From NCBI RefSeq assembly GCF_026163565.1, contig NZ_JAPDKN010000022.1, positions 1 through 64,000 of the forward strand: a stretch of 64,000 bases of DNA, given 5' to 3'. This stretch comes from Chryseobacterium sp. YIM B08800. Lineage in GTDB: Bacteria; Bacteroidota; Bacteroidia; Flavobacteriales; Weeksellaceae. Under the pieces are notes generated by a model, which was not told where the DNA came from, did no database searches, and saw only the letters and a list, made by a program, of their open reading frames with translations. Shown piece by piece: positions 1-64,000 of the stretch. The position numbers and the translations under genes are program-made. Every line of letters starts with the position of its first letter. The first letter of the stretch is position 1.

Positions 1-99
1 CCGCCAAAAAACAAGAAAAAGAGCTCAAACATATCGTTCAATCGGGGCTAAAAATTTGTCACTATTCAAAAAATATCCCATTAATTTAAGATCAACCAT

Positions 100-131
100 G
101 TCAAGGTTTCAAACCTTGACACGGTTTTTTT
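100..131 (+). terminator. Rho-independent terminator-like hairpin
   Basis: GTCAAGGTTT at 100-109 pairs with AAACCTTGAC at 111-120 and is followed by ACGG and a run of T. It would end a transcript entering from the left of the window. It could also be a dispersed palindrome, because a similar perfect palindrome sits at 38828-38878. Confidence 0.45.
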
Positions 132-662
132 AGAGGCTATTTAAATTTGATATTTATTTTTAACATTAAGAAATTAAGATCATCGTCTTAAAAAAACTTA
201 ATACAAAATCAACGTGTTGATTTCTTAATCATTTCCTGCTTAAATGACTAAATACCTCAATGTTAAAATAAGAATAAACAAAGTTTATTTTAATTTAGAA
301 ATTGAAGATTATCTCCTTTCAGTCGATGAATGCTATTTCAACATAGTCAAAATTAAGATAAAGGCAATAGAAAAATATTTAATAAAAATTTAAACACGCT
401 CTTAATTAAAGAAAATCACCCACCCAATTTTACAGTTTTTGTCAAGCTTTGCGAAGCAAATTTATTTGCCTTTGCTTCCTAAATATAAAATTTAAGTGTA
501 AATCTTTGCGTTAAAAAAAAGCTTGTATTTCTTATCCCAAACGGAGACTAAATAAAACAAAACAAGTCAATGAATTTTCATTGGTTTTCAAAACGTACAA
601 AAAACCTTCTTTTAATAATAATTTTAATATTCCATAACTCATTATTTCTCAAAAATGATTAA

Positions 663-707
663 TTTGGTATTTCGTTTTAATTAACACCAAAGAGAAATAA
701 CGAAATA
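663..707 (+). promoter_or_regulatory. Interlaced inverted repeats in the tssE leader
   Basis: TTTGGT at 663-668 is complementary to ACCAAA at 686-691, and TATTTCGTT at 668-676 is complementary to AACGAAATA at 699-707. The arms alternate (A, B, A', B'), so an RNA could form either of two exclusive hairpins or a pseudoknot-like fold. The last arm ends 6 bases before the tssE ATG and covers where a ribosome would bind. A role in translation control or as an operator is inference. Confidence 0.4.
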
Positions 708-713
708 TCACTT

Positions 714-1154
714 ATGGACACACCAAATTACAGAATGCCTTTTGTACCGTCTACACTCATGTCCGAAGGTGGAAGTATCGATACCTGCGACATGGGAGAA
801 AGCATTGCTCATAACATTATGCTTTTAATTACCACAAAAAAAGGAGAAAACAGATATGATGACAACTACGGAAACGATGTTTGGAATCTGGAATTCGATA
901 ACGGCGTAACATCAGCAGTTTGGGAAAGTGTATTTGTAAAAAGTCTTAAAAGACAGATTTTACAATACGAACCACGAATTGTACAGCCACAGATTGATGC
1001 TCACATACGATTTGTGGAGCATAACTATGATACCAAAGAACATACGGAAATCAAGAAAAAAGTAAAAATAGGGATCAATGCAAAAATGGAAGCTACAGGC
1101 GAGCGTTTCAGTTTTTCTACCGAACTTTTTCTAAGCCCAATGTCCATCGACTAA
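714..1154 (+). CDS. tssE: Type VI secretion baseplate subunit TssE (GPW/gp25 family)
   Basis: The 146-residue protein has the gp25-like layout: an N-terminal segment with SIAHNIMLLITTKKGENRYD at about 28-47, then a core with YGNDVWNLEF and a C-terminal strand region. TssE is a baseplate wedge protein at the base of the contractile sheath, acting in the cytoplasm at the inner membrane. The next gene, 23 bases downstream, is TssF, its known baseplate partner, which supports the call. It is longer at the C-terminus than many proteobacterial TssE. The ATG at 714 follows the interlaced repeats. The family call is strong; assignment to the Bacteroidota T6SSiii subtype rests on TssN and TssK elsewhere in the window. 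Confidence 0.85.
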   Translation: MDTPNYRMPFVPSTLMSEGGSIDTCDMGESIAHNIMLLITTKKGENRYDDNYGNDVWNLEFDNGVTSAVWESVFVKSLKRQILQYEPRIVQPQIDAHIRFVEHNYDTKEHTEIKKKVKIGINAKMEATGERFSFSTELFLSPMSID

Positions 1155-1177
1155 ATATTTATTTGTAATAAAATTTT

Positions 1178-3055
1178 ATGAATTTAGATCAGAATATTTA
1201 TTCCAAAGAATCCGTAAAAGCGAGAATGCTTCAGAATGCTACAAAAGTTTGGGGACTAAAAAGTCCACAGTCATTAGATCCTTTTGTGAAATTATTGATT
1301 GATGCATTCAGCACCGAAGTTTTTAAAGCGAATAATGAAATTCAAACCGTTAATGCAAGAATTTTAGAAAAACTTGCCAAGTTATTAACGCCTTCAATTT
1401 ATACACACCCGATTCCTGCTCATGCTTTAGCTTATACTTCACCGTTTGAGTCGTCTGAAATTTTACTGGAGCACACTGAGTTTTTTTTCAAAAAGCACAT
1501 GAATTCCACAGTAAAATCAGAATCAGATAAACAGCTGAATATTCCTTTTACACCCATTGGAAGCGTAAGAACAAACAAAGCGCAAACTACCATTATGTTT
1601 GTGGGGAATACTTGCTACAGTTTAGATGAAAGATTGAATAAAATTCCAATTTCCAGATTTCAGGGAAGACCGGAAGATTACAGAAAAGTAACCATCGGAA
1701 TTGATGTTTCGAAATTTACCAACGAAAAGTTTCCGAAAACATTAAGTCTTTATTGTTCTAATCCTGCCTTTGAACATCTTGATTTTGTGTATAAGCTTTT
1801 ACCTTACAGTACGGTTTCAAGCAACGGAAATCCCATGTTCATTAAAGAAGGAATTTCTTATATAAAAAACAATGAGAGGGAAGGCTACGAACAGATATTT
1901 CATGAGCAATCAATAAAAACAAAAATTATTGAGGATATCAAAAGTATTTACAGTCATAAATTTGTTGAGGTTACAGGACTTTCAAGAGATCTTTTCACAA
2001 AAGAACTTCCACAGGATTTAGATTTTTTAAAGGGAAAAGAAGAAATTGAAAAATATCTGAACGGAAAAGAGTATCTGTGGTTAACTTTCGAGTTTCCGCC
2101 GCAGTTTTCCGCCGAAATTTTAGACAACTTTACTTTTGTACTGAATGCTTTTCCGGTATACAACCGTGGCTGGAAAAAAACAGAATACAGTTTAGATATT
2201 ATGGGAAATAATATTCCGCTGATTACCGAAGAAGCCGAATATTTCCTCTATGTAGATGAAGTTCAGGATGGAGACGGAAGGAAATACACCGAAATTCCTT
2301 TCACGCCTTCAGATAATCTTAAAAAAGGTTTGTACACCGTGAGAAAAGGAGGAATGGAACGTTTCAACAACAGAAATGCGGTGGATATGATTTCTAATGT
2401 TCTTGAACTGACAAGAGATGAGATTGCAGCATTTTCATTATTAAACCGTGACAATGTAAAAGGAATGTTGGGAGAAATGTCTGATAAGATGAAATCGATG
2501 GTGCAGAAAGTAAATAACGCCAAAAGAAACATCAGACAGGAACTTAACTATGTAATCATGGAACCTGTCGAAAAAACAGACCACACTTACGCTTCGTTTT
2601 GGATTACGCATTGCACTTTTGCCAATCACATGCGTCCCGGAACTGAACTTTCAAACCAGTTGAAATCACAGTCGATGATTTTGTTGACAGAAACAATTGG
2701 CGGAGCAGAAGAACAAAAAGGTTCAGACAGCATTCAAGCTTACAAATATGCTTTAACGACGAGAGATAAAATCATTTCTCTGGAAGATGTTAAAAACTAT
2801 TGCCGAATGGTTTTGAAAGATGAACTGAAAGATGTTCGTGTAAAACGAGGAACCATGATCAGCAACAAACCAAAAGAAGGTTTTGTAAGAACCGTTGAGG
2901 TGGAAATTGTACCCAACAATTATTCTTTCTATGGAAGAATGTATTGGGAAAATATGGCAAACATTTTGCGGAACCAAATCGTAGCAAAAGCAATCGATGG
3001 AATAGAGTATCTCGTGAAAATAAGCAATGAAGACACCGATTTTTTTGAAAATTAA
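1178..3055 (+). CDS. tssF: Type VI secretion baseplate subunit TssF
   Basis: The 625-residue protein matches TssF in length and in its N-terminal hallmark, the DPFVKLLIDAFSTEVFKANN stretch (about 33-52), followed by a helix and LTPSIYTHPIPA. TssF forms the wedge with TssE, TssG and TssK. The gene starts 23 bases after tssE and runs the same way, so one transcript is likely. The C-terminal half carries the family's KYALTTRDKIISLEDVKNYC-type segment, also seen in phage gp6-like baseplate proteins. No signal peptide or membrane segment is visible, as expected for a cytosolic component. Confidence 0.88.
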   Translation: MNLDQNIYSKESVKARMLQNATKVWGLKSPQSLDPFVKLLIDAFSTEVFKANNEIQTVNARILEKLAKLLTPSIYTHPIPAHALAYTSPFESSEILLEHTEFFFKKHMNSTVKSESDKQLNIPFTPIGSVRTNKAQTTIMFVGNTCYSLDERLNKIPISRFQGRPEDYRKVTIGIDVSKFTNEKFPKTLSLYCSNPAFEHLDFVYKLLPYSTVSSNGNPMFIKEGISYIKNNEREGYEQIFHEQSIKTKIIEDIKSIYSHKFVEVTGLSRDLFTKELPQDLDFLKGKEEIEKYLNGKEYLWLTFEFPPQFSAEILDNFTFVLNAFPVYNRGWKKTEYSLDIMGNNIPLITEEAEYFLYVDEVQDGDGRKYTEIPFTPSDNLKKGLYTVRKGGMERFNNRNAVDMISNVLELTRDEIAAFSLLNRDNVKGMLGEMSDKMKSMVQKVNNAKRNIRQELNYVIMEPVEKTDHTYASFWITHCTFANHMRPGTELSNQLKSQSMILLTETIGGAEEQKGSDSIQAYKYALTTRDKIISLEDVKNYCRMVLKDELKDVRVKRGTMISNKPKEGFVRTVEVEIVPNNYSFYGRMYWENMANILRNQIVAKAIDGIEYLVKISNEDTDFFEN

Positions 3056-3077
3056 TTTTAACATCCAAATATAAAAT

Positions 3078-4004
3078 ATGAAAAAAATAATGATGGTTGC
3101 ACTCGCTTTGTCGCTGAGTGCTGCAAGTGTAAGCTGTAAAAAAGGAATGGATAAAATAGGAAATGCCGTTCTGAAAGCCGGAGAAAACGAATCTCAGGCG
3201 ATTATAGATTTTAATAACGACTTTTTAGATTCTTACAAAAGCTCTTCCAGACATATTGAAAATATCGTAAAATATGCAGAAGCTGCCGTTAAGAAATCTA
3301 AAGGCGAAACAGTTTACAGCATGCCGGTTGTAATTAGTTCTATGGATTATTCGCTGAGTAAAATAAAAGAAGTTCCGTCTGGTTTTGAAAATGATAAAAA
3401 AATAATTGAAACCGATTTTAATACCTACAAAGCAAAAAGAGAAAGCATAGAAAAAAAATACGAAGAACTGAAATCATATATCACTTCTGAAGATTATAAA
3501 GACGATAAAGGGGTAAAAGCAGAAACTTTGCAAAAAGATATTACAGCAGAAGCGCAGGCATTTTTTACGGCGGGAGAAAATATTTTAACGAAAATAAAAC
3601 CTGCAACCGATGCAGCAGAAGAAGTGATTCTTAAAGATCATCCGATGAAAGAATTTATAGTTTCTTCTAAATCTTTAATGAGTTCTATGGATTCTGTAAT
3701 GGATGTTTTAGATAAGCAATATGCAGGAAATTTTAATGAAGCAGAAGCCCAGAAAAAGTATGACGAATTTGAGAAAATTGTGACGATAAATAACAGCAAA
3801 GTTTTTAATGTAAAAGAACAGCAGTACGCTTACAAAAAAACTCAGTTTGAAAGTGTAAACCAAAAAGCCTCTGACTTTTTAGATAAATTTAGAAAGTTGA
3901 TCAGAGATTCAAAATCTACAGGGAAAATTCCGGACAGTAATATTCAGGAAATGGATTCTGCTTACGAATCTGTTTTGAATTCTTATAACTCATTTGTGAA
4001 ATAA
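3078..4004 (+). CDS. DUF3829-like lipoprotein linked to tssEF
   Basis: The 308-residue protein starts with a lipoprotein signal (MKKIMMVALAL..., lipobox ending at Cys20 in SVSC). The mature part is almost entirely charged helix, with many Lys and Glu, and resembles the DUF3829 family of helical lipoproteins. It begins 23 bases after tssF and is followed by a strong terminator, so it sits in the tssEF transcript. T6SSiii systems encode an envelope lipoprotein (TssQ), and this gene may play that part, but no direct similarity was recognised. It could equally be an unrelated helical lipoprotein carried along. Lipid anchoring is clear from sequence; the function is not. Confidence 0.7.
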   Translation: MKKIMMVALALSLSAASVSCKKGMDKIGNAVLKAGENESQAIIDFNNDFLDSYKSSSRHIENIVKYAEAAVKKSKGETVYSMPVVISSMDYSLSKIKEVPSGFENDKKIIETDFNTYKAKRESIEKKYEELKSYITSEDYKDDKGVKAETLQKDITAEAQAFFTAGENILTKIKPATDAAEEVILKDHPMKEFIVSSKSLMSSMDSVMDVLDKQYAGNFNEAEAQKKYDEFEKIVTINNSKVFNVKEQQYAYKKTQFESVNQKASDFLDKFRKLIRDSKSTGKIPDSNIQEMDSAYESVLNSYNSFVK

Positions 4005-4025
4005 ATTCTTAAACTTTATTCAGAT

Positions 4026-4060
4026 AAAAATACCGATGGAAAAATTCATCGGTATTTTTT
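4026..4060 (+). terminator. Terminator of the tssE-tssF-lipoprotein operon
   Basis: AAATACCGATG pairs with CATCGGTATTT across an 8-base loop and is followed by a T run. It lies 22 bases after the lipoprotein stop, so the tssEF unit is transcriptionally closed here. Confidence 0.85.
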
Positions 4061-4120
4061 ATACTGCAAAGACGTGATTTTTAGAGGTAATTATTCCCCG
4101 TTATGTATTTGACTCGTTGT

Positions 4121-4237
4121 CGTCACTTCGAGTAGATTTTTGAAAAAAATCGTATCGAGAAGCTCGTAATTTTTAGGACAAGTTCTATTCTCGATACATC
4201 TTTTCTCTACTTCGTTATGAAAAACACTTGAAGTGCC
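4121..4237. repeat. Dispersed inverted-repeat element, GTCACTTCGAGTAG type
   Basis: GTCACTTCGAGTAG at the left and ACTTGAAGTG at the right are imperfect inverted copies, and internal GTATCGAGA and TCTCGATAC also pair. This layout (TCTCGATAC, CTACTTCG, GAAGTGAC) is a common intergenic element in Bacteroidota. The rest of the 420-base gap before uvrA holds a terminator and a promoter. Confidence 0.55.
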
Positions 4238-4381
4238 GAAAATCTAAAAAAAAAATTAAAATATACATGGCATAATTATTAACAACAAGATCTATAATTT
4301 AAAATTAAACAAACAATATATCTCTAATTTCACAGATGAGAAACTAACATTTTTTAACACGATAAATTCCATAAAATTCCG

Positions 4382-4389
4382 TAATTTTG
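4382..4389 (+). promoter_or_regulatory. Putative -7 box of uvrA
   Basis: TAATTTTG fits the Bacteroidota -7 consensus TAnnTTTG and lies 35 bases before the uvrA ATG. No clear -33 TTTG was found upstream. Confidence 0.45.
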
Positions 4390-4424
4390 CACATCGTGAT
4401 TTTCAGGTAAAGTCACTCCAAATT

Positions 4425-7253
4425 ATGAGTAAATCAACTGAATATATAGAAGTTTACGGAGCTCGTGAACACAATCTTAAAAATATTAATGTAAAAATTC
4501 CGCGTAACGAATTGGTCGTAATTACGGGTCTTTCGGGAAGCGGAAAATCTTCATTGGCTTTTGATACGATTTTTGCGGAAGGTCAGCGTCGTTACATCGA
4601 AACGTTTTCCGCTTATGCGAGACAGTTTTTGGGCGGTTTAGAACGCCCCGATGTTGATAAAATTGAAGGTCTTTCGCCCGTAATTGCTATTGAACAAAAG
4701 ACAACCAATAAAAATCCACGTTCAACTGTAGGAACCGTTACAGAATTGTACGATTACCTTCGTCTCTTATTTGCGAGAGTTTCAGATGCTTATTCTCAAA
4801 CGACGGGAAAAAAGTTGGTAAGCTATACTGAAGATCAGATTCTTGATACAATCAAAGAAAATTATAAAGGCGAAAAAATTATGTTGATGGCACCTGTTGT
4901 GCGTTCCAGAAAAGGACATTATCACGAACTTTTTGTTCAGATGGCCAAAAAAGGATACGGACAGGCAAGAATTGACGGTGAATTACAGGATATTGAATAT
5001 GATTTAAAACTCGACCGTTACAAAACCCACGACATCGATATCGTAATTGACCGTTGGATTATTGGAGAAAGTGCATCGGAAGCCAGAATGGAAAAATCGT
5101 TGCGAACTGCAATGGAAATGGGGGAAGGTTTAATCGGGATTCAAAAACTGGGAAGTACAGAGATTGAATATTTTTCTAAAAACTTAATGGATGCCGAAAC
5201 AGGCCATTCATTGGCTTTACCGGAACCGAATACATTTTCATTTAATTCGCCGAAAGGAAGTTGTCCAAGCTGTAAAGGTTTAGGAACAATTAAAAAAATC
5301 AACACCGATTATTTTGTTGAAAATCCTAAATTGTCAATCAATCAGGGAGCTTTGTTACCGTTGGAAGATATTAAATCTAATAAATATGTACTTTCTCAAA
5401 TCAAAAATATTCTTGAAATTTTTGGTTTAGGATTGGCAACACCTTTTAAAGATATTCCGGAAGAAGCATTGGACTATATCTACAATGGTTGTCATAAGGA
5501 ATTTAATAAAGATTTAAAATATGCCGGAATTACCAAAAAAATCAAAATCAGTTTTGATGGTTTGATTCCTTTTATGGAAGAATTAATCGAGGAAAGAGAA
5601 TCTTACGAAGCAATTTTGCTTGAAAGACATTTTACAACCGAAGAAACTTGCCCGGAATGTAAAGGAACCCGTCTTCAGCCTTCAAGTTTAAGCTTTAAAA
5701 TCGACGGAAAAAATATTGCCGAGATCAATGGTTTAAGTTTATCAGACTTAAAAGATTGGTTAGCCGATGTAAAAGATAAATTTTCAGAAAAAAATTCGAT
5801 CATTGCTCACGAAATTTTAAAGGAAATCGAAACCAGACTTCAGTTTTTACTGGATGTAGGTTTAGATTATTTAAGTTTGAGCAGAAGTTCAAAAACTCTT
5901 TCTGGTGGAGAATCTCAGAGAATTCGTTTGGCAACACAAATTGGGTCGCAATTGGTCAACGTTCTTTATATTTTGGATGAACCAAGTATCGGATTGCACC
6001 AAAGAGACAATGAGAGATTAATTAATTCGTTAAAAAATCTTCGTGATATCGGGAACTCTGTTTTGGTGGTAGAGCACGATAAAGATATGATCATGGAAGC
6101 CGATGAGGTTTTAGACATTGGTCCGAGAGCCGGAAAATTTGGTGGAGAAATTCTTTGGCAAGGGAAACCGAAAGATTTGCTTAAAGCTGATACGATAACC
6201 GCTGATTATATCAACGGGAAAAGAAAAATTGCCATTCCGGAAGTGAGAAGAGAAGGAAACGGTAAAAATATTGTACTAAAAGGTGCTACAGGAAATAACC
6301 TTAAAAATGTAACGCTTGATATTCCGTTAGGAAAATTGGTTGTGGTTACAGGTATTTCAGGAAGTGGAAAATCTTCTTTAATCAACGGAACTTTATATCC
6401 GATACTGAATAAGCATTTTTACAGAGCCGTTCAGGAACCTTTGCCTTACAAAAAAGTAGAAGGCCTTGATAATATCGATAAAATTGTAGATGTAGACCAA
6501 ACTCCGATCGGAAGAACACCTCGTTCAAATCCTGCAACCTACACCGGAATGTTTACCGATATCAGAAACTTATTTTCAGAATTGCCTGAATCTAAAATTC
6601 GTGGCTACAAACCAGGAAGATTTTCTTTCAATGTAAAAGGTGGAAGATGTGAAACTTGTCAAGGTGGCGGTTTGAAGGTAATCGAAATGAACTTTTTACC
6701 GGATGTTTACGTACATTGTGAAACCTGTAACGGAAAACGTTTCAACAGAGAAACTTTGGAAGTTCGCTACAAAGGAAAATCGATTTCCGATGTTTTGGAT
6801 ATGACGATTGATGAAGCGGTAGATTTCTTCCAGCCAATTCCTAAGATTTTTGCGAAAGTAAAAACTTTACAGGATGTAGGTTTGGGTTACATTACAATGG
6901 GGCAACAGTCGACAACTCTTTCCGGAGGGGAAGCGCAGCGTATTAAATTAGCAACAGAACTTGCAAAAAGACAGACCGGAAATACTTTATACATTCTTGA
7001 CGAACCAACGACCGGGCTTCATTTTGAAGACGTGAAAATTCTGATGGATGCGATTAATAAATTAGTTGAATTAGGAAATTCATTCATCATCATCGAACAT
7101 AATATGGATGTTATCAAATTGGCAGATCATATTATCGATGTTGGACCAGAAGGCGGTAAACACGGTGGGCAAATCATTGCACAGGGAACACCTGAAGAAA
7201 TTATCAAGTCTAAGAAAAGTTTGACAGGAAAGTATTTGAAAAAGGAGATGTAA
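4425..7253 (+). CDS. uvrA: Excinuclease ABC subunit UvrA
   Basis: The 942-residue protein has the full UvrA design: two ABC ATPase halves with Walker [10 protein letters not shown] at 35-43 and GISGSGKSS near 643-651, signature LSGGE motifs near residues 493 and 833, and two zinc-binding regions (CPSCKG...CPECKG in the first half, CETCQGGG...CETCNGKR in the second). UvrA scans DNA for bulky lesions and loads UvrB in nucleotide excision repair. Length matches the family (about 940). It is transcribed alone or with the small lipoprotein gene that follows. Confidence 0.97.
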
Positions 7254-7290
7254 ATTGGTCTTAAATTTGTGGTATCTCTTAAAAAATGTT

Positions 7291-7470
7291 ATGAAATCTA
7301 TTAAAATTTATTTAGCACTTTTGGTTTTTTCTCTTAGTCTAGCTTCTTGCGAAGTGAGAACGGCAACAAGCGTAAGAAGTAATAATTCTAAACCAATACC
7401 ACCGGGTCAGGCTAAGAAAATTTACGGAACAAAATCTGCAAAACCTTTTGCTCCCGGGCAAAATAAATAA
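7291..7470 (+). CDS. Small lipoprotein, 59 residues
   Basis: From the ATG at 7291 the peptide has a lipoprotein signal (MKSIKIYLALLVFSLSLASC) with the acceptor Cys at 20, then a short basic, proline-rich tail with KPIPPGQAKK and KPFAPGQNK, an imperfect PGQ repeat. A longer TTG start at 7255 was rejected because it would put a non-signal extension before the Lys-rich n-region. The tail type recurs in small flavobacterial lipoproteins of unknown function. It starts 37 bases after uvrA and is followed by a terminator. Confidence 0.65.
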   Translation: MKSIKIYLALLVFSLSLASCEVRTATSVRSNNSKPIPPGQAKKIYGTKSAKPFAPGQNK

Positions 7471-7493
7471 GCAATTAACATCTATACAATATT

Positions 7494-7529
7494 AACGAGC
7501 TGTAACATGTGTTATAGCTCGTTCTTTTT
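7494..7529 (+). terminator. Terminator after the small lipoprotein gene
   Basis: AACGAGCT at 7494-7501 pairs with AGCTCGTT ending near 7523, with inner AACA/TGTT pairing, followed by CTTTTT. Confidence 0.8.
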
Positions 7530-7690
7530 ATCAAATTTAATTGAAATTGGTTCTAATTTAAATGTAATTTACACTTCCAATGTTAACTTTTTAATTATTT
7601 TTAAAATTTAATAATTTGATTATCAGTATAATATATTTTAATGTTAACTCAATGTTAACTGAATGTGAAATTTGTATGAATATTTTTTTA

Positions 7691-7698
7691 TATCTTTG
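7691..7698 (+). promoter_or_regulatory. Putative -7 box, TATCTTTG
   Basis: TATCTTTG matches TAnnTTTG and a TTTG at 7671-7674 could be the -33 element (16 bases between, a little short). It is 42 bases before the ATG of the next gene. Confidence 0.55.
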
Positions 7699-7740
7699 AT
7701 TTAGAATTCAAAACAAGTTTAATATATAATTTAAAATCAG

Positions 7741-8151
7741 ATGATTATGAAAAATAAAATTCAAATATTTGTTGCTTCTCTTTTCGCATTAGGATTAACA
7801 GCAATCGCAGGTAACGTAAAAGCTCAGACAACTTCAAACAATACAATTGAAGAGATTCAGATAAATAAAAATGATGCATTCAGTGAAATCAGAAATCTGT
7901 TGATGGCCAATTTTGATTTTACCAATCAAGATTATAAGCAAGGAGTTGTAAATTCTGAAGTAAAGTTTGATATTGCAGAAAATGGTAAAATTGTAAATGT
8001 ACGTTCAAAAGGAGACTGCAAAAATGTAAGCAAAGAAATAGAAAATGTTTTGTCTCATCTTCAATATAAAGTGGATGCCAACAAACTGAATGAAAATATG
8101 CTTGCTTCTTCTTTTGTAATGCCTGTAAGAGTAGACATCAACAATAGATAA
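7741..8151 (+). CDS. Secreted protein with a TonB-C-like domain
   Basis: The 136-residue protein begins with a cleavable signal (MKNKIQIFVASLFALGLTAIAGNVKAQ; the Met at 7747 is an equally good start). The mature region of about 105 residues has the pattern of the C-terminal periplasmic domain of TonB-like proteins: VNSEVKFDIAENGKIVNVRS followed by an alternating helix and a strand ending FVMPVRVDI. No membrane anchor or proline linker remains, so it is a soluble or surface version. Its role is unknown. The gene stands alone between a promoter and a terminator. Confidence 0.6.
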   Translation: MIMKNKIQIFVASLFALGLTAIAGNVKAQTTSNNTIEEIQINKNDAFSEIRNLLMANFDFTNQDYKQGVVNSEVKFDIAENGKIVNVRSKGDCKNVSKEIENVLSHLQYKVDANKLNENMLASSFVMPVRVDINNR

Positions 8152-8180
8152 ATACATAAAACTGTATATAATTTTCCTTA

Positions 8181-8206
8181 AACTGCTTGAAAAAGCAGTT
8201 TTTTTA
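8181..8206 (+). terminator. Terminator hairpin
   Basis: AACTGCTT (8181-8188), loop GAAA, AAGCAGTT (8193-8200), then a T run. Confidence 0.85.
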
Positions 8207-8248
8207 TTTCCGGTAATTGTATACATTTGATTTTAAATATTATCTGCC

Positions 8249-8761
8249 GTGAATCCTATTCTTGATGTAGTTATCCGTTCACTTTGCGTTTACCTTTTTA
8301 TGGTAATCGCCATCCGTTTATTTGGAAAGAATCAACTTTCACAACTCAACGCAGGAGATGTTGTTTTGCTGTTGCTGATTTCAAATGCGGTACAGAATGC
8401 AATGGTTGGTGAAAATACTTCCTTAGAAGGCGGAATTGTTGCGGCGCTTGTTTTATTTGCTGCTAATTTTACTTTAAAAAGATTGATGTTTTCCAATCGT
8501 GGTTTTGCAAGTTTTATGGAAGCAGATCCGGTTATTTTAGTAAAAGACGGAAATGTAGATCAGGTTGCTTTAAGAAAAGTGAAAATTACTTTTGATGAAC
8601 TGAATGAAGCAATCAGGGAGCATGGAGTAGAAGCAATGGAAAATGTAAAGCTTGCTATTTTGGAGGTGGATGGAAATATCAGTGTGATTTCTGAAGATAA
8701 AGATGATCAGCAGACTCACTATTCCAGAATTAAAAGAAAAAATAAAAGAAAATATCATTAA
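8249..8761 (+). CDS. DUF421 (YetF-like) membrane protein
   Basis: The 170-residue protein has hydrophobic segments at roughly 8-25, 35-52 and 60-78, then a soluble domain with DPVILVKDGNVD and the helix LNEAIREHGVEAMENVKLAILEVDGNISVI. That order (three membrane helices, then the YetF cytosolic fold) defines DUF421. The family is membrane-bound and of uncertain function. The start is a GTG at 8249, chosen because the coding sequence begins immediately with NPILDVVIRS. It is 4 bases from the following GNAT gene, so the two are co-transcribed. Confidence 0.8.
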   Translation: MNPILDVVIRSLCVYLFMVIAIRLFGKNQLSQLNAGDVVLLLLISNAVQNAMVGENTSLEGGIVAALVLFAANFTLKRLMFSNRGFASFMEADPVILVKDGNVDQVALRKVKITFDELNEAIREHGVEAMENVKLAILEVDGNISVISEDKDDQQTHYSRIKRKNKRKYH

Positions 8762-8765
8762 AAAA

Positions 8766-9260
8766 ATGAACTACGAGATAAGAGAAATGCTTCCGCAGGA
8801 CGAAACCAAAGTTTTAGAAATTTTCAAGCAGGGAATAGACAGCGGAATTGCCACATTTGATACAGAATTGCCAAGCTCAGAAGCCTGGAATTCCAGCTTT
8901 TTAAATGACTGCAGATGGGTTTTGGAAAACGAAAACAACGAAGTGATCGGTTGGTGTGCTTTAAAACCTGTAAGTAAAAGAGATTGTTTTAAAGGCGTTG
9001 CCGAAGTAAGTATTTATTTTGATCATAATTACCTTGGAAAAGGTTTGGGTTCGGTTCTTTTAAGAAAACTGATTCTCGATAGTGAAAACCACGGATTCTG
9101 GACTTTGCAGTCTAATATTTTCCCTGAAAACGTAGCATCTATAAAATTTCATCAGAAAAATGGTTTCAGAATCGTTGGTAAAAGAGATAAAGTAGGTCAG
9201 CTTCATGGTGAGTGGAAAGATCTTGTGATGCTGGAAAGAAGAAGCCCGAATATTTTTTAA
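8766..9260 (+). CDS. GNAT N-acetyltransferase, phosphinothricin-acetyltransferase-like
   Basis: The 164-residue protein has the PAT/Bar-type GNAT layout: an N-terminal MNYEIREMLPQDETKVLEIF, a middle VIGWCALKPVS strand, the acetyl-CoA loop EVSIYFDHNYLGKGLGSVLL (motif A), and C-terminal NGFRIVGKRDKVGQLHGEWKD. Such enzymes acetylate small amines or amino-acid analogues; the substrate here is unknown. The ATG at 8766 is 4 bases past the DUF421 stop; an upstream in-frame start inside DUF421 would add unrelated residues. A second PAT-like gene lies at 53810. Confidence 0.82.
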   Translation: MNYEIREMLPQDETKVLEIFKQGIDSGIATFDTELPSSEAWNSSFLNDCRWVLENENNEVIGWCALKPVSKRDCFKGVAEVSIYFDHNYLGKGLGSVLLRKLILDSENHGFWTLQSNIFPENVASIKFHQKNGFRIVGKRDKVGQLHGEWKDLVMLERRSPNIF

Positions 9261-9327
9261 ATATTAACTATTAGTCGTTTGGCATTTTGATTGTACCATT
9301 CACTTCATCAATTTAAATTTTAAAATT

Positions 9328-9474
9328 ATGAAACTCCTGAAAAATACAATTGCTATAATCGTTACAGCAGGATTTATTTCTTCCTGTGTTCCGCATCCGA
9401 GCCAAAGACCAATGCCTCACGGTCATGATAAGAAAGTTGAGGAATTGAAAAAACATCATCCAAGTAATAGATAA
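9328..9474 (+). CDS. Tiny lipoprotein, 48 residues
   Basis: The ATG at 9328 opens a short peptide with a lipoprotein signal (MKLLKNTIAIIVTAGFISSC, acceptor Cys20), then VPHPSQRPMPHGHDKKVEELKKHH, rich in His, Pro and Lys. An A-rich stretch precedes it. Small His-bearing envelope proteins are common in flavobacteria; function unknown. The following gene also encodes a His-rich secreted peptide. Confidence 0.6.
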   Translation: MKLLKNTIAIIVTAGFISSCVPHPSQRPMPHGHDKKVEELKKHHPSNR

Positions 9475-9592
9475 ATCATCTTGATTATTCAGAAATAATA
9501 ATAAAATTTCTTAAAAAATACTAAATATGCAGTTATAAGCAATTATTGGCATTAGTGTTGTTGGCTTTAGTCGTAATTTGAAATTGAGTATT

Positions 9593-9868
9593 ATGAAGAT
9601 CTTATCTAAAGTAATTGGGGTATTTTTGATTGTTTTTTCAATCGTGTTTTACCAGGCAGCGCCTCTTCAAAGAGGTCATCATCACGGTCCTTACAAAAAG
9701 CATTATCATCGTGGCCATTACAAGCCAAAGTATAAAAAAGTAGTGTATTATAAAGCGCCAAGACATTATAAAAAACATTATTATAAACCAGTACGACCAT
9801 ATTATTCTCATAAATACAGACATCCGAGAGTTTATCATAGCAGACCGGTAATAGTCGTTAACTTATAA
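9593..9868 (+). CDS. Secreted His/Tyr/Lys-rich basic peptide
   Basis: From the ATG at 9593 (91 residues) an N-terminal hydrophobic signal (MKILSKVIGVFLIVFSIVFY) is followed by about 70 residues made largely of His, Tyr, Lys, Arg and Pro, with motifs such as GHHHGPYKKHYHRGHY and RHYKKHYYKPVRPYY. No enzyme domain is visible. Metal or polyanion binding is possible from composition alone. The TTG at 9578 would only add a few residues before the signal. A bidirectional terminator follows directly. Confidence 0.65.
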   Translation: MKILSKVIGVFLIVFSIVFYQAAPLQRGHHHGPYKKHYHRGHYKPKYKKVVYYKAPRHYKKHYYKPVRPYYSHKYRHPRVYHSRPVIVVNL

Positions 9869-9870
9869 AA

Positions 9871-9908
9871 AAAAAAGGCTGTTTCATTTTTTTGAAACAG
9901 CCTTTTTG
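9871..9908. terminator. Bidirectional terminator between convergent genes
   Basis: AAAAAGGCTGTTTCA pairs with TGAAACAGCCTTTTT across a 6-T loop, with A and T tracts on both sides, so it can end the His-rich peptide gene and the opposite DUF4286 gene. Confidence 0.9.
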
Positions 9909-9931
9909 TTTATCCTTTTGTTTAAGGTTTA

Positions 9932-10246
9932 TTAAAGATTTTTCTTCTTAGGATTTAAAGAAGTATTGAAAATCATTACATCCTGCCCGAATTTGGTTTC
10001 GATTCTTTCAGAGATGTTTAATAATTCACTTTCCATAAATTCTGTTCTTTTTTCTTCGTCATCAAAAATTAAAAGAAGATTATAGTTTTTTCCTTCGTCT
10101 ATAAAATCGCTGTGAACTTCAGATAAGATGTATTTATCAACATCCATAAGGTTTTCTGTCATTAAAACTAAAGTTTCATCCACATAATTTTCCCACTCAT
10201 CTATACTGCTTTTTATGCAGTGAAAAGTTATACTTAATACACTCAT
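9932..10246 (-). CDS. DUF4286 family protein
   Basis: The 104-residue protein matches DUF4286, a small soluble family frequent in Bacteroidota, with an N-terminal MSVLSITFHCIKSSIDEWENYV and a C-terminal KFGQDVMIFNTSLNPKKKNL. No known enzyme motif or membrane segment is visible. It is divergent from gyrA, with about 150 bases between the starts, and ends in the shared bidirectional terminator. Function is not established. Confidence 0.75.
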   Translation of the reverse strand: MSVLSITFHCIKSSIDEWENYVDETLVLMTENLMDVDKYILSEVHSDFIDEGKNYNLLLIFDDEEKRTEFMESELLNISERIETKFGQDVMIFNTSLNPKKKNL

Positions 10247-10394
10247 ATTTTAATTTTTTTTAAGATATTTTGCTTGATTTCTCAGGCAAAAATCGGTAAA
10301 AATTTTGTAACTTAGCCCGTTATTAATTATTTGAAATAAATAGTTTTCAGACCGATTTTTAAAAGTCTGATTATCATTACAATAAAACTTATAT

Positions 10395-12983
10395 ATGCAA
10401 AAAGAAGGAGAAAGATTAATTCCTATCAACATTGTTGATGAAATGAAATCATCTTACATTGATTATTCAATGTCAGTTATTGTTTCGAGAGCATTACCAG
10501 ACGTAAGAGATGGTCTTAAGCCGGTACACCGAAGAGTGCTTTATGGTATGTATGGTTTAGGGGTTTTCTCAAACAGGAAATACTTAAAGTCGGCAAGAAT
10601 TGTTGGGGATGTTTTAGGTAAATATCACCCACATGGAGATTCTTCAGTTTATGACGCAATGGTAAGAATGGCTCAGCCTTGGAGTTTACGTTATCCGCAG
10701 GTTGACGGTCAGGGTAACTTCGGTTCGATGGATGGTGATCCACCTGCAGCAATGCGTTATACCGAAGCAAGGCTTAAAAAAGTTTCAGACGAAATTTTAT
10801 CAGATCTTGATAAAGAAACGGTAGATTTTCAAAATAACTTTGACGACAGCTTGACGGAACCTAGTGTAATGCCTACAAAAATTCCAAATCTTTTGGTAAA
10901 CGGTACTTCAGGTATCGCAGTAGGTATGGCGACGAATATGGCTCCTCATAACCTTTCTGAAGCTGTAGATGCAATCTGTGCATATATTGATAATAAAGAA
11001 ATTACCATCGATGAATTGATGCAGCACATTGTAGCTCCGGATTTTCCTACAGGTGGAATTATCTATGGATATGATGGTGTAAGAGACGCTTTCCATACAG
11101 GAAGAGGAAGAGTAGTTCTTAGAGCAAAAGTAAATTTCGAGGAAGTTCACAACAGAAATGCAATTATCGTAACCGAAATACCTTATCAGGTAAACAAAGC
11201 TGAAATGATTGCCAGAACAGCCGAGTTGGTAAAAGATGAGAAAATTCCTGGAATCTATGAAATCAGAGATGAATCAGACAGAAACGGGATGCGTATCGTT
11301 TATGAACTAAAAAATGATGCGATTCCTAATGTAGTTCTGAACTTATTATATAAATATACTTCACTACAAACGTCTTTCAGTGTAAACAATATCGCTTTGG
11401 TACACGGAAGACCGGAGCAGTTGAATTTAAAAGACATTATTCATCATTTTGTTGAGCACAGACATGTGGTGATTGTAAGAAGAACTGAATACGAGCTTAG
11501 AAAAGCAAGAGAAAGAGCGCACATTCTTGAAGGTTTCATGAAAGTGATTGGTTCTCAGGCTTCTTTAGATAAAGCAATTTCAATTATTCGTCACAGTGCC
11601 AATCCACAGGCTGCGAAAGAAGGTTTGATTGAAGCATTTGAATTATCAGAAATTCAGGCGCAGGCAATTCTTGATCTTCGTTTGGCTCGTCTTACAGGAA
11701 TGGAGCTTGATAAGATCCGTGACGAGTACGATGCTATTATGAAAGAGATTAATAATTTAGAAGATATTTTGGCTAATGAACCAAGAAGATTCCAAATTAT
11801 TAAGGATGAATTAATTGAAGTAAAAGAAAAATACGGCGACGAAAGAAGAACAGAAATCGATTATTCTGGAGGTGAAATGTCTATTGAAGATATTATCCCG
11901 AACGAAGCAGTTGTTCTTACCATTTCTCATGCAGGATACGTGAAGAGAACGTTGCTTTCTGAATACAAAATCCAAAGTAGAGGTGGTGTTGGTAATAAAG
12001 CGGCTACAACGAGAGATTCAGATTTCTTAGAGTATATCGTTTCTGCGACTAATCACCAATATATGTTGTTCTTTACAGAAAAAGGTAAATGTTATTGGTT
12101 AAGAGTATTTGAAATTCCTGAAGGTTCTAAAACTGCAAAAGGAAGAGCGGTACAAAACTTAATCAACATCGAACCAGATGATAAGATTAAAGCATACATC
12201 AGAACTAATGATTTGAAAGATGTAGACTACATCAATCAAATGAGCGTGGTAATGATTACTAAAAATGGTACAATTAAGAAAACTTCTTTGGAAGCTTATT
12301 CAAGACCAAGAGTAAATGGTATTAATGCTATTGAAATCAGAGAAAACGATCAGTTATTAAGTGCTTATCTTACCAATGGCGAATCTCAGATTATGATTGC
12401 TACCAAAAACGGTAAATGTATCCGTTTCCCTGAAGAAAAAGTAAGAGAAGTTGGTAGAGGATCTATCGGAGTTCGTGGTATTACGATGGAAGAAAACGAT
12501 GAGGTTATTGGTATGATTGTTGTCAACGATTTGGAAAATGATACCGTTCTTGTAGTTTCTGAAAAAGGATATGGTAAAAGAACCGCAGTTGAAGACTACA
12601 GAATTACCAACAGAGGTGGAAAAGGAGTTATTACTTTAAATATCACTGAAAAAACAGGTAATCTTATTGCTATTCAAAATGTTACGGATGAAGATGGATT
12701 GATGATTATCAATAAATCTGGAGTTGCTATCAGAATGAATATGAATGAAATGCGTGTGATGGGTAGAAACACTCAGGGTGTAAGAATGATCAATCTTAAA
12801 AAGAATGATGAGATTGCAGCTATCGCAAAAGTATCAATGGATAAGGATGTAGAAGAGGAAGGTATTGAAGGTGAAGAATCTGAAGAAAATATTTCAACGG
12901 AAGAAAATGCTTCACCAAAAGCAGAAAATAACACAGAAGAAAACCCGACTGATGAAACTGAAAATTCAGATTCTGAAGAATAA
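10395..12983 (+). CDS. gyrA: DNA gyrase subunit A
   Basis: The 862-residue protein has the N-terminal winged-helix and breakage-reunion domain (catalytic Tyr122 in RYTE), then the six-bladed beta-propeller with the GyrA box QSRGGVGNK-type segment. Numbering matches E. coli: Ser83 and Asp87 in HGDSSVYD are wild type, so the classic quinolone-resistance substitutions are absent. An acidic tail of about 40 residues (Glu/Asp/Asn-rich) follows the propeller. A TPR gene starts 28 bases downstream, likely on the same transcript. Confidence 0.97.
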
Positions 12984-13011
12984 TATAAAAATATAATTAA
13001 AATTCTTATTT

Positions 13012-14061
13012 ATGAAAAAGCTAATTTTAGGTATAGCAATCGTTTCTTCGGTTTTTGCTTTCGGGCAGAAGGAAGAGAAAAAAGATGTAAATGCTCAAGT
13101 TCAAGCTACTAATAAAGCGGCGATGGATGCATATAATGCAAAAAATTATACGGTTGCAGGACCAAAGTTCTTAGAACTTTATGATTTATTAAAAACAAAC
13201 GGTCAGGATGATAAAACTTACAAGTATTATGCTGGTTTGAGTTATGCTTTAGCAAACAACTTAGATGAGTCTATAAAAATTTATACTGATTTAATTAATT
13301 CTGGCTATACAGGAGTTCAGACAACTTATACGGCAAAAGAAAATAAGACCGGACAAGTTTCGGCTTATGATAAGGCAACTTGGGAGCTTTTGAAGAAAAG
13401 CTCTAAAGATTATTCTGATTTCAAAACTGAGCAATCTAAAAGTGTTGAACCAGATTTATATGAAACTTTATCAACATTGCTTTTAAATGCAAAGAAAAAT
13501 GATGAAGCTTTGGCAATAATTGAAAAAGGTTTAGCAAAATTTCCTAATAGTGCTAAACTAAAAGAATATCATGGTTCTGCTTTGTATGCAACAGGTAAGA
13601 CCGATCAGTTTATGGTAAATCTTAAGGAGCAATTAGCAAAAAATCCTAATGATGCTACGAATTGGTATAACTTAGGAGTTTTGCAGTCAAAAAATCCCGC
13701 CACAGAAGCTGATGCAATTGTTTCATTTAATAAAGCAGTTGAGCTTGCTGGTACTGATGTTAAATTGAAGGATAACGCTTATCAAAACCTAGTATACACT
13801 GCTATTGGTGACGATTCTAAAGCTGTTGAAGCAATCAATGCAATTAGAAAATCAGATCCAGATAAAGCTACAACATTAATTGAAGCAAGAAAGGAGAGAT
13901 TTAATAAAGCTTTGCCTTATGCTGAAAAATGGTATCAGGTAAGTCCTAACAATATTGATTCTGTTACTATCTTAAAAGATATTTACGCAATGTTAAAAAA
14001 TCAGGCAAAAGTAGCTGAGTTAAAAGCTAAAGAAGCTGAACTTCAAGCTAAAGCTAAATAA
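13012..14061 (+). CDS. Secreted TPR-repeat protein
   Basis: The 349-residue protein has a signal peptide (MKKLILGIAIVSSVFAFG) followed by tetratricopeptide-like helical repeats, for example ALAIIEKGLAKFPNSAKLKEYHGSALYATG and NPNDATNWYNLGVLQSKNPATEADAIVSFNKAVELA. It ends in a Lys/Ala/Glu-rich helix (VAELKAKEAELQAKAK). TPRs mediate protein contacts; a periplasmic scaffold role is inferred. It follows gyrA by 28 bases and ends at a terminator. Confidence 0.8.
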   Translation: MKKLILGIAIVSSVFAFGQKEEKKDVNAQVQATNKAAMDAYNAKNYTVAGPKFLELYDLLKTNGQDDKTYKYYAGLSYALANNLDESIKIYTDLINSGYTGVQTTYTAKENKTGQVSAYDKATWELLKKSSKDYSDFKTEQSKSVEPDLYETLSTLLLNAKKNDEALAIIEKGLAKFPNSAKLKEYHGSALYATGKTDQFMVNLKEQLAKNPNDATNWYNLGVLQSKNPATEADAIVSFNKAVELAGTDVKLKDNAYQNLVYTAIGDDSKAVEAINAIRKSDPDKATTLIEARKERFNKALPYAEKWYQVSPNNIDSVTILKDIYAMLKNQAKVAELKAKEAELQAKAK

Positions 14062-14086
14062 TCTAAAAGATAAGATTTATAATAAA

Positions 14087-14117
14087 GAAAATCGTCTCAT
14101 TTTGAGGCGATTTTTTG
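14087..14117 (+). terminator. Terminator of the gyrA-TPR unit
   Basis: AAATCGTCTCA pairs with TGAGGCGATTT (one G-T pair) across TTT and is followed by TTTTTG. Confidence 0.85.
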
Positions 14118-14160
14118 TTTTGATTATTGAGCTTACTTAAATTTTATTTAAAAATAGAAT

Positions 14161-14214
14161 TGCCACGAATACACGAATGTATTTTTCATAAATATAATTC
14201 GTGCATTCGTGGCA
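14161..14214. repeat. TGCCACGAAT palindromic repeat, copy 1
   Basis: TGCCACGAATACACGAAT at 14161-14178 is inverted, with one change, at 14197-14214 (ATTCGTGCATTCGTGGCA), with an AT-rich loop. Four further copies lie at 22171, 34546, 36278 and 60547, all between genes. Confidence 0.9.
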
Positions 14215-14283
14215 GCTAAAAAAATCAGCTTCATCTGCAAAATCTGCGAGAGAATGAATTTATGCTAGTTGAAGTTCTGAATT

Positions 14284-14940
14284 TTAAACATTACTTTTCT
14301 CAGCAAAACAGAAAATATTTCCAAGTTTAATGCTCGAATAACCATTACTTTTTATTTTAGAAGAATTAATCATTGCTTTAGCTAAAATGTCGGTTGGCAA
14401 AGGTTTTTGGCTTTCAAAAAGACCCAATGTATTAGCGAATTTTATAATTCTGCTTCCCAAAACTTCACCTGTTCTTTCAGAATCTTTTCTTTCGAGCATT
14501 CCGGGTTTGAAAATAGTAATTTTATTAAAATGAAGTTTTTTTACGGCTTCTTCAAGCTCGCCTTTCATTTTAGAGTAAAATATTTTTGATTTAGGATTAG
14601 CTCCATAAGCCGAAACCAGAATATAATCATCCACATTATTTTCTTTTGCAGCTTTTGCAAACTGATATTGATAATCGAAATCAACTTTTCTCTGGGCATC
14701 CTTGCTTCCGGCATCTTTAAGTGTGGTTCCGAGACAAGAAAATGCAACATCGCCTTTCACAAGATTTTTCCAGTCTTCATATTTTTCAAAATCTACCACA
14801 TGAGTTTTTAATTTTTCATTGGTGATGGATAATGGCTTTCTTACAAAAACATTCACTTCCTCAAAATCGTTATCCTGTAACAATTGATTTACCAAATCTT
14901 TTCCTGTAGCACCTGTAGCACCGATTACTAAAGCTTTCAT
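14284..14940 (-). CDS. NAD(P)-binding Rossmann oxidoreductase, NmrA/HTATIP2-like
   Basis: The 218-residue protein starts with the Rossmann motif MKALVIGATGATGKDLVNQL and contains VAFSCLGTT, an ILVSAYGAN strand and YSKMKGELE (a YxxxK-like pair), the layout of short atypical SDR proteins such as HTATIP2/NmrA-like. The substrate is not evident. It lies alone on the minus strand, converging with the gyrA unit; the palindromic repeat copy 1 is between them. The start is ATG at 14940. Confidence 0.8.
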   Translation of the reverse strand: MKALVIGATGATGKDLVNQLLQDNDFEEVNVFVRKPLSITNEKLKTHVVDFEKYEDWKNLVKGDVAFSCLGTTLKDAGSKDAQRKVDFDYQYQFAKAAKENNVDDYILVSAYGANPKSKIFYSKMKGELEEAVKKLHFNKITIFKPGMLERKDSERTGEVLGSRIIKFANTLGLFESQKPLPTDILAKAMINSSKIKSNGYSSIKLGNIFCFAEKSNV

Positions 14941-15006
14941 AATAAATAGTTTTGCGTGATGATCAATTCCTTTTTTAAATTTACTAAATTTGAGGTAATT
15001 ATTTAA

Positions 15007-15065
15007 GATAAAAGATAAAAGATAAAAGATAAAAGATAAAAGATAAAAGATAAAAGATAAAAGAT
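15007..15065. repeat. Tandem repeat (GATAAAA)8
   Basis: Eight perfect 7-base copies run from 15007 to 15062, followed by a partial copy. They lie between divergent genes at 14940 and 15169, in a stretch of simple AT sequence that also contains TTATGATTTATGATT runs. Confidence 0.95.
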
Positions 15066-15168
15066 CTTTCAGTTAAATTAAAATATCAATTATCATTTAT
15101 GATTTATGATTTATGATTAATCATTTATCAATCATTATTCATTACCAATTACTTATTACCCATACGAA

Positions 15169-15522
15169 ATGGATGCCAACGAAATTTTAGATTATTGTCT
15201 TGCAAAAAAAGGAGTGACAGAAAGTTTTCCGTTCGATAACGAAACTTTAGTTTTAAAAGTAGGAATCAAAATTTTTCTGTTGATGTCTTTAGAAAGACAA
15301 CCTTTAAGCATCAATGTAAAAACAGATCCTGAATGGAGCGAAGAACTTCGTGAGCAACATCCACAGATTACAGGTGCATTTCACATGAACAAAACCCACT
15401 GGAATTCTGTTTCTTTAGATGGTTTGAAAAGAGATTTAGTTTTAAAAATGATAGATCAGTCGTATGATTTGGTTTTTAAATCGTTGACAAAAAAAGCAAA
15501 AGAAGAAATTGAAAATTCTTAA
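15169..15522 (+). CDS. MmcQ/YjbR family protein
   Basis: The 117-residue protein shows the MmcQ/YjbR pattern: MDANEILDYCLAKKGVTESFPF at the N-terminus, then KVGIKIFLLMSLE, INVKTDPEWSEELR, and the conserved HMNKTHWNSVSLDG segment near residues 71-84. This is a compact fold related to double-wing DNA-binding proteins; the cellular role is not established. The following 48-residue membrane peptide gene is 18 bases away. Confidence 0.85.
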   Translation: MDANEILDYCLAKKGVTESFPFDNETLVLKVGIKIFLLMSLERQPLSINVKTDPEWSEELREQHPQITGAFHMNKTHWNSVSLDGLKRDLVLKMIDQSYDLVFKSLTKKAKEEIENS

Positions 15523-15540
15523 GTAAATTAATAAAACAAA

Positions 15541-15687
15541 ATGGCGAAAAAAATAGGTCTAACAATCTTTGCTTTTATCCTCGGATTTATTGTTTTCAGA
15601 TATTGTGCAAAATTTGAATTGAATGAAAGTTTAATTATTTCTTTAGGAACTGCTGTTTTAAGCTTTTTGATTCCTAAGAAGATTTAA
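15541..15687 (+). CDS. Small membrane protein, 48 residues
   Basis: The ATG at 15541 opens a peptide with two hydrophobic segments (GLTIFAFILGFIVFRYC and LIISLGTAVLSFLIP) and a short basic end KKI. It follows the MmcQ-like gene by 18 bases with the same orientation. Small inner-membrane peptides like this are typical but unassigned. It ends 16 bases before the ribF stop on the other strand. Confidence 0.6.
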   Translation: MAKKIGLTIFAFILGFIVFRYCAKFELNESLIISLGTAVLSFLIPKKI

Positions 15688-15703
15688 TGAATAATAGATT
15701 TTA

Positions 15704-16624
15704 CTAAAAACTAAAATTCTCAGTCAATCTTTTATCTTCATCCAACCTTTCGATCAATTTTTCTAACCCCTCAAATTTAATTTCCTCATGAAGAAAATCT
15801 CTGAATTTCACGGTGATTTTTTGATCATAAATATCTCCTTCAAAATCAAGAATATAAACTTCAACGGTTAATTTTTCGCCGTTTACAGTAGGATTTGTTC
15901 CCACACTCAACATTCCTTTGTATTGTTGGTTATTTAGAAAAACTTCAACAATATAAGCACCTTTTTTCGGAAGTAATTTTAGATTTTCAGTTTCTATATT
16001 GGCGGTTGGATAACCGATCGTTCTGCCTAGTTTCTTCCCATGCACAACCGTTCCGGAAACAGAGTAAGAGTAACCCAGCATTTCGTTGGCTTCTAAAATA
16101 TTTCCTGCCAATAAAGCATTTCTGATTTTTGTAGAACTGATATTGTTTTCGTGGATGTTAATAGCCTCCATTTGCTCTACCTCAAAATCTAACTCTTTAG
16201 ATAGTTTTTGAAGCAATTCAAAATTTCCGCTTTTATTTTTACCGAAAGAATGGTCGTAACCTATGATTAAATATTTTACATTTAATTTCTCAATTAAAAT
16301 CTGACGCACAAATTCTTCACCGGTCAAGTTTCTAAATTCGTCATCAAATTCTTTTAAAAACAAATTATTGATGCCATATTTTTCCATCAGTAAAGTTTTT
16401 TCATCCAAAGTATTAAGAAGTTTTAAATCTTCATTTGGATTAAAAACAAATCTCGGATGCGGCCAGAAAGTAAGGATTGCAGTTTCCAGATGATGGGCAG
16501 AACCCACTTTTTTCAGCTCATCGATGATACATTTATGGCCAAGATGAACTCCGTCAAACATTCCCAATGATAACGCCAGAGGCTTTTGAGAGGGATAATC
16601 ACTAAAATTTCTGAAAACTTTCAA
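15704..16624 (-). CDS. ribF: Bifunctional riboflavin kinase / FAD synthetase RibF
   Basis: The 306-residue protein has the FAD synthetase nucleotidyltransferase domain (LSLGMFDGVHLGHK, about 19-32; YDHSFGKNKSG, near 123) followed by the riboflavin kinase domain (GTVVHGKKLGRTIGYPTANIE). It converts riboflavin to FMN and FAD in the cytoplasm. The frame opens with TTG at 16624; no upstream ATG exists in frame, and the TATATTTG -7 box 20 bases upstream supports this start. Length matches the family. Confidence 0.95.
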   Translation of the reverse strand: MKVFRNFSDYPSQKPLALSLGMFDGVHLGHKCIIDELKKVGSAHHLETAILTFWPHPRFVFNPNEDLKLLNTLDEKTLLMEKYGINNLFLKEFDDEFRNLTGEEFVRQILIEKLNVKYLIIGYDHSFGKNKSGNFELLQKLSKELDFEVEQMEAINIHENNISSTKIRNALLAGNILEANEMLGYSYSVSGTVVHGKKLGRTIGYPTANIETENLKLLPKKGAYIVEVFLNNQQYKGMLSVGTNPTVNGEKLTVEVYILDFEGDIYDQKITVKFRDFLHEEIKFEGLEKLIERLDEDKRLTENFSF

Positions 16625-16643
16625 GATGAAAAAATTTTGACTG

Positions 16644-16651
16644 CAAATATA
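16644..16651 (-). promoter_or_regulatory. Putative -7 box of ribF
   Basis: On the minus strand the sequence reads TATATTTG, a fit to TAnnTTTG, about 20 bases before the TTG start. Confidence 0.6.
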
Positions 16652-16816
16652 GTTATAATGTACTTATTAATGTAACAATTTACCAATGTAATAAGCTAAC
16701 ATTAAAAATAGACACTTTATTGAGTCATTTATTGGTAATTTGCCAGATTGTTATATTGCTAAATTGTTAAAAAAAGCATGATAAAAATCTTTTTTTTAGC
16801 AATTGCAGGTTTGTGA

Positions 16817-18361
<1,545 letters not shown>

Positions 18362-18406
18362 TTAGACATAAAGATATTAGATACCAGACATGAGACTTTA
18401 AAGTTG

Positions 18407-18427
18407 TCTGAAATCTGAAATCTGAAA
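18407..18427. repeat. Tandem repeat (TCTGAAA)3
   Basis: Three perfect 7-base copies lie in the atpD-atpC gap (18362-18446), before the atpC start. Confidence 0.8.
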
Positions 18428-18446
18428 TCTTCAAATCTAAATTAAA

Positions 18447-18731
18447 ATGAATATAAAAATTTTAACACCAGAATACGTAGTTTTTGAAGGAGAAGTAGAC
18501 TCAGTATTGTTGCCTGGAAAAAATGGTGAATTTCACCTGATGAAAAACCACGCAGGAATTGTTTCTTCATTATCAAACGGTAAAGTAAAGCTGTTTACAA
18601 AATCTGTAGATGAAGCTTACGCTAAAAACTTTACCAAAGAAAATGAAAATCAAAACGAAGTTTTTACGTATCCTATAAAAAGCGGTGTTGTAGAATTTAA
18701 TCATGATAAAGGAATTATCCTTTGCGAATAA
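18447..18731 (+). CDS. atpC: F1Fo ATP synthase subunit epsilon
   Basis: The 94-residue protein covers only the N-terminal beta-sandwich of epsilon (MNIKILTPEYVVFEGEVDSVLLPGKNGEFHLMKNHAGIVSSL), lacking the C-terminal helical hairpin of E. coli epsilon (about 138 residues). Short epsilon subunits are the rule in this phylum. It links gamma to the c-ring and lies in the atpDC transcript. Confidence 0.95.
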   Translation: MNIKILTPEYVVFEGEVDSVLLPGKNGEFHLMKNHAGIVSSLSNGKVKLFTKSVDEAYAKNFTKENENQNEVFTYPIKSGVVEFNHDKGIILCE

Positions 18732-18757
18732 TTAAAATCGAAGCTAAATATATTTTC

Positions 18758-18788
18758 AAAAAAGTGTAACTTTGGTTACACTTTTTTT
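18758..18788 (+). terminator. Terminator of atpDC
   Basis: AAAGTGTAAC pairs with GTTACACTTT across a 4-base loop, then a T run. It also overlaps the upstream GTG at 18772 that could be mistaken for the next gene's start. Confidence 0.9.
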
Positions 18789-18810
18789 ATGCTTTGTAAA
18801 ATCTGATTTT

Positions 18811-19641
18811 ATGAAACAAAGTTTAATCATGTTCTTTACAGTTTTGGGCTTCATTCTAAATGCTCAGATTATTAAAACGAAAAGAGGCATTGTAAGTTTA
18901 GACGGAATTCATGTTGCGAAAATATCAAGCAAATCTGGAGAATATACTTTTATGGATTTGAAGGAAACTCCTATCTTCACGATGGAGTTTGTAGATAAGA
19001 GTGTAGTAGATTCTGTACGAGATAGTTATGTGAAGTTGAATCGTGTTTATAACCGCGAAAAAACTTTAGATATGGATTATATTTCTCCATCCGCATTTTC
19101 TGGTGACGAAAAATCTGCAGTTTATACATGTATTAAAGGTTTAAAAATTATCGATGAAAGAGGAATCAACGTAAAAAACTTGGATGAACTTTTCAAAAAC
19201 ATGCCGAAACGAAAGCTTGATACCAAAACAAAAGAAGCTTATACCATAAGATCTAAAATCGACAGATTAAATATTACCGTTAATAATGTAGGTGAAATTT
19301 TAAGTAATGGTGTTCCGGTTGGATATTTCACTAATTTACCTGTAAGTTTTGGCTCTGATGACACGATTTCAGATAAAACATTTATTGATATCGAGATGTA
19401 TGATGCTAAAAGTAAGTTGGTTGGGCGATATAGTACAACAACGAAAAGAATTACTACAGCAGGTGGAAAAATTTTTACTTTATATAGGGAAATGTCGGGT
19501 CGGGCTTCTATTCTGAAATTTCCTACTTACAAAGCACTTGCTGAAAGAATGGCGATTTTAGATCCTAATTTTATTAAAATTAGAGAAAAAGTAGAAGTTG
19601 GGGAAGTGATAAAAGACGGAGTTGAAAAGGATAAAAAATAA
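18811..19641 (+). CDS. Secreted protein of unknown function
   Basis: From the ATG at 18811 the 276-residue protein has a signal peptide (MKQSLIMFFTVLGFILNAQ). The mature part begins with a beta-rich region (KTKRGIVSLDGIHVAKISSK) and ends in a Lys/Glu/Val tail. No known domain was recognised. The start upstream at 18772 was rejected because it lies inside the atpDC terminator. A terminator follows at 19671. Confidence 0.65.
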   Translation: MKQSLIMFFTVLGFILNAQIIKTKRGIVSLDGIHVAKISSKSGEYTFMDLKETPIFTMEFVDKSVVDSVRDSYVKLNRVYNREKTLDMDYISPSAFSGDEKSAVYTCIKGLKIIDERGINVKNLDELFKNMPKRKLDTKTKEAYTIRSKIDRLNITVNNVGEILSNGVPVGYFTNLPVSFGSDDTISDKTFIDIEMYDAKSKLVGRYSTTTKRITTAGGKIFTLYREMSGRASILKFPTYKALAERMAILDPNFIKIREKVEVGEVIKDGVEKDKK

Positions 19642-19670
19642 ATCTCTATAATTTAAAAAATTCAATAGGA

Positions 19671-19690
19671 ACGGGTTTTAACCCGTTTTT
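19671..19690 (+). terminator. Terminator hairpin
   Basis: AACGGGTT, loop TTA, AACCCGTT, then T run. Confidence 0.8.
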
Positions 19691-19730
19691 TAATAGAAAA
19701 CAATTGCATTGGCTTTAGCCAAAACATATA

Positions 19731-19766
19731 AATCCTGAAAACTTACTTTTCAGGATTAGTTTTTTT
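19731..19766 (+). terminator. Second terminator-like hairpin
   Basis: AATCCTGAAAA pairs with TTTTCAGGATT across a short loop and is followed by AGTTTTTTT. With the hairpin at 19671 it gives strong closure between the genes at 19641 and 22108. Confidence 0.7.
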
Positions 19767-19769
19767 AAG

Positions 19770-19840
19770 TTTGTCATTCCGTAGAATCTAAACTTAAATT
19801 TTTAAAATATTGTTTGCTGAGACTCCTACGGAGTGACAAA
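19770..19840. repeat. Dispersed TTTGTCATT element, copy 1
   Basis: TTTGTCATTCCGTAG at the left is inverted as CTACGGAGTGACAAA at the right. Related copies occur at 36954-37049 (complete) and inside a gene at 21246-21276. Confidence 0.75.
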
Positions 19841-19912
19841 TTTGATATAATTGAATGAAATTTTGCGTTAAATAGAATTTAAAAAATAATGCTTTAAGTA
19901 TAAGTTTGCAAT

Positions 19913-22108
19913 TTACAAACTCAAAATAATTCCGTTTTCTTTTAATTGCTGCATTGGTTTTGAAAACCAGAATAATTCAAAATCATCAAATTTTTCTTCA
20001 AAATTAAGCTTAAGTTGCTGAAGTGTAATACGTTTCGGACTTTCAAAAGTGTTTTCAGAAATAATTTTTATCAGCCAGTCTGCTTTTTCCTGTTCTAGCT
20101 CTACCTTAACAATGTTGGTTCGTAAATGAAACGTAATTCTCGTATATGCCCATGAGTTCTGCTTTTTTGTTTTTACGTAATTCTCAGCGATTACGTTTTT
20201 CGCTAAAAATATAACTTTAGAATTTCCTTTAAAACTAAATTGATCTTCATCCAACAAACAGTCGTGAATATAATCTGGATGAATCGTTGTTTTCGGAATT
20301 TTAAAATCAAACCAATCCTGCAAAGGAATTTCAAAATTAATTCCGTGCATGAAATTGAACAGAGATTTTTTTAAACCAAAACTAAATTTACTGTGATCGA
20401 TTCCGGTTTTATCTTTGAAATCAATATCATTATTGGCAAATTTAATTTCCTGCTTAATTGGAGTCACTCCAAATTCTTCAGGGTTCTGCCCAACCGGAGA
20501 ATGTGCCGTCATTGCAAACTGATGCCAAAAACCACTTTGCAAAATTCCCATTTCAAAAAGCTGACGAACCATTTCCAAAGAATCTACAGTTTCCTGAATG
20601 GTTTGAGTAGGGTAACCATACATCAAATAAGCATGAACCATAATTCCTGCTTCGGTAAAATTTTTGGTAACTTTTGCAACCTGGTCTACAGAAACCCCTT
20701 TGTCAATTAATTTCAACAATCGATCACTTGCAACTTCAAGCCCGCCCGAAACCGCAACGCAACCCGAAAGTTTTAAAAGAAAACATAAATCCTGAGTGAA
20801 GCTTTTTTCAAAACGAATATTGGTCCACCAAGTTACGACAAGATTTCTTCGTAAAATTTCTAAAGCAACTTCTCGCATCAGAGCTGGAGGAGCGGCTTCG
20901 TCTACAAAATGAAATCCGGTTTCGCCTGTTGTTTTAATTAATTCTTCCATTCTGTCAACCAAAATTTTGGCAGAAATGGGTTCATAAATTTTGATGTAAT
21001 CTAAGGAAATATCGCAAAAAGTACATTTTCCCCAATAGCAACCGTGTGCCATTGTCAATTTATTCCATCTTCCGTCGCTCCATAAACTGTGCATCGGATT
21101 GGCAATTTCAATGACTGAAATATATTTATCTAATTGTAAATCAGTATAATCTGGAGTTCCTATTTCCGATTGTTTGTAATCGTGTTTGGTAGAATTATTT
21201 TTGTAGGTAACTTCTTGGTTTTCAATTAAAAAAGTTCTTTTGAAATGAGATTCTTCGTTTTGCTCAGAATGACAAACATTTTCATAAACTAATTCTAAAG
21301 GAACTTCACCATCATCTAAAGTGATGAAATCGAAAAATTCAAAAACTCTTTGATCTTTAATTTCTCTTAATTCAGTATTCGGAAAACCACCACCCATCGC
21401 AGTTTTAATGTGCGGATAATTTTCTTTTATAAATTTTGCTGAACGAAAAGCTGAATATAAATTTCCGGGAAAAGGAATTGAAAAACAAACAAGTTTAGGT
21501 TGAACCAATTCTAATTTTTTATGTAAGATTTTTAAGGTAAAATCGTCAATAAATGTTTGAGAATCATTTAGTTTTAAATATAGTTCGTCAAAAGAATTGG
21601 CAGATTTTCCTAATCTTTCAGCATATCTGCTAAATCCAAAATCTGAATCTACATTTTCAACAATATAATCAGATAAATCTTCTAAGTATAAAGTTGCCAA
21701 ATGTTTAGCTTTATCCTGAAGTCCCATATTTCCGAAAGCAAATTCCATATCATCCAACTGGTTGAATCGGGAAGCTTCGGGAAGAAAATTCATCGAACAG
21801 ATCTGTCTTGCCAAAGTAGGATTTTTATTCTGGAGAAATAAAATTACCTGATCGATTGTTTTTAAATATTCATCTCTTAAAGCAAAAATTCGCTGCGAGT
21901 TTTCTGAAATATTCTGCAGATCAATTTCGGTATCAAAAATTTTCTGAATTCCATCTTTTGAGAATAAGTCCAAAATCACTTCGATACCCAAATCAATTTG
22001 ATAGCTTGAGATATTTTTGGTATTCAGAAAACCTTTAATATAAGCTGTCGCAGGATAAGGAGTATTGAGTTGTGTAAAAGGCGGAGTGATGAGAAGGAGA
22101 TCTTTCAA
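19913..22108 (-). CDS. B12-binding-type radical SAM protein
   Basis: The 731-residue protein resembles B12-binding radical SAM enzymes: an N-terminal TPPFTQLNTPYPATAYIKGFL segment, a middle strand-loop FPNTELREI region, and the iron-sulfur motif CYWGKCTFC, with four rather than three residues between the first two cysteines. Later come GGLEVASDRLL and HAYLMYGYPTQT, typical of the SAM barrel. It probably uses SAM to make a radical on an unknown substrate. An in-frame block (CHSEQNEESH) is encoded by a dispersed repeat at 21246-21276. Confidence 0.8.
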   Translation of the reverse strand: MKDLLLITPPFTQLNTPYPATAYIKGFLNTKNISSYQIDLGIEVILDLFSKDGIQKIFDTEIDLQNISENSQRIFALRDEYLKTIDQVILFLQNKNPTLARQICSMNFLPEASRFNQLDDMEFAFGNMGLQDKAKHLATLYLEDLSDYIVENVDSDFGFSRYAERLGKSANSFDELYLKLNDSQTFIDDFTLKILHKKLELVQPKLVCFSIPFPGNLYSAFRSAKFIKENYPHIKTAMGGGFPNTELREIKDQRVFEFFDFITLDDGEVPLELVYENVCHSEQNEESHFKRTFLIENQEVTYKNNSTKHDYKQSEIGTPDYTDLQLDKYISVIEIANPMHSLWSDGRWNKLTMAHGCYWGKCTFCDISLDYIKIYEPISAKILVDRMEELIKTTGETGFHFVDEAAPPALMREVALEILRRNLVVTWWTNIRFEKSFTQDLCFLLKLSGCVAVSGGLEVASDRLLKLIDKGVSVDQVAKVTKNFTEAGIMVHAYLMYGYPTQTIQETVDSLEMVRQLFEMGILQSGFWHQFAMTAHSPVGQNPEEFGVTPIKQEIKFANNDIDFKDKTGIDHSKFSFGLKKSLFNFMHGINFEIPLQDWFDFKIPKTTIHPDYIHDCLLDEDQFSFKGNSKVIFLAKNVIAENYVKTKKQNSWAYTRITFHLRTNIVKVELEQEKADWLIKIISENTFESPKRITLQQLKLNFEEKFDDFELFWFSKPMQQLKENGIILSL
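21246..21276. repeat. TTTGTCATT-type repeat fragment within a gene
   Basis: The plus-strand TGAGATTCTTCGTTTTGCTCAGAATGACAAA matches the right end of the elements at 19770 and 36954. On the coding (minus) strand it gives CHSEQNEESH, with no frame break. Confidence 0.75.
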
Positions 22109-22170
22109 AAGGAATTTTTTTGCAAATTTATTCTAAATCTTTATGAATCTGTTTAGGTTTTGAAAAGTTT

Positions 22171-22211
22171 TGCCACGAATACACAAATAAAATATTCGTG
22201 CATTCGTGGCA
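22171..22211. repeat. TGCCACGAAT palindromic repeat, copy 2
   Basis: TGCCACGAATACAC at the left and its inverse CGTGCATTCGTGGCA at the right, with a shorter loop than copies 1, 3, 4 and 5. Confidence 0.85.
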
Positions 22212-22234
22212 ATTATAAAAAATTATGTTTAGTC

Positions 22235-23509
22235 TTAAATTTCTTTGAAACTTAAACCTTGTTCAGATAGTAATTTTTGCTCCTGCTCTTTGTAGTGTCC
22301 ACTTTTTAATTTGTCGTGAATAGCATCAAACGCAGCTAATGTTTCGTTAATTTCTGCATCTGTGTGAGAAGCGGTAGGAATTAATCTTAATAAAATCATT
22401 CCTTTAGGGATTACAGGATAAACCACTACAGAGGTGAAGATTCCGTAATTTTCTCTCAAGTCTTTTACCAAAAGAGTTGCCTCTACTGGAGAACCTTGCA
22501 TCATTACCGGAGTTACACAAGTATTGGTATCACCAATGTTGAAACCTCTTTCGCTAAGTCCGTTTTGTAATTTTAGGGTATTTTCCCAAAGTTTAGCTTT
22601 AATTTCAGGTCTTGTTCTTAGCAATTCCAATCTTTTCAAACCTCCGATTACCATTGGCATTGTTAAAGATTTAGCAAAAATCTGAGATCTTAAATTGAAT
22701 TTCAAATATCTGATGATTTCTTTATCACCTGCGATAAATGCTCCGAAACCAGCCATTGATTTTGCAAAAGTTGAGAAATAAACATCAATCTGATCCTGAC
22801 ATCCTTGCTCTTCTCCAGCTCCGGCTCCTGTTTCACCGAGAGTTCCGAAACCGTGTGCGTCATCAACTAAAAGTCTAAAGTTGTATTTTGATTTTAATTC
22901 GCAGATTTCTTTCAGTTTACCTTGTTGTCCTCTCATTCCGAAAACCCCTTCAGTAATTACCAAAATACCACCACCAGTTTCTTCTGCAACCTTAGTTGCT
23001 CTTTTAAGATTTTTCTCAAGACTTTCAATATCATTGTGTCTGTAAGTAAATCTCTTACCGGCATGAAGTCTTACACCGTCTACGATACAAGCGTGAGAAT
23101 CTACGTCGTAAACAATTACGTCATTTCTGCTTACCAAAGCATCGATGGTAGAAACCATTCCCTGGTAACCGAAATTTAATAAATATGCTGAATCTTTTTG
23201 TACGAATTCTGCCAATTCCTTTTCCAGTTGCAAATGCTGATGCGTTTCACCAGACATTGCTCTTGCTCCCATCGGATAAAACATTCCGTATTCTGCGGCA
23301 GCTTTAGCATCTGCTTCCAAAACTTCAGGATGGTTGCACATTCCCAAATAATCATTAGCACTCCAGAAAATTACTTCTCTTCCCTGAAACTGCATTCTCG
23401 GGCCGATAGGACCCTCTAGTTTAGGGAAAATAAAATATCCTTCACCATAATCTGCAAACTGTCCAAGAGGTCCTGGATTTTCTTTTATTCTTTCAAAAAT
23501 ATCCAACAT
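22235..23509 (-). CDS. PLP alpha-oxoamine synthase, candidate cysteate fatty acyltransferase
   Basis: The 424-residue protein has the alpha-oxoamine synthase fold (AONS, KBL, serine palmitoyltransferase): NDYLG at 52-56, a stacking His139 in VDSHACIVDG, the DDAH of VDDAHGFGTLGE at 216-219, and the PLP lysine at Lys250 in STFAKSMAGFGAF. In this family the enzyme condenses an amino acid with an acyl-thioester. The upstream gene is a cysteine-synthase-like protein, which fits cysteate plus acyl-CoA giving capnine (sulfonolipids). Biotin or sphingolipid use is the alternative; no bioF neighbours are seen. Confidence 0.8.
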   Translation of the reverse strand: MLDIFERIKENPGPLGQFADYGEGYFIFPKLEGPIGPRMQFQGREVIFWSANDYLGMCNHPEVLEADAKAAAEYGMFYPMGARAMSGETHQHLQLEKELAEFVQKDSAYLLNFGYQGMVSTIDALVSRNDVIVYDVDSHACIVDGVRLHAGKRFTYRHNDIESLEKNLKRATKVAEETGGGILVITEGVFGMRGQQGKLKEICELKSKYNFRLLVDDAHGFGTLGETGAGAGEEQGCQDQIDVYFSTFAKSMAGFGAFIAGDKEIIRYLKFNLRSQIFAKSLTMPMVIGGLKRLELLRTRPEIKAKLWENTLKLQNGLSERGFNIGDTNTCVTPVMMQGSPVEATLLVKDLRENYGIFTSVVVYPVIPKGMILLRLIPTASHTDAEINETLAAFDAIHDKLKSGHYKEQEQKLLSEQGLSFKEI

Positions 23510-23530
23510 TATTATTCGTAATTTTTTAAG

Positions 23531-23571
23531 TAAAAAAGCCTTTTGTGGATTACAAAAAAGGCTTTACTTGT
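23531..23571 (-). terminator. Terminator between the two PLP genes
   Basis: AAAGCCTTTTGT pairs with ACAAAAAAGGCTTT-type sequence in inverted orientation, with a T run on the minus strand after the upstream gene. It may only attenuate read-through, since no clear separate promoter for the downstream gene was found. Confidence 0.6.
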
Positions 23572-23586
23572 ATTTGTATTAAAATT

Positions 23587-24624
23587 TTATTTAATGATTT
23601 CGGTCTTAAAGACTTCTTCGTAATTGTGAAAACAATTATTAACGAAACCTTGCTCAGCCATCCATTTATCACTGTAAACTTTGGTAATGTATCTCGATCC
23701 GTGATCCGGGAAGATCAAAACAACCAAATCATTTTCTGAAAACTGGTGAGAATTGGCATACTGCATTAATCCCTGAGTAACTGCACCGGTTGTGTAACCT
23801 CCCATAATCGCTTCTTTTAAAGCAATTTCTCTGGTTCTGTAAGCAGACATTTCGTCGTTTACTCTTACAAACTCATCGATTTTATCAAAAAGAAGAGCGG
23901 AAGGAATTAAATTTTTTCCCATTCCTTCAATCTGATAAGGATGTACATCTTCTTTGTGAATCTCTCCGGTTTCGTGGAAACTTTTTAAAATAGATCCGTC
24001 TGCATCAACACCGATAATTTTGATATCAGGGTTCTTCTCTTTTAAGAATTTTGCAGACCCGGATAAGGTTCCACCAGTACCCGTACAAGCAAAAAGGTGA
24101 GTAATTTTTCCTTGAGTCTGCTCCCAAATTTCAGGACCGGTTGTATGATAGTGCGCATCAATATTCAGCTCATTAAAGTACTGATTGATATACACCGAAT
24201 TTGGAGTTTCAGCAGCAATTCTCTTCGCTACTTCATAATATGATCTCGGGTCATTCGCAGGTACATTCGCAGGACATACATAAACTGTAGCTCCAAGAGC
24301 CTTCAGATAAGCTATTTTTTCGGGTTTTGTCTTGTCGCTCACCGCTAAAATGCATTTGTATCCTTTAATGATGCAAACCATTGCAAGTGAAAAACCGGTA
24401 TTTCCTGAAGTGGTTTCTACAACTACAGAATCTTCCTTTAATAAACCTTTTTTCTCAGCGTTTTCTATAATATGAAGTGCGATTCTATCTTTAGTGGAAT
24501 GTCCAGGATTATATGATTCTAACTTAGCATAAATGGTGGCAGGAATTTCTTTAGTTACGGTATTTAGTTTTACCAAAGGGGTACTCCCAATTAAGCCAAG
24601 AATATTATCGTAAACATTACTCAT
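23587..24624 (-). CDS. Cysteine-synthase-like PLP enzyme, candidate cysteate synthase
   Basis: The 345-residue protein has the O-acetylserine sulfhydrylase fold: a PLP lysine at Lys45 in GHSTKDR, the phosphate/substrate loop TTSGNTG (71-77), and GTGGTLSG. It is longer than CysK and lacks its C-terminal tail. Next to an alpha-oxoamine synthase, the likely role is cysteate production (O-phosphoserine or a related substrate plus sulfite) for sulfonolipids. Cysteine or cystathionine synthesis remains possible. Its -7 box is at 24656 on the minus strand. Confidence 0.78.
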   Translation of the reverse strand: MSNVYDNILGLIGSTPLVKLNTVTKEIPATIYAKLESYNPGHSTKDRIALHIIENAEKKGLLKEDSVVVETTSGNTGFSLAMVCIIKGYKCILAVSDKTKPEKIAYLKALGATVYVCPANVPANDPRSYYEVAKRIAAETPNSVYINQYFNELNIDAHYHTTGPEIWEQTQGKITHLFACTGTGGTLSGSAKFLKEKNPDIKIIGVDADGSILKSFHETGEIHKEDVHPYQIEGMGKNLIPSALLFDKIDEFVRVNDEMSAYRTREIALKEAIMGGYTTGAVTQGLMQYANSHQFSENDLVVLIFPDHGSRYITKVYSDKWMAEQGFVNNCFHNYEEVFKTEIIK

Positions 24625-24655
24625 TATTTGTTATTTTTCAATAAAAATCTGACCG

Positions 24656-24663
24656 CAAAAATA
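24656..24663 (-). promoter_or_regulatory. Putative -7 box of the cysteate-synthase-like gene
   Basis: Minus strand TATTTTTG, matching TAnnTTTG, 32 bases before the ATG at 24624. Confidence 0.5.
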
Positions 24664-24846
24664 CAAAAAAATAAATAATTTCTAAACTTTTAGTTAATTA
24701 TAAGTTCGCTATTTGTATAAATAGGTGATTTATTTTTGCTTGCAGCCTACCGAACAAGACAAAAACTACGCCATAATTTTTAAATTTTGTTAAAATCAAT
24801 ATAAACTAATCTAAAAACCTTATTTTCGCATAATTGATTTTATACT

Positions 24847-27800
24847 ATGAAAAACTGGACTTTTAGGCAATGGAACACCCTTCTCGGATGGGTGACTTTC
24901 GTTATTGCATTTTTCACGTACTTATCAACGATAGAACCCAACTTTAGTTTTTGGGATTGTGGTGAGTACATTTCTTCAGCAGTAAAATTAGAAGTAACGC
25001 ACGCACCCGGAGCGGCTTTATTTCAGATTGTGGGAGCAGTAGCTGCCATTTTTGCTTTAGGTAAAGGTGAAAATTACTCTATCGTGATCAACGCAATGTC
25101 GGCATTATTCAGCGCATTTACAATTTTGTTTCTGTTCTGGACGATTACTCATTTTGTAAGAAGGCTTCTTAACAAAGATTTTGAAGAAATCACAAAACAC
25201 CAAGAGATTTCTATTCTTTTTGCAGGAGTTATCGGAGCTTTATGTTTTACCTTTTCTGATACATTTTGGTTTTCAGCAGTGGAGGGTGAAGTGTACTCAA
25301 TGGCGTCGATGTTCATTGCGCTTTTAGTTTGGTTAATTACTAAATGGGAAAACGAATATCTTGAGAAAGACAATGAAAGATGGATTATTTTAATCTTCTT
25401 TATTTTAGGACTTTCTGTGGGGGTTCACATGATGGGAATGCTTGCAATTCCTGCTGTTTGCTTGGTTTATTACGCAAGAAACTACCAATTTACCTGGAAG
25501 AATTTCATTTTTGCCAACCTTATTACTTTAGGAATTTTAATTATTGTATTTAAAATTATTTTCCCAGTAATCATGTCTTTATTCGGAAGACTTGAAATTT
25601 TCTTTGTAAATGGTTTAGGACTGCCTTTCCATTCAGGAACGATTGCTGGTTTTATTATTATGGTAGCATTGTGCTATTTCTTCATAAGATATGCAAGAAA
25701 ATCGAAGAAAAATATTTTCCAGACGGTAGCTTTATCTGTGGTTTATATGATAATTGGTTTCTCTTGTTGGATGGTAATTCCGATCAGAGCAAATGCAAAC
25801 CCACCAATGAACCTTAATGATCCTGATACTGCAATTGGTATGCTTGATTATTACAACAGAGAGCAATACGGAGACTGGCCTACAATTTACGGGCAAAACT
25901 ATACTGCATTTTTGGATGCAAACGGAATTCAGAAAAATGAAGACGGTAGTTTTAAAACTACAAAAACTGGTGATGTTTACGAAAAAGACGAAAAAACAGG
26001 AACTTACAGAAAAACGAGTGAGCGTTTCAATTATGTTTTTGATAAGTCTCAGGTGAGCTTAATGCCAAGAATGTTTAATGATGATAAAGATGTAATGTCT
26101 AATTACATTTCTATGTACGGCGCACCAGATTTTAAATTTAATTATGCAAACGAAGATGTTGCAGACAGCCCTGAAGCAAAACAGATTTTTGACGAGTTGA
26201 GAGCTAAATATGAAGACGGATCTATTACGGCTGCAGATTATTTAAAAGTAAGACCTTATAATTTAATCACTGTTCAGAAGCCATCTTTTATGCAGAACAT
26301 GGATTATTTTATTACTTTCCAAAACGGATATTATTTCTTAAGATATTTATTATGGAACTTTGCGGGTAGACAAAATGATCTTGAAGGAACAAGAGATACT
26401 ACAAGAGGTAACTGGATTTCAGGAATTGCACCGCTTGATAATGCAATTTTAGGAAATCAGGATGCAATGCCTGCAAAATATAAAAATGAAAGTACTGTTG
26501 CATTCTTCTTTTTACCATTATTATTAGGAATTTTAGGATGTTATTTCCAGTTCAGCAGAGATTTTGGAAGATTCTATGCAATCTTATCATTATTTGTTTT
26601 AACGAGTGTCGGAATTATTTTCTACACGGGAGTAAAACCTTTCGAACCAAGAGAAAGAGATTATGCAATGGTTGGTTCGTTCTATGCTTTTGCGATTTGG
26701 ATTGGTTTGGGAGCCGGAGCAATTCTTTGGTATTTACAGTCTAAAGTAAAATCAAATGTAGCAAATATCGGTTTCGGAGTTATTTTGTTGGGTGTTCCAT
26801 TTATGATGGGCTTCCAAAATTATAATGTACACGACAGAAGCAATAGATATACAGCGTACGATTATTCTTATTCAGTATTAAAATCATTACCAAAAGAAGA
26901 TATTTTATTTGTTTACGGTGATAACGATACGTATCCGGTTTGGGCAATGCAGGAGACTGAAAGATTCAGAGATGATGTGAAAGTAGTTAACTTTACTTTG
27001 CTTTCAACTCCTTGGAACATCGATCAGGTAAAGAGAAAAACGTATAATTCGAATCCGATTCCTAGTCAGCTTACTCATGAAGATTACAGAGACGGTGTGA
27101 ATGACCAGATTTATTTGATGAAAAATAACGACTGGAAAAACATTATTGCCAATCTTCAAGAAGCTGGTGCTCCTCAAAGTATGATTCAGCCTTTTGAGAA
27201 ATATTTGGTTCAGGATTCTATGACTTTGAAAGAAGCAATGAATTTTATTAAAATGAAATCTCCTGAAAAAGATGAAGTTTTAAAAATGATTTTTGGAGAA
27301 GAGCGTTACGAAAAATACAATTTCCTTCCGGTAAGCAAGTTTGTAATTCCTGTAAACAAAGCAAATGCGGTAAAAGCAGGAATCATCAATGCTTCAGACC
27401 TTCCAAATACAGTAGATCAAATCGTTGTTAATTATAAATCAGGAACTTTATACAAGAATAACCTGATGATGTTTGATATCTTGGCAAACTTCGATTGGAA
27501 ACGTCCGATTAACTTCTCTTCAGGTGGAGTTTATGAAAGCGAAAACATTTTCTTCTTAGACGAATATCTTCAGTTTGATGGTTTCAGTTACCAACTGGTT
27601 CCTATTCATACACCAAGAAGCAGCGACGGAGAAATGGGAAGAGTAGATGCAAACTCATTATATAATGTTGTGAAAAACTACAGATGGGGTAATTTCAAAA
27701 ATTTGAAAGTGCACTTTGATGAAACGGCAACTTCAAACATTATGGCCTACAGAAGCTCTGCAAGTAGAGCAGCGGCAGCTTTAGCATTATCTGGTCAGAA

Positions 27801-28332
27801 AGCAAAAGCTTTAGAAATATTAGATATTGCTACAAGAGAAATTCCTGCAGAAAAATATAATGATCCTCGTTCTTTAAGCTCAATGGTTTACGGATACATC
27901 GTTGCCGGACAAGAAGAAAAAGGATTGAAATTAGCCGAAGTTCTTAAAAAAGGAATTTTTGAAGAATACGATTATTATTTATCTTTAAGCCCTTCTGAAC
28001 AAGGATATGTAGGAAGACCGATGAGATCAAAACCAATGGAATATTCATTAGTAGTGACTTCAGTAACCGATGCCTACAAAAAAATAGGTCAGAATGAGAA
28101 AGCTTACAATTATCTTGTGAAATCTATTGAGCCGATTGATAAGAAATTTAATGTATTCATCAAAGATCTTCAACAAATGGGTAAAGAAAAAGCAATGAAA
28201 GAATCTGAAAATGTGCAGAAAATCACACCTTTTTATCAATATTTATTTGATGTGATGGAACCATTCGATTCTACTTATGCTAAAGAAAAAGAAGATCAGA
28301 TTACCACGGCGATCATCAAAGCAACTCAATAA
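24847..28332 (+). CDS. DUF2723 membrane glycosyltransferase-like protein (GT117)
   Basis: The 1161-residue protein has about ten hydrophobic segments in its first 650 residues and then a large soluble region with TPR-like helices (for example ALALSGQKAKALEILDIATREIP). The N-terminal motif SFWDCGEYISSAVKLEVTHAPGAAL is the DUF2723 signature with acidic residues in the first loop, as in GT-C enzymes. Human TMEM260 of this family is an O-mannosyltransferase, so membrane protein glycosylation is plausible but unproven here. The next gene is also GT-C-like. Confidence 0.85.
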   Translation: MKNWTFRQWNTLLGWVTFVIAFFTYLSTIEPNFSFWDCGEYISSAVKLEVTHAPGAALFQIVGAVAAIFALGKGENYSIVINAMSALFSAFTILFLFWTITHFVRRLLNKDFEEITKHQEISILFAGVIGALCFTFSDTFWFSAVEGEVYSMASMFIALLVWLITKWENEYLEKDNERWIILIFFILGLSVGVHMMGMLAIPAVCLVYYARNYQFTWKNFIFANLITLGILIIVFKIIFPVIMSLFGRLEIFFVNGLGLPFHSGTIAGFIIMVALCYFFIRYARKSKKNIFQTVALSVVYMIIGFSCWMVIPIRANANPPMNLNDPDTAIGMLDYYNREQYGDWPTIYGQNYTAFLDANGIQKNEDGSFKTTKTGDVYEKDEKTGTYRKTSERFNYVFDKSQVSLMPRMFNDDKDVMSNYISMYGAPDFKFNYANEDVADSPEAKQIFDELRAKYEDGSITAADYLKVRPYNLITVQKPSFMQNMDYFITFQNGYYFLRYLLWNFAGRQNDLEGTRDTTRGNWISGIAPLDNAILGNQDAMPAKYKNESTVAFFFLPLLLGILGCYFQFSRDFGRFYAILSLFVLTSVGIIFYTGVKPFEPRERDYAMVGSFYAFAIWIGLGAGAILWYLQSKVKSNVANIGFGVILLGVPFMMGFQNYNVHDRSNRYTAYDYSYSVLKSLPKEDILFVYGDNDTYPVWAMQETERFRDDVKVVNFTLLSTPWNIDQVKRKTYNSNPIPSQLTHEDYRDGVNDQIYLMKNNDWKNIIANLQEAGAPQSMIQPFEKYLVQDSMTLKEAMNFIKMKSPEKDEVLKMIFGEERYEKYNFLPVSKFVIPVNKANAVKAGIINASDLPNTVDQIVVNYKSGTLYKNNLMMFDILANFDWKRPINFSSGGVYESENIFFLDEYLQFDGFSYQLVPIHTPRSSDGEMGRVDANSLYNVVKNYRWGNFKNLKVHFDETATSNIMAYRSSASRAAAALALSGQKAKALEILDIATREIPAEKYNDPRSLSSMVYGYIVAGQEEKGLKLAEVLKKGIFEEYDYYLSLSPSEQGYVGRPMRSKPMEYSLVVTSVTDAYKKIGQNEKAYNYLVKSIEPIDKKFNVFIKDLQQMGKEKAMKESENVQKITPFYQYLFDVMEPFDSTYAKEKEDQITTAIIKATQ

Positions 28333-28344
28333 AATAAATACTTA

Positions 28345-28370
28345 AAACGGAACTTCGGTTCCGTTTTTTT
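28345..28370 (+). terminator. Terminator with a TTCG loop
   Basis: AAACGGAAC, loop TTCG, GTTCCGTTT and a T run; an ideal UUCG tetraloop terminator. Confidence 0.95.
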
Positions 28371-28398
28371 TATGTTTGATATTCCTGAAATTTAGGAT

Positions 28399-28406
28399 TA
28401 TATTTG
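28399..28406 (+). promoter_or_regulatory. Putative -7 box of the second membrane gene
   Basis: TATATTTG matches TAnnTTTG, 18 bases before the ATG at 28425. Confidence 0.6.
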
Positions 28407-28424
28407 TGTAACTAAAAAAACGCA

Positions 28425-29912
28425 ATGGCTGAATCTAAAAACAAGAATCTCCCAATCTACGCTGTATTTTTTGCAATTATTGCAAAACTTTATTTTTTAT
28501 TAACGCACCACATTCAGGAGGATGCATTTATCACTTGGCGGGTTGCCCAAAATCTTATGGATTACGGAGTAATCGGTTTCAACGGAGCTACAAAAATATC
28601 GGCATCTACAACGCATTTATATGTTTTTGTCTCGTATATTTTTAATCTGATTTTCGGAAAAGAAAATTTTATAGAGCCGTTGCTTATTTTTAATTCTACG
28701 CTTTTTACAATAGGAAGTTTATTTCTGTCACATCTTTTATTTAAAAATAATTGGCATAAAGCAATTTTCATCTTTTTATTTGGAATTTTACCACCTTCAA
28801 TAAAGATTTCAATTCTCGGAATGGAATACGGAATTCTGTTTTTCCTTGAAATGGCATTGCTGTATTATGGTTTCAAAAAAGAGAAAAAATGGGCTTTTAT
28901 TTTACTTCCCACATTCATATTATTTACCAGAATCGACACGGTTATTTTTCTCGGAATTGTATTTTTAGTGGATGTTTTTTGGAATAAAAAAATCAGATGG
29001 AGTTATATTCTAGGTGGAATTTTGGGAGTTGCAGTTTGTCTTTCTTTCAATTGGTTCTACTTCGGTGAATTGGTCAATAATACGATTGTCGCAAAGAAAT
29101 TGGCGTATGATAAAGTATTTACTTTACATCAAAACATAGAATATTTTAGATTAAACTACGGCAACTTCTGGGGAATGCTGAAATTACCCGGAGATTTTAA
29201 TCCGATTACGATTGTAATTGCGCTTTTTGAGCTCCTTTGTTTTATTTATTTAATAAGACAAAGAGAAAAAAGAAACTATTTTCTTTGGATTATTTTTCTG
29301 TTTGCGTGGACAAAACAGATTGTTTTTCTTTCACAAAAAAGCTTGTTCGATTGGTATTATTGGGTTCCGCAGATTTTATTGTTCGTTCCGGTTTTAATCT
29401 TTGTTTTAGAACAGAAAGTAAAAAGAAACCTTTGGCTGACTTTATTGATTCTTATTTATATTGTACCGATGTTGGCTTTCCAAACTATACATTCTATTGC
29501 CACAGGAAATGGTGAATGGAACTACAGAAGATCAATCGGATTATTTTTAAATACATACGAAAAAGATAAAAAACAGTGGATTTTACTGGAACCTGCTGGT
29601 TATGTTCCTTATTTTTCACGTTTAAAAACGATTGACGAAGTGGGATTGGTTGACAAGCAAATTCAGCAAGAAATTAAAAAAGACAAAGCTAATTCTTGGA
29701 TCAATACGGTGAAAAAAAGGAAACCAAAATATATGCTTTCTTACAGAGATTTATTTCAGGATAAAGATTCAACCTATTACAAAACCAATTACCGTCTTTT
29801 GAATGAATTCAGAATAAAAGATCATTTGAAAAGCGATTATCCTATTTTAGAGAAAATTTACAAACTGAAACCTTCAGGAACAGACTATAATTTGTATGAA
29901 AAGGTAAAATGA
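28425..29912 (+). CDS. Polytopic membrane protein, GT-C-like
   Basis: The 495-residue protein has roughly nine membrane helices and a soluble C-terminal domain from about residue 370. The first extracytoplasmic loop carries the acidic pair in QEDAFITWRVAQNLMDYG, the pattern of GT-C glycosyltransferases that use lipid-linked sugars, and is followed by GVIGFNGATKISASTTHLYVF. The donor and acceptor are unknown. It follows DUF2723 after a terminator and has its own promoter, so it is independently transcribed. Confidence 0.65.
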   Translation: MAESKNKNLPIYAVFFAIIAKLYFLLTHHIQEDAFITWRVAQNLMDYGVIGFNGATKISASTTHLYVFVSYIFNLIFGKENFIEPLLIFNSTLFTIGSLFLSHLLFKNNWHKAIFIFLFGILPPSIKISILGMEYGILFFLEMALLYYGFKKEKKWAFILLPTFILFTRIDTVIFLGIVFLVDVFWNKKIRWSYILGGILGVAVCLSFNWFYFGELVNNTIVAKKLAYDKVFTLHQNIEYFRLNYGNFWGMLKLPGDFNPITIVIALFELLCFIYLIRQREKRNYFLWIIFLFAWTKQIVFLSQKSLFDWYYWVPQILLFVPVLIFVLEQKVKRNLWLTLLILIYIVPMLAFQTIHSIATGNGEWNYRRSIGLFLNTYEKDKKQWILLEPAGYVPYFSRLKTIDEVGLVDKQIQQEIKKDKANSWINTVKKRKPKYMLSYRDLFQDKDSTYYKTNYRLLNEFRIKDHLKSDYPILEKIYKLKPSGTDYNLYEKVK

Positions 29913-29938
29913 TTTGTATTAAAATGATTTGTATTAAA

Positions 29939-29975
29939 GTAAAAAGTAAAAAGTAAAAAGTAAAAAGTAAAAAGT
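29939..29975. repeat. Tandem repeat (GTAAAAA)5
   Basis: Five 7-base copies from 29939 to 29973, next to a 15-base direct duplication (AAATGATTTGTATTA) just upstream. Confidence 0.9.
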
Positions 29976-29984
29976 AATTTTGAA

Positions 29985-30056
29985 CTCTAAAACTCTAAAA
30001 CTCTAAAACTCTAAAACTCTAAAACTCTAAAACTCTAAAACTCTAAAACTCTAAAA
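29985..30056. repeat. Tandem repeat (CTCTAAAA)9 directly before a gene
   Basis: Nine perfect 8-base copies end 4 bases before the ATG at 30061. It fills the space where promoter or ribosome-binding sequence would be expected. Confidence 0.97.
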
Positions 30057-30060
30057 CAAA

Positions 30061-30591
30061 ATGAAATACTGTGCTTTTCTCCGTGGCGTAAATGTAAAAG
30101 GAACCAACATGAAAATGGCGGAAATCTGCCAGGTTTTCAAAAACTCCGGAATGGAAAATGTAAGTTCGGTTTTGGCTTCGGGAAATATTGTTTTCAGCTC
30201 AGATAAAAATACAGATGAGCTTAAGATAATTCTTGAAAAAGCAATGTCTGAACATTTTAATTATGAAGCATTTCTATTTGTAAAGACAGCAGAAGAAACA
30301 GAATTGTTTTGGACTAAAAATCCTTTTGAAAAAAATGAAGATTTTCACACCTATGCTTTTGTCGGTAATGAAAATGTAGAAAATATTCTAATAAATGAGT
30401 TTGAAAATGCATCAAAATCTGAAAACGAAAAAGCAGAGATTGTAAGCAATATATTTTATTGGCGGGTTTCAAAAGGAAATACATTAGATTCCAGCTTTGG
30501 AAAAGTTTTAGGTAAAAAAAGCCTGAAAGATCAGTTTACCAGCAGAAATATTAATACTTTTGAGAAGATTTTAAAAAAAATACACTTATGA
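30061..30591 (+). CDS. DUF1697 family protein
   Basis: The 176-residue protein matches DUF1697: MKYCAFLRGVNVKGTNMKMAEI at the start, then LASGNIVFSS, and the C-terminal SRNINTFEKILK. The family is small and soluble with unknown function. Its stop overlaps the next start by 4 bases (ATGA), and that gene in turn overlaps kdsA by 4 bases, so the three are translationally coupled. Confidence 0.85.
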   Translation: MKYCAFLRGVNVKGTNMKMAEICQVFKNSGMENVSSVLASGNIVFSSDKNTDELKIILEKAMSEHFNYEAFLFVKTAEETELFWTKNPFEKNEDFHTYAFVGNENVENILINEFENASKSENEKAEIVSNIFYWRVSKGNTLDSSFGKVLGKKSLKDQFTSRNINTFEKILKKIHL

Positions 30592-31460
30592 AAAAAATAC
30601 TTATTAGCTCACTAATTACATTAAGCTTATTTGCTTATTCTCAAAAGTTTTCAGATTTGAAATTTGAAACTAATGTTCCGGATGCAGAAAACCATTATAT
30701 TGTTTTACCTGTAAAACAAGGTGAAAAGAAATTTAATTTTGGCTTTATGTATTTTGACGAAACCGCAGGCTACACGTTTGATTATATGGGAGATCTTTAT
30801 GAAGAAGACGGTGTGTTAAAATTTAAAGAGAGAGAAGATGCTAAAGTTTCTTCAATGAAAGTTAGGATTGAGAACCTTTCATTTAAAAGTGCTTTGGTTT
30901 TAGACGAGATGCTGAAAAAATTTAGTTTACCAACTCAGCCTGAATGGTTAAAAATTTATTTAAGTTCCGCACCCGAAAATGAAAAATCTCTGCGAAGAGC
31001 AAGTTCAATGAATGGAGCAAATTTCCCTCAATTGGCATTACCAAAACTTCTTCAACTTTATAATAATAATTATCGAACAGAAGCGTTATATTTTGAATTG
31101 GTTTTTTCGTATAATGCAATGGGAAAATTTGCAGAAGCTGAAAAGATTTCTGCTGAAGCAATAAAGAATAAAAAGGCTGATGATCTTGTAAAAAAAGAAT
31201 ATATTTATGCACTTGTACATCAAGAAAAATTAAAAGAAGCAGATGATTTTTTAACTAAAAACTTATCTACTTTTACTACAGAAAACAATAAAATTGAAGC
31301 GATGATAAATACGATAGCATCGAGTGCTCATCATAGTAATTTTACAATTGCAGAAAAATGGTTGAAAGAACTGAAATCTCAACCTAATATCAATCGTTAT
31401 CAAAAAAATATCAATCAATTAGAAAGTATAATTAAAGAAAAACAAAGTAAAATCCAATGA
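30588..31460 (+). CDS. Secreted TPR-containing protein
   Basis: The 290-residue protein has a signal peptide (MKKILISSLITLSLFAYS) and a C-terminal helical repeat region (for example FELVFSYNAMGKFAEAEKISAEAIK and EKLKEADDFLTKNLSTF). The first 100 residues form a beta-rich domain. It overlaps DUF1697 and kdsA by 4 bases on either side. No role is established. Confidence 0.7.
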   Translation: MKKILISSLITLSLFAYSQKFSDLKFETNVPDAENHYIVLPVKQGEKKFNFGFMYFDETAGYTFDYMGDLYEEDGVLKFKEREDAKVSSMKVRIENLSFKSALVLDEMLKKFSLPTQPEWLKIYLSSAPENEKSLRRASSMNGANFPQLALPKLLQLYNNNYRTEALYFELVFSYNAMGKFAEAEKISAEAIKNKKADDLVKKEYIYALVHQEKLKEADDFLTKNLSTFTTENNKIEAMINTIASSAHHSNFTIAEKWLKELKSQPNINRYQKNINQLESIIKEKQSKIQ

Positions 31461-32266
31461 TTCAACATTTAGATAACATACAGCACAAAGACTCTAAAAA
31501 CTTTTTCTTAATTGCTGGCCCGTGTATTATTGAGGGCGAAGATATGGCATTAAGAATTGCTGAAAAAGTAATTGAGCTGACCAATAAATATAATATTCCT
31601 TATATTTTTAAAGGAAGTTTTAAGAAAGCAAACCGAAGCAGAGTAGATTCTTTCACAACAATTGGTGAAGAAAAATCTTTGGAAATTCTTAAAAAAGTAG
31701 GAGAGACTTTTAATATTCCTACCACAACAGATATTCACGAAAATGAGCATGCTGCTTTGGCTGCACAATATGTGGATGTTCTTCAGATTCCTGCATTTTT
31801 GGTTCGTCAAACTGATCTTTTGGTTGCTGCAGCTGAAACAGGAAAATGTGTTACTTTGAAAAAAGGACAGTTTCTTTCTCCTGAATCAATGAAATTTGCC
31901 GTTCAGAAAATTACTGATTCAAATAATCAAAAAGTGGCAATTATAGAAAGAGGAAATTCTTTTGGATATACCGATCTAATTGTTGATTACAGAGGAATTC
32001 CTACGATGAGAGAATATGCTCCCGTAATTCTGGATGTTACGCATTCTTTACAGCAGCCTAATCAAAGTTCAGGAGTTACAGGTGGAAGACCAGATCTTAT
32101 CGAAACAATTGCTAAGGCAGGAATTGTTGTTGGTGCAGACGGACTTTTTATAGAAACTCATCCAACTCCGGAAACGGCTCTTTCTGATGGAGCAAACATG
32201 CTAAGATTAGATTTATTGGAAGATTTATTACAAAAACTCACAAGAGTAAGAGAATCTATACTATAA
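31457..32266 (+). CDS. kdsA: 3-deoxy-D-manno-octulosonate 8-phosphate synthase
   Basis: The 269-residue protein has the KDO8P synthase hallmarks: FLIAGPCIIEGEDMAL, the phosphate-binding FKGSFKKANRSR, PTTTDIHEN, LQIPAFLVRQTDLL, and THSLQQPNQSSGVTGG. It joins PEP and arabinose 5-phosphate to make KDO 8-phosphate for lipopolysaccharide. It is the third gene of the overlapping operon and is followed 44 bases later by a TonB receptor. Confidence 0.96.
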   Translation: MIQHLDNIQHKDSKNFFLIAGPCIIEGEDMALRIAEKVIELTNKYNIPYIFKGSFKKANRSRVDSFTTIGEEKSLEILKKVGETFNIPTTTDIHENEHAALAAQYVDVLQIPAFLVRQTDLLVAAAETGKCVTLKKGQFLSPESMKFAVQKITDSNNQKVAIIERGNSFGYTDLIVDYRGIPTMREYAPVILDVTHSLQQPNQSSGVTGGRPDLIETIAKAGIVVGADGLFIETHPTPETALSDGANMLRLDLLEDLLQKLTRVRESIL

Positions 32267-32309
32267 TTGTTAAAAAATACTTAATTTTAGAAATTATAAA
32301 TAATTCCTT

Positions 32310-34538
32310 TTGAAAAAACTAGTTTTACCACTAAGCCTTATGGTACCTGTCTTGGTATTCTCACAAGCAAGAAAAAGAGATACTACGACAACAAGGGTTT
32401 CCAATATTGAGGAAGTTGTTTTCCAGAAAAAAGTTACCGGGAGAACCAACGATGTTACTGCAGTAAGAATTTCAGCTAAAGATGCCAAAAATGTCGCAAG
32501 TATTTCTGGCGGTGTAGAGGGAATGCTAAAAACACTTCCGTCGGTAAATTCAAACACCGAGCTTTCTTCACAATATATGGTGCGTGGTGGAAACTATGAC
32601 GAAAACCTTATCTATATTAATGATATTGAAATTTACAGACCTTTTCTGATTAGAAATTCTCAGCAGGAAGGTTTAAGTATTATCAATCCGGATATGGTTT
32701 CTGCAGTTAACTTTTCTGCGGGAGGTTTTGAGCCGAGATACGGTGATAAAATGTCTTCTGCTTTAAATATTTATTATCGTGAGCCTAAAAAGTTTGAACT
32801 TTCCGGTGAAGCGAGTTTAATTGGCGGAAGATTAACTACAGGTTTTGCATCAGGAAAAGAAGATGAAAACGGAAATAAGAAATTTACGGCTTTATTTTCA
32901 GGAAGATACAGAAATACAAATCTGGTTCTGAATACTTTAAATGAAGACACCGATTTTAATCCAACATATTACGATTTTCAGTCGTATCTGAATTATCATG
33001 TAAACAGCAAACTTTCACTTTCATTTATCGGATATTATTCTAAGAATGATTACGAAATGATTCCTAAAGAACGAAGTGTAGATTTTGGAACAATAAATCA
33101 ACCCATGAATTTATCTGTTTTTTATAACGGTAAAGAAAATGATCAGTATAAAAACATGATGGGTACATTTTCCGTAAACTATAAAGCTTCGGATAAATGG
33201 AGATTTACACTCGACAGTTTTTCTTATCAGAATCGTGAAAGAGAATATTATTCTATTGCATCAAGTTATATTCTGCAGACTTTTGACCCGATTACAGGAG
33301 CTCCGATTACGTCTTATGATGTTGGAGGACAAATTGAGCATGCAAGAAATGATCTTTTTGTAAGAACATACGGAACACAATTCAGAACCCGCTTTTCACC
33401 GAATGTGAATACCGATATTGAATTAGGTTTTAAATATGAAAAAGAAAATCTTAGGGATTTAACCAACGAATGGAAATTGGTGGACTCTTCAGGTTACAGC
33501 ATTCCGCATCCGGTTGATGATCCTAGATTTCCAGATGCTTCAGATTTAGATTTATTTTACAGTATTTCTGGAGCTAATCACATTCAACCAACGAGATTAT
33601 CGGCTTATGCGCAGTATTCTCAGAAGTTTTACTGGGGCGCAAGTAAAGTTTTGGTAAATGGTGGAGCAAGAGTTGCACACTGGAGTTTTAATGACGAAAC
33701 TATTTTCTCACCAAGAGCTCAGTTTGCAATAAAACCTGACTGGAATACAGAAATGTGGTTCAGACTTTCTGGAGGTGTGTATTATCAGGCTCCTTTTTAT
33801 AAAGAAATTAAAGATTTGAATGGTAATTTTAATTCTAATATAAAATCTCAAAGATCGATTCAGGCAATTTTGGCCAATGAAACCGAATTTGAGTTTGAAA
33901 ACAGACCATTTAAATTAACAACAGAATTATATTATAAAAAAATGGATAATGTAATTCCGTATTATATGGATAATGTGAGAATTCGTTATTCGGGACAAAA
34001 TAATGCTTCAGGTTACGCTTACGGTATTGATACAAGATTATTCGGAGAATTTGTTCCGGGTGTAGATTCTTGGCTTTCTGCAAGTTATGCAAGGGTTTTT
34101 GAAAATATTGACGGAAGAGGAAATATTCCGAGACCGACAGATCAGCGTTTCAGATTTGCAATGTTTTATCAGGATTATATGCCGAAATTTCCACAAATGC
34201 GTGTAAATCTTACTTTAACGTATGCAATGGGATTACCAAACGGAGCGCCGGTTTTCACAGATCCTTATCAGTATCAGAAAACTTTGCCTTCTTATAAAAG
34301 GGTAGATTTGGGACTTTCTTATGCATTTGTAGATGCTAAAGCAAAAAAGCAAACTTATGGTTTCTTAAGTAATTTTGATGAACTAACTTTAGGAGTTCAG
34401 GTTTTTAATGCATTTAATATCAATAATACAATTGCCAATCAATGGATTACAGATGCTAATTCAAGTTTGATGTATCCTGTTCCGGTGCGTTTGACTGGAA
34501 GATTCTTTAATGTAAAGCTTGAATTTAAGATTAAATAA
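32310..34538 (+). CDS. TonB-dependent outer membrane receptor
   Basis: The 742-residue protein begins at a TTG (32310) with a signal MKKLVLPLSLMVPVLVFSQ. It has a plug domain (GGVEGMLKTLPSVNSNTELSSQYMVRGGNYDENLIYINDIEIYRPF) and a beta-barrel ending in Phe-rich strands (FNVKLEFKIK). No carboxypeptidase-like N-terminal extension and no adjacent SusD gene are seen, so it is not a typical SusCD pair. The ligand is unknown. It follows kdsA by 44 bases. Confidence 0.85.
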   Translation: MKKLVLPLSLMVPVLVFSQARKRDTTTTRVSNIEEVVFQKKVTGRTNDVTAVRISAKDAKNVASISGGVEGMLKTLPSVNSNTELSSQYMVRGGNYDENLIYINDIEIYRPFLIRNSQQEGLSIINPDMVSAVNFSAGGFEPRYGDKMSSALNIYYREPKKFELSGEASLIGGRLTTGFASGKEDENGNKKFTALFSGRYRNTNLVLNTLNEDTDFNPTYYDFQSYLNYHVNSKLSLSFIGYYSKNDYEMIPKERSVDFGTINQPMNLSVFYNGKENDQYKNMMGTFSVNYKASDKWRFTLDSFSYQNREREYYSIASSYILQTFDPITGAPITSYDVGGQIEHARNDLFVRTYGTQFRTRFSPNVNTDIELGFKYEKENLRDLTNEWKLVDSSGYSIPHPVDDPRFPDASDLDLFYSISGANHIQPTRLSAYAQYSQKFYWGASKVLVNGGARVAHWSFNDETIFSPRAQFAIKPDWNTEMWFRLSGGVYYQAPFYKEIKDLNGNFNSNIKSQRSIQAILANETEFEFENRPFKLTTELYYKKMDNVIPYYMDNVRIRYSGQNNASGYAYGIDTRLFGEFVPGVDSWLSASYARVFENIDGRGNIPRPTDQRFRFAMFYQDYMPKFPQMRVNLTLTYAMGLPNGAPVFTDPYQYQKTLPSYKRVDLGLSYAFVDAKAKKQTYGFLSNFDELTLGVQVFNAFNINNTIANQWITDANSSLMYPVPVRLTGRFFNVKLEFKIK

Positions 34539-34545
34539 TATTTAA

Positions 34546-34605
34546 TGCCACGAATTCACGAATAATTTTTACATAGAGTAATTTAAAATTCGTGAATTCG
34601 TGGCA
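34546..34605. repeat. TGCCACGAAT palindromic repeat, copy 3
   Basis: TGCCACGAATTCACGAAT at the left and ATTCGTGAATTCGTGGCA at the right, perfectly inverted 18-base arms. Confidence 0.95.
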
Positions 34606-34634
34606 TTTTAAAAACTATAATTTGTAAAATTAAA

Positions 34635-35108
34635 ATGAAAAAACATTTCATTACTTTTCTGTTTTCAATATTTGCCGTTTTATCTGTAAATGCACAGTCG
34701 AAAACGAATCCGCAATTATCAAAACTATATCAGAATTACATTTCTGTAAAATCTGCGTTGGCTTCTGATGATTTTAAGAAAACATCGGCTGCAGCCGGAG
34801 AATTTTTGAAAACAGCTTCGTCAGTCAATTCAAAATCTTTAGATGCAAAGAAACTAAACTCTTTAAAATCAGATGCAAAAACAATTTCATCAGCAAAAAA
34901 TATTGATGCACAGAGAAAACCTTTTTACAGATTATCTGAGGTAATGATTGCTGTTGCTAAAGAAAATAAAATTTCAGATAAAACTATTTTCGTACAATAT
35001 TGCCCGATGGCAGAAGGAAGCTGGTTGAGTAACGAAAAACAGATTGTCAATCCTTACTACGGAAGTTCGATGCTTAAATGCGGTTCCGTAAAATCTGAAA
35101 TAAAATAA
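34635..35108 (+). CDS. DUF3347 secreted protein
   Basis: The 157-residue protein has a signal peptide (MKKHFITFLFSIFAVLSVNAQ) and a DUF3347 domain with the conserved YCPMAEGSWLS and NPYYGSSMLKCG motifs at the end. The Cys/Met pair suggests copper or other metal binding, by analogy to domains attached to CusB-like proteins. It stands alone between two terminators; no metal efflux gene is adjacent. Confidence 0.85.
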   Translation: MKKHFITFLFSIFAVLSVNAQSKTNPQLSKLYQNYISVKSALASDDFKKTSAAAGEFLKTASSVNSKSLDAKKLNSLKSDAKTISSAKNIDAQRKPFYRLSEVMIAVAKENKISDKTIFVQYCPMAEGSWLSNEKQIVNPYYGSSMLKCGSVKSEIK

Positions 35109-35109
35109 T

Positions 35110-35143
35110 GAAAAAAGAAATTCAAATCGAGTTTCTTTTTTTA
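35110..35143. terminator. Bidirectional terminator between convergent genes
   Basis: AAAAAAGAAA at the left and TTTCTTTTTT at the right, 11-base loop, between the stops of DUF3347 and the FAD monooxygenase. Confidence 0.6.
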
Positions 35144-36259
35144 TATCTCCAGCTTTAAAATCTTTTCTACCATTTTCTGATTGATACTTTCAGGAATCGA
35201 ACGCATCAAAAAATTCCTTAGTTGATTTCCCTTTTCCCATTGAGAAATTTTACCGATTGTCCAACTATTTTTAACAATCTCATCTACTTTTTTTCTTCTG
35301 ATACTCTGAAATTCTTCAAAAACAGAATTGAAGTTTTGATTTTTTTCTAATAATTTTCCAATGACATACGCATCTTCAATCGACTGACAAGCACCTTGTC
35401 CCATATTTGGAGTTGTGGCATGAGCGGCATCGCCAATCAAACAAAGGTTTTCAGCATACCATTTTGGAATAGGAGCGAGGTCGATGATATCATTCAGAAT
35501 AATATTTTCTTTTCTCGTTGATTTTAAAATTTCTAAAACCAAAGAATCAAAATCGTTAAATACTTCTGTTAGATTAAGATTTTCTTTAAATTTATTTTCA
35601 TTCACTAAAGCATACCAATAAACCATTTTTCCGGAAAGTTTCACAAAACCAAAACGTTTTCCTTTTCCCCAAATTTCTAAAGCATGATGATTGTATTTTT
35701 CGGGAAGTTCAAGATCGGTTAAACCACGCCAACATTTTTGTCCGGCATTTCGGATGTTTCCAGTTTTAAAGATTTGGTTTCTGATTTTAGAATGAATTCC
35801 ATCGGCTCCAAAAACGATTTTACTTTTTGCTGTAAAACCATTTTCAAATTCTAAAAGATAATTTTCTTTCTTCTGAATTTGCTGTAATGAATGATTGAGT
35901 TTTATATTTTCAAAACTTAAATTTTCAGCTAAAATATTCTGAAGTTCAGCCCTGTGAATGGCAACATTACAAGAATTGAATTTCTTTTCTAAAGCCAAAA
36001 CGTTTGTCGTAGAAATAGTTTTTAGATTTTCATCGGTAATAAATATTCCGTGAATTTTATTTCCTCGACTTTCAATTTTCTCTTTTAAACCCAATTTATC
36101 AAAAATCTGCATCGCATTCACAGCCATCATAATTCCGGCTCCGACAGGTTTTATTTCCAGAGCAGATTCGTAAATGGTAAAATCTAAATGGTGTTGTTTT
36201 AGAATATTTCCTAAAGTTAAACCACCAATTCCGGCTCCGATGATTGAAATTTGATTCAT
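35141..36259 (-). CDS. FAD-dependent monooxygenase
   Basis: From the ATG at 36259 the 372-residue protein starts with the dinucleotide motif ISIIGAGIGGLTLGNIL, has the DG motif FGADGIHS near the middle, and the GD motif CLIGDAAHATTPNMGQGACQS, the three marks of the PHBH class A flavin hydroxylases. It hydroxylates an aromatic or other small substrate using NAD(P)H. The 36283 ATG was rejected because it lies inside repeat copy 4. It is not Tet(X): sequence and N-terminus differ. Confidence 0.82.
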   Translation of the reverse strand: MNQISIIGAGIGGLTLGNILKQHHLDFTIYESALEIKPVGAGIMMAVNAMQIFDKLGLKEKIESRGNKIHGIFITDENLKTISTTNVLALEKKFNSCNVAIHRAELQNILAENLSFENIKLNHSLQQIQKKENYLLEFENGFTAKSKIVFGADGIHSKIRNQIFKTGNIRNAGQKCWRGLTDLELPEKYNHHALEIWGKGKRFGFVKLSGKMVYWYALVNENKFKENLNLTEVFNDFDSLVLEILKSTRKENIILNDIIDLAPIPKWYAENLCLIGDAAHATTPNMGQGACQSIEDAYVIGKLLEKNQNFNSVFEEFQSIRRKKVDEIVKNSWTIGKISQWEKGNQLRNFLMRSIPESINQKMVEKILKLEI

Positions 36260-36277
36260 TTTTAATTTAGAATGTAA

Positions 36278-36337
36278 TGCCACGAATGCACGAATAATTT
36301 TAAATGATAATTAAGAAAAATTCGTGTATTCGTGGCA
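36278..36337. repeat. TGCCACGAAT palindromic repeat, copy 4
   Basis: TGCCACGAATGCACGAAT at the left and ATTCGTGTATTCGTGGCA at the right, with one unpaired position. Confidence 0.9.
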
Positions 36338-36342
36338 AAGAT

Positions 36343-36936
36343 TTATTTTACGTTTTTCAATTCGTTTAACAATTGATTTTGCTTGTTGATGAAATTATTT
36401 AAGCTATCTGTTTTTAAAGGATGAGCATTTTGATATTTTTCAATTTCGGGGAGTGTTTTTTTGATTTTGAAAGTAATGTAATGATTTTCTATAATACTAA
36501 TATTCTGATTAATTTTCACAATTAAATCTTTGATTTTTTGTGTTTTTAAATCATATCTTTCAGAACTAAATTTAATTTCTCTTTCAATCTCTTTCTTCAT
36601 TAAAGAATCACTGATAGATCTTGTTAAATGTTTTGCATCATTATAATAACTATCAGATTTATAGATTATTTTTTCGTACTCTGAAACTACGGATTGTGTT
36701 TCGGTTCTTATCTTTTCAATTCGCTGTTCTAAATCTTGTAAATTTTTATCATTCTTGAGAAGTTCAGAATAAATTTCAAGAACCATATTTCCTTTTCCAC
36801 GTACACTTTTTAAAGAATTTGAAACTGATGATTCTACATTATCAACCGTATTATTTTCTAAAGGATTGGTTTCTGATTTTTCTGAACAGGAAACTATTAA
36901 TAAAAATAGAGTAGAGGCAATAATTATTTTTTTCAT
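36343..36936 (-). CDS. Coiled-coil lipoprotein
   Basis: The 197-residue protein has a lipoprotein signal (MKKIIIASTLFLLIVSC, acceptor Cys17). The rest is polar helix rich in Lys, Glu, Asn and Ser with heptad-like spacing. No family was recognised. It lies between two repeats. Confidence 0.6.
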   Translation of the reverse strand: MKKIIIASTLFLLIVSCSEKSETNPLENNTVDNVESSVSNSLKSVRGKGNMVLEIYSELLKNDKNLQDLEQRIEKIRTETQSVVSEYEKIIYKSDSYYNDAKHLTRSISDSLMKKEIEREIKFSSERYDLKTQKIKDLIVKINQNISIIENHYITFKIKKTLPEIEKYQNAHPLKTDSLNNFINKQNQLLNELKNVK

Positions 36937-36953
36937 GTTTGTTTTTTACTTCG

Positions 36954-37049
36954 TTTGTCATTTCGACGATAGGAGAAATCTCTGAAAGTTCTCTTTAATT
37001 TAAAATATTGAGATTCTTCACTTCGCTACGCTTCGTTCTGAATGACAAA
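36954..37049. repeat. Dispersed TTTGTCATT element, copy 2 (complete)
   Basis: TTTGTCATTTCGACGATAGGAGAAATCTC at the left and GAGATTCTTCACTTCGC...GAATGACAAA at the right are inverted. The right part matches the fragment inside the radical SAM gene (21246-21276). Confidence 0.85.
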
Positions 37050-37109
37050 AGTATTGTTTAATTTATTATTTTAATGAATTGAAGATACTTTAAAATTTTT
37101 ATAAAAAAG

Positions 37110-37134
37110 TAGAGTTTGATTTTCTTCAAACTCT
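37110..37134 (-). terminator. Terminator hairpin
   Basis: GAGTTTGA pairs with TCAAACTC across TTTTCT, with flanking A and T. It can end the gene at 37162-37626 on the minus strand. Confidence 0.65.
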
Positions 37135-37161
37135 GCATTTATTTGTACTAAATTATTCATT

Positions 37162-37626
37162 TCAACAAGATTCAAAAATTGTATTCAAATCAAAATCAGT
37201 TTTATTAAAATCTAAAAATATTTTATATTTTTCACTTGTTATACCTTTTCCAAAAGTTCCTTGTATTCTAAGTTTACCCTGTACTCTAAATTTTGAATCA
37301 AAAGAGATTTTTTTAGAAATATTATCAGATACAAAATTACTATTGCTTATTTGTAAAATGGGCTGAGCTTGTCTTATGGGTTTGTTGAAAAGTAAGAGGA
37401 ATATTTCATTTTCTAATATGACAACATCAGATTTATTAAATTGATATCTATGCCTTATTTTGCCCGACGATTCCATTTCCATATCAAGATTTTTAATTAA
37501 AGTAAAATCTTTACCTTTTAAAGAATCAAGAAAACTTTCATGTTTTTTCTTATAATAAAGGTGGATTCCCAAGTTTCCAAAAATGAAAAAAGAAATCATA
37601 GTACCGAAAATAAAATATATTTCCAT
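37162..37626 (-). CDS. Single-pass membrane protein of unknown function
   Basis: The 154-residue protein has one N-terminal hydrophobic helix (IYFIFGTMISFFIFGNLGIHLYY) followed by a soluble region that is beta-rich. No conserved family was recognised. It is between rpoD and the lipoprotein, same strand, with terminators on both sides. Confidence 0.55.
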   Translation of the reverse strand: MEIYFIFGTMISFFIFGNLGIHLYYKKKHESFLDSLKGKDFTLIKNLDMEMESSGKIRHRYQFNKSDVVILENEIFLLLFNKPIRQAQPILQISNSNFVSDNISKKISFDSKFRVQGKLRIQGTFGKGITSEKYKIFLDFNKTDFDLNTIFESC

Positions 37627-37636
37627 TGTTTAAAAA

Positions 37637-37675
37637 TACAAAAAAACGGAGTCTGAAAAAATCAAACTCCGCTTA
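37637..37675 (-). terminator. Terminator of rpoD
   Basis: CGGAGT and ACTCCG pair around a GTTTGA/TCT core; on the minus strand a T run follows. It is 20 bases after the rpoD stop. Confidence 0.8.
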
Positions 37676-37695
37676 ATAATTATTTAAACTAAAAA

Positions 37696-38562
37696 TTATT
37701 TACCTAAATAAGACTTCAAAATCTTACTTCTTGTATTGTGTTTCAGTCTTTTAATTGCTTTTTCTTTAATCTGACGAACTCTTTCTCTCGTAAGATCGAA
37801 AGTTTCTCCGATTTCTTCCAAGGTCATTGGATGTTTTCCGTTTAATCCGAAATACAATCTTACCAAATCAGCCTCTCTCGGTGTTAAAGTATTCAATGCT
37901 CTTTCAATCTCGATTTGAAGAGACTCAAGCATCAAGTCTTTATCCGGGCTTGGAGATTCTCCAGAACGTAAAACGTCATAAAGGTTAGAATCTTCACCTT
38001 CTACCAAAGGCGCATCCATAGACAAATGTCTTCCGGAGTTTTTCATAGATTCTTTAATATCTTCCTCGCTCATGTCAAGAACTTCAGCCAATTCTTCCGG
38101 AGAAGGTGGTCTTTCGTTCTCCTGCTCAAGGTGAGCGTAAGCTTTGTTGATCTTATTAATCGATCCAATCTTGTTCAAAGGCAATCTTACAATTCTAGAC
38201 TGCTCTGCCAAAGCCTGTAAAATCGACTGACGAATCCACCAAACCGCATAAGAGATAAATTTGAAACCTCTGGTTTCGTCATATCTTTTTGCAGCTTTCA
38301 TCAATCCTAAATTCCCTTCATTAATTAAATCGGGTAAAGAAAGACCTTGGTTTTGGTACTGTTTCGATACAGATACTACGAAACGAAGGTTGGCTTTGAT
38401 CAATTTTTCCAATGCGGCTCTGTCACCTGCACGAATTCTCTGTGCCAAATCTACCTCTTCGTCTGCTGTAATTAGTTCTACTTTACCAATTTCCTGCAAA
38501 TACTTGTCTAATGAAGCGGTTTCCCTGTTGGTAACCTGCTTGGTTATTTTTAATTGTCTCAT
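37696..38562 (-). CDS. rpoD: Primary sigma factor RpoD (sigma-ABfr)
   Basis: The 288-residue protein begins at region 1.2 ([20 protein letters not shown]) and has region 2 ([39 protein letters not shown]), region 3, and region 4 ([23 protein letters not shown]). Region 1.1 is absent, as usual for Bacteroidota primary sigma factors. This sigma recognises the TTTG/TAnnTTTG promoters seen throughout the window. Confidence 0.97.
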
Positions 38563-38697
38563 TTATTTTATTCTCAAAAATAGAGTTGCTATTACATTAT
38601 ACGTTTGAAACATTAAAAAGGTTACACAGGTTACAAAAATTTTTTATTTAATTAAAATGATGTTGAGAATTTAGTTGTAAATTATTCCCTTTATATT

Positions 38698-38807
38698 TAT
38701 TAGGAGCTTTTTCCCGCTTTTCGCACTCGCTATTTTATGTTTTTGCGGCGGCTTTGCCGCAACTAAAACATAAAATGAGCTCAAACAAATGCTCCAATCG
38801 GGGCTAA
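38698..38807. repeat. Dispersed ATCGGGGCTAA element
   Basis: TTTTATGTTTT...GCGGCGGCTTTGCCGC...AAAACATAAAA forms a long hairpin, flanked by GGAGCTTTTTCCCGC and GAGCTCAAACAAATGCTCCAATCGGGGCTAA. The right end matches positions 1-60. Confidence 0.8.
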
Positions 38808-38827
38808 TGATAACTTACCGCTTTAAA

Positions 38828-38878
38828 AAACCTAACAGATTTTGAAAACCTAACAGGTTTTCAAAATCTGTTAGGTTT
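38828..38878. repeat. Perfect 23-base inverted repeat
   Basis: AAACCTAACAGATTTTGAAAACC at 38828-38850 is exactly inverted at 38856-38878, loop TAACA. The hairpin is unusually stable and lacks a T tract that would make it a normal terminator. Confidence 0.95.
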
Positions 38879-38899
38879 AGTAGAATAACTTTCACAAAA

Positions 38900-38924
38900 A
38901 AAAGCGAAACCAAAGTTCCGCTTT
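38900..38924 (-). terminator. Terminator of the S1/P1 nuclease gene
   Basis: AAAGCG and CGCTTT pair around AAC/GTT with an A/T tract on the minus strand. Confidence 0.75.
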
Positions 38925-38974
38925 ATAATATAAGGTAGTTTGACAGTCAACTAAAAACCATCAACTATTTACTT

Positions 38975-39766
38975 TTAAAACAAATCATTCAACAATTTTG
39001 CCAATCTTAAACCTCCGTAAAGAAGCTGTCTTTCCATGGTATCATTAAATTTATACTGATAATCGTAAGATAATTTTGATCCTTCTGGAGTTTGTGCATA
39101 AATTTTATTGGCAATCTGATGAGAATCGTACAACCAGTTTTCTAAAGTTCCCGATTGAATTTGCTTTACTTCATCCTTAGATTTAATATCCAAAAGCTTT
39201 GCATATTCTGTGTAGCTGTATTTTTGTGAATCTACCAATTTTCCGTCCCAAACTGAGTGAAGATTTGTTTTATCTCCAAAATAAGTAACATTAATTTTGT
39301 TTCCACCTAGATCTCCTGATCTTCCAGTGTGCATTGGTTGTGCCAAATCTCCCATCATGTGAATAAGGAAAATTAAAGCAATTTTTCTGTCTTTTTCAGA
39401 TGTTTTTTCATCCTTGATTTGACTAGATAATACTTTAATTTGCGAATAAAGATTAGCTCCGGCCTGCGCTTTCAAATCTTTTTCAAAAGCTGTAAAATCT
39501 GTCTGTGGATCAATGTTTACATAATGCCAAGCTGAAGCCTGTTTCCAAGCTCCTGTAGTATCAGACTTAATAAAATCTGGCCAGTTTGCCCAATACGCCA
39601 TTCTTTCCTGCCCCAACATTTTTTTGATCTCTCTCTTTGCTTTTCCTGAAAGATGATTTTCTGCAATCTCAGCAATCACTCTGTGACCCGTTAATCCCCA
39701 TGCATAAGAATACAATGAACTTGCAACGAATGCCAAAAGCAAAATTTTAGAATAAATACTTTTCAT
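38975..39766 (-). CDS. S1/P1 family nuclease, secreted
   Basis: The 263-residue protein has a signal peptide ending just before Trp23 (YSYAWGLTGH), so the mature N-terminus starts with Trp, a zinc ligand in this family. His28, the Asp in WANWPDFI, HYVN and HMMGDLAQPMH are the other conserved metal ligands. It is a three-zinc nuclease for single-stranded DNA or RNA, exported to the periplasm or outside. The ATG lies 24 bases after a TATCTTTG box. Confidence 0.92.
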   Translation of the reverse strand: MKSIYSKILLLAFVASSLYSYAWGLTGHRVIAEIAENHLSGKAKREIKKMLGQERMAYWANWPDFIKSDTTGAWKQASAWHYVNIDPQTDFTAFEKDLKAQAGANLYSQIKVLSSQIKDEKTSEKDRKIALIFLIHMMGDLAQPMHTGRSGDLGGNKINVTYFGDKTNLHSVWDGKLVDSQKYSYTEYAKLLDIKSKDEVKQIQSGTLENWLYDSHQIANKIYAQTPEGSKLSYDYQYKFNDTMERQLLYGGLRLAKLLNDLF

Positions 39767-39789
39767 TTCTTTAAATAATTTTCGAATTG

Positions 39790-39797
39790 CAAAGATA
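39790..39797 (-). promoter_or_regulatory. Putative -7 box of the S1/P1 nuclease
   Basis: Minus strand TATCTTTG, fit to TAnnTTTG. Confidence 0.55.
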
Positions 39798-40058
39798 AGT
39801 CAGCCTTACGGAAATTTACGTTTAAAATAATTTTTTGTTGGTTTTAGCACTGTTAATTTTATGTAAAACAGACTTTGAATCTTGCCAGAATTTCCTTTAA
39901 ACGTTAAACATTTTTATTTTAACAAAGATTAATACATTAGAAAATCAATATTTTAGATTAAATTACATCTTTTAATATAAAAATTTGAGATAAATGCTTT
40001 TTCAATATAGAGAGATATTTTATCTTTACGATACCAAACATGATCACAGGAAAAAAAT

Positions 40059-41000
40059 ATGTACGACAACAGCACCATAGATATGATTTATAATAAGCTG
40101 CAGACAGATTTTAAGGCTGAAGCAGTTGCTGTAAATCTCCTTAAATATCATAAGTCTGTAAGCAATATTTTTATTGAAAGAATAGGAATAAACGACAGGG
40201 CTTATCTTAAAGATATTAAAAGTATTTCAAGTCATTATTTAGGTTTTGACGAGGAAGTTCTCAGTATTAAAACATATCGCGAAGGCATTTACGACTATCT
40301 TCCGGAAGGAATTTTTCATCCGCCGTCACTCAATACTTCAAGAAAAAATGTAGAAAGTGTTGTAAAAGAAATCCGTAAGCAGAAAAGAGTAGAAGATGAT
40401 GCGCGAAAGTTTTTCAGACCTTTTGAACTAGAGATTTTTTTTACAGAAATCAGTGCATTACTGAAAGAATATGATTTTGATTTGGCGAGTGATACAGATT
40501 CGCTTCTCAATATTTTCAGCGAGCTTTGGCCAATTATTAAAATGCTTGATAAGCAAAATGCTTATATTTTTCTTCATGTTTTGCCATTTTTTCACAATAT
40601 CAGAGGTGATAAAAAATGGTTTGAACGCTGCATGACCGCTTTTTTGAAAGTTCCCGTTGAGATTACTTTTACCCCCAACGAAATCGACAGAATGAAAGAA
40701 GACGATTCGTCTATTCTTCTCGGAAATTCAAGATTGGGAGTTACTTATATTGCAAGCGGAAAACACATGGATGGTGAAAGAAACTGGATTGTAAATGTAG
40801 GCCCAATTCCTTATGACGAGATGAAAAACTATATTCCGGGACATCCTTTCAGAAAAGTTTTGCAAGCTTTGTACGATTATTGCCTTCCTGTTTCTGTAGA
40901 TGTTGAAGAAAATTTCATCACAGAAAAAAAAGACTATTCTTTTGTGCTGGAAGACGATCAAAGAAATACAAACAGGCTCGGTTATTCTACTTTCCTGTAA
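40059..41000 (+). CDS. tssG: Type VI secretion baseplate subunit TssG
   Basis: The 313-residue protein shows the TssG ending pattern: LGNSRLGVTYIASGK, NVGPIPYDEMKNYIPGHPFRKVLQALYDYCLPVSV and a final LGYSTFL corresponding to the proteobacterial LGWTTWL end. It has an N-terminal helical part. TssG pairs with TssF in the baseplate wedge. It is followed by tssN and tssK, so this is the second T6SS block. A partial -7 box (TATCTTTA) is at 40019. Identification is by pattern and neighbourhood. Confidence 0.78.
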   Translation: MYDNSTIDMIYNKLQTDFKAEAVAVNLLKYHKSVSNIFIERIGINDRAYLKDIKSISSHYLGFDEEVLSIKTYREGIYDYLPEGIFHPPSLNTSRKNVESVVKEIRKQKRVEDDARKFFRPFELEIFFTEISALLKEYDFDLASDTDSLLNIFSELWPIIKMLDKQNAYIFLHVLPFFHNIRGDKKWFERCMTAFLKVPVEITFTPNEIDRMKEDDSSILLGNSRLGVTYIASGKHMDGERNWIVNVGPIPYDEMKNYIPGHPFRKVLQALYDYCLPVSVDVEENFITEKKDYSFVLEDDQRNTNRLGYSTFL

Positions 41001-41055
41001 AATATTTTAATTATATTTACAATTCATCAATCAAACTAAATATTAAAAGAAATCA

Positions 41056-41949
41056 ATGGAAATTTCTTCAGTAAAAGGTATATTTTTAAGGTATATTTTC
41101 GTCCCGCTTATTGCTATTATCATGATGGTGATTTTAGGGGTAATCAGAAAAAACAAACCTGCCATAAAAATCAGAGTTATTATTGTTTATGTACTCTTGT
41201 GCAGTTTGTGTCTTGCATTACCAGGGTTTTTCGGTTTCTCAGGAAACTCGTTTAATCCGTATTGGTATCTTATTTCACAGATTATTTATCTTATTTTCGG
41301 AATTATCCATGTTAATTTGATGCATACATTTTTCAGAAAGCATTTTCAATCGCAGACTACAAGTATTACTTTTGAAGCTGTCTTATCGGTAACGTGCGCC
41401 TTGGTAGGAGCTTATCTTTTTGTTTTAATTTTCGGATGGATCAGCAAAGGAGCAGGATATCCTGTAATGTCTGCAACGAGCGTCCTTATATTTTTTGTAC
41501 CGATGGTTTTTTATTATTGTTATATAATGTTAATCAGTATTCCGGTTGATATTTATAAAACGTGGAGATATTCTCCAGATCAGAAACCACCAGATTTTGA
41601 CGGAGCAGACTTTGACCGTTTAATGGTTTTAAATGTTGAATTGAGCAAGAATCTTGAAGATGCAAACCGTTTTAGAATTAAAGCTAAAACTTTACCGACA
41701 GGCGTAACTTTCGGAGACTGGTTTTTCCGTGTCGTTGACGATTATAATCACAAAAACCCTAAATCTGTTATTCATTTAACAGACGAACACAGAGAATCTT
41801 ATTACTGGATTTTTTATACCAAAAAATCGTTCTTTAGTTTTAGAAAATACATAGATTTTGATCAGGATATTACGACCAATACTATTTCAGAAAATGAAGT
41901 GGTGATCTGCAAAAGAGTTATTCAGCACGAAGAAGAAGGAAAAAAATAA
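41056..41949 (+). CDS. tssN: T6SSiii-specific membrane protein TssN
   Basis: The 297-residue protein has about five membrane helices in its first 165 residues and a cytosolic C-terminal domain with KAKTLPTGVTFGDWFFRVVDDYNHKN, the pattern of TssN. TssN is unique to Bacteroidota T6SSiii, where it replaces parts of the TssJLM complex. It lies 55 bases after tssG and 36 bases before tssK. Confidence 0.82.
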   Translation: MEISSVKGIFLRYIFVPLIAIIMMVILGVIRKNKPAIKIRVIIVYVLLCSLCLALPGFFGFSGNSFNPYWYLISQIIYLIFGIIHVNLMHTFFRKHFQSQTTSITFEAVLSVTCALVGAYLFVLIFGWISKGAGYPVMSATSVLIFFVPMVFYYCYIMLISIPVDIYKTWRYSPDQKPPDFDGADFDRLMVLNVELSKNLEDANRFRIKAKTLPTGVTFGDWFFRVVDDYNHKNPKSVIHLTDEHRESYYWIFYTKKSFFSFRKYIDFDQDITTNTISENEVVICKRVIQHEEEGKK

Positions 41950-41985
41950 ATCAAAACAAAATCACATCAATAAAAGTACTACAAT

Positions 41986-43131
41986 ATGATACAGCCCATA
42001 AAACATTTTGCTATCAACTGGGTTGATGGAATGAAAGTTTCTCAGAAACATCTCAACGATCAAGATAATTTTTTAATAGATACGATCAGAGATGGTAATT
42101 CTCTTGGGATTACTAATTATAACTACGGTTTGCTGCCTCTTTCAAACGAATTTACCGATAAAACTATTTTTGATGTTCATAATACGGCAACCAACGATGT
42201 ACAATTGTTTATCAAAAATTGCAGCGCCGTAACTTTAGCAGGTTACAGATTGGAGCTGAAAGACAGGAGAGTGAGCGTAAAATCTTTGGCTAAATCTTTG
42301 AATCTTGACGAAAACCAAATGGATGGAGAATATTATATTTTGATATCGGTAAATCCGTTTGATAAAGTACCTTTTGGAGATATTGATCCTGAAGAAATTC
42401 CGCCTCGACATCCGAATTCACATGCTAATTATCATATTGAATTGCTTCCGGTAAGCTCTTTGAACAGTAATCATTCGGGAGGAAATTATTTGGTAGTTGG
42501 GAAGGTAGATTTTAAAGGAAATATTGCGCAGGTAAATACTAATTTCATTCCGCCGTGTACATCGATTCAGAGTCATCCGGTTTTAATTGATTATTACAAC
42601 GGATTTGCAAAATCTATTGGAAATTTACAGCAATATGCTTTTAAAATCATTCAGAAAGCTTCGCATAAAAATCAAAATACAGCTTTAGCATTAAATGTAA
42701 AAGCTTTGTGTACTGTTTTGGTGAATACTTTTGGAGATATGTATTTTCAGTTCAGAAATATTATTCCGTATCAACCACCGGTTTTTTTAATCGAAACTTT
42801 TGCTACATTAGCTTTAAGAATGTATAATTCAACGCAGGTTTTAGTTCCCGGAGAATTGGAAGAAATGCTGAATTATAGCTTAGAATGGAGCGAAATTGCA
42901 CCACACACTTTGCTAAACCAGCTTTCTACTGTTGCTGAAACCAATTATGATCATCATAATTCCGGTGAACCGCTTTTGTACATCAGTCAGATGTTAAGGA
43001 GTTTAGAGACTATTTTCTCAAAACTGAGCGAGCTAGATTACATCGGACAGCGAAAAGAAAATATCATCGTTAACGAACAGGAAGTTTCTTCAAACACCAA
43101 TCCCAAAAGGGGTTGGAGCGTTTTAGATTAA
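41986..43131 (+). CDS. tssK: Type VI secretion baseplate subunit TssK
   Basis: The 381-residue protein carries the TssK N-terminal signature IKHFAINWVDGMKVSQKHLN followed by DQDNFLIDTIRDGN and LGITNYNYGLLPLS, equivalent to the proteobacterial VxWxEGMxLxPQHFQ and later WG strand. TssK links the baseplate to the membrane complex. It is shorter than proteobacterial TssK (about 445), as expected for T6SSiii. A terminator follows at 43148. Confidence 0.85.
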   Translation: MIQPIKHFAINWVDGMKVSQKHLNDQDNFLIDTIRDGNSLGITNYNYGLLPLSNEFTDKTIFDVHNTATNDVQLFIKNCSAVTLAGYRLELKDRRVSVKSLAKSLNLDENQMDGEYYILISVNPFDKVPFGDIDPEEIPPRHPNSHANYHIELLPVSSLNSNHSGGNYLVVGKVDFKGNIAQVNTNFIPPCTSIQSHPVLIDYYNGFAKSIGNLQQYAFKIIQKASHKNQNTALALNVKALCTVLVNTFGDMYFQFRNIIPYQPPVFLIETFATLALRMYNSTQVLVPGELEEMLNYSLEWSEIAPHTLLNQLSTVAETNYDHHNSGEPLLYISQMLRSLETIFSKLSELDYIGQRKENIIVNEQEVSSNTNPKRGWSVLD

Positions 43132-43147
43132 TAAAATTAAAAAAGAT

Positions 43148-43175
43148 TAATCCCGATTTTATTCGGGATTTTTTT
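43148..43175 (+). terminator. Terminator of tssG-tssN-tssK
   Basis: AATCCCGA and TCGGGATT pair across TTTTAT, then a T run. Confidence 0.9.
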
Positions 43176-43262
43176 TGATATTTTGATTTTTTATTGATAA
43201 TAAGTTTGTAAATTCGTTAAGAAATTCTTCCTTTTAAGGATCATTTTTCACAAAAACACAAT

Positions 43263-44078
43263 GTGATGAAAACAAAAAAAGTACTAGTAAAGGTCTTTCT
43301 ATTCTTTATGACCTGTCTCCAAGCTCAAGGAGTTACCGATTCTGAATTAAGAAAAGAATTTGGTAAACTACTGACTCAAAAAGGAGAAAACCCCGATCAA
43401 AATATAGCTGTAGGGCAAAAAATGTTGAAAATAGCAAAAGATAAAAATGAAATTGCTCAATCTTTTCAGCTCATTTCTGATGGTTATTTAAAAAAAAACA
43501 ATTATAACAAATGTATTTTCTATGGTCAAAAAGCTGATTCGGTTTTTATAGAACTAAACAATAATCTGGAGCATTTTTTAGCATCTAACAGAATGGCTGT
43601 AGCTTATCACAAGTCTGGAATGGAAAAAGAGGCTGAAAAATATTTGCTTGAAATGAAAAGAACAGCAGAAGCCGAAAATGATCCCAATCTAAGAATTATG
43701 AGTTTGTTCACAGAGGCTAATTTTTTATATGACGAAAAAAAATATGCTGAAGAAATTCCTATAAAAAAGAAAGCGATAGAAGAAATCAGAAAACTGCAAA
43801 AACAAAAATATAATCAAAATAGAGAGGTAGTTCTTTCAGAAGAATTTGGAGGTTTGGCTTTTGATTATTTAATGTGCAATAATATAAATGATGCAAAAAA
43901 AGCAATTCTAGAATCTGAGAAAATTCTGAAAAAACTTAGGCTTGAAGGACGTAAAGAAGAAAGTCTTTATTTCTTTTGTAAGGCAATTCTTTTGCAAAAG
44001 AAAATAATAAAGATAGTGCTAAAATATTTTTTGATAAAGCTGAAATTTACCCTCGAAAAAAGAATAACAAAAATATAA
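43263..44078 (+). pseudogene. N-terminal part of a frameshifted TPR/AraC-type regulator
   Basis: Reading from the ATG at 43263 gives a signal-like start (MMKTKKVLVKVFLFFMTCLQAQ) and TPR-like helices (for example MAVAYHKSGMEKEAEKYLLE). The true protein then continues in another frame: after SLYFFCK at about 43982 the normal GNSFAKENN and IFFDKAEIYPR read on in a frame one base earlier, as if one G were lost from a GGG run at 43982-43983. The native frame reads to 44827 as one protein with the next entry. The published-looking stop at 44078 is out of frame. Confidence 0.75.
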
Positions 44079-44827
44079 TTTCTATCATTTTAGAACAACG
44101 CTTAAAATATTCAATAGATGATAATGATAAAAAATCTGAATTATTTAAAGAATATTCTCAAGTTCAGGATAGTATAAATTTGCAGTATAAGAATACAATC
44201 GCTTTAAACAGTTCTCAACAAAGTAAAAATCTTTCTCAGCAAAAAGAAATAAAAACTTATTTCATTATTGCTAGTTTAATATTACTTATATTAATATTGA
44301 TCATTATTGTATTATATAGAAGAAGGCAAAGAGTATTATATAAAAATTTCAAAGAAATATTAGATAAATACGAAAAAACAGAAGCTTTTGCAGATAAAAC
44401 AGCTTCAGAAATTTCTACTGAGAGCAGTATAGATACTCATTCGGAGAAAAACAAATTAATTTCTGAGGAGAAAGAGAAAGTTCTTTTAGAAAAACTTGAA
44501 GATTTTGAAAATGGTACCGAATTTACAGCGCATGGTTTTACTTTAAAAAACCTTAATGTTATTTTAGATACCAATAGCAAATACACCAATTATATCATAA
44601 AAACGTACAGAGAAAAAAGTTTTAATGATTATATAAATGGGCTGAAGATAAAATTTATTATAAGGCATCTACGAGAAAACCCGGAGCATTTAAAATATAA
44701 AATTAACTATCTATCTGATCTAAGTGGTTTTACAACACATAGTCATTTTACAAAAGTTTTTACCAACGAAACACAAATTTCTCCTTCGAAATTTATTTCA
44801 ATGCTCAAAAAAGAAAATTTTAATTGA
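43982..44827 (+). pseudogene. C-terminal part: TPR end, membrane helix and AraC-type HTH
   Basis: This frame continues the TPR region, then a membrane helix (YFIIASLILLILILIIIVLY, near 44260), a linker, and an AraC-type DNA-binding domain: RHLRENPEHLKYKINYLSDLSGFTTHSHFTKVFTNETQISPSKF. Together with the previous piece it is a membrane-bound one-component regulator (TPR sensor outside, HTH inside), a known flavobacterial type. If the frameshift is real it is a pseudogene. No ATG exists for this piece; the TTG at 44180 only begins a part of it. Confidence 0.75.
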
Positions 44828-44927
44828 TATTTTTAAAGTATTGATTATTAGGTGTTTGAATTTTATTTTGTAGCAAAATTCTGGAATTTTGCTATACAAA
44901 AGTTAGGTTTATAGATATTTTCGAATC

Positions 44928-44935
44928 TATATTTG
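44928..44935 (+). promoter_or_regulatory. Putative -7 box
   Basis: TATATTTG fits TAnnTTTG and precedes the short leader-like ORF by about 50 bases. Confidence 0.5.
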
Positions 44936-44986
44936 CAATGTTAAAAAACAAAACACAATTTTAAAATAAAACACAAAAAAACACAA

Positions 44987-45073
44987 ATGATGAAAATTAA
45001 AATTCCTTTTATAGGCAGCTTATTTTTTCCCGTTGCTTATACTCATTGCCAGATTTTATTTTTAATTAACTAA
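44987..45073 (+). CDS. Leader-like or truncated signal peptide, 28 residues
   Basis: ATG ATG AAA ATT AAA ... codes for a basic start, then a hydrophobic stretch (IPFIGSLFFPVAYTHCQILFLIN) and stops. It resembles a lone signal peptide and could be a remnant gene or a leader peptide, because its stop falls at the left arm of a hairpin (45069-45098). Low certainty. Confidence 0.3.
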   Translation: MMKIKIPFIGSLFFPVAYTHCQILFLIN

Positions 45074-45304
45074 CAATTTAAAGATTTTTATTGTTAGTCG
45101 AACTCTTTGGTATAAAAAAAATAATTCTAATGATTTCAAAATCACACAAGAATTTCTATAGTTTATACAAAAGAAGCGATTACGATTCTAAAAAAAAATG
45201 ATGAAAAAAAATTTATTTAAAACTTATTGTTCCCAACAGTAATGAAAGAGTATTAAAAACAAAGTTTAAAAAAACAAATGAGTAGAAAAATTATTAGAAG
45301 CAAC

Positions 45305-45346
45305 TTTCATCGGCTGTGTAACATACGTTATACAGCCAGATGAAAA
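45305..45346. repeat. Imperfect palindrome (TTTCATCGGCTGT...)
   Basis: TTTCATCGGCTGTGTAAC at the left and GTTATACAGCCAGATGAAA at the right pair with few mismatches. Its function is unknown; it may be an RNA structure. Confidence 0.6.
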
Positions 45347-45427
45347 TTGAGGTTCTAAAGCAATTATAGACGTCGTGGAAAAAATTTAGCCAGAGCTAAA
45401 TAAGAAAGATATAGCTTAAAAATATAG

Positions 45428-45448
45428 AAGAACAATTTTATTGTTCTT
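45428..45448. repeat. Perfect 9-base hairpin
   Basis: AAGAACAAT, loop TTT, ATTGTTCTT. Confidence 0.7.
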
Positions 45449-45574
45449 GTAAAAGATTAAAGTTTTTCATCGTCTGTATTTTATTGTTCATTTTAATTCA
45501 AAATAATGTATTGATTAGGAAAATGAGCAAAAGATATTTAACACACACACTGAATAGTCGAAAAGTTTAAAATC

Positions 45575-46539
45575 ATGAAAAAAAATTTTATTTATTTTGC
45601 TATTTGTATATTTTTATATTTTTATTGAATATTCAAATAGTCTTTGGGCAGTCATTTGTAGTTAATTTTCCCGCATTTAGCAATGCGCCGACTGCAAATC
45701 CAAGAAGTTTAACGGTTGCTGGTGAAAGTTCTTTACTCCAGGTTCAGTTAGATGTATCTACATCTTCAACTGCAGGAGCAGATGTTGTCATTCAGTTACC
45801 AACTGGTGTTGAATATGTATCGGGATCGGTTGCTTTAGTCAGCACAAATGCTAATTTAACGATTACCGAAAACGGAGGTACAGCAAATGCGCCTCAGTTT
45901 AAAATTGGACCTAATAATCTTACTGCAGGAAACAGAATTGTTTTTACGATTGAGCGAAAAGCAAACTGTGCTGCAAGAAGCTACATTTTGGGAGGAGGAA
46001 CTTTTAAAGATTCTGTTTCTGCAACCATTGGAGGAAATACAACTACCGAAAATTCATCTTCATATCAGGTTGTTTATCCTGTGTTTAGTCTTATTCAGCC
46101 AGCAAACCAATCTAATGCAGTTGTTGGGGGGAATTACACAAGAACATTTACAATTAGCAATGGAGGAAATGGTTGCTCAACTAGCGTTTATTTTTCTGTA
46201 GACCATACCTCAAACGGTATTGAACTGAATGATACGGATGGAGCTGGCCCTGCAACAGGTATTGCGATAACTTCTATAAATGGAGTATCATTAACAACGC
46301 CTATTCATTTAACACCCATATCTACTTCAGGAAGTGTTAAAAATTATATGATTCCTGCTGCAAATCTTCCAGGTGGAGACTTCTGCAATGGAGAGAGTAT
46401 TGAGATTACCGAATCTTATAAATTAAAATCATGTAATGCTGTAACCAATTATGTGGCTGGTTGGGGAACTTCTGCTACAAATTTATGCCAACAAGTGAAT
46501 GGTACAGGTTCTCTCCGGGAACAGCTACAACTTCGGTAA
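45575..46539 (+). pseudogene. N-terminal piece of a giant surface protein with two frameshifts
   Basis: The natural start is the ATG at 45575, followed by eight A (45578-45585), but this frame ends after 17 codons. With nine A it gives MKKKFYLFCYLYIFIFLLNI..., a proper signal peptide running into NIQIVFGQSFVVNFPAFSN. The open frame instead begins at a TTG at 45604. It carries a beta-rich repeat region (VQLDVSTSSTAGADVVIQLP) and a Cys-containing loop, then stops at 46539 after a second frameshift near 46509. Confidence 0.7.
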
Positions 46540-49500
46540 AGAGAACAACTTCTATTTTATCAGGAGCAAACAGCCAATTAATAGATAAATCTTATGCTCC
46601 AGCCAATGTATATAATAATATTCCATTTACAGCAAGATATTCTATGGGATATTACAGATATGAAGATAATTTGGATAACTTAAATACAAGACATGTATAT
46701 GAAATTACTTTACCTGCCGGTGTTAGTTTAGTTGGTGCGCCAAGTTCTGTTATTTGGCATGCGGGTCAGTACCCAGACAATGCCACGATTACTACATATA
46801 CAGCAAACGTAGTTCAGGTTGGAAATGTTGTTACAATAACTTCTAATACAAATTTATTTGGATGGTTTGAGCTTGATATGGTATATGATTGTTCAGCTGG
46901 GCCAGGTGGTAATGTTAGTATTCCTTATAAGGTTAAAAAAATTCAAAATATCAACTTCCCAAATTGTAGCTGTAACACTGAAGCTTTCTGTGACGATTTG
47001 GTTTTAGGAAAAGTAGTATGTCCTGCAAATTGTTCTACGGGAGGTCCTTCTGTAAGCTTTGTGAAAGTAGAGAGAGAAGATAACTCATTAGGGTGGACGG
47101 ACAATACTTTAAGCACACATCAGTCAAGAAGTGCTATTTCATCTTATGATTTAGCGAAAGCACTGAATTTGGATGAGTTTTTTGTTGATACCAATGGTAC
47201 TCAAAATATCTCAGTGGGTGATGGGGCTGCAAACAACTTGTATGTGTACCTTTCTATTGCTAAATTTGTTACAGGTGCGGCTGATAAAATTAAGGCAAAA
47301 AGTATTGATGTTACCATTAAAAGAGGATCCACTATACTTGTAAATAATGTTACTTTAAATGCTAGTGCTTCTACCTATTCAGGTGCAGAATCTAATACGA
47401 CACAACAAGTAGCAGTCTGGAATTTAACCTCAATTCTTCCTGCTGGTGGATTGTTACAGGATGATATCATTGAGACGAGAGCACATTATACAGTAGAAGC
47501 TGGAGATGGAATTTTCTTAACATACGATCAACAAACTGGGAAAGAAGCATATCTCTACAATTTAGATACAAACAATGTTAAAAAATATTGTTCAACTCTT
47601 ATTCCGGAGATGTATTTAGTATCTTCCATTTTTAGAGATCAGAATAATGTGGGATCATCACTTTCAAGCCAAGCATGTAATGCTTTTAACCCAGGTGGAT
47701 CTAGTAATTCTATTGCAAGAAGATTTCATGCCGCAGGAACTAAATTTTTAGACGAAGTAAGACCGGGGATTTTACCTAAAACATATACAGTTACTGTTGA
47801 TCCAACATACAAGGTGAATTCTATTACTTTGATTAATTATGATGTTTCAGGACCAAATGTTGTTTTAACACCCACATCTGTTGTTGGAAATACATATACA
47901 TTTAATTTAGAACCTCGTACCTATCCAATAGTGGTTTCAAATAATTATAATTTAGCAATTCAGGTTAATGTTTCTCCATCATGTGCTACGCCGGCTTCAG
48001 TTGTTGGTTTAGTAAGTAAATTGGAATATTTAGATTATTATTATCATTATAAAGATATCACACCACAACCAGCGTTGTCGGTTGCAGACAAAAGTTTAAC
48101 ACTTACTTATGATACAGCAACACGTCCCGCAATTACGATTACGAACCAATCAGGAACAATTCAAGCATCAAAATCTACTGAAAGCTATGTGATAAGAATG
48201 TCTTCAACAGGAACTTCAACAGCTCCTTATACTTGGCTTGCAATTCCTACAACGGCGGGTGTTAATGTAACGCAATTGGTGGATATAAGTACAAATACTG
48301 TTCTTACTCCAATTACATATTCAGGTGGAAAATGGTTTAAAATAAGTACTGCAGGATTAGCTTCAGGTACTTTCAAAGATTATCGTTTAGATTTTAAATA
48401 TACTACTTGTAACCCAACAACATTTGTAGTTGAAGGAGGTTGGAACTGTGCAGAATATCCTTCAGATCCTAGTACGTATATGTGTGGTAAAAGTGCACTT
48501 AGTTTGAGTTTTACACCACAAAATGGGGAAGTTCAGATTTTAACGGCTCAGCAACCAACTGCACCTAGCGATCTTTGTACGCCTATTAATTATGAGTTCC
48601 GTGTAAATTCAGCAAATGCGGGTAACTTAATAGATAACACCTTTACAATAAATCCGCCTACTGGTTTATCAATTGTTCCAGGAACATTACTGGTTGAATA
48701 TCCTGTAGGGGCAGGAAATTGGCAAGCTGTTACTACTACAACATCTGGGGTAAATACCATTTTAGATTTGACGACGCATCCTAATTATCCGGCGCAAGGT
48801 CTTCCAGGAACTTTAAATGATCAGGGAAATGCCAATAACAGAATGATTGGAATTAAATTTCAAGCGACAACATCTTGTAATTTTGTAGTGGGATCAAATG
48901 TTTTTGTTTCTACAAATGCCAATAAAACTTGTGGAGCAGCAGCGGTAGGTAACGGAATTGTTCAGTCATCTAATGCAATACAAATCAATGGAGCAGATCC
49001 TTCATATAAAGTAGCAACTGAAGTTACAACTCCAAATGGTTTCGGAAGCTGTACTGTACCTGTGACGATTAATTTTAAGAATACTATAATTACTTCAGGA
49101 ACAACTACTTCTACTGGATATATGAAAGTTTATGTTCCTACAGGATATTCTTATGCTTCCAACACATTTGCATGTACATCAGCTCAATGTCCAACTTTTG
49201 ACGGTGTTTATACTGATAGTAATAACCTTCAATATGTAAAATTGAATATTCCTGGAGGTCTTACAACGAGTACAGAATTAAACTTTACATTAACTTTTAA
49301 TCCTATTTCTAATACCATAGCAAGTGGAGCTTACAGTTTTGATGTCATTAGTGAAGATCAAGTGTCTGGATTAACTTGTTCTACCGCTCCGGGAGGAACA
49401 TGCTCTAGTGTAGTTGTTCAAACAGGAAAAACAACGTATAACTATTCTTTAGCTTGTGTTTGTTATCAAGCTCCGGCAACAGGAACTGGTAACTATTCAG

Positions 49501-49772
49501 CAAAGTTTGGTATCACTTTATTGAAAAGAGCAGGAGCAGAAAATGGTAATTGGCCGATGAATAGAAATTCTGCACACGCAGTATTAGAATCCAATACCAA
49601 AGGTTTTGTAATTTCTAGATTAACAACAGTACAATTATCACAAATTACAAATCCAATAGATGGGATGATGGTTTATGACACCACAGATAAGTGTTTAAAA
49701 ATTTATACTGTTGATGAAACAACTCCGGCAAATACAGGATGGAAATGTTATACAACACCTGCATGTCCGTAA
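46461..49772 (+). CDS. Large secreted surface protein, C-terminal piece
   Basis: This frame continues the previous protein (ancestral NGTGFSPGTATTSV) to 49772; if whole the protein is about 1,400 residues. Many beta-strand repeats with Gly/Ser/Thr/Asn and paired Cys follow (for example CNCNTEAFCDDLVLGK-type cysteines). The end carries the flavobacterial ending WPMNRNSAHAVLESNTKGFVISRL, DGMMVYDTTDKCLKIYT and WKCYTTPACP. It is probably exported and cell-attached. A TTG at 46461 opens the frame; the real N-terminus is in the previous piece. Confidence 0.75.
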   Translation: MGNFCYKFMPTSEWYRFSPGTATTSVKRTTSILSGANSQLIDKSYAPANVYNNIPFTARYSMGYYRYEDNLDNLNTRHVYEITLPAGVSLVGAPSSVIWHAGQYPDNATITTYTANVVQVGNVVTITSNTNLFGWFELDMVYDCSAGPGGNVSIPYKVKKIQNINFPNCSCNTEAFCDDLVLGKVVCPANCSTGGPSVSFVKVEREDNSLGWTDNTLSTHQSRSAISSYDLAKALNLDEFFVDTNGTQNISVGDGAANNLYVYLSIAKFVTGAADKIKAKSIDVTIKRGSTILVNNVTLNASASTYSGAESNTTQQVAVWNLTSILPAGGLLQDDIIETRAHYTVEAGDGIFLTYDQQTGKEAYLYNLDTNNVKKYCSTLIPEMYLVSSIFRDQNNVGSSLSSQACNAFNPGGSSNSIARRFHAAGTKFLDEVRPGILPKTYTVTVDPTYKVNSITLINYDVSGPNVVLTPTSVVGNTYTFNLEPRTYPIVVSNNYNLAIQVNVSPSCATPASVVGLVSKLEYLDYYYHYKDITPQPALSVADKSLTLTYDTATRPAITITNQSGTIQASKSTESYVIRMSSTGTSTAPYTWLAIPTTAGVNVTQLVDISTNTVLTPITYSGGKWFKISTAGLASGTFKDYRLDFKYTTCNPTTFVVEGGWNCAEYPSDPSTYMCGKSALSLSFTPQNGEVQILTAQQPTAPSDLCTPINYEFRVNSANAGNLIDNTFTINPPTGLSIVPGTLLVEYPVGAGNWQAVTTTTSGVNTILDLTTHPNYPAQGLPGTLNDQGNANNRMIGIKFQATTSCNFVVGSNVFVSTNANKTCGAAAVGNGIVQSSNAIQINGADPSYKVATEVTTPNGFGSCTVPVTINFKNTIITSGTTTSTGYMKVYVPTGYSYASNTFACTSAQCPTFDGVYTDSNNLQYVKLNIPGGLTTSTELNFTLTFNPISNTIASGAYSFDVISEDQVSGLTCSTAPGGTCSSVVVQTGKTTYNYSLACVCYQAPATGTGNYSAKFGITLLKRAGAENGNWPMNRNSAHAVLESNTKGFVISRLTTVQLSQITNPIDGMMVYDTTDKCLKIYTVDETTPANTGWKCYTTPACP

Positions 49773-49834
49773 CGATCATAAACTAAAAAGAAATTTTATT
49801 TTAAATGTTTGATCAAATTCATAATAAATAAAAA

Positions 49835-50410
49835 ATGAAAAATAGTATTAAAATTATAGCGACCGTTCTTCTCACTTCAAGCTCTCTGGCGTATAGCCAA
49901 ATTGTGATAGGAGGAGAAACCGGTAGTGCAGGAAACAATACAACATCTGTTCTATTAGACTTTCCTAAGGGAGAAAACAAAGGAATAATTGTTCCTTATG
50001 TTACGACATTACCAACAACAGCGCCAACACGAGTAGAAGGAACAATTGTATTAGATGCGTCTTCTACAGGAGGGAGTAGAGTTAAATTTTATAATGGCAT
50101 TACAACAACAACAGGAGCTGATGGATGGTTTGATCTAAGCGGCCAAGATGGAAATGTTTCAGTAGAATTAACACAGCAACCCCTTAATATAAACGAAGCT
50201 GATTCAAAAGTAATTATTGGAGCAGACACAAGCTCAGCAGACGGCGCTTTGGTATTAGAAAGTACAAATAAAGCAATGGTTTTACCTATTGTTTCTGATG
50301 TGCAAAATATTCCAAATCCTAGTCCCGGAATGTTAGTCTACGTAAATAAACAAGGATCTAAGAGACTTGCTGTTTACAATGGTAATAAATGGAGTTTTTG
50401 GAAACCATAG
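49835..50410 (+). CDS. Secreted protein with a related C-terminal motif
   Basis: The 191-residue protein has a signal peptide (MKNSIKIIATVLLTSSSLAYSQ) and a beta-rich region, ending in ALVLESTNKAMVLPIVSDVQNIPNPSPGMLVYV and a final YNGNKWSFWKP. The LESxxKAxVLP and PGMLVY parts resemble the end of the preceding giant protein, so they may be related cargo or partners. It starts 62 bases after it and is followed by a terminator. Confidence 0.75.
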   Translation: MKNSIKIIATVLLTSSSLAYSQIVIGGETGSAGNNTTSVLLDFPKGENKGIIVPYVTTLPTTAPTRVEGTIVLDASSTGGSRVKFYNGITTTTGADGWFDLSGQDGNVSVELTQQPLNINEADSKVIIGADTSSADGALVLESTNKAMVLPIVSDVQNIPNPSPGMLVYVNKQGSKRLAVYNGNKWSFWKP

Positions 50411-50505
50411 AAAGAAAACTACAATATCATTGATTAATGATAATGTAGACAATAATTTAGATTAAAATAATTACAAATTTTTATTTGTTTTTTCATATGT
50501 GTTTG

Positions 50506-50537
50506 ATAGCCACTTTTTTTAAGTGGCTATTTTTTTA
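50506..50537 (+). terminator. Terminator hairpin
   Basis: ATAGCCACTT and AAGTGGCTAT pair across a T loop, followed by T run. Confidence 0.9.
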
Positions 50538-50628
50538 GATTTTACTAAAGCATAAACAATTTCTAAAAAAGAGATAGATTTTTTTTGATTAGAAACTTTC
50601 ATTAAATTCGTGAAAAATCAAAAAGATA

Positions 50629-53031
50629 ATGAAGATCAAATTGACCATCTGTCTTCTTGCGTTTCTTAATTTTTATGAAGCCCAGGAAAATATTTCGTAT
50701 CAGAAACCGTCTGCAGAAATTTTAAAGCTTGCAGATTACGACCGACCGCCAAGTGTTTTAACCAATTCTAAAAAAGACTGGGTTGTTTTTGTGTATCGAC
50801 CAACGTATAAAACATTAGACGACCTCAATCAGCAGGAAATGAAATTGGGAGGATTAAGAATTAATCCGGTAACCAATATTTCGAGTACCATAACGTATTC
50901 TAATAATCTTAAAGTTCGTAAAATGAACGATAAAACGGAGGTTCAGGTAAAAGGTCTTCCGCAAAATCCGAAAATAACCAATACTTCTTTTTCTCCGGAT
51001 GAAAAGAAATTAGCATTTACCAATACTACAGATAAAGGAGTTGAGCTTTGGATCGTTGATCTTGAAACGGCAACAGCAAAAAAAATCACCAAAGATAATC
51101 TTAATGCCAATTTGGGAAATCCGTACAGCTGGATGAAAGATTCTCAGAGCTTCTTGATTAAAATTCTTCCCGAAAACAGACCTAAACTAACAGATTCTTC
51201 GAAAGATCTTCCAACAGGACCTATTGTTTCAACAGCCGATGGAAAAGTTTCTCAAAATAGAACCTACCAAGATTTGCTTAAAAACCCTCAGGATGAAAAG
51301 AATTTTGAAATTCTTACCGCTTCTGAGTTATATAATATAGATTTAAACGGAAATTTAAAAAAGATAAAAGATCAGGATTTATATTCCGGAATAAGCTATT
51401 CTCCCGATGGAAATTATCTGATGCTTACGACGATTAAAAAGCCTTTTTCATACATCGTTCCACTGAACAGATTTCCTATGACAACCACGGTTTATGATTC
51501 AAAAGGAAATGCCGTAAAAGTGGTGAATGAAGTTCCTTTAAATGAAATTATGCCGAAAGGTTTTTCATCTGTAAGAACAGGAAAAAGAGATATGGGTTGG
51601 AGAGCCGATCAACCTGCAACTTTGGTATATGCCGAAGCTTTGGATGGTGGAGATCAGTCGAAAGCTGTTGATTTCAGAGATGAGGTTTTCACTTGGGAAG
51701 CTCCGTTTACAACGCAACCAAAATCTTTCTTTAAAACAAAACAAAGATACAGTGGCGTAAGCTGGACAAACAACCATTATGCTATTGTTTCTGAAGGTTG
51801 GTACGATACAAGAAACACAAAATCTTATTTAGTTGATCTAAATACAGGTAAATCTGAAGTAATAGAAGATAGAAATTACCAGGATGTTTACAGTGACCCC
51901 GGAAGTTTTAACACCACAAAAAATGACTTCGGAAGATACGTTATCGATATGAAAGGGGAGAGAGCTTATCTGATCGGTGATGGCTTCACAAAAGACGGTC
52001 AACATCCTTTCATCGATGAAATGGATATGAAATCTCTGAAAAAGAAAAGACTTTACACTTCAAACCTTAAAAATGCCAAAGAGGAAATCATCGATATTAT
52101 CAATCCGTCAAAAGGAGAGGTGTTGACGATCCAACAGTCGGCAAGTCAATATCCGAATTATTTTAAGAAAAATATTAAATCTAATAAAACGGAAGCAGTA
52201 ACTAATTTTGCCAATCCTTTTGAAAGCATTAAAGATGTTTACAAAGAAGTAATTACCTACAAAAGAAACGACGGAGTTACTTTGACAGGAACGCTTTATT
52301 TACCGGCAAACTACGACAGAAAAGCTAAAAAAGAAAAACTTCCGTTATTGATTTGGGCTTATCCTACAGAATATAAAGACAAAAATACAGCCGGACAAAA
52401 TACTCAAAATCCAAACGATTTTACCTTCCCATATTACGGTTCTTTTGTGTATTGGACGGCAAAAGGATATGCTGTACTTGATGACGCTGCATTCCCAATT
52501 ATCGGAGAAGGAAAAACAGAACCAAATGATACTTTCATCCCACAACTAGTTGCCAATGGAAAAGCTGCAATTGATGCGGTAGATCAATTAGGATATATCG
52601 ACAGAACAAAAGTTGCCGTTGGAGGACATTCTTACGGAGCTTTTATGACAGCGAATCTTTTAACGCATTCTAAAGATTATGCGTGCGGAATTGCAAGAAG
52701 TGGAGCTTATAACAGAACGTTGACCCCTTTTGGTTTCCAAAGTGAGCAGAGAAATTATTGGGATGTTCCGGAAATTTACAACAAAATGTCACCATTTATG
52801 AATGCTGATAAAATGAAAACACCCATGTTATTGGTTCATGGTGATGCCGATAATAATCCGGGAACTTTTACCTTACAGACCGAAAGATATTTTCAGGCTT
52901 TGAAAAATCTCGGAGCTCCAGTGAAAATGGTTCTTCTTCCTAAAGAATCTCACGGTTACGCTGCCAAAGAAAATATTCTGCATTTGCTTTGGGAACAAGA
53001 TCAGTTCCTGGAAAAATGTTTGAAGAAATAA
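50629..53031 (+). CDS. Prolyl oligopeptidase-type S9 peptidase, secreted
   Basis: The 800-residue protein has a signal peptide (MKIKLTICLLAFLNFYEAQ), a beta-propeller region, and an alpha/beta hydrolase domain. Catalytic residues are Ser668 in GGHSYGAF, Asp739 in VHGDADNN and His775 in KESHGYA. The layout is closest to S9D glutamyl endopeptidases. It degrades peptides outside or in the periplasm. It ends at a terminator 10 bases downstream. Confidence 0.9.
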   Translation: MKIKLTICLLAFLNFYEAQENISYQKPSAEILKLADYDRPPSVLTNSKKDWVVFVYRPTYKTLDDLNQQEMKLGGLRINPVTNISSTITYSNNLKVRKMNDKTEVQVKGLPQNPKITNTSFSPDEKKLAFTNTTDKGVELWIVDLETATAKKITKDNLNANLGNPYSWMKDSQSFLIKILPENRPKLTDSSKDLPTGPIVSTADGKVSQNRTYQDLLKNPQDEKNFEILTASELYNIDLNGNLKKIKDQDLYSGISYSPDGNYLMLTTIKKPFSYIVPLNRFPMTTTVYDSKGNAVKVVNEVPLNEIMPKGFSSVRTGKRDMGWRADQPATLVYAEALDGGDQSKAVDFRDEVFTWEAPFTTQPKSFFKTKQRYSGVSWTNNHYAIVSEGWYDTRNTKSYLVDLNTGKSEVIEDRNYQDVYSDPGSFNTTKNDFGRYVIDMKGERAYLIGDGFTKDGQHPFIDEMDMKSLKKKRLYTSNLKNAKEEIIDIINPSKGEVLTIQQSASQYPNYFKKNIKSNKTEAVTNFANPFESIKDVYKEVITYKRNDGVTLTGTLYLPANYDRKAKKEKLPLLIWAYPTEYKDKNTAGQNTQNPNDFTFPYYGSFVYWTAKGYAVLDDAAFPIIGEGKTEPNDTFIPQLVANGKAAIDAVDQLGYIDRTKVAVGGHSYGAFMTANLLTHSKDYACGIARSGAYNRTLTPFGFQSEQRNYWDVPEIYNKMSPFMNADKMKTPMLLVHGDADNNPGTFTLQTERYFQALKNLGAPVKMVLLPKESHGYAAKENILHLLWEQDQFLEKCLKK

Positions 53032-53040
53032 TTATATTTA

Positions 53041-53068
53041 AAACTCGTTCTTTAGAGCGAGTTTTTTT
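53041..53068 (+). terminator. Terminator hairpin
   Basis: AAACTCGTTC, loop TTTA, GAGCGAGTTT, T run. Confidence 0.85.
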
Positions 53069-53182
53069 ATGGATTTAATTTAAATAATTCATTTTCTATT
53101 CATTTTAGTTTTTGTAATTTTCTGCGCATAAAAATGAGTATAAATAATAGATCCCGAAAGGAATCTGTCTGAAATAAAAATA

Positions 53183-53758
53183 ATGTTAAGAACGAACCAA
53201 CCATTTCTAAATTATCTTGAGATACTTTTCCATAACCAGGAACATAAAGGAAATATTATTTTAGAATCTTTTGAAAAAGACGAAAAATTATTGACGCAAG
53301 GCGAAGTTTCCGACAAAATAATGCTTATTAAAAGCGGAATTACCAAATGCTTTTTTACAGAAGAAAGCGATGAGGAATACATCGTTGAGTTTTTAGGAAA
53401 AGGAGAAATTCTTGGGGAGATTGAGATGATGAAGAATGTTCCGTGTATTTGCAGTATCGAAGCGATTACTGAGGTTACTGTATTTACGATAACGATTCCG
53501 TATTTCCAATCTTTGATTAAAAGTGATCTAAATTTAAACAATTTACTGTTAGATGTCTTTGCAGAACGTATTGCAAACACCTCAAACCGATCTTCTTATC
53601 AGCAACTTCATGCTACAGAACATACGTTGTCTCAGCTTTTAGATTTAAAAGCTAAAGAAATGAAAATTTCAAAAGAAGATATGGCTTCCTATTTGGGAAC
53701 AACTGTAAAAAGTCTTACCAAAGCCATAAAAGATTATGAAAAGAAAAAGAAGGTGTAA
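53183..53758 (+). CDS. Crp/Fnr family transcriptional regulator
   Basis: The 191-residue protein has a cyclic-nucleotide-like domain (LTQGEVSDKIMLIKSGITKCFF, then EFLGKGEILGEIEMMKNVPCICSIEAI) and a C-terminal winged helix with the recognition helix MASYLGTTVKSLTKAIKDY. No heme- or Fe-S-type Cys set of FNR is evident. It regulates transcription, target unknown. The next gene starts 51 bases away with its own TATCTTTG box. Confidence 0.85.
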   Translation: MLRTNQPFLNYLEILFHNQEHKGNIILESFEKDEKLLTQGEVSDKIMLIKSGITKCFFTEESDEEYIVEFLGKGEILGEIEMMKNVPCICSIEAITEVTVFTITIPYFQSLIKSDLNLNNLLLDVFAERIANTSNRSSYQQLHATEHTLSQLLDLKAKEMKISKEDMASYLGTTVKSLTKAIKDYEKKKKV

Positions 53759-53783
53759 TAAAGTTTCCAATTAAATCTTCCGG

Positions 53784-53791
53784 TATCTTTG
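53784..53791 (+). promoter_or_regulatory. Putative -7 box of the GNAT gene
   Basis: TATCTTTG matches TAnnTTTG; the ATG is at 53810. Confidence 0.55.
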
Positions 53792-53809
53792 TAGAAATTT
53801 CGTTATAAA

Positions 53810-54313
53810 ATGAATGACCTGAAGTTCAGAGATGCAAAATTAGAAGATTTAGAAAATATTGTCGAAATCTACAACTCAACCATAGAATCAAGAATGATCA
53901 CTGCAGATACAGAAACTATTTCTGTGGAAAGCCGTCATCAATGGTTTTATGAACATAATCCAGAAAGAAGACCGCTCTGGGTAATTGAAGATTCTGAAAA
54001 TAAGATGGTGGGATGGGTAAGTTTTTCATCATTTTATGGAAGACCTGCTTACAACGGAACTGTTGAAATAAGCATCTATATGGATGAAAGCTTCCGAGGA
54101 AAAGGTTATGGTAAAAAAACTTTGCAGTACTGTATCGATAATGCCGGAAAATTTGGAGTAAAAACTTTATTGGGATTTATATTTTTGCACAACGAGCCGA
54201 GCATAAAACTCTTCAAGCATTTCGGGTTTGAAGATTGGGGAATTTTACCGAATGTCGCTGTTTTGGATGGAGTAGAGCGTAGTTTGAAAATATTAGGAAA
54301 GAGGATTGGTTAA
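53810..54313 (+). CDS. GNAT acetyltransferase, phosphinothricin-acetyltransferase-like
   Basis: The 167-residue protein has the PAT-type pattern: MNDLKFRDAKLEDLENIVEIYN, WVIEDSENKMVGWVSFSSFYG, motif A VEISIYMDESFRGKGYGKKTL, and HFGFEDWGILPNVAVLDGVER. The same fold and order occur at 8766, so these are two diverged copies. The substrate is unknown. Confidence 0.85.
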   Translation: MNDLKFRDAKLEDLENIVEIYNSTIESRMITADTETISVESRHQWFYEHNPERRPLWVIEDSENKMVGWVSFSSFYGRPAYNGTVEISIYMDESFRGKGYGKKTLQYCIDNAGKFGVKTLLGFIFLHNEPSIKLFKHFGFEDWGILPNVAVLDGVERSLKILGKRIG

Positions 54314-54358
54314 GTTTTAAAATATAACTTCACTATTGTTATTATACAAGTATATCAA

Positions 54359-55075
54359 ATGAAAAAAATAGTATTCTTTTTTATTTTTCCATTTTTAAGT
54401 TTTGCTCAATTATCTCCACAAGTGAATAGTTTATATCAGGAACTTTCTAAAAACGAAAGATATGAAGGGAAGTATATAGGTTTTGGAGGAGACGAAAGTA
54501 AAGTTTATAATGTTTTTCAAAAAATTGATTTATTGGCTTCAGATGATGAGATGGAGTATATTGCTTCCAATGGCAATACAATGGCTAAAGCTTACGCTGG
54601 AAAGGTTTTATTTGTTAGAAAATCAGATAAATTTTTAAAAATATATGATTTGTTTCTAAAAAATAATAACCAGATAAAAATTCTTTCAGGCTGTACAGGT
54701 TATGATTCTTTTCTTGCTAATGAAATATATCGAAGGGTTTTTGAAGAAAAAAATGTTATAAGTCAGGCTCAAGCTTTCAAAGAGTATAAAGACAGTATTT
54801 TAACCAGTAAAACTTTACCACAGGATTTTGATAAAGACATTTTAGAAGAATTTAAAACTGAAACTAAATGGAACAATTCAGAAATTGATTCTTTGCTTTT
54901 AAAAATGGAAAAAGCAATCTTGAAAGATGAAAATTCATTACAAAGTTTGGTTGAATTGGTTTGTGAATATAATTTTTATACAGAGCAGAAAAAACCATAT
55001 TACAAAAATTTGCTATATTTCGAAAAGAAGTATAATTCTGAAATAATTAAACAATATATTGATTATTGTAAATGA
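54359..55075 (+). CDS. Secreted protein of unknown function
   Basis: The 238-residue protein has a signal peptide (MKKIVFFFIFPFLSFA). The mature part is mostly charged helix, with KYIGFGGDESKVY and ILSGCTGYDSFLANEI segments. No family was recognised. It ends at paired hairpins (55139-55219). Confidence 0.55.
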   Translation: MKKIVFFFIFPFLSFAQLSPQVNSLYQELSKNERYEGKYIGFGGDESKVYNVFQKIDLLASDDEMEYIASNGNTMAKAYAGKVLFVRKSDKFLKIYDLFLKNNNQIKILSGCTGYDSFLANEIYRRVFEEKNVISQAQAFKEYKDSILTSKTLPQDFDKDILEEFKTETKWNNSEIDSLLLKMEKAILKDENSLQSLVELVCEYNFYTEQKKPYYKNLLYFEKKYNSEIIKQYIDYCK

Positions 55076-55138
55076 AATCAATTTCTCAATATTGAGTTGA
55101 TTAATGGTTTATTTTAAACTCCTCGAAAGGATTATACC

Positions 55139-55178
55139 AAAAGCTCCCGTCGATTTACACAAATCCACGGGAGCTTTT
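55139..55178. terminator. Terminator between convergent genes (AAAAGCTCCCGT hairpin)
   Basis: AAAAGCTCCCGT at 55139-55150 is exactly inverted at 55167-55178 with a 16-base loop. A second hairpin (AAAGCAGGC/GCCTGCTTT) follows at 55184-55219. The two divide the secreted gene from the minus-strand GNAT. Confidence 0.8.
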
Positions 55179-55303
55179 AGAGAAAGCAGGCTTGCTTTTT
55201 TAAAATGTACGCCTGCTTTTTAAAATTGCTTACTTAGCTTTTCTAAACTTCATTACAGGAAGCATTCTTTACGATTAATTTTGAATGAAAAGCTATTTGA
55301 TAA

Positions 55304-55822
55304 TTACAACTCTTTTCTCATCATCAAATCGGTCTGTTCTTCATCACCAAACTTAAAAATATGTTTATCAAATTCTTTAAAACCATTCTTTTTATAAAAC
55401 TGAACGGCTCTGTGGTTTTCTTCCCAAACACCTAACCAAACGTATTGTAGATTTTTATTTTGTGCAATTTCCAATGCTTTATCATATAAGATCTGCCCAA
55501 CTTTTTGACCATGATAGTCTTTTAAAACATAGATCCTTTCAATTTCAAGAGCATTTTTATCCTGTAATTCGGTTTGTGCATCTCCTGAATTGACCTTTAA
55601 ATATCCTACAACATCACTAAGATAGATAGCAAAGAAAAATTCAGAATCTTTATTTTTAAGTTCTGACAGCAATTTTTCTTCAGAAAATTTATCGTTAAGA
55701 TATTTTTCCATGTTTTCTGCACTGTTATAGGGCGAAAAGGTTTCGAAAAAAGTCTTTTTAGCGATGCGCTGAAGCTTTTCAAGGTCATCTATTTCAACTT
55801 TTGTAATGACAATATTTTCCAT
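55304..55822 (-). CDS. GNAT N-acetyltransferase (PaiA/diamine-like)
   Basis: The 172-residue protein starts MENIVITKVEIDDLEKLQRIAK, has FETFSPYNSAENMEKYL and the acetyl-CoA loop IERIYVLKDYHGQKVGQILYD, and ends KNGFKEFDKHIFKFGDEEQTDLMM, close to PaiA-type polyamine or other small-molecule acetyltransferases. The next gene (55826, same strand) is a second GNAT, 3 bases apart, likely one operon. Confidence 0.8.
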   Translation of the reverse strand: MENIVITKVEIDDLEKLQRIAKKTFFETFSPYNSAENMEKYLNDKFSEEKLLSELKNKDSEFFFAIYLSDVVGYLKVNSGDAQTELQDKNALEIERIYVLKDYHGQKVGQILYDKALEIAQNKNLQYVWLGVWEENHRAVQFYKKNGFKEFDKHIFKFGDEEQTDLMMRKEL

Positions 55823-55825
55823 AGT

Positions 55826-56338
55826 TTATTCAATAATTTGATTTTCAATTTTATAAATTACACCTTCTTGCCCATCAAAATCGAAGCCTTTTTCATATTG
55901 AAGTCCGATTTTTTCTAAAACTTTTACAGATGCCGTATTTTCTTTAATCGCTCTTCCTACAATTGTTTTTAAATTTAATTTTTCAAAACCATAATCGATG
56001 CAGGCTTTTGCACTTTCGATAGCAAATCCCTGATTCCAGAAATGCTCAAAAAACCGAAAACCAATATCAATTTCATCCAATTTTTCATCATACTTTAATC
56101 CACACCAACCGATAAATTGTTGGGTCGATTTATTGATAACTGCCCATCTTCCATAGCCGTTTCTTTGATAATCAGAATAAGTTTCCAGAAAAGATTTAGC
56201 TTCATCAATATCTTTAAAAGCAGAATTTCCGGTATATTTTATAACGTTAGGATTTAAATTTAATTCATAAAAACTTTCTGCATCGCTGATATCAAATTCT
56301 CTAAGCAAAAGACGGTTGGTTTCTAATATTTTTTTCAT
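55826..56338 (-). CDS. GNAT N-acetyltransferase (RimJ/RimL-like)
   Basis: The 170-residue protein has the RimJ/RimL-type order: ETNRLLLREFDISDAESFYELN, FIGWCGLKYDEKLDEIDIGFRF, and motif A with NQGFAIESAKACIDYGFEKL, then VLEKIGLQYEKGF. Such enzymes acetylate N-terminal residues or small molecules. It is the first gene of a minus-strand pair. Confidence 0.85.
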   Translation of the reverse strand: MKKILETNRLLLREFDISDAESFYELNLNPNVIKYTGNSAFKDIDEAKSFLETYSDYQRNGYGRWAVINKSTQQFIGWCGLKYDEKLDEIDIGFRFFEHFWNQGFAIESAKACIDYGFEKLNLKTIVGRAIKENTASVKVLEKIGLQYEKGFDFDGQEGVIYKIENQIIE

Positions 56339-56346
56339 TAAAAAAA

Positions 56347-56826
56347 TTAAGATTTTGGATAAACAAAGTAAATTAAATCAATTCTCCATTTAACAAGGAT
56401 ATCAATAATTTGATTTAAATTTTTGTCTTTGTTTAAAAGAATAATTCCATTATAAATAGGATAATTGTTTATATCTAAATTAAATTTTCTTAAAGATTCA
56501 TGGTTATCTGTTTTTGAAGTAATGAGATTTGCCAAAACAATTATCAAATCAATATTTAAATTGGGATTATCGAATTTGGAAAGATATTCTTTTGAAAAAG
56601 AATTAATAGTAGATTCAATGTAGTTTTCAAATGCTAGAATTGCTAATCGACAAATAGCTTCATATTCTTTTTTCTCATCCAAACTTTCCCACCAATCAAT
56701 TGCTAGTTCTTCGTTATAAAGATTTTTGATAGCGTTATTAACTCCATCAATAATTATTTTTAATCTCGAAATGTTGAAATCACAATTTAAAGCACTATTT
56801 CTAATTTCATCAATTGTTAAGTCCAT
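56347..56826 (-). CDS. Protein of unknown function
   Basis: From the ATG at 56826 the 159-residue protein starts MDLTIDEIRNSALNCD; the upstream Met at 56877 lies in the neighbouring terminator hairpin and was rejected. It is mostly helix (LAIDWWESLDEKKEYEAICR, FENYIESTINSFSKEYLSKF), without signal or membrane segment. No family was recognised. It is on the same strand as the GNAT pair and MATE. Confidence 0.6.
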   Translation of the reverse strand: MDLTIDEIRNSALNCDFNISRLKIIIDGVNNAIKNLYNEELAIDWWESLDEKKEYEAICRLAILAFENYIESTINSFSKEYLSKFDNPNLNIDLIIVLANLITSKTDNHESLRKFNLDINNYPIYNGIILLNKDKNLNQIIDILVKWRIDLIYFVYPKS

Positions 56827-56847
56827 AATTATTTTTAGATCTAAATA

Positions 56848-56876
56848 TAAAAAAAGCGATCCAAAGACCGCTTTCA
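56848..56876 (-). terminator. Terminator of the MATE gene
   Basis: On the minus strand AAAGCGG and CGCTTT pair around TTTG, followed by T run, immediately after the MATE stop. Confidence 0.75.
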
Positions 56877-56879
56877 ATA

Positions 56880-58244
56880 CTATATTTTGTTTGCTTTAAT
56901 TCTTCGGGCAGACATATTGAGAAAACGTTTAACGAGCATAAATGCTGAAATTGTTAATCCTAATCCAAGTGCGATCCACATTCCGAAAGCACCCATTTCT
57001 AAGGTTACACAAAGAAAATATCCTAGAGGAATTGTAATTAACCAATACGCGATAAACGTAATAATTGACGGGATTTTTACATCTTGTAAACCTCTCAACA
57101 TTCCTAAAGCTGTCACCTGAATTCCATCAGAAAGCTGGAATAATGCTGCAATAATCATTAGTTTTGAAGCTAACTGTAGAACTTCAACTTCTTCTGGTTT
57201 TGTGAAAAATGTAGGTAAAATATTTCTTCCTAAAATAAATATAACTCCACAAAAACACATAAAGAGAAATGCAATTTTTAAGTTGTTGATTCCTATTTTT
57301 CTTAATTCCACAAAATTTTGTTCACCCAATTTTCTACCAATCATAACCGTTGAAGCTACACTAAAACCAATACATAAATTAAAGGTAAATGATGCCATAC
57401 TTAAGGCAATCTGGTGTGAAGCAATATCGTGAGATGAAATCAGTCCGCAGATAAACGCTGCTCCTGCAAAAGCCGTTACTTCAAAAAACATCTGTAATGC
57501 AGTAGGAAAGCCTAATCTTACCATTTTTTCGAACATTTTCTTAGAAAAAACCTGCATTTTTAATGAAAATTCTTTGATGTACCGTTTTGTTTTTGGCTCT
57601 TTCATTAAAACAAAATAAAGAAAGACCACCATAAAAATTCTGGCAATCAAACTTGCTAAAGCAGAACCTTTTACGCCCATTTCTGGGAAAATCCAAATTC
57701 CTTTGATGAAAACATAGTTTAAAACAATGTTGATTACGTTAGCAATAATCGTAGCTTTCGTCACACCAATTGTGTAAGATAATCCTTCAGAAACTTCTCT
57801 CAAAGTCTGAAATGCCATAAACGGAATAATGCTGATTGCCATAATCCATAAGAAATCTACGGTATCAGGAATAATTTTTGCCGGCTGACCTGAATGATAG
57901 AGTAGTGGTAATCCTAAAAATAAGATCAGCATCAGAATAATTCCGACTGAAATATTGATGATAAAACCGTGACTGAAAACAGAATTAATCGTTTTGTGAT
58001 CATTTCTGGAATGTGCCTCAGAAACCAATGGCGGAATGGCAAAAGAAAAACCCAATGCTAAAACAAACATCGAGAAAAACACGGCATTTCCCAAAGATAC
58101 CGACGCCAAAGCATCTGCTCCCAAGAGTTTTCCTACGATGATATTATCAAAAAGGTTGACAGATACCTGTCCCACCTGCGTAAGCATTACCGGAAGAGCC
58201 AGCGTTAAGGCTTCTTTCGTGTAATTTTTATTTAAAAAGCTCAT
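56880..58244 (-). CDS. MATE family efflux transporter
   Basis: The 454-residue protein has about twelve membrane helices with the MATE pattern: TKEALTLALPVMLTQVGQVSVNLFDNIIVGKLLG at the start and a second half repeating the six-helix unit (HQIALSMASFTFNLCIGFSVAST). It exports cationic drugs or metabolites with Na+ or H+. Length matches the family. ATG at 58244. Confidence 0.9.
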   Translation of the reverse strand: MSFLNKNYTKEALTLALPVMLTQVGQVSVNLFDNIIVGKLLGADALASVSLGNAVFFSMFVLALGFSFAIPPLVSEAHSRNDHKTINSVFSHGFIINISVGIILMLILFLGLPLLYHSGQPAKIIPDTVDFLWIMAISIIPFMAFQTLREVSEGLSYTIGVTKATIIANVINIVLNYVFIKGIWIFPEMGVKGSALASLIARIFMVVFLYFVLMKEPKTKRYIKEFSLKMQVFSKKMFEKMVRLGFPTALQMFFEVTAFAGAAFICGLISSHDIASHQIALSMASFTFNLCIGFSVASTVMIGRKLGEQNFVELRKIGINNLKIAFLFMCFCGVIFILGRNILPTFFTKPEEVEVLQLASKLMIIAALFQLSDGIQVTALGMLRGLQDVKIPSIITFIAYWLITIPLGYFLCVTLEMGAFGMWIALGLGLTISAFMLVKRFLNMSARRIKANKI

Positions 58245-58252
58245 AATAGTTC

Positions 58253-58283
58253 AAAAAAAATTTGCAGTATAGTTACTGCAAAT
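58253..58283 (-). terminator. Terminator of the sigma-54 regulator
   Basis: TTTGCAGTA and TACTGCAAA pair, with a T run on the minus strand, between the regulator stop (58314) and the MATE start. Confidence 0.75.
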
Positions 58284-58313
58284 TTTTATAATGTATTTTA
58301 ATTAATAATTAAA

Positions 58314-59498
58314 TTATTTTCTAACAAAACTTGCAACGTCCTCTTCGGAAACCGTAGCTCCTCCAAGAATAATTAATCTTTCCACAACATTTCTCAATTC
58401 TCTGATATTTCCTGTCCAGGAAAGGGCTTTTAATGCCTCAATCGCAGACTCATCAAATTTTTTCAAAGCAGTACCGTGCTCATCAGCAATCATTCCCGAA
58501 AAATGATTTACCAAAAGACTGATATCTTCTTTTCTGTCATCCAAAGGAGGTACATAGATCTCAATTACAGAAAGTCTGTGATACAAATCTTCTCTGAATC
58601 TTCCAGCTTCAATCTCTGTCTGCATATTTTTATTGGTTGCAGCCAAAACTCTTACATCAACTTTGATTTCTTTGTCGCTTCCTACAGGAGAAACTTTGCT
58701 TTCCTGTAATGCTCTCAACACTTTTGCCTGTGCAATTAAGCTCATATCACCAATCTCATCTAAGAAAATAGTTCCACCGTTTGCCTGCTCAAATTTCCCT
58801 TGCTTATCTTTGATAGCTCCTGTAAATGATCCTTTTACGTGACCAAAAAGTTCAGATTCAATCAATTCAGAAGGTATTGCTGCGCAGTTTACTTCTACCA
58901 TTGGTCCTCTTGATCTTTCACTTAAATTGTGAATGGCATGAGCTACCAGTTCTTTTCCAGCTCCGTTGGGTCCGGTAATCAAAACTCTTGCATCAGAAAC
59001 AGCTACTTTCTCGATCATTTCCTGAATTTTCTTTAAAGCCGCAGATTCACCAATCATTTGGTATTTCTTGTTGACTTTCTTTTTCAGGGTTTTATTTTCG
59101 GTCTGAAGATTTTTATTTTCTTTTTTTAATGTTTCTTTCACCAAAGCGTTTTTCACACTTGTAATCAATCGGTTGATATCAATTGGTTTAGAAATAAAAT
59201 CGTATGCACCGTCCTTTAAGCAAGAAACCGCAGAATCGATGTCGGCATGCCCGGAAATCATAATAAAAGTAGTCTCGGGTTTTAGAGCTAAACTTTGCTT
59301 TAAAAGTTCAGTTCCGGAAAGTTTTGGCATTTTGATGTCTGAGATCACCAATGCGAAATCTTCTTTCTCTATTTGTTTATAGCCTTCTAAGCCATCGTCG
59401 GCAATGACAAATTCATAGTCAGTTAGTTCATCCGAAAGGATACTGTGAAGTACTCCGGAAATTGCTTTTTCGTCTTCTACAATAAGGATTTTTTGCAT
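58314..59498 (-). CDS. Sigma-54-dependent response regulator without HTH
   Basis: The 394-residue protein (ATG at 59498) has a receiver domain with phospho-Asp54 in ISDIKMP, a sigma-54 AAA+ domain with Walker A GPNGAGKEL and a GSFTGA loop (usually GAFTGA), and ends with the lid helix VVERLIILGGATVSEEDVASFVRK. The normal C-terminal Fis-type HTH is missing. It may activate sigma-54 without its own DNA binding, as in FlgR-like proteins. A TAAATTTG box ends 5 bases before the start, so its leader is very short. Confidence 0.85.
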   Translation of the reverse strand: MQKILIVEDEKAISGVLHSILSDELTDYEFVIADDGLEGYKQIEKEDFALVISDIKMPKLSGTELLKQSLALKPETTFIMISGHADIDSAVSCLKDGAYDFISKPIDINRLITSVKNALVKETLKKENKNLQTENKTLKKKVNKKYQMIGESAALKKIQEMIEKVAVSDARVLITGPNGAGKELVAHAIHNLSERSRGPMVEVNCAAIPSELIESELFGHVKGSFTGAIKDKQGKFEQANGGTIFLDEIGDMSLIAQAKVLRALQESKVSPVGSDKEIKVDVRVLAATNKNMQTEIEAGRFREDLYHRLSVIEIYVPPLDDRKEDISLLVNHFSGMIADEHGTALKKFDESAIEALKALSWTGNIRELRNVVERLIILGGATVSEEDVASFVRK

Positions 59499-59503
59499 AG
59501 TTG

Positions 59504-59511
59504 CAAATTTA
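59504..59511 (-). promoter_or_regulatory. Putative -7 box of the sigma-54 regulator
   Basis: Minus strand TAAATTTG, 5 bases before the ATG at 59498, suggesting a near-leaderless mRNA. Confidence 0.5.
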
Positions 59512-59554
59512 GGTATTTTTTGCATGAGTATTAGCAAATATCATTCCTAAATCT

Positions 59555-60214
59555 TTAGTTTGAATAATCTCTTCTTCCAAAAATTGCAGATCCTACACGT
59601 ACAGAATTGGCACCGCATTCAATCGCAATTGGAAAGTCATCACTCATTCCCATTGATAATGTTTCCAGTTTTTTGATCTGACTTAGCTCATCAAACAGAT
59701 TTTTTAAAAATGAAAATTCTTTTCTGATTTGATTTTCATCTTCAGTAAATGTTGCCATTCCCATTAAACCTGTGATTTCGATATTAGGGAAATTTCCATT
59801 AATAAATTTTTGAAATAAATCTTTTGCTTCAGAAATCTCAAGTCCGAATTTTGTGTCTTCTTCAGCGATTTTTACCTGAAGTAAAACTTTTATTTTACGG
59901 TTGTGTTTTCCGGCTTCTTTGTTGATTTCATTTAAAACCTTTTCAGAATCTACACTTTCAATGGTATCAACAAACTCTGCAATATATTTTACTTTATTGG
60001 TCTGAAGATGCCCGATGATATGCCATTGAATATCTTTCGGAAGGAGAGGGTATTTTTCAACCAATTCCTGAACTTTATTTTCACCAAAAACTTTTTGTCC
60101 CAAATCATAAACCTCCTGAATAGCAGAAGAAGGATGCGTTTTTGAAACGGCAACCAATTGTACATTTTCCGGAAGACGGCTTTTTATATCTCTGTAATTT
60201 TCCTGTATACTCAT
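59555..60214 (-). CDS. YggS family PLP homeostasis protein
   Basis: The 219-residue protein has the YggS/PLPBP features: the PLP lysine in LVAVSKTHP, FGENKVQELVEKYP, WHIIGHLQTNKVKYI, and the C-terminal ECGANSVRVGSAIFGRR. It keeps free pyridoxal phosphate in balance. A partial copy of its start region occurs at 60407-60462. Confidence 0.92.
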   Translation of the reverse strand: MSIQENYRDIKSRLPENVQLVAVSKTHPSSAIQEVYDLGQKVFGENKVQELVEKYPLLPKDIQWHIIGHLQTNKVKYIAEFVDTIESVDSEKVLNEINKEAGKHNRKIKVLLQVKIAEEDTKFGLEISEAKDLFQKFINGNFPNIEITGLMGMATFTEDENQIRKEFSFLKNLFDELSQIKKLETLSMGMSDDFPIAIECGANSVRVGSAIFGRRDYSN

Positions 60215-60267
60215 AATTGCAAATTTCTGAATTTTAAAATAAATTTTAAGGATTTAAAGATTTTTTT

Positions 60268-60379
60268 AAACCATTAAGGTTTTATTAAGGAGTTAAGAAT
60301 ATTAAGTTGAGCTTTGCTCTTTAAAAATCTATTTGATTTTTCTTAATGCTGCTTAACTTATTAAATTTCCTAATGGTTC
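60268..60379. repeat. Inverted-repeat element (AACCATTAAGG)
   Basis: AACCATTAAGG at 60269-60279 pairs with CCTAATGGTT at 60369-60378, with further internal pairing of GTTAAG and CTTAAC. It is flanked by the two copies of the yggS start region. Confidence 0.6.
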
Positions 60380-60406
60380 AATTTTAAAAGTGATTATTAA
60401 AGTGTT

Positions 60407-60462
60407 TATAAAATCTGTATAATTTTCCTAAATACTCAGGACTGCAAATTTTTGAATTTTAA
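60407..60462. repeat. Degenerate direct copy of the yggS start region
   Basis: ATAAAATCTGTATAATTTTCCTAAATACTC... aligns with ATATCTCTGTAATTTTCCTGTATACTC... at 60185-60238, and both end GCAAATTT.TGAATTTTAAAA. It is a diverged partial duplication. Confidence 0.6.
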
Positions 60463-60546
60463 AAACAAAAACTATATTTTAAATATAAAATCCCACAGAT
60501 TGCACAGATTTTCACGGATAATTGAGGAAAATATTTGTTATAAAAA

Positions 60547-60613
60547 TGCCACGAATACACGAATCAATTATCCTTAATGACGTTTTAATTATAAAATTCG
60601 TGTATTCGTGGCA
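60547..60613. repeat. TGCCACGAAT palindromic repeat, copy 5
   Basis: TGCCACGAATACACGAAT at the left and ATTCGTGTATTCGTGGCA at the right, perfectly inverted. Confidence 0.95.
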
Positions 60614-60642
60614 AAAAAATCAGTATATCTGTGGGAGAAATA

Positions 60643-61506
60643 TTAATTTAAAATCTCATTGATCTTCGGATACGCCGAAACTTTTCTGAAAACAAATCGA
60701 TTTGATTTCTGTAATTTTTCAATAAACAAATCCAGTTCATTAATTGAATCTGAATCGTTAAGATATTGATCGTGGGTAAGTAAAACCAAGTGTCTTGATG
60801 TTTTTTCAAGGTCATTAAAAAAGATGCTGTCTACTTTTTTAAGCATTTCCTGATGGTTTCCTTTAAGCTGCATTTTATTGGTCGGTTTCCATTCCAGATC
60901 CCAACCGATTACTTTATAACCTGCACTTTTTAGTCTGTCTGCAGCTGCAGAAGAACTTTTTATATCGGTAACATTAATATTATTCAGCCTCCAAATATTT
61001 CTTCCAGGTGTTCTTGCGATTTTTCCGGGAAGCTTTAAGCTGTCTTTGGCAATATTAAAATCATTAACTACCGCTTCAGGATTTTTGTAAAATTCTGAAT
61101 ATCTGTTGTGTGCATGAGTATGGCTGTGATTGGCAAGCTCAATTAAATGATCGATTCGCATTTTTTCGAGATCTTCTTTTTGCTTTTTACTGTCTGTTGC
61201 ATGTTTTCCGACAAGAAAAGCTGTTGCACAAACGTTTCTTTTGTGTAATATTTTTAAAAGATTTTCGGTGCCGCGATTAGGACCATCGTCGAAGGTAAGG
61301 TAAATTACTCTTTTATCTGTGGGTACATTTTCATCATCTAATTGGGGGACTTTTGCGACGGGAGGCAGTTTGGCGAGAACTTTTTCTGTTTCTTTTTTTT
61401 CAGTTTTCTGATTGCATCCTGTAAATAGGGTTGATGTTACGGTTACCACTGTAATCATCCTTAGAAAAGTCTTGCCTACAGACTTTTCCGCAAAAGTTTT
61501 TTTCAT
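60643..61506 (-). CDS. Polysaccharide deacetylase lipoprotein
   Basis: The 287-residue protein has a lipoprotein signal ending at Cys31 (TLFTGC) and a NodB domain: VIYLTFDDGPNRG with the first catalytic Asp, HSHTHAHN with the His ligands, and ARTPGRNIW with the substrate-binding Pro/Arg. It removes acetyl or related groups from a polysaccharide. It has no close operon partner. Confidence 0.88.
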   Translation of the reverse strand: MKKTFAEKSVGKTFLRMITVVTVTSTLFTGCNQKTEKKETEKVLAKLPPVAKVPQLDDENVPTDKRVIYLTFDDGPNRGTENLLKILHKRNVCATAFLVGKHATDSKKQKEDLEKMRIDHLIELANHSHTHAHNRYSEFYKNPEAVVNDFNIAKDSLKLPGKIARTPGRNIWRLNNINVTDIKSSSAAADRLKSAGYKVIGWDLEWKPTNKMQLKGNHQEMLKKVDSIFFNDLEKTSRHLVLLTHDQYLNDSDSINELDLFIEKLQKSNRFVFRKVSAYPKINEILN

Positions 61507-61620
61507 AAAGATTAATGGAAATTAAGTTGTTAAAAATTGTTAAATTTTACAAATTTTAGTTAACAAAGATAATGCCAATTTTTATATAAATATCACTTTT
61601 TAAGGATTTTTTAATTAAAA

Positions 61621-62352
61621 TTATTTGGCTAAATATTTTTTAAGCTGAATAGCATTTTTTACTGCTGCATTTCCCCAAGTGTTATTAAAAAAGATAAAGC
61701 CTTTTTTTCCTGATTTTAAGATGTTTTCACTCAAATATTTTATTTCATCTTCAAAATATTCAGATTTATAGAGGATTGGTTTTCCATGAAGACGATAATA
61801 GAATAGCTCTGAGTGATTGACAATAAAATCGTTAGGAAGATTGCCCGGAAAACTTACTCCCGAAAAGATTATATTTTTTGAATTTAAAATTTGATAAATC
61901 TCATCACGCCACCATGATTCATGACGAAATTCAATGACATTCAAATAATGAAAATCTAAATTATTTAAAATTAAATCTAGATTCTCATCTGTATTTTTAA
62001 AGGATGGAGGAAATTGGTATAAAAATCCTGAGAGTTTTTCATTTAAATTATTTTGAATGTGTAAGCAGAATTCTGAAATTTCTTCTTTACAATCTTTTAA
62101 TCGTTTTTCATGAGAGATTATTTTAGGAATTTTAATGAAAAATCTAAAATTATCAGGAGTTTCGTCAGACCATTTTTGCAACGTTTTTGCAGTTGGCTTT
62201 CTGTAAAATGTAGAATTAATTTCTACAGCGTTGAATTCTTTTGAATATAAAATTAAAAAGTCTTTACTTTTGGCGTCTTCAGGGTACAACGAACCTTTCC
62301 AATCGTTGTTGTAGAAACCTGAACAGCCAATGTAAAAACTTTCTTTTTTCAT
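61621..62352 (-). CDS. DUF72 family protein
   Basis: The 243-residue protein matches DUF72: FYIGCSGFYNNDWKGSLYPE, EFNAVEINSTFYRKPTAKTL, FLYQFPPSF and a C-terminal YYRLHGKPILY and GFIFFNNTWGNAAVKNA. This is a TIM-barrel family of unknown activity. It is alone between repeats. Confidence 0.88.
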   Translation of the reverse strand: MKKESFYIGCSGFYNNDWKGSLYPEDAKSKDFLILYSKEFNAVEINSTFYRKPTAKTLQKWSDETPDNFRFFIKIPKIISHEKRLKDCKEEISEFCLHIQNNLNEKLSGFLYQFPPSFKNTDENLDLILNNLDFHYLNVIEFRHESWWRDEIYQILNSKNIIFSGVSFPGNLPNDFIVNHSELFYYRLHGKPILYKSEYFEDEIKYLSENILKSGKKGFIFFNNTWGNAAVKNAIQLKKYLAK

Positions 62353-62428
62353 ATTTTTTATTTTTCTCGCAGATTTAGCGGATCGTGCAGATTTTCAACT
62401 AACTAACTTTGCGAGAATTATGTGAAGC

Positions 62429-64000
62429 TTATTTGATTTCCAAATCCACAGAATTCAGTCGTAATGAATTTAAAATCACCGATAAAGAACTAAGGCTCAT
62501 TGCCGCTGCCGCAATCATTGGAGATAATAAAATTCCGAAAAATGGATACAACAATCCTGCCGCAACAGGAATTCCCAAAACATTGTATACAAAAGCAAAG
62601 AACAAGTTTTCTTTGATGTTTCTCAGGAGTTTTTCGCTTAAAATTTTTGCTTTTGCAATTCCTAAAATATCCCCTTTCAGTAAAGTAATTTCTGCAGTTT
62701 CTATAGCGACATCGGTTCCTGTTCCCATAGCAATTCCGATATTGGATTGTGCTAAAGCAGGAGAGTCGTTGATTCCGTCTCCGGTCATGGCTACGATTTT
62801 TCCCTGCTCTTGAAGTTTTTTTACTTCATTCAATTTATCTTCCGGAAGACAGCTGGCTTTGTAGTTTTTAATTCCTAATTCATCTGCAACAGCTTTTGCA
62901 GTATTTTCGTTGTCACCGGTCATCATAATTACTTCGATCCCTTCATTCATTAAATGCTGAACAGCTTTTCTGGAACTTTCTTTAATTTTATCACTGAAAC
63001 TTACAAAACCTAAAGTCTTATTTTCCTGAGCAATATAGGAAAGGGTATGTGCTTTTGACTGAACTTCTTTAGCTTTTAATTTTAAATTTTCAGGAATTTG
63101 AATTCCATTGGAAACTAAAAGATTTTCGTTTCCTAAATAAACCGTTTCACCATTAATGATTCCTTTCACGCCTTTACCGGAAATATTTTCGAATTTTTCA
63201 ACTTTTTCTGCTGAAATATTCTCAGTTTTTGCTTTTTTGATTACAGCACTTGATAAAGGATGTTCTGAATTTTGATTTAATGAATACGCTAGTTTTAAAA
63301 TTAAATTTTCAGAAGAATTATTAATAGTTTCGATGTGTTCTAAAGATGGCTTTCCTTCGGTTAAAGTTCCTGTTTTATCTGTAATTAGGACGTTTACTTT
63401 GTGCATTAATTCAAGAGCTTCGGCGTTTTTTATAAGAATTCCATTTTTAGCACCTTTACCAATTCCTACCATCAAAGACATCGGAGTAGCCAATCCTAAA
63501 GCGCAAGGACAAGCGACAATAAGAACCGCAACTGCATTGATAAAAGCAAATAAAGTTTTCTGACCTTCAGGACCAAAAAATTGCCATAAAATAAAAGTAA
63601 GAACAGCAACTAAAATAACTGTCGGAACAAAAACTTTAGCCACTTTATCAGTCAGTTTTTGGATCGGAGCACGGCTTCTGCTTGCATCGTTCACCATTTT
63701 TATAATTTTCGAAAGCAAAGTTTCGTCACCTACTTTTTCTGCTTTCATCAGGAAAACCTGATTTCCGTTGATTGTTCCTGAAGTTACCAGATCATCAATG
63801 TTTTTTTCAACAGGAATCGGTTCTCCGGTGATCATACTTTCGTCAACTACAGAATTTCCTTCGATTATTTTTCCGTCAACAGGAATTTTTTCGCCTGGTT
63901 TTACTTTCAATATATCTCCAATTTCCACCTCAGAAAGCGGAACTCTTTTTTCTTCATTATTTACGATTAAATTGGCTTCATCAGGAGAAAGGTTCATCAA
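62429..64000 (-). CDS. Cu(I)-transporting P-type ATPase, partial at window edge
   Basis: Only the C-terminal 523 residues are in the window; the N-terminus lies beyond 64000. It has the TGE loop ([10 protein letters not shown]), the ion motif [22 protein letters not shown] with the phosphorylated Asp, SEHPLSSAV (HP locus), and [10 protein letters not shown]. The last helices carry YNVLGIP and AMSLSSLS, the P1B-1 (Cu+/Ag+) signature. It exports monovalent copper. Confidence 0.92.

Follow-up and report, generated by a model that had tools for sequence, protein, structure and literature searches.

The question raised by this locus is whether a cysteine-synthase-like enzyme and the alpha-oxoamine synthase encoded next to it form the start of a sulfonolipid pathway, i.e., whether one makes cysteate and the other joins it to a fatty acyl group, or whether they belong to cysteine, biotin, threonine or sphingolipid metabolism. 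The window, by which we mean the whole stretch of DNA that was analysed, covers positions 1 to 64,000 of contig NZ_JAPDKN010000022.1 of Chryseobacterium sp. YIM B08800, which has a 4.24-Mb genome. Both genes lie on its minus strand, where Cys is transcribed first and is followed, after 77 bp, by CFAT:

23587..24624, minus strand: Cys, 345 aa, predicted CapA-type cysteate synthase (CapA model 545.1 bits, structure 9k2p 439.6 bits, tree, residue signature)
22235..23509, minus strand: CFAT, 424 aa, predicted cysteate fatty acyltransferase of the CFAT/CapB/SulA type (28eh and 7u7h matches, residues, tree)

The coordinates, strand and gene order given in the first-pass annotation, along with its choice of Lys250 as the PLP lysine, agree exactly with the ORF positions and with an alignment to SulA, and family models bear out its description of a cysteine-synthase-like enzyme (PALP family) directly before an alpha-oxoamine synthase. 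Among the loci compared, the nearest named relatives were Chryseobacterium species, the CFAT of C. formosense being 96% identical. Scans of the window for Rfam families (at gathering scores) and tRNAs returned nothing.

The 424-aa protein is assigned to the alpha-oxoamine synthases by family models, and its top two PDB matches are 28eh (652.8 bits), which is named 'Cysteate-C-fatty acyltransferase', and 7u7h (565 bits), with serine palmitoyltransferase (SPT) next at 230. According to the text of PMC9304779 available to us, 7u7h is the Alistipes finegoldii SulA structure described there, though the PDB record carries another name. The comparison with characterised CFATs that had been proposed as a check came out at 652.8 and 565 bits, versus 230 or less for SPT, KBL and BioF structures. 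The alignment recovers the catalytic residues of the superfamily (N52, H139, D216, H219, T247, the PLP lysine K250, and R375), and K280 falls at the position of SulA Lys281, a CFAT marker. A lysine occupies this position in all 68 CFAT-type rows (the window, 11 Weeksellaceae and 56 class-wide sequences), as opposed to none of 15 SPT rows (Ala in 15/15), none of 12 KBL rows (Asn in 12/12) and one of 11 BioF-like rows; the tree puts one row labelled as BioF-like, L275, among the CFATs. The CFATs fall within a single starred group of this quick tree of 68 rows, and the SPT, KBL and remaining BioF-like rows lie outside it. Long-branch warnings were raised for it, including for the stems SPT/CFAT and KBL/BioF-like, and the branching order among the four groups is unsure because long branches meet in the tree.

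A sphingolipid pair, with the synthase being serine palmitoyltransferase and its neighbour an ordinary cysteine synthase, would share the same alpha-oxoamine synthase superfamily, and three SPT models do match the window CFAT at 214-286 bits. The best of these (NF047600, 286.2 bits), however, falls well short of the 640 set as its cut-off, K280 stands where 15/15 SPT rows have Ala, SPT makes up a separate tree group, and no match to NF047600 was found in the window genome at E 1e-130, so that we consider a sphingolipid pair very improbable. Likewise, the scores of 290.2 bits with KBL and 269.7 bits with BioF could be taken to place the synthase in threonine or biotin metabolism, but both are under their cut-offs (460 and 426.45, respectively), both groups stand apart in the tree, and the genome has a separate KBL over the cut-off (L002, 630.8 bits) as well as a BioF-like gene (L003, 299.6 bits, under its own cut-off). 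These two genes sit on other contigs, and inspection by eye of the ORFs in the 14-34 kb part of the window agreed with the earlier statement that the pair has no bioF neighbour. A BioF or KBL identity is in our view extremely improbable. The clustering with BioF or KBL that the first-pass annotation had named as evidence against its own reading did not occur; the protein falls in a separate CFAT group and has the CFAT lysine. The 424-aa protein is supported by these comparisons as a cysteate fatty acyltransferase of the CapB/SulA type. Genomes G377 and G431 of the window's family each have an additional CFAT that shares 61% identity with the one in the window.

The partner's assignment as a cysteate synthase is less firm than that of CFAT, since Cys falls under the NCBI CapA cut-off. 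This 345-aa protein, a PALP family match, carries TKDR at residues 44-47, TSGNTG at 72-77 followed by F78-S79, and a GKN motif with K237-N238. Against the NCBIfam CapA model NF053679 it scores 545.1 bits, under the equivalog cut-off of 600, and we therefore do not claim the NCBI CapA equivalog label for it. Within the class sample described below, the eight proteins over this cut-off all come from one family, f2, the three from the window's genus score 545-548 bits, the one in genome G142 scores 508.5, and all others reach at most 492.6. The nearest solved structure, 9k2p (439.6 bits), is titled merely as a PLP-dependent protein beta subunit. In the Cys tree, the window protein, 14 Weeksellaceae and the eight over-cut-off f2 CapA rows come together with an SH-aLRT of 99, and the grouping persists with an SH-aLRT of 93 when six CFAT-linked rows are added, L298 then lying inside the group. 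In a quick tree, this Cys/CapA group also stands apart from CysK rows and from L005, the window genome's CBS-like paralogue, which is 50% identical to Cys and scores 442 bits with CapA and 428 bits with CBS; the rows labelled CysM in these trees and alignments are CysK by NCBIfam where checked (2/5). The archaeal type of cysteate synthase (TIGR03844) had no match in the window genome at E 1e-60. The first-pass proposal of a cysteate-making partner thus holds as far as the grouping with CapA in the tree is concerned and falls short at the NCBI cut-off (545.1/600).

A residue signature accompanies this grouping. Among the columns that are invariant in the 23 CapA-clade rows and distinguish them from the 25 CBS-type rows are F78-S79 and K237-N238, for which the CBS type has Met-Gly and Glu-Asp; Lys-Asn at 237-238 recurs in all 23 further rows, which had been picked by similarity to the window Cys or by their place beside CFAT. 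Three CFAT-linked homologues (L305, L308 and L315) keep the Lys at 237 while the other signature positions vary; the motif is GKS in L305 and GKK in L315, where SGNTG is followed by Ile-Gly. The structure 9k2p has GKN, with Tyr-Ser after TSGNTG, and CBS-type residues occupy 78-79 and 237-238 in the three f52 proteins whose branches lie close to the CapA clade. The loop holding 237-238 faces the substrate in CBS enzymes, and we therefore propose that K237 may be the anion-binding change. In the literature searched, which did not include the original CapA report or any report on 9k2p, we found no description of a Gly-Lys motif that sets CFAT-linked cysteate synthases apart from the CBS-type enzymes compared here. 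Together, K280 of CFAT and the Gly-Lys motif of its partner could sharpen genome surveys: at E 1e-20 the window CFAT matches KBL, BioF and SPT models as well, and E 1e-20 is the level at which Cys and CFAT were mapped according to the available text of PMC11211663.

The missed CapA cut-off would also fit a reading in which CFAT is identified correctly and its neighbour works chiefly as a cysteine or cystathionine synthase that stands beside it by chance, with cysteate coming from elsewhere. That no CapA was seen in many class-sample genomes with CFAT would fit such a case, as would the result of a search with Cys as query at E 1e-3, which found no CysK in the window genome; due to this, Cys could also serve cysteine synthesis. 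On the other hand, the genome has a second, CBS-like gene, L005, which may have a role in cysteine synthesis; Cys groups with CapA; the Gly-Lys motif is common to CFAT-linked homologues and absent from the 25 CBS-type rows; and Cys of this type is never found without CFAT in the order sample described next. We judge a chance neighbour of this kind to be improbable. The 345-aa protein as a CapA-type cysteate synthase is supported by tree and signature. CysK is present in some relatives (cf. L158 and L159).

In 76/80 related loci, Cys comes immediately before CFAT, with a gap of 67-116 bp (median 78.5), an arrangement kept too often to be due to chance. One of the four exceptions, L034, is cut by a contig end, and CFAT stands alone in L058, L082 (Bergeyella) and L084 (Riemerella). 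The Bergeyella and Riemerella genomes carry Cys at another place (81-83% identical), and no Cys was found at E 1e-30 in the L058 genome, a 1.5-Mb MAG. In a wider order sample of 148 genomes, searched at E 1e-90 for CFAT and E 1e-120 for Cys, CFAT was found in 84 genomes and Cys in 41, and every one of these 41 also has CFAT. Cys is at most 400 bp upstream of CFAT in 28 of the 41, i.e., in 19/19 genomes of family f1 and 9/20 of family f2, adjacency being lost in 11 of the 20 f2 genomes that carry both genes. The two are 1.1 kb apart in G310 and 1.8 kb apart in G316, and within genus g2 they are non-adjacent in all ten genomes having both. Outside the window's order, a GKN-bearing CapA-like gene adjoins CFAT in G142.

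At the threshold of E 1e-120, 43 of the 84 CFAT genomes show no Cys. We read the neighbourhoods, which are of unequal length, for 21 of these 43 and found three divergent Cys genes (L305, L308 and L315) that either adjoin CFAT or are separated from it by a short-chain dehydrogenase (SDR), one SDR alone beside CFAT (L304), and two weaker SDRs in opposite orientation (L300 and L301); 14 of the 21 showed neither Cys nor SDR in the stretch examined. In G385 (L297), the last of the 21, the Cys beside CFAT is split between two frames, by sequence error or as a decayed gene, and for this reason falls under the threshold.

A radical SAM protein of 731 aa (19913-22108, minus strand) is encoded downstream of CFAT in the window. 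It is under every NCBIfam cut-off, its best match, at 82.8 bits against a cut-off of 281.85, being a RiPP C-methyltransferase subfamily, and several of its matches are B12-binding types. We considered it as a third member of the unit and rejected it: among the 80 loci, such a gene is at most 400 bp downstream of CFAT in 11, farther away in 48 and not found in 21, in some of which the contig ends soon after CFAT, and in the window a long hairpin separates it from CFAT.

This hairpin is one of three elements that may bear on expression of the pair:

24656..24663, minus strand: candidate -7 promoter element TATTTTTG, matching TAnnTTTG, 31 bp before the Cys ATG
23535..23565, minus strand: hairpin running into a T-run in the gap between Cys and CFAT, present in 68/77 sequences
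22170..22212, minus strand: long hairpin in the gap between CFAT and the radical SAM gene, from a fold of the 126-base gap of the window (-30.2 kcal/mol for the whole gap)

TAnnTTTG is the consensus of the Bacteroidota -7 promoter element. It occurs within 130 bp upstream of Cys, 27-34 bp before the start, in 76/76 sequences (75 loci and the window), as opposed to 12% of mononucleotide shuffles. Against a promoter role, none of the 76 has an exact TTTG where a -33 partner would lie. Within 150 bp before CFAT, the motif is present for 3/3 lone CFAT genes and in 7/76 paired loci. As to the gap between the two genes, a custom hairpin-plus-T rule detects the intergenic hairpin in 68/77 sequences (76 loci and the window), compared with a mean of 0.55 and a maximum of 2 over 20 rounds of mononucleotide shuffles. 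A generic terminator scan did not list it, and the two matches that the scan returned equal the shuffle mean. The hairpin is a candidate for a leaky terminator, an attenuator or a processing site; no description of a conserved Cys-CFAT hairpin was found in the literature searched. We infer that Cys and CFAT probably form a single transcription unit in which transcription stops in part between the genes; one promoter before Cys would drive both, and the gap hairpin may lower expression of CFAT. The long hairpin downstream of CFAT is a possible boundary of this unit, as judged from its predicted fold.

Taken with the CFAT grouping, K280, the grouping of Cys with CapA and the 41/41 co-occurrence, the preference of the first-pass annotation for a sulfonolipid route over biotin or sphingolipid synthesis is supported, and the pair very probably encodes the first two steps of sulfonolipid synthesis. 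This call is based on orthology, active-site residues, conserved gene order and co-occurrence, with substrates and products taken over from characterised relatives. Cys would swap the phosphate of O-phospho-L-serine for sulfite, which is what CapA uses, yielding L-cysteate. CFAT would then bind cysteate on the PLP held by Lys250 and condense it with a fatty acyl thioester, with loss of CO2, to give 3-ketocapnine, and the last steps to sulfobacin-type lipids would fall to a short-chain reductase and an N-acyltransferase whose genes lie elsewhere.

The pair is another instance of a published pathway that is already known, including for Chryseobacterium gleum. In C. gleum, a species of the same genus, the same two activities, Cys and CFAT, are reported to catalyse the first and second steps of the pathway (Hou et al. 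2022, as cited in the available text of PMC11211663, which also tested the CFATs of six bacteria in E. coli); orthology to the window pair would follow from how the two genes are conserved throughout the genus. For the Cap enzymes of Capnocytophaga (CapA and CapB) and Ornithobacterium (CapC), CapA is described as making cysteate from phosphoserine, CapB as making 3-ketocapnine and CapC as reducing it (Liu et al. 2022, going by what PMC10191378 and PMC11211663 say of it in the parts available). Of these, the CapA and CapB types are present in the window, and the points of difference are that no reductase gene adjoins the pair and that its Cys is under the CapA cut-off. Alistipes finegoldii SulA (7u7h, PMC9304779, as far as its accessible text goes) is matched by the window CFAT at 565 bits and has the same PLP lysine and the same extra active-site lysine. 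The characterised Alistipes CFAT uses acyl-ACP as the acyl thioester, and Alistipes is said in the accessible part of PMC10191378 to use an archaeal cysteate synthase homologue rather than CapA. Fjoh_2419 of Flavobacterium johnsoniae is a CFAT of the same family as that of the window, and fjoh_2419 is needed for sulfonolipid synthesis in that species (Vences-Guzman et al. 2021, as related in the available text of PMC9304779 and PMC12045153). Sulfonolipids are unusual membrane lipids that contain sulfur. They have been connected with gliding motility, with the balance of the outer membrane and with effects on inflammation in the host, according to the portions of PMC9304779, PMC10191378 and PMC12045153 at hand. 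Confirming the pair allows the window genome to be called a likely sulfonolipid producer.

Related clusters may hold the next step as well. An SDR lies between Cys and CFAT in L298 (f74), L299 (f80, where a cupin-like gene is found there too) and L308 (f79), and in L304 (f77) an SDR precedes CFAT without Cys. These four SDRs are 39-46% identical to one another; those of L298 and L299, the two that were scanned, match many general SDR models under the cut-off, with 135 and 141 bits for 3-ketodihydrosphingosine reductase (cut-off 400). Their place in the clusters fits a 3-ketocapnine reductase step. The C. gleum and A. finegoldii reductases are unlinked to cfat and Cys, per the available text of PMC11211663.

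We also followed both steps through a class sample of 295 genomes, with thresholds of E 1e-90 for CFAT, at least 508 bits for the CapA clade and E 1e-60 for TIGR03844. CFAT was found in 258/295 genomes, CapA-clade scores in 12 and the archaeal cysteate synthase in three, all 15 being CFAT-positive, which leaves 243/258 CFAT genomes with neither at the thresholds used. We would like to note that 243/258 is an upper figure because divergent CapA proteins such as L315 exist, the CFAT-positive genomes G152 and G179 hold a second PALP match, and the residues of single matches were read in 22 cases (19 CBS-type and the three f52 rows). No candidate cysteate gene emerged among the CFAT neighbours in 40 class-sample loci (three from the window's order); the neighbouring gene families were common to at most 15/40 loci, two of them being what we take to be bamD- and recN-like, and PALP proteins were near CFAT in 3/40. 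No description of this gap between CFAT and known cysteate synthases was found in the literature searched. A tentative proposal, which we hold to be possible and somewhat short of probable, is that a CBS-type enzyme became a cysteate synthase by a small active-site-adjacent change (Gly-Glu-Asp to Gly-Lys-Asn, giving K237, and Met-Gly to Phe-Ser after TSGNTG), and that most CFAT-bearing Bacteroidia, having neither CapA nor the archaeal type, make cysteate by another route.

Additionally, the class sample bears on how sulfonolipid and sphingolipid genes are distributed. The available text of PMC10191378 raises the possibility that one of these lipid classes excludes the other. SPT scored over its cut-off in 23 class-sample genomes, 14 of which carry CFAT too, so the SPT and CFAT routes are not exclusive at the gene level, and at that level at least this overlap does not fit the suggestion.
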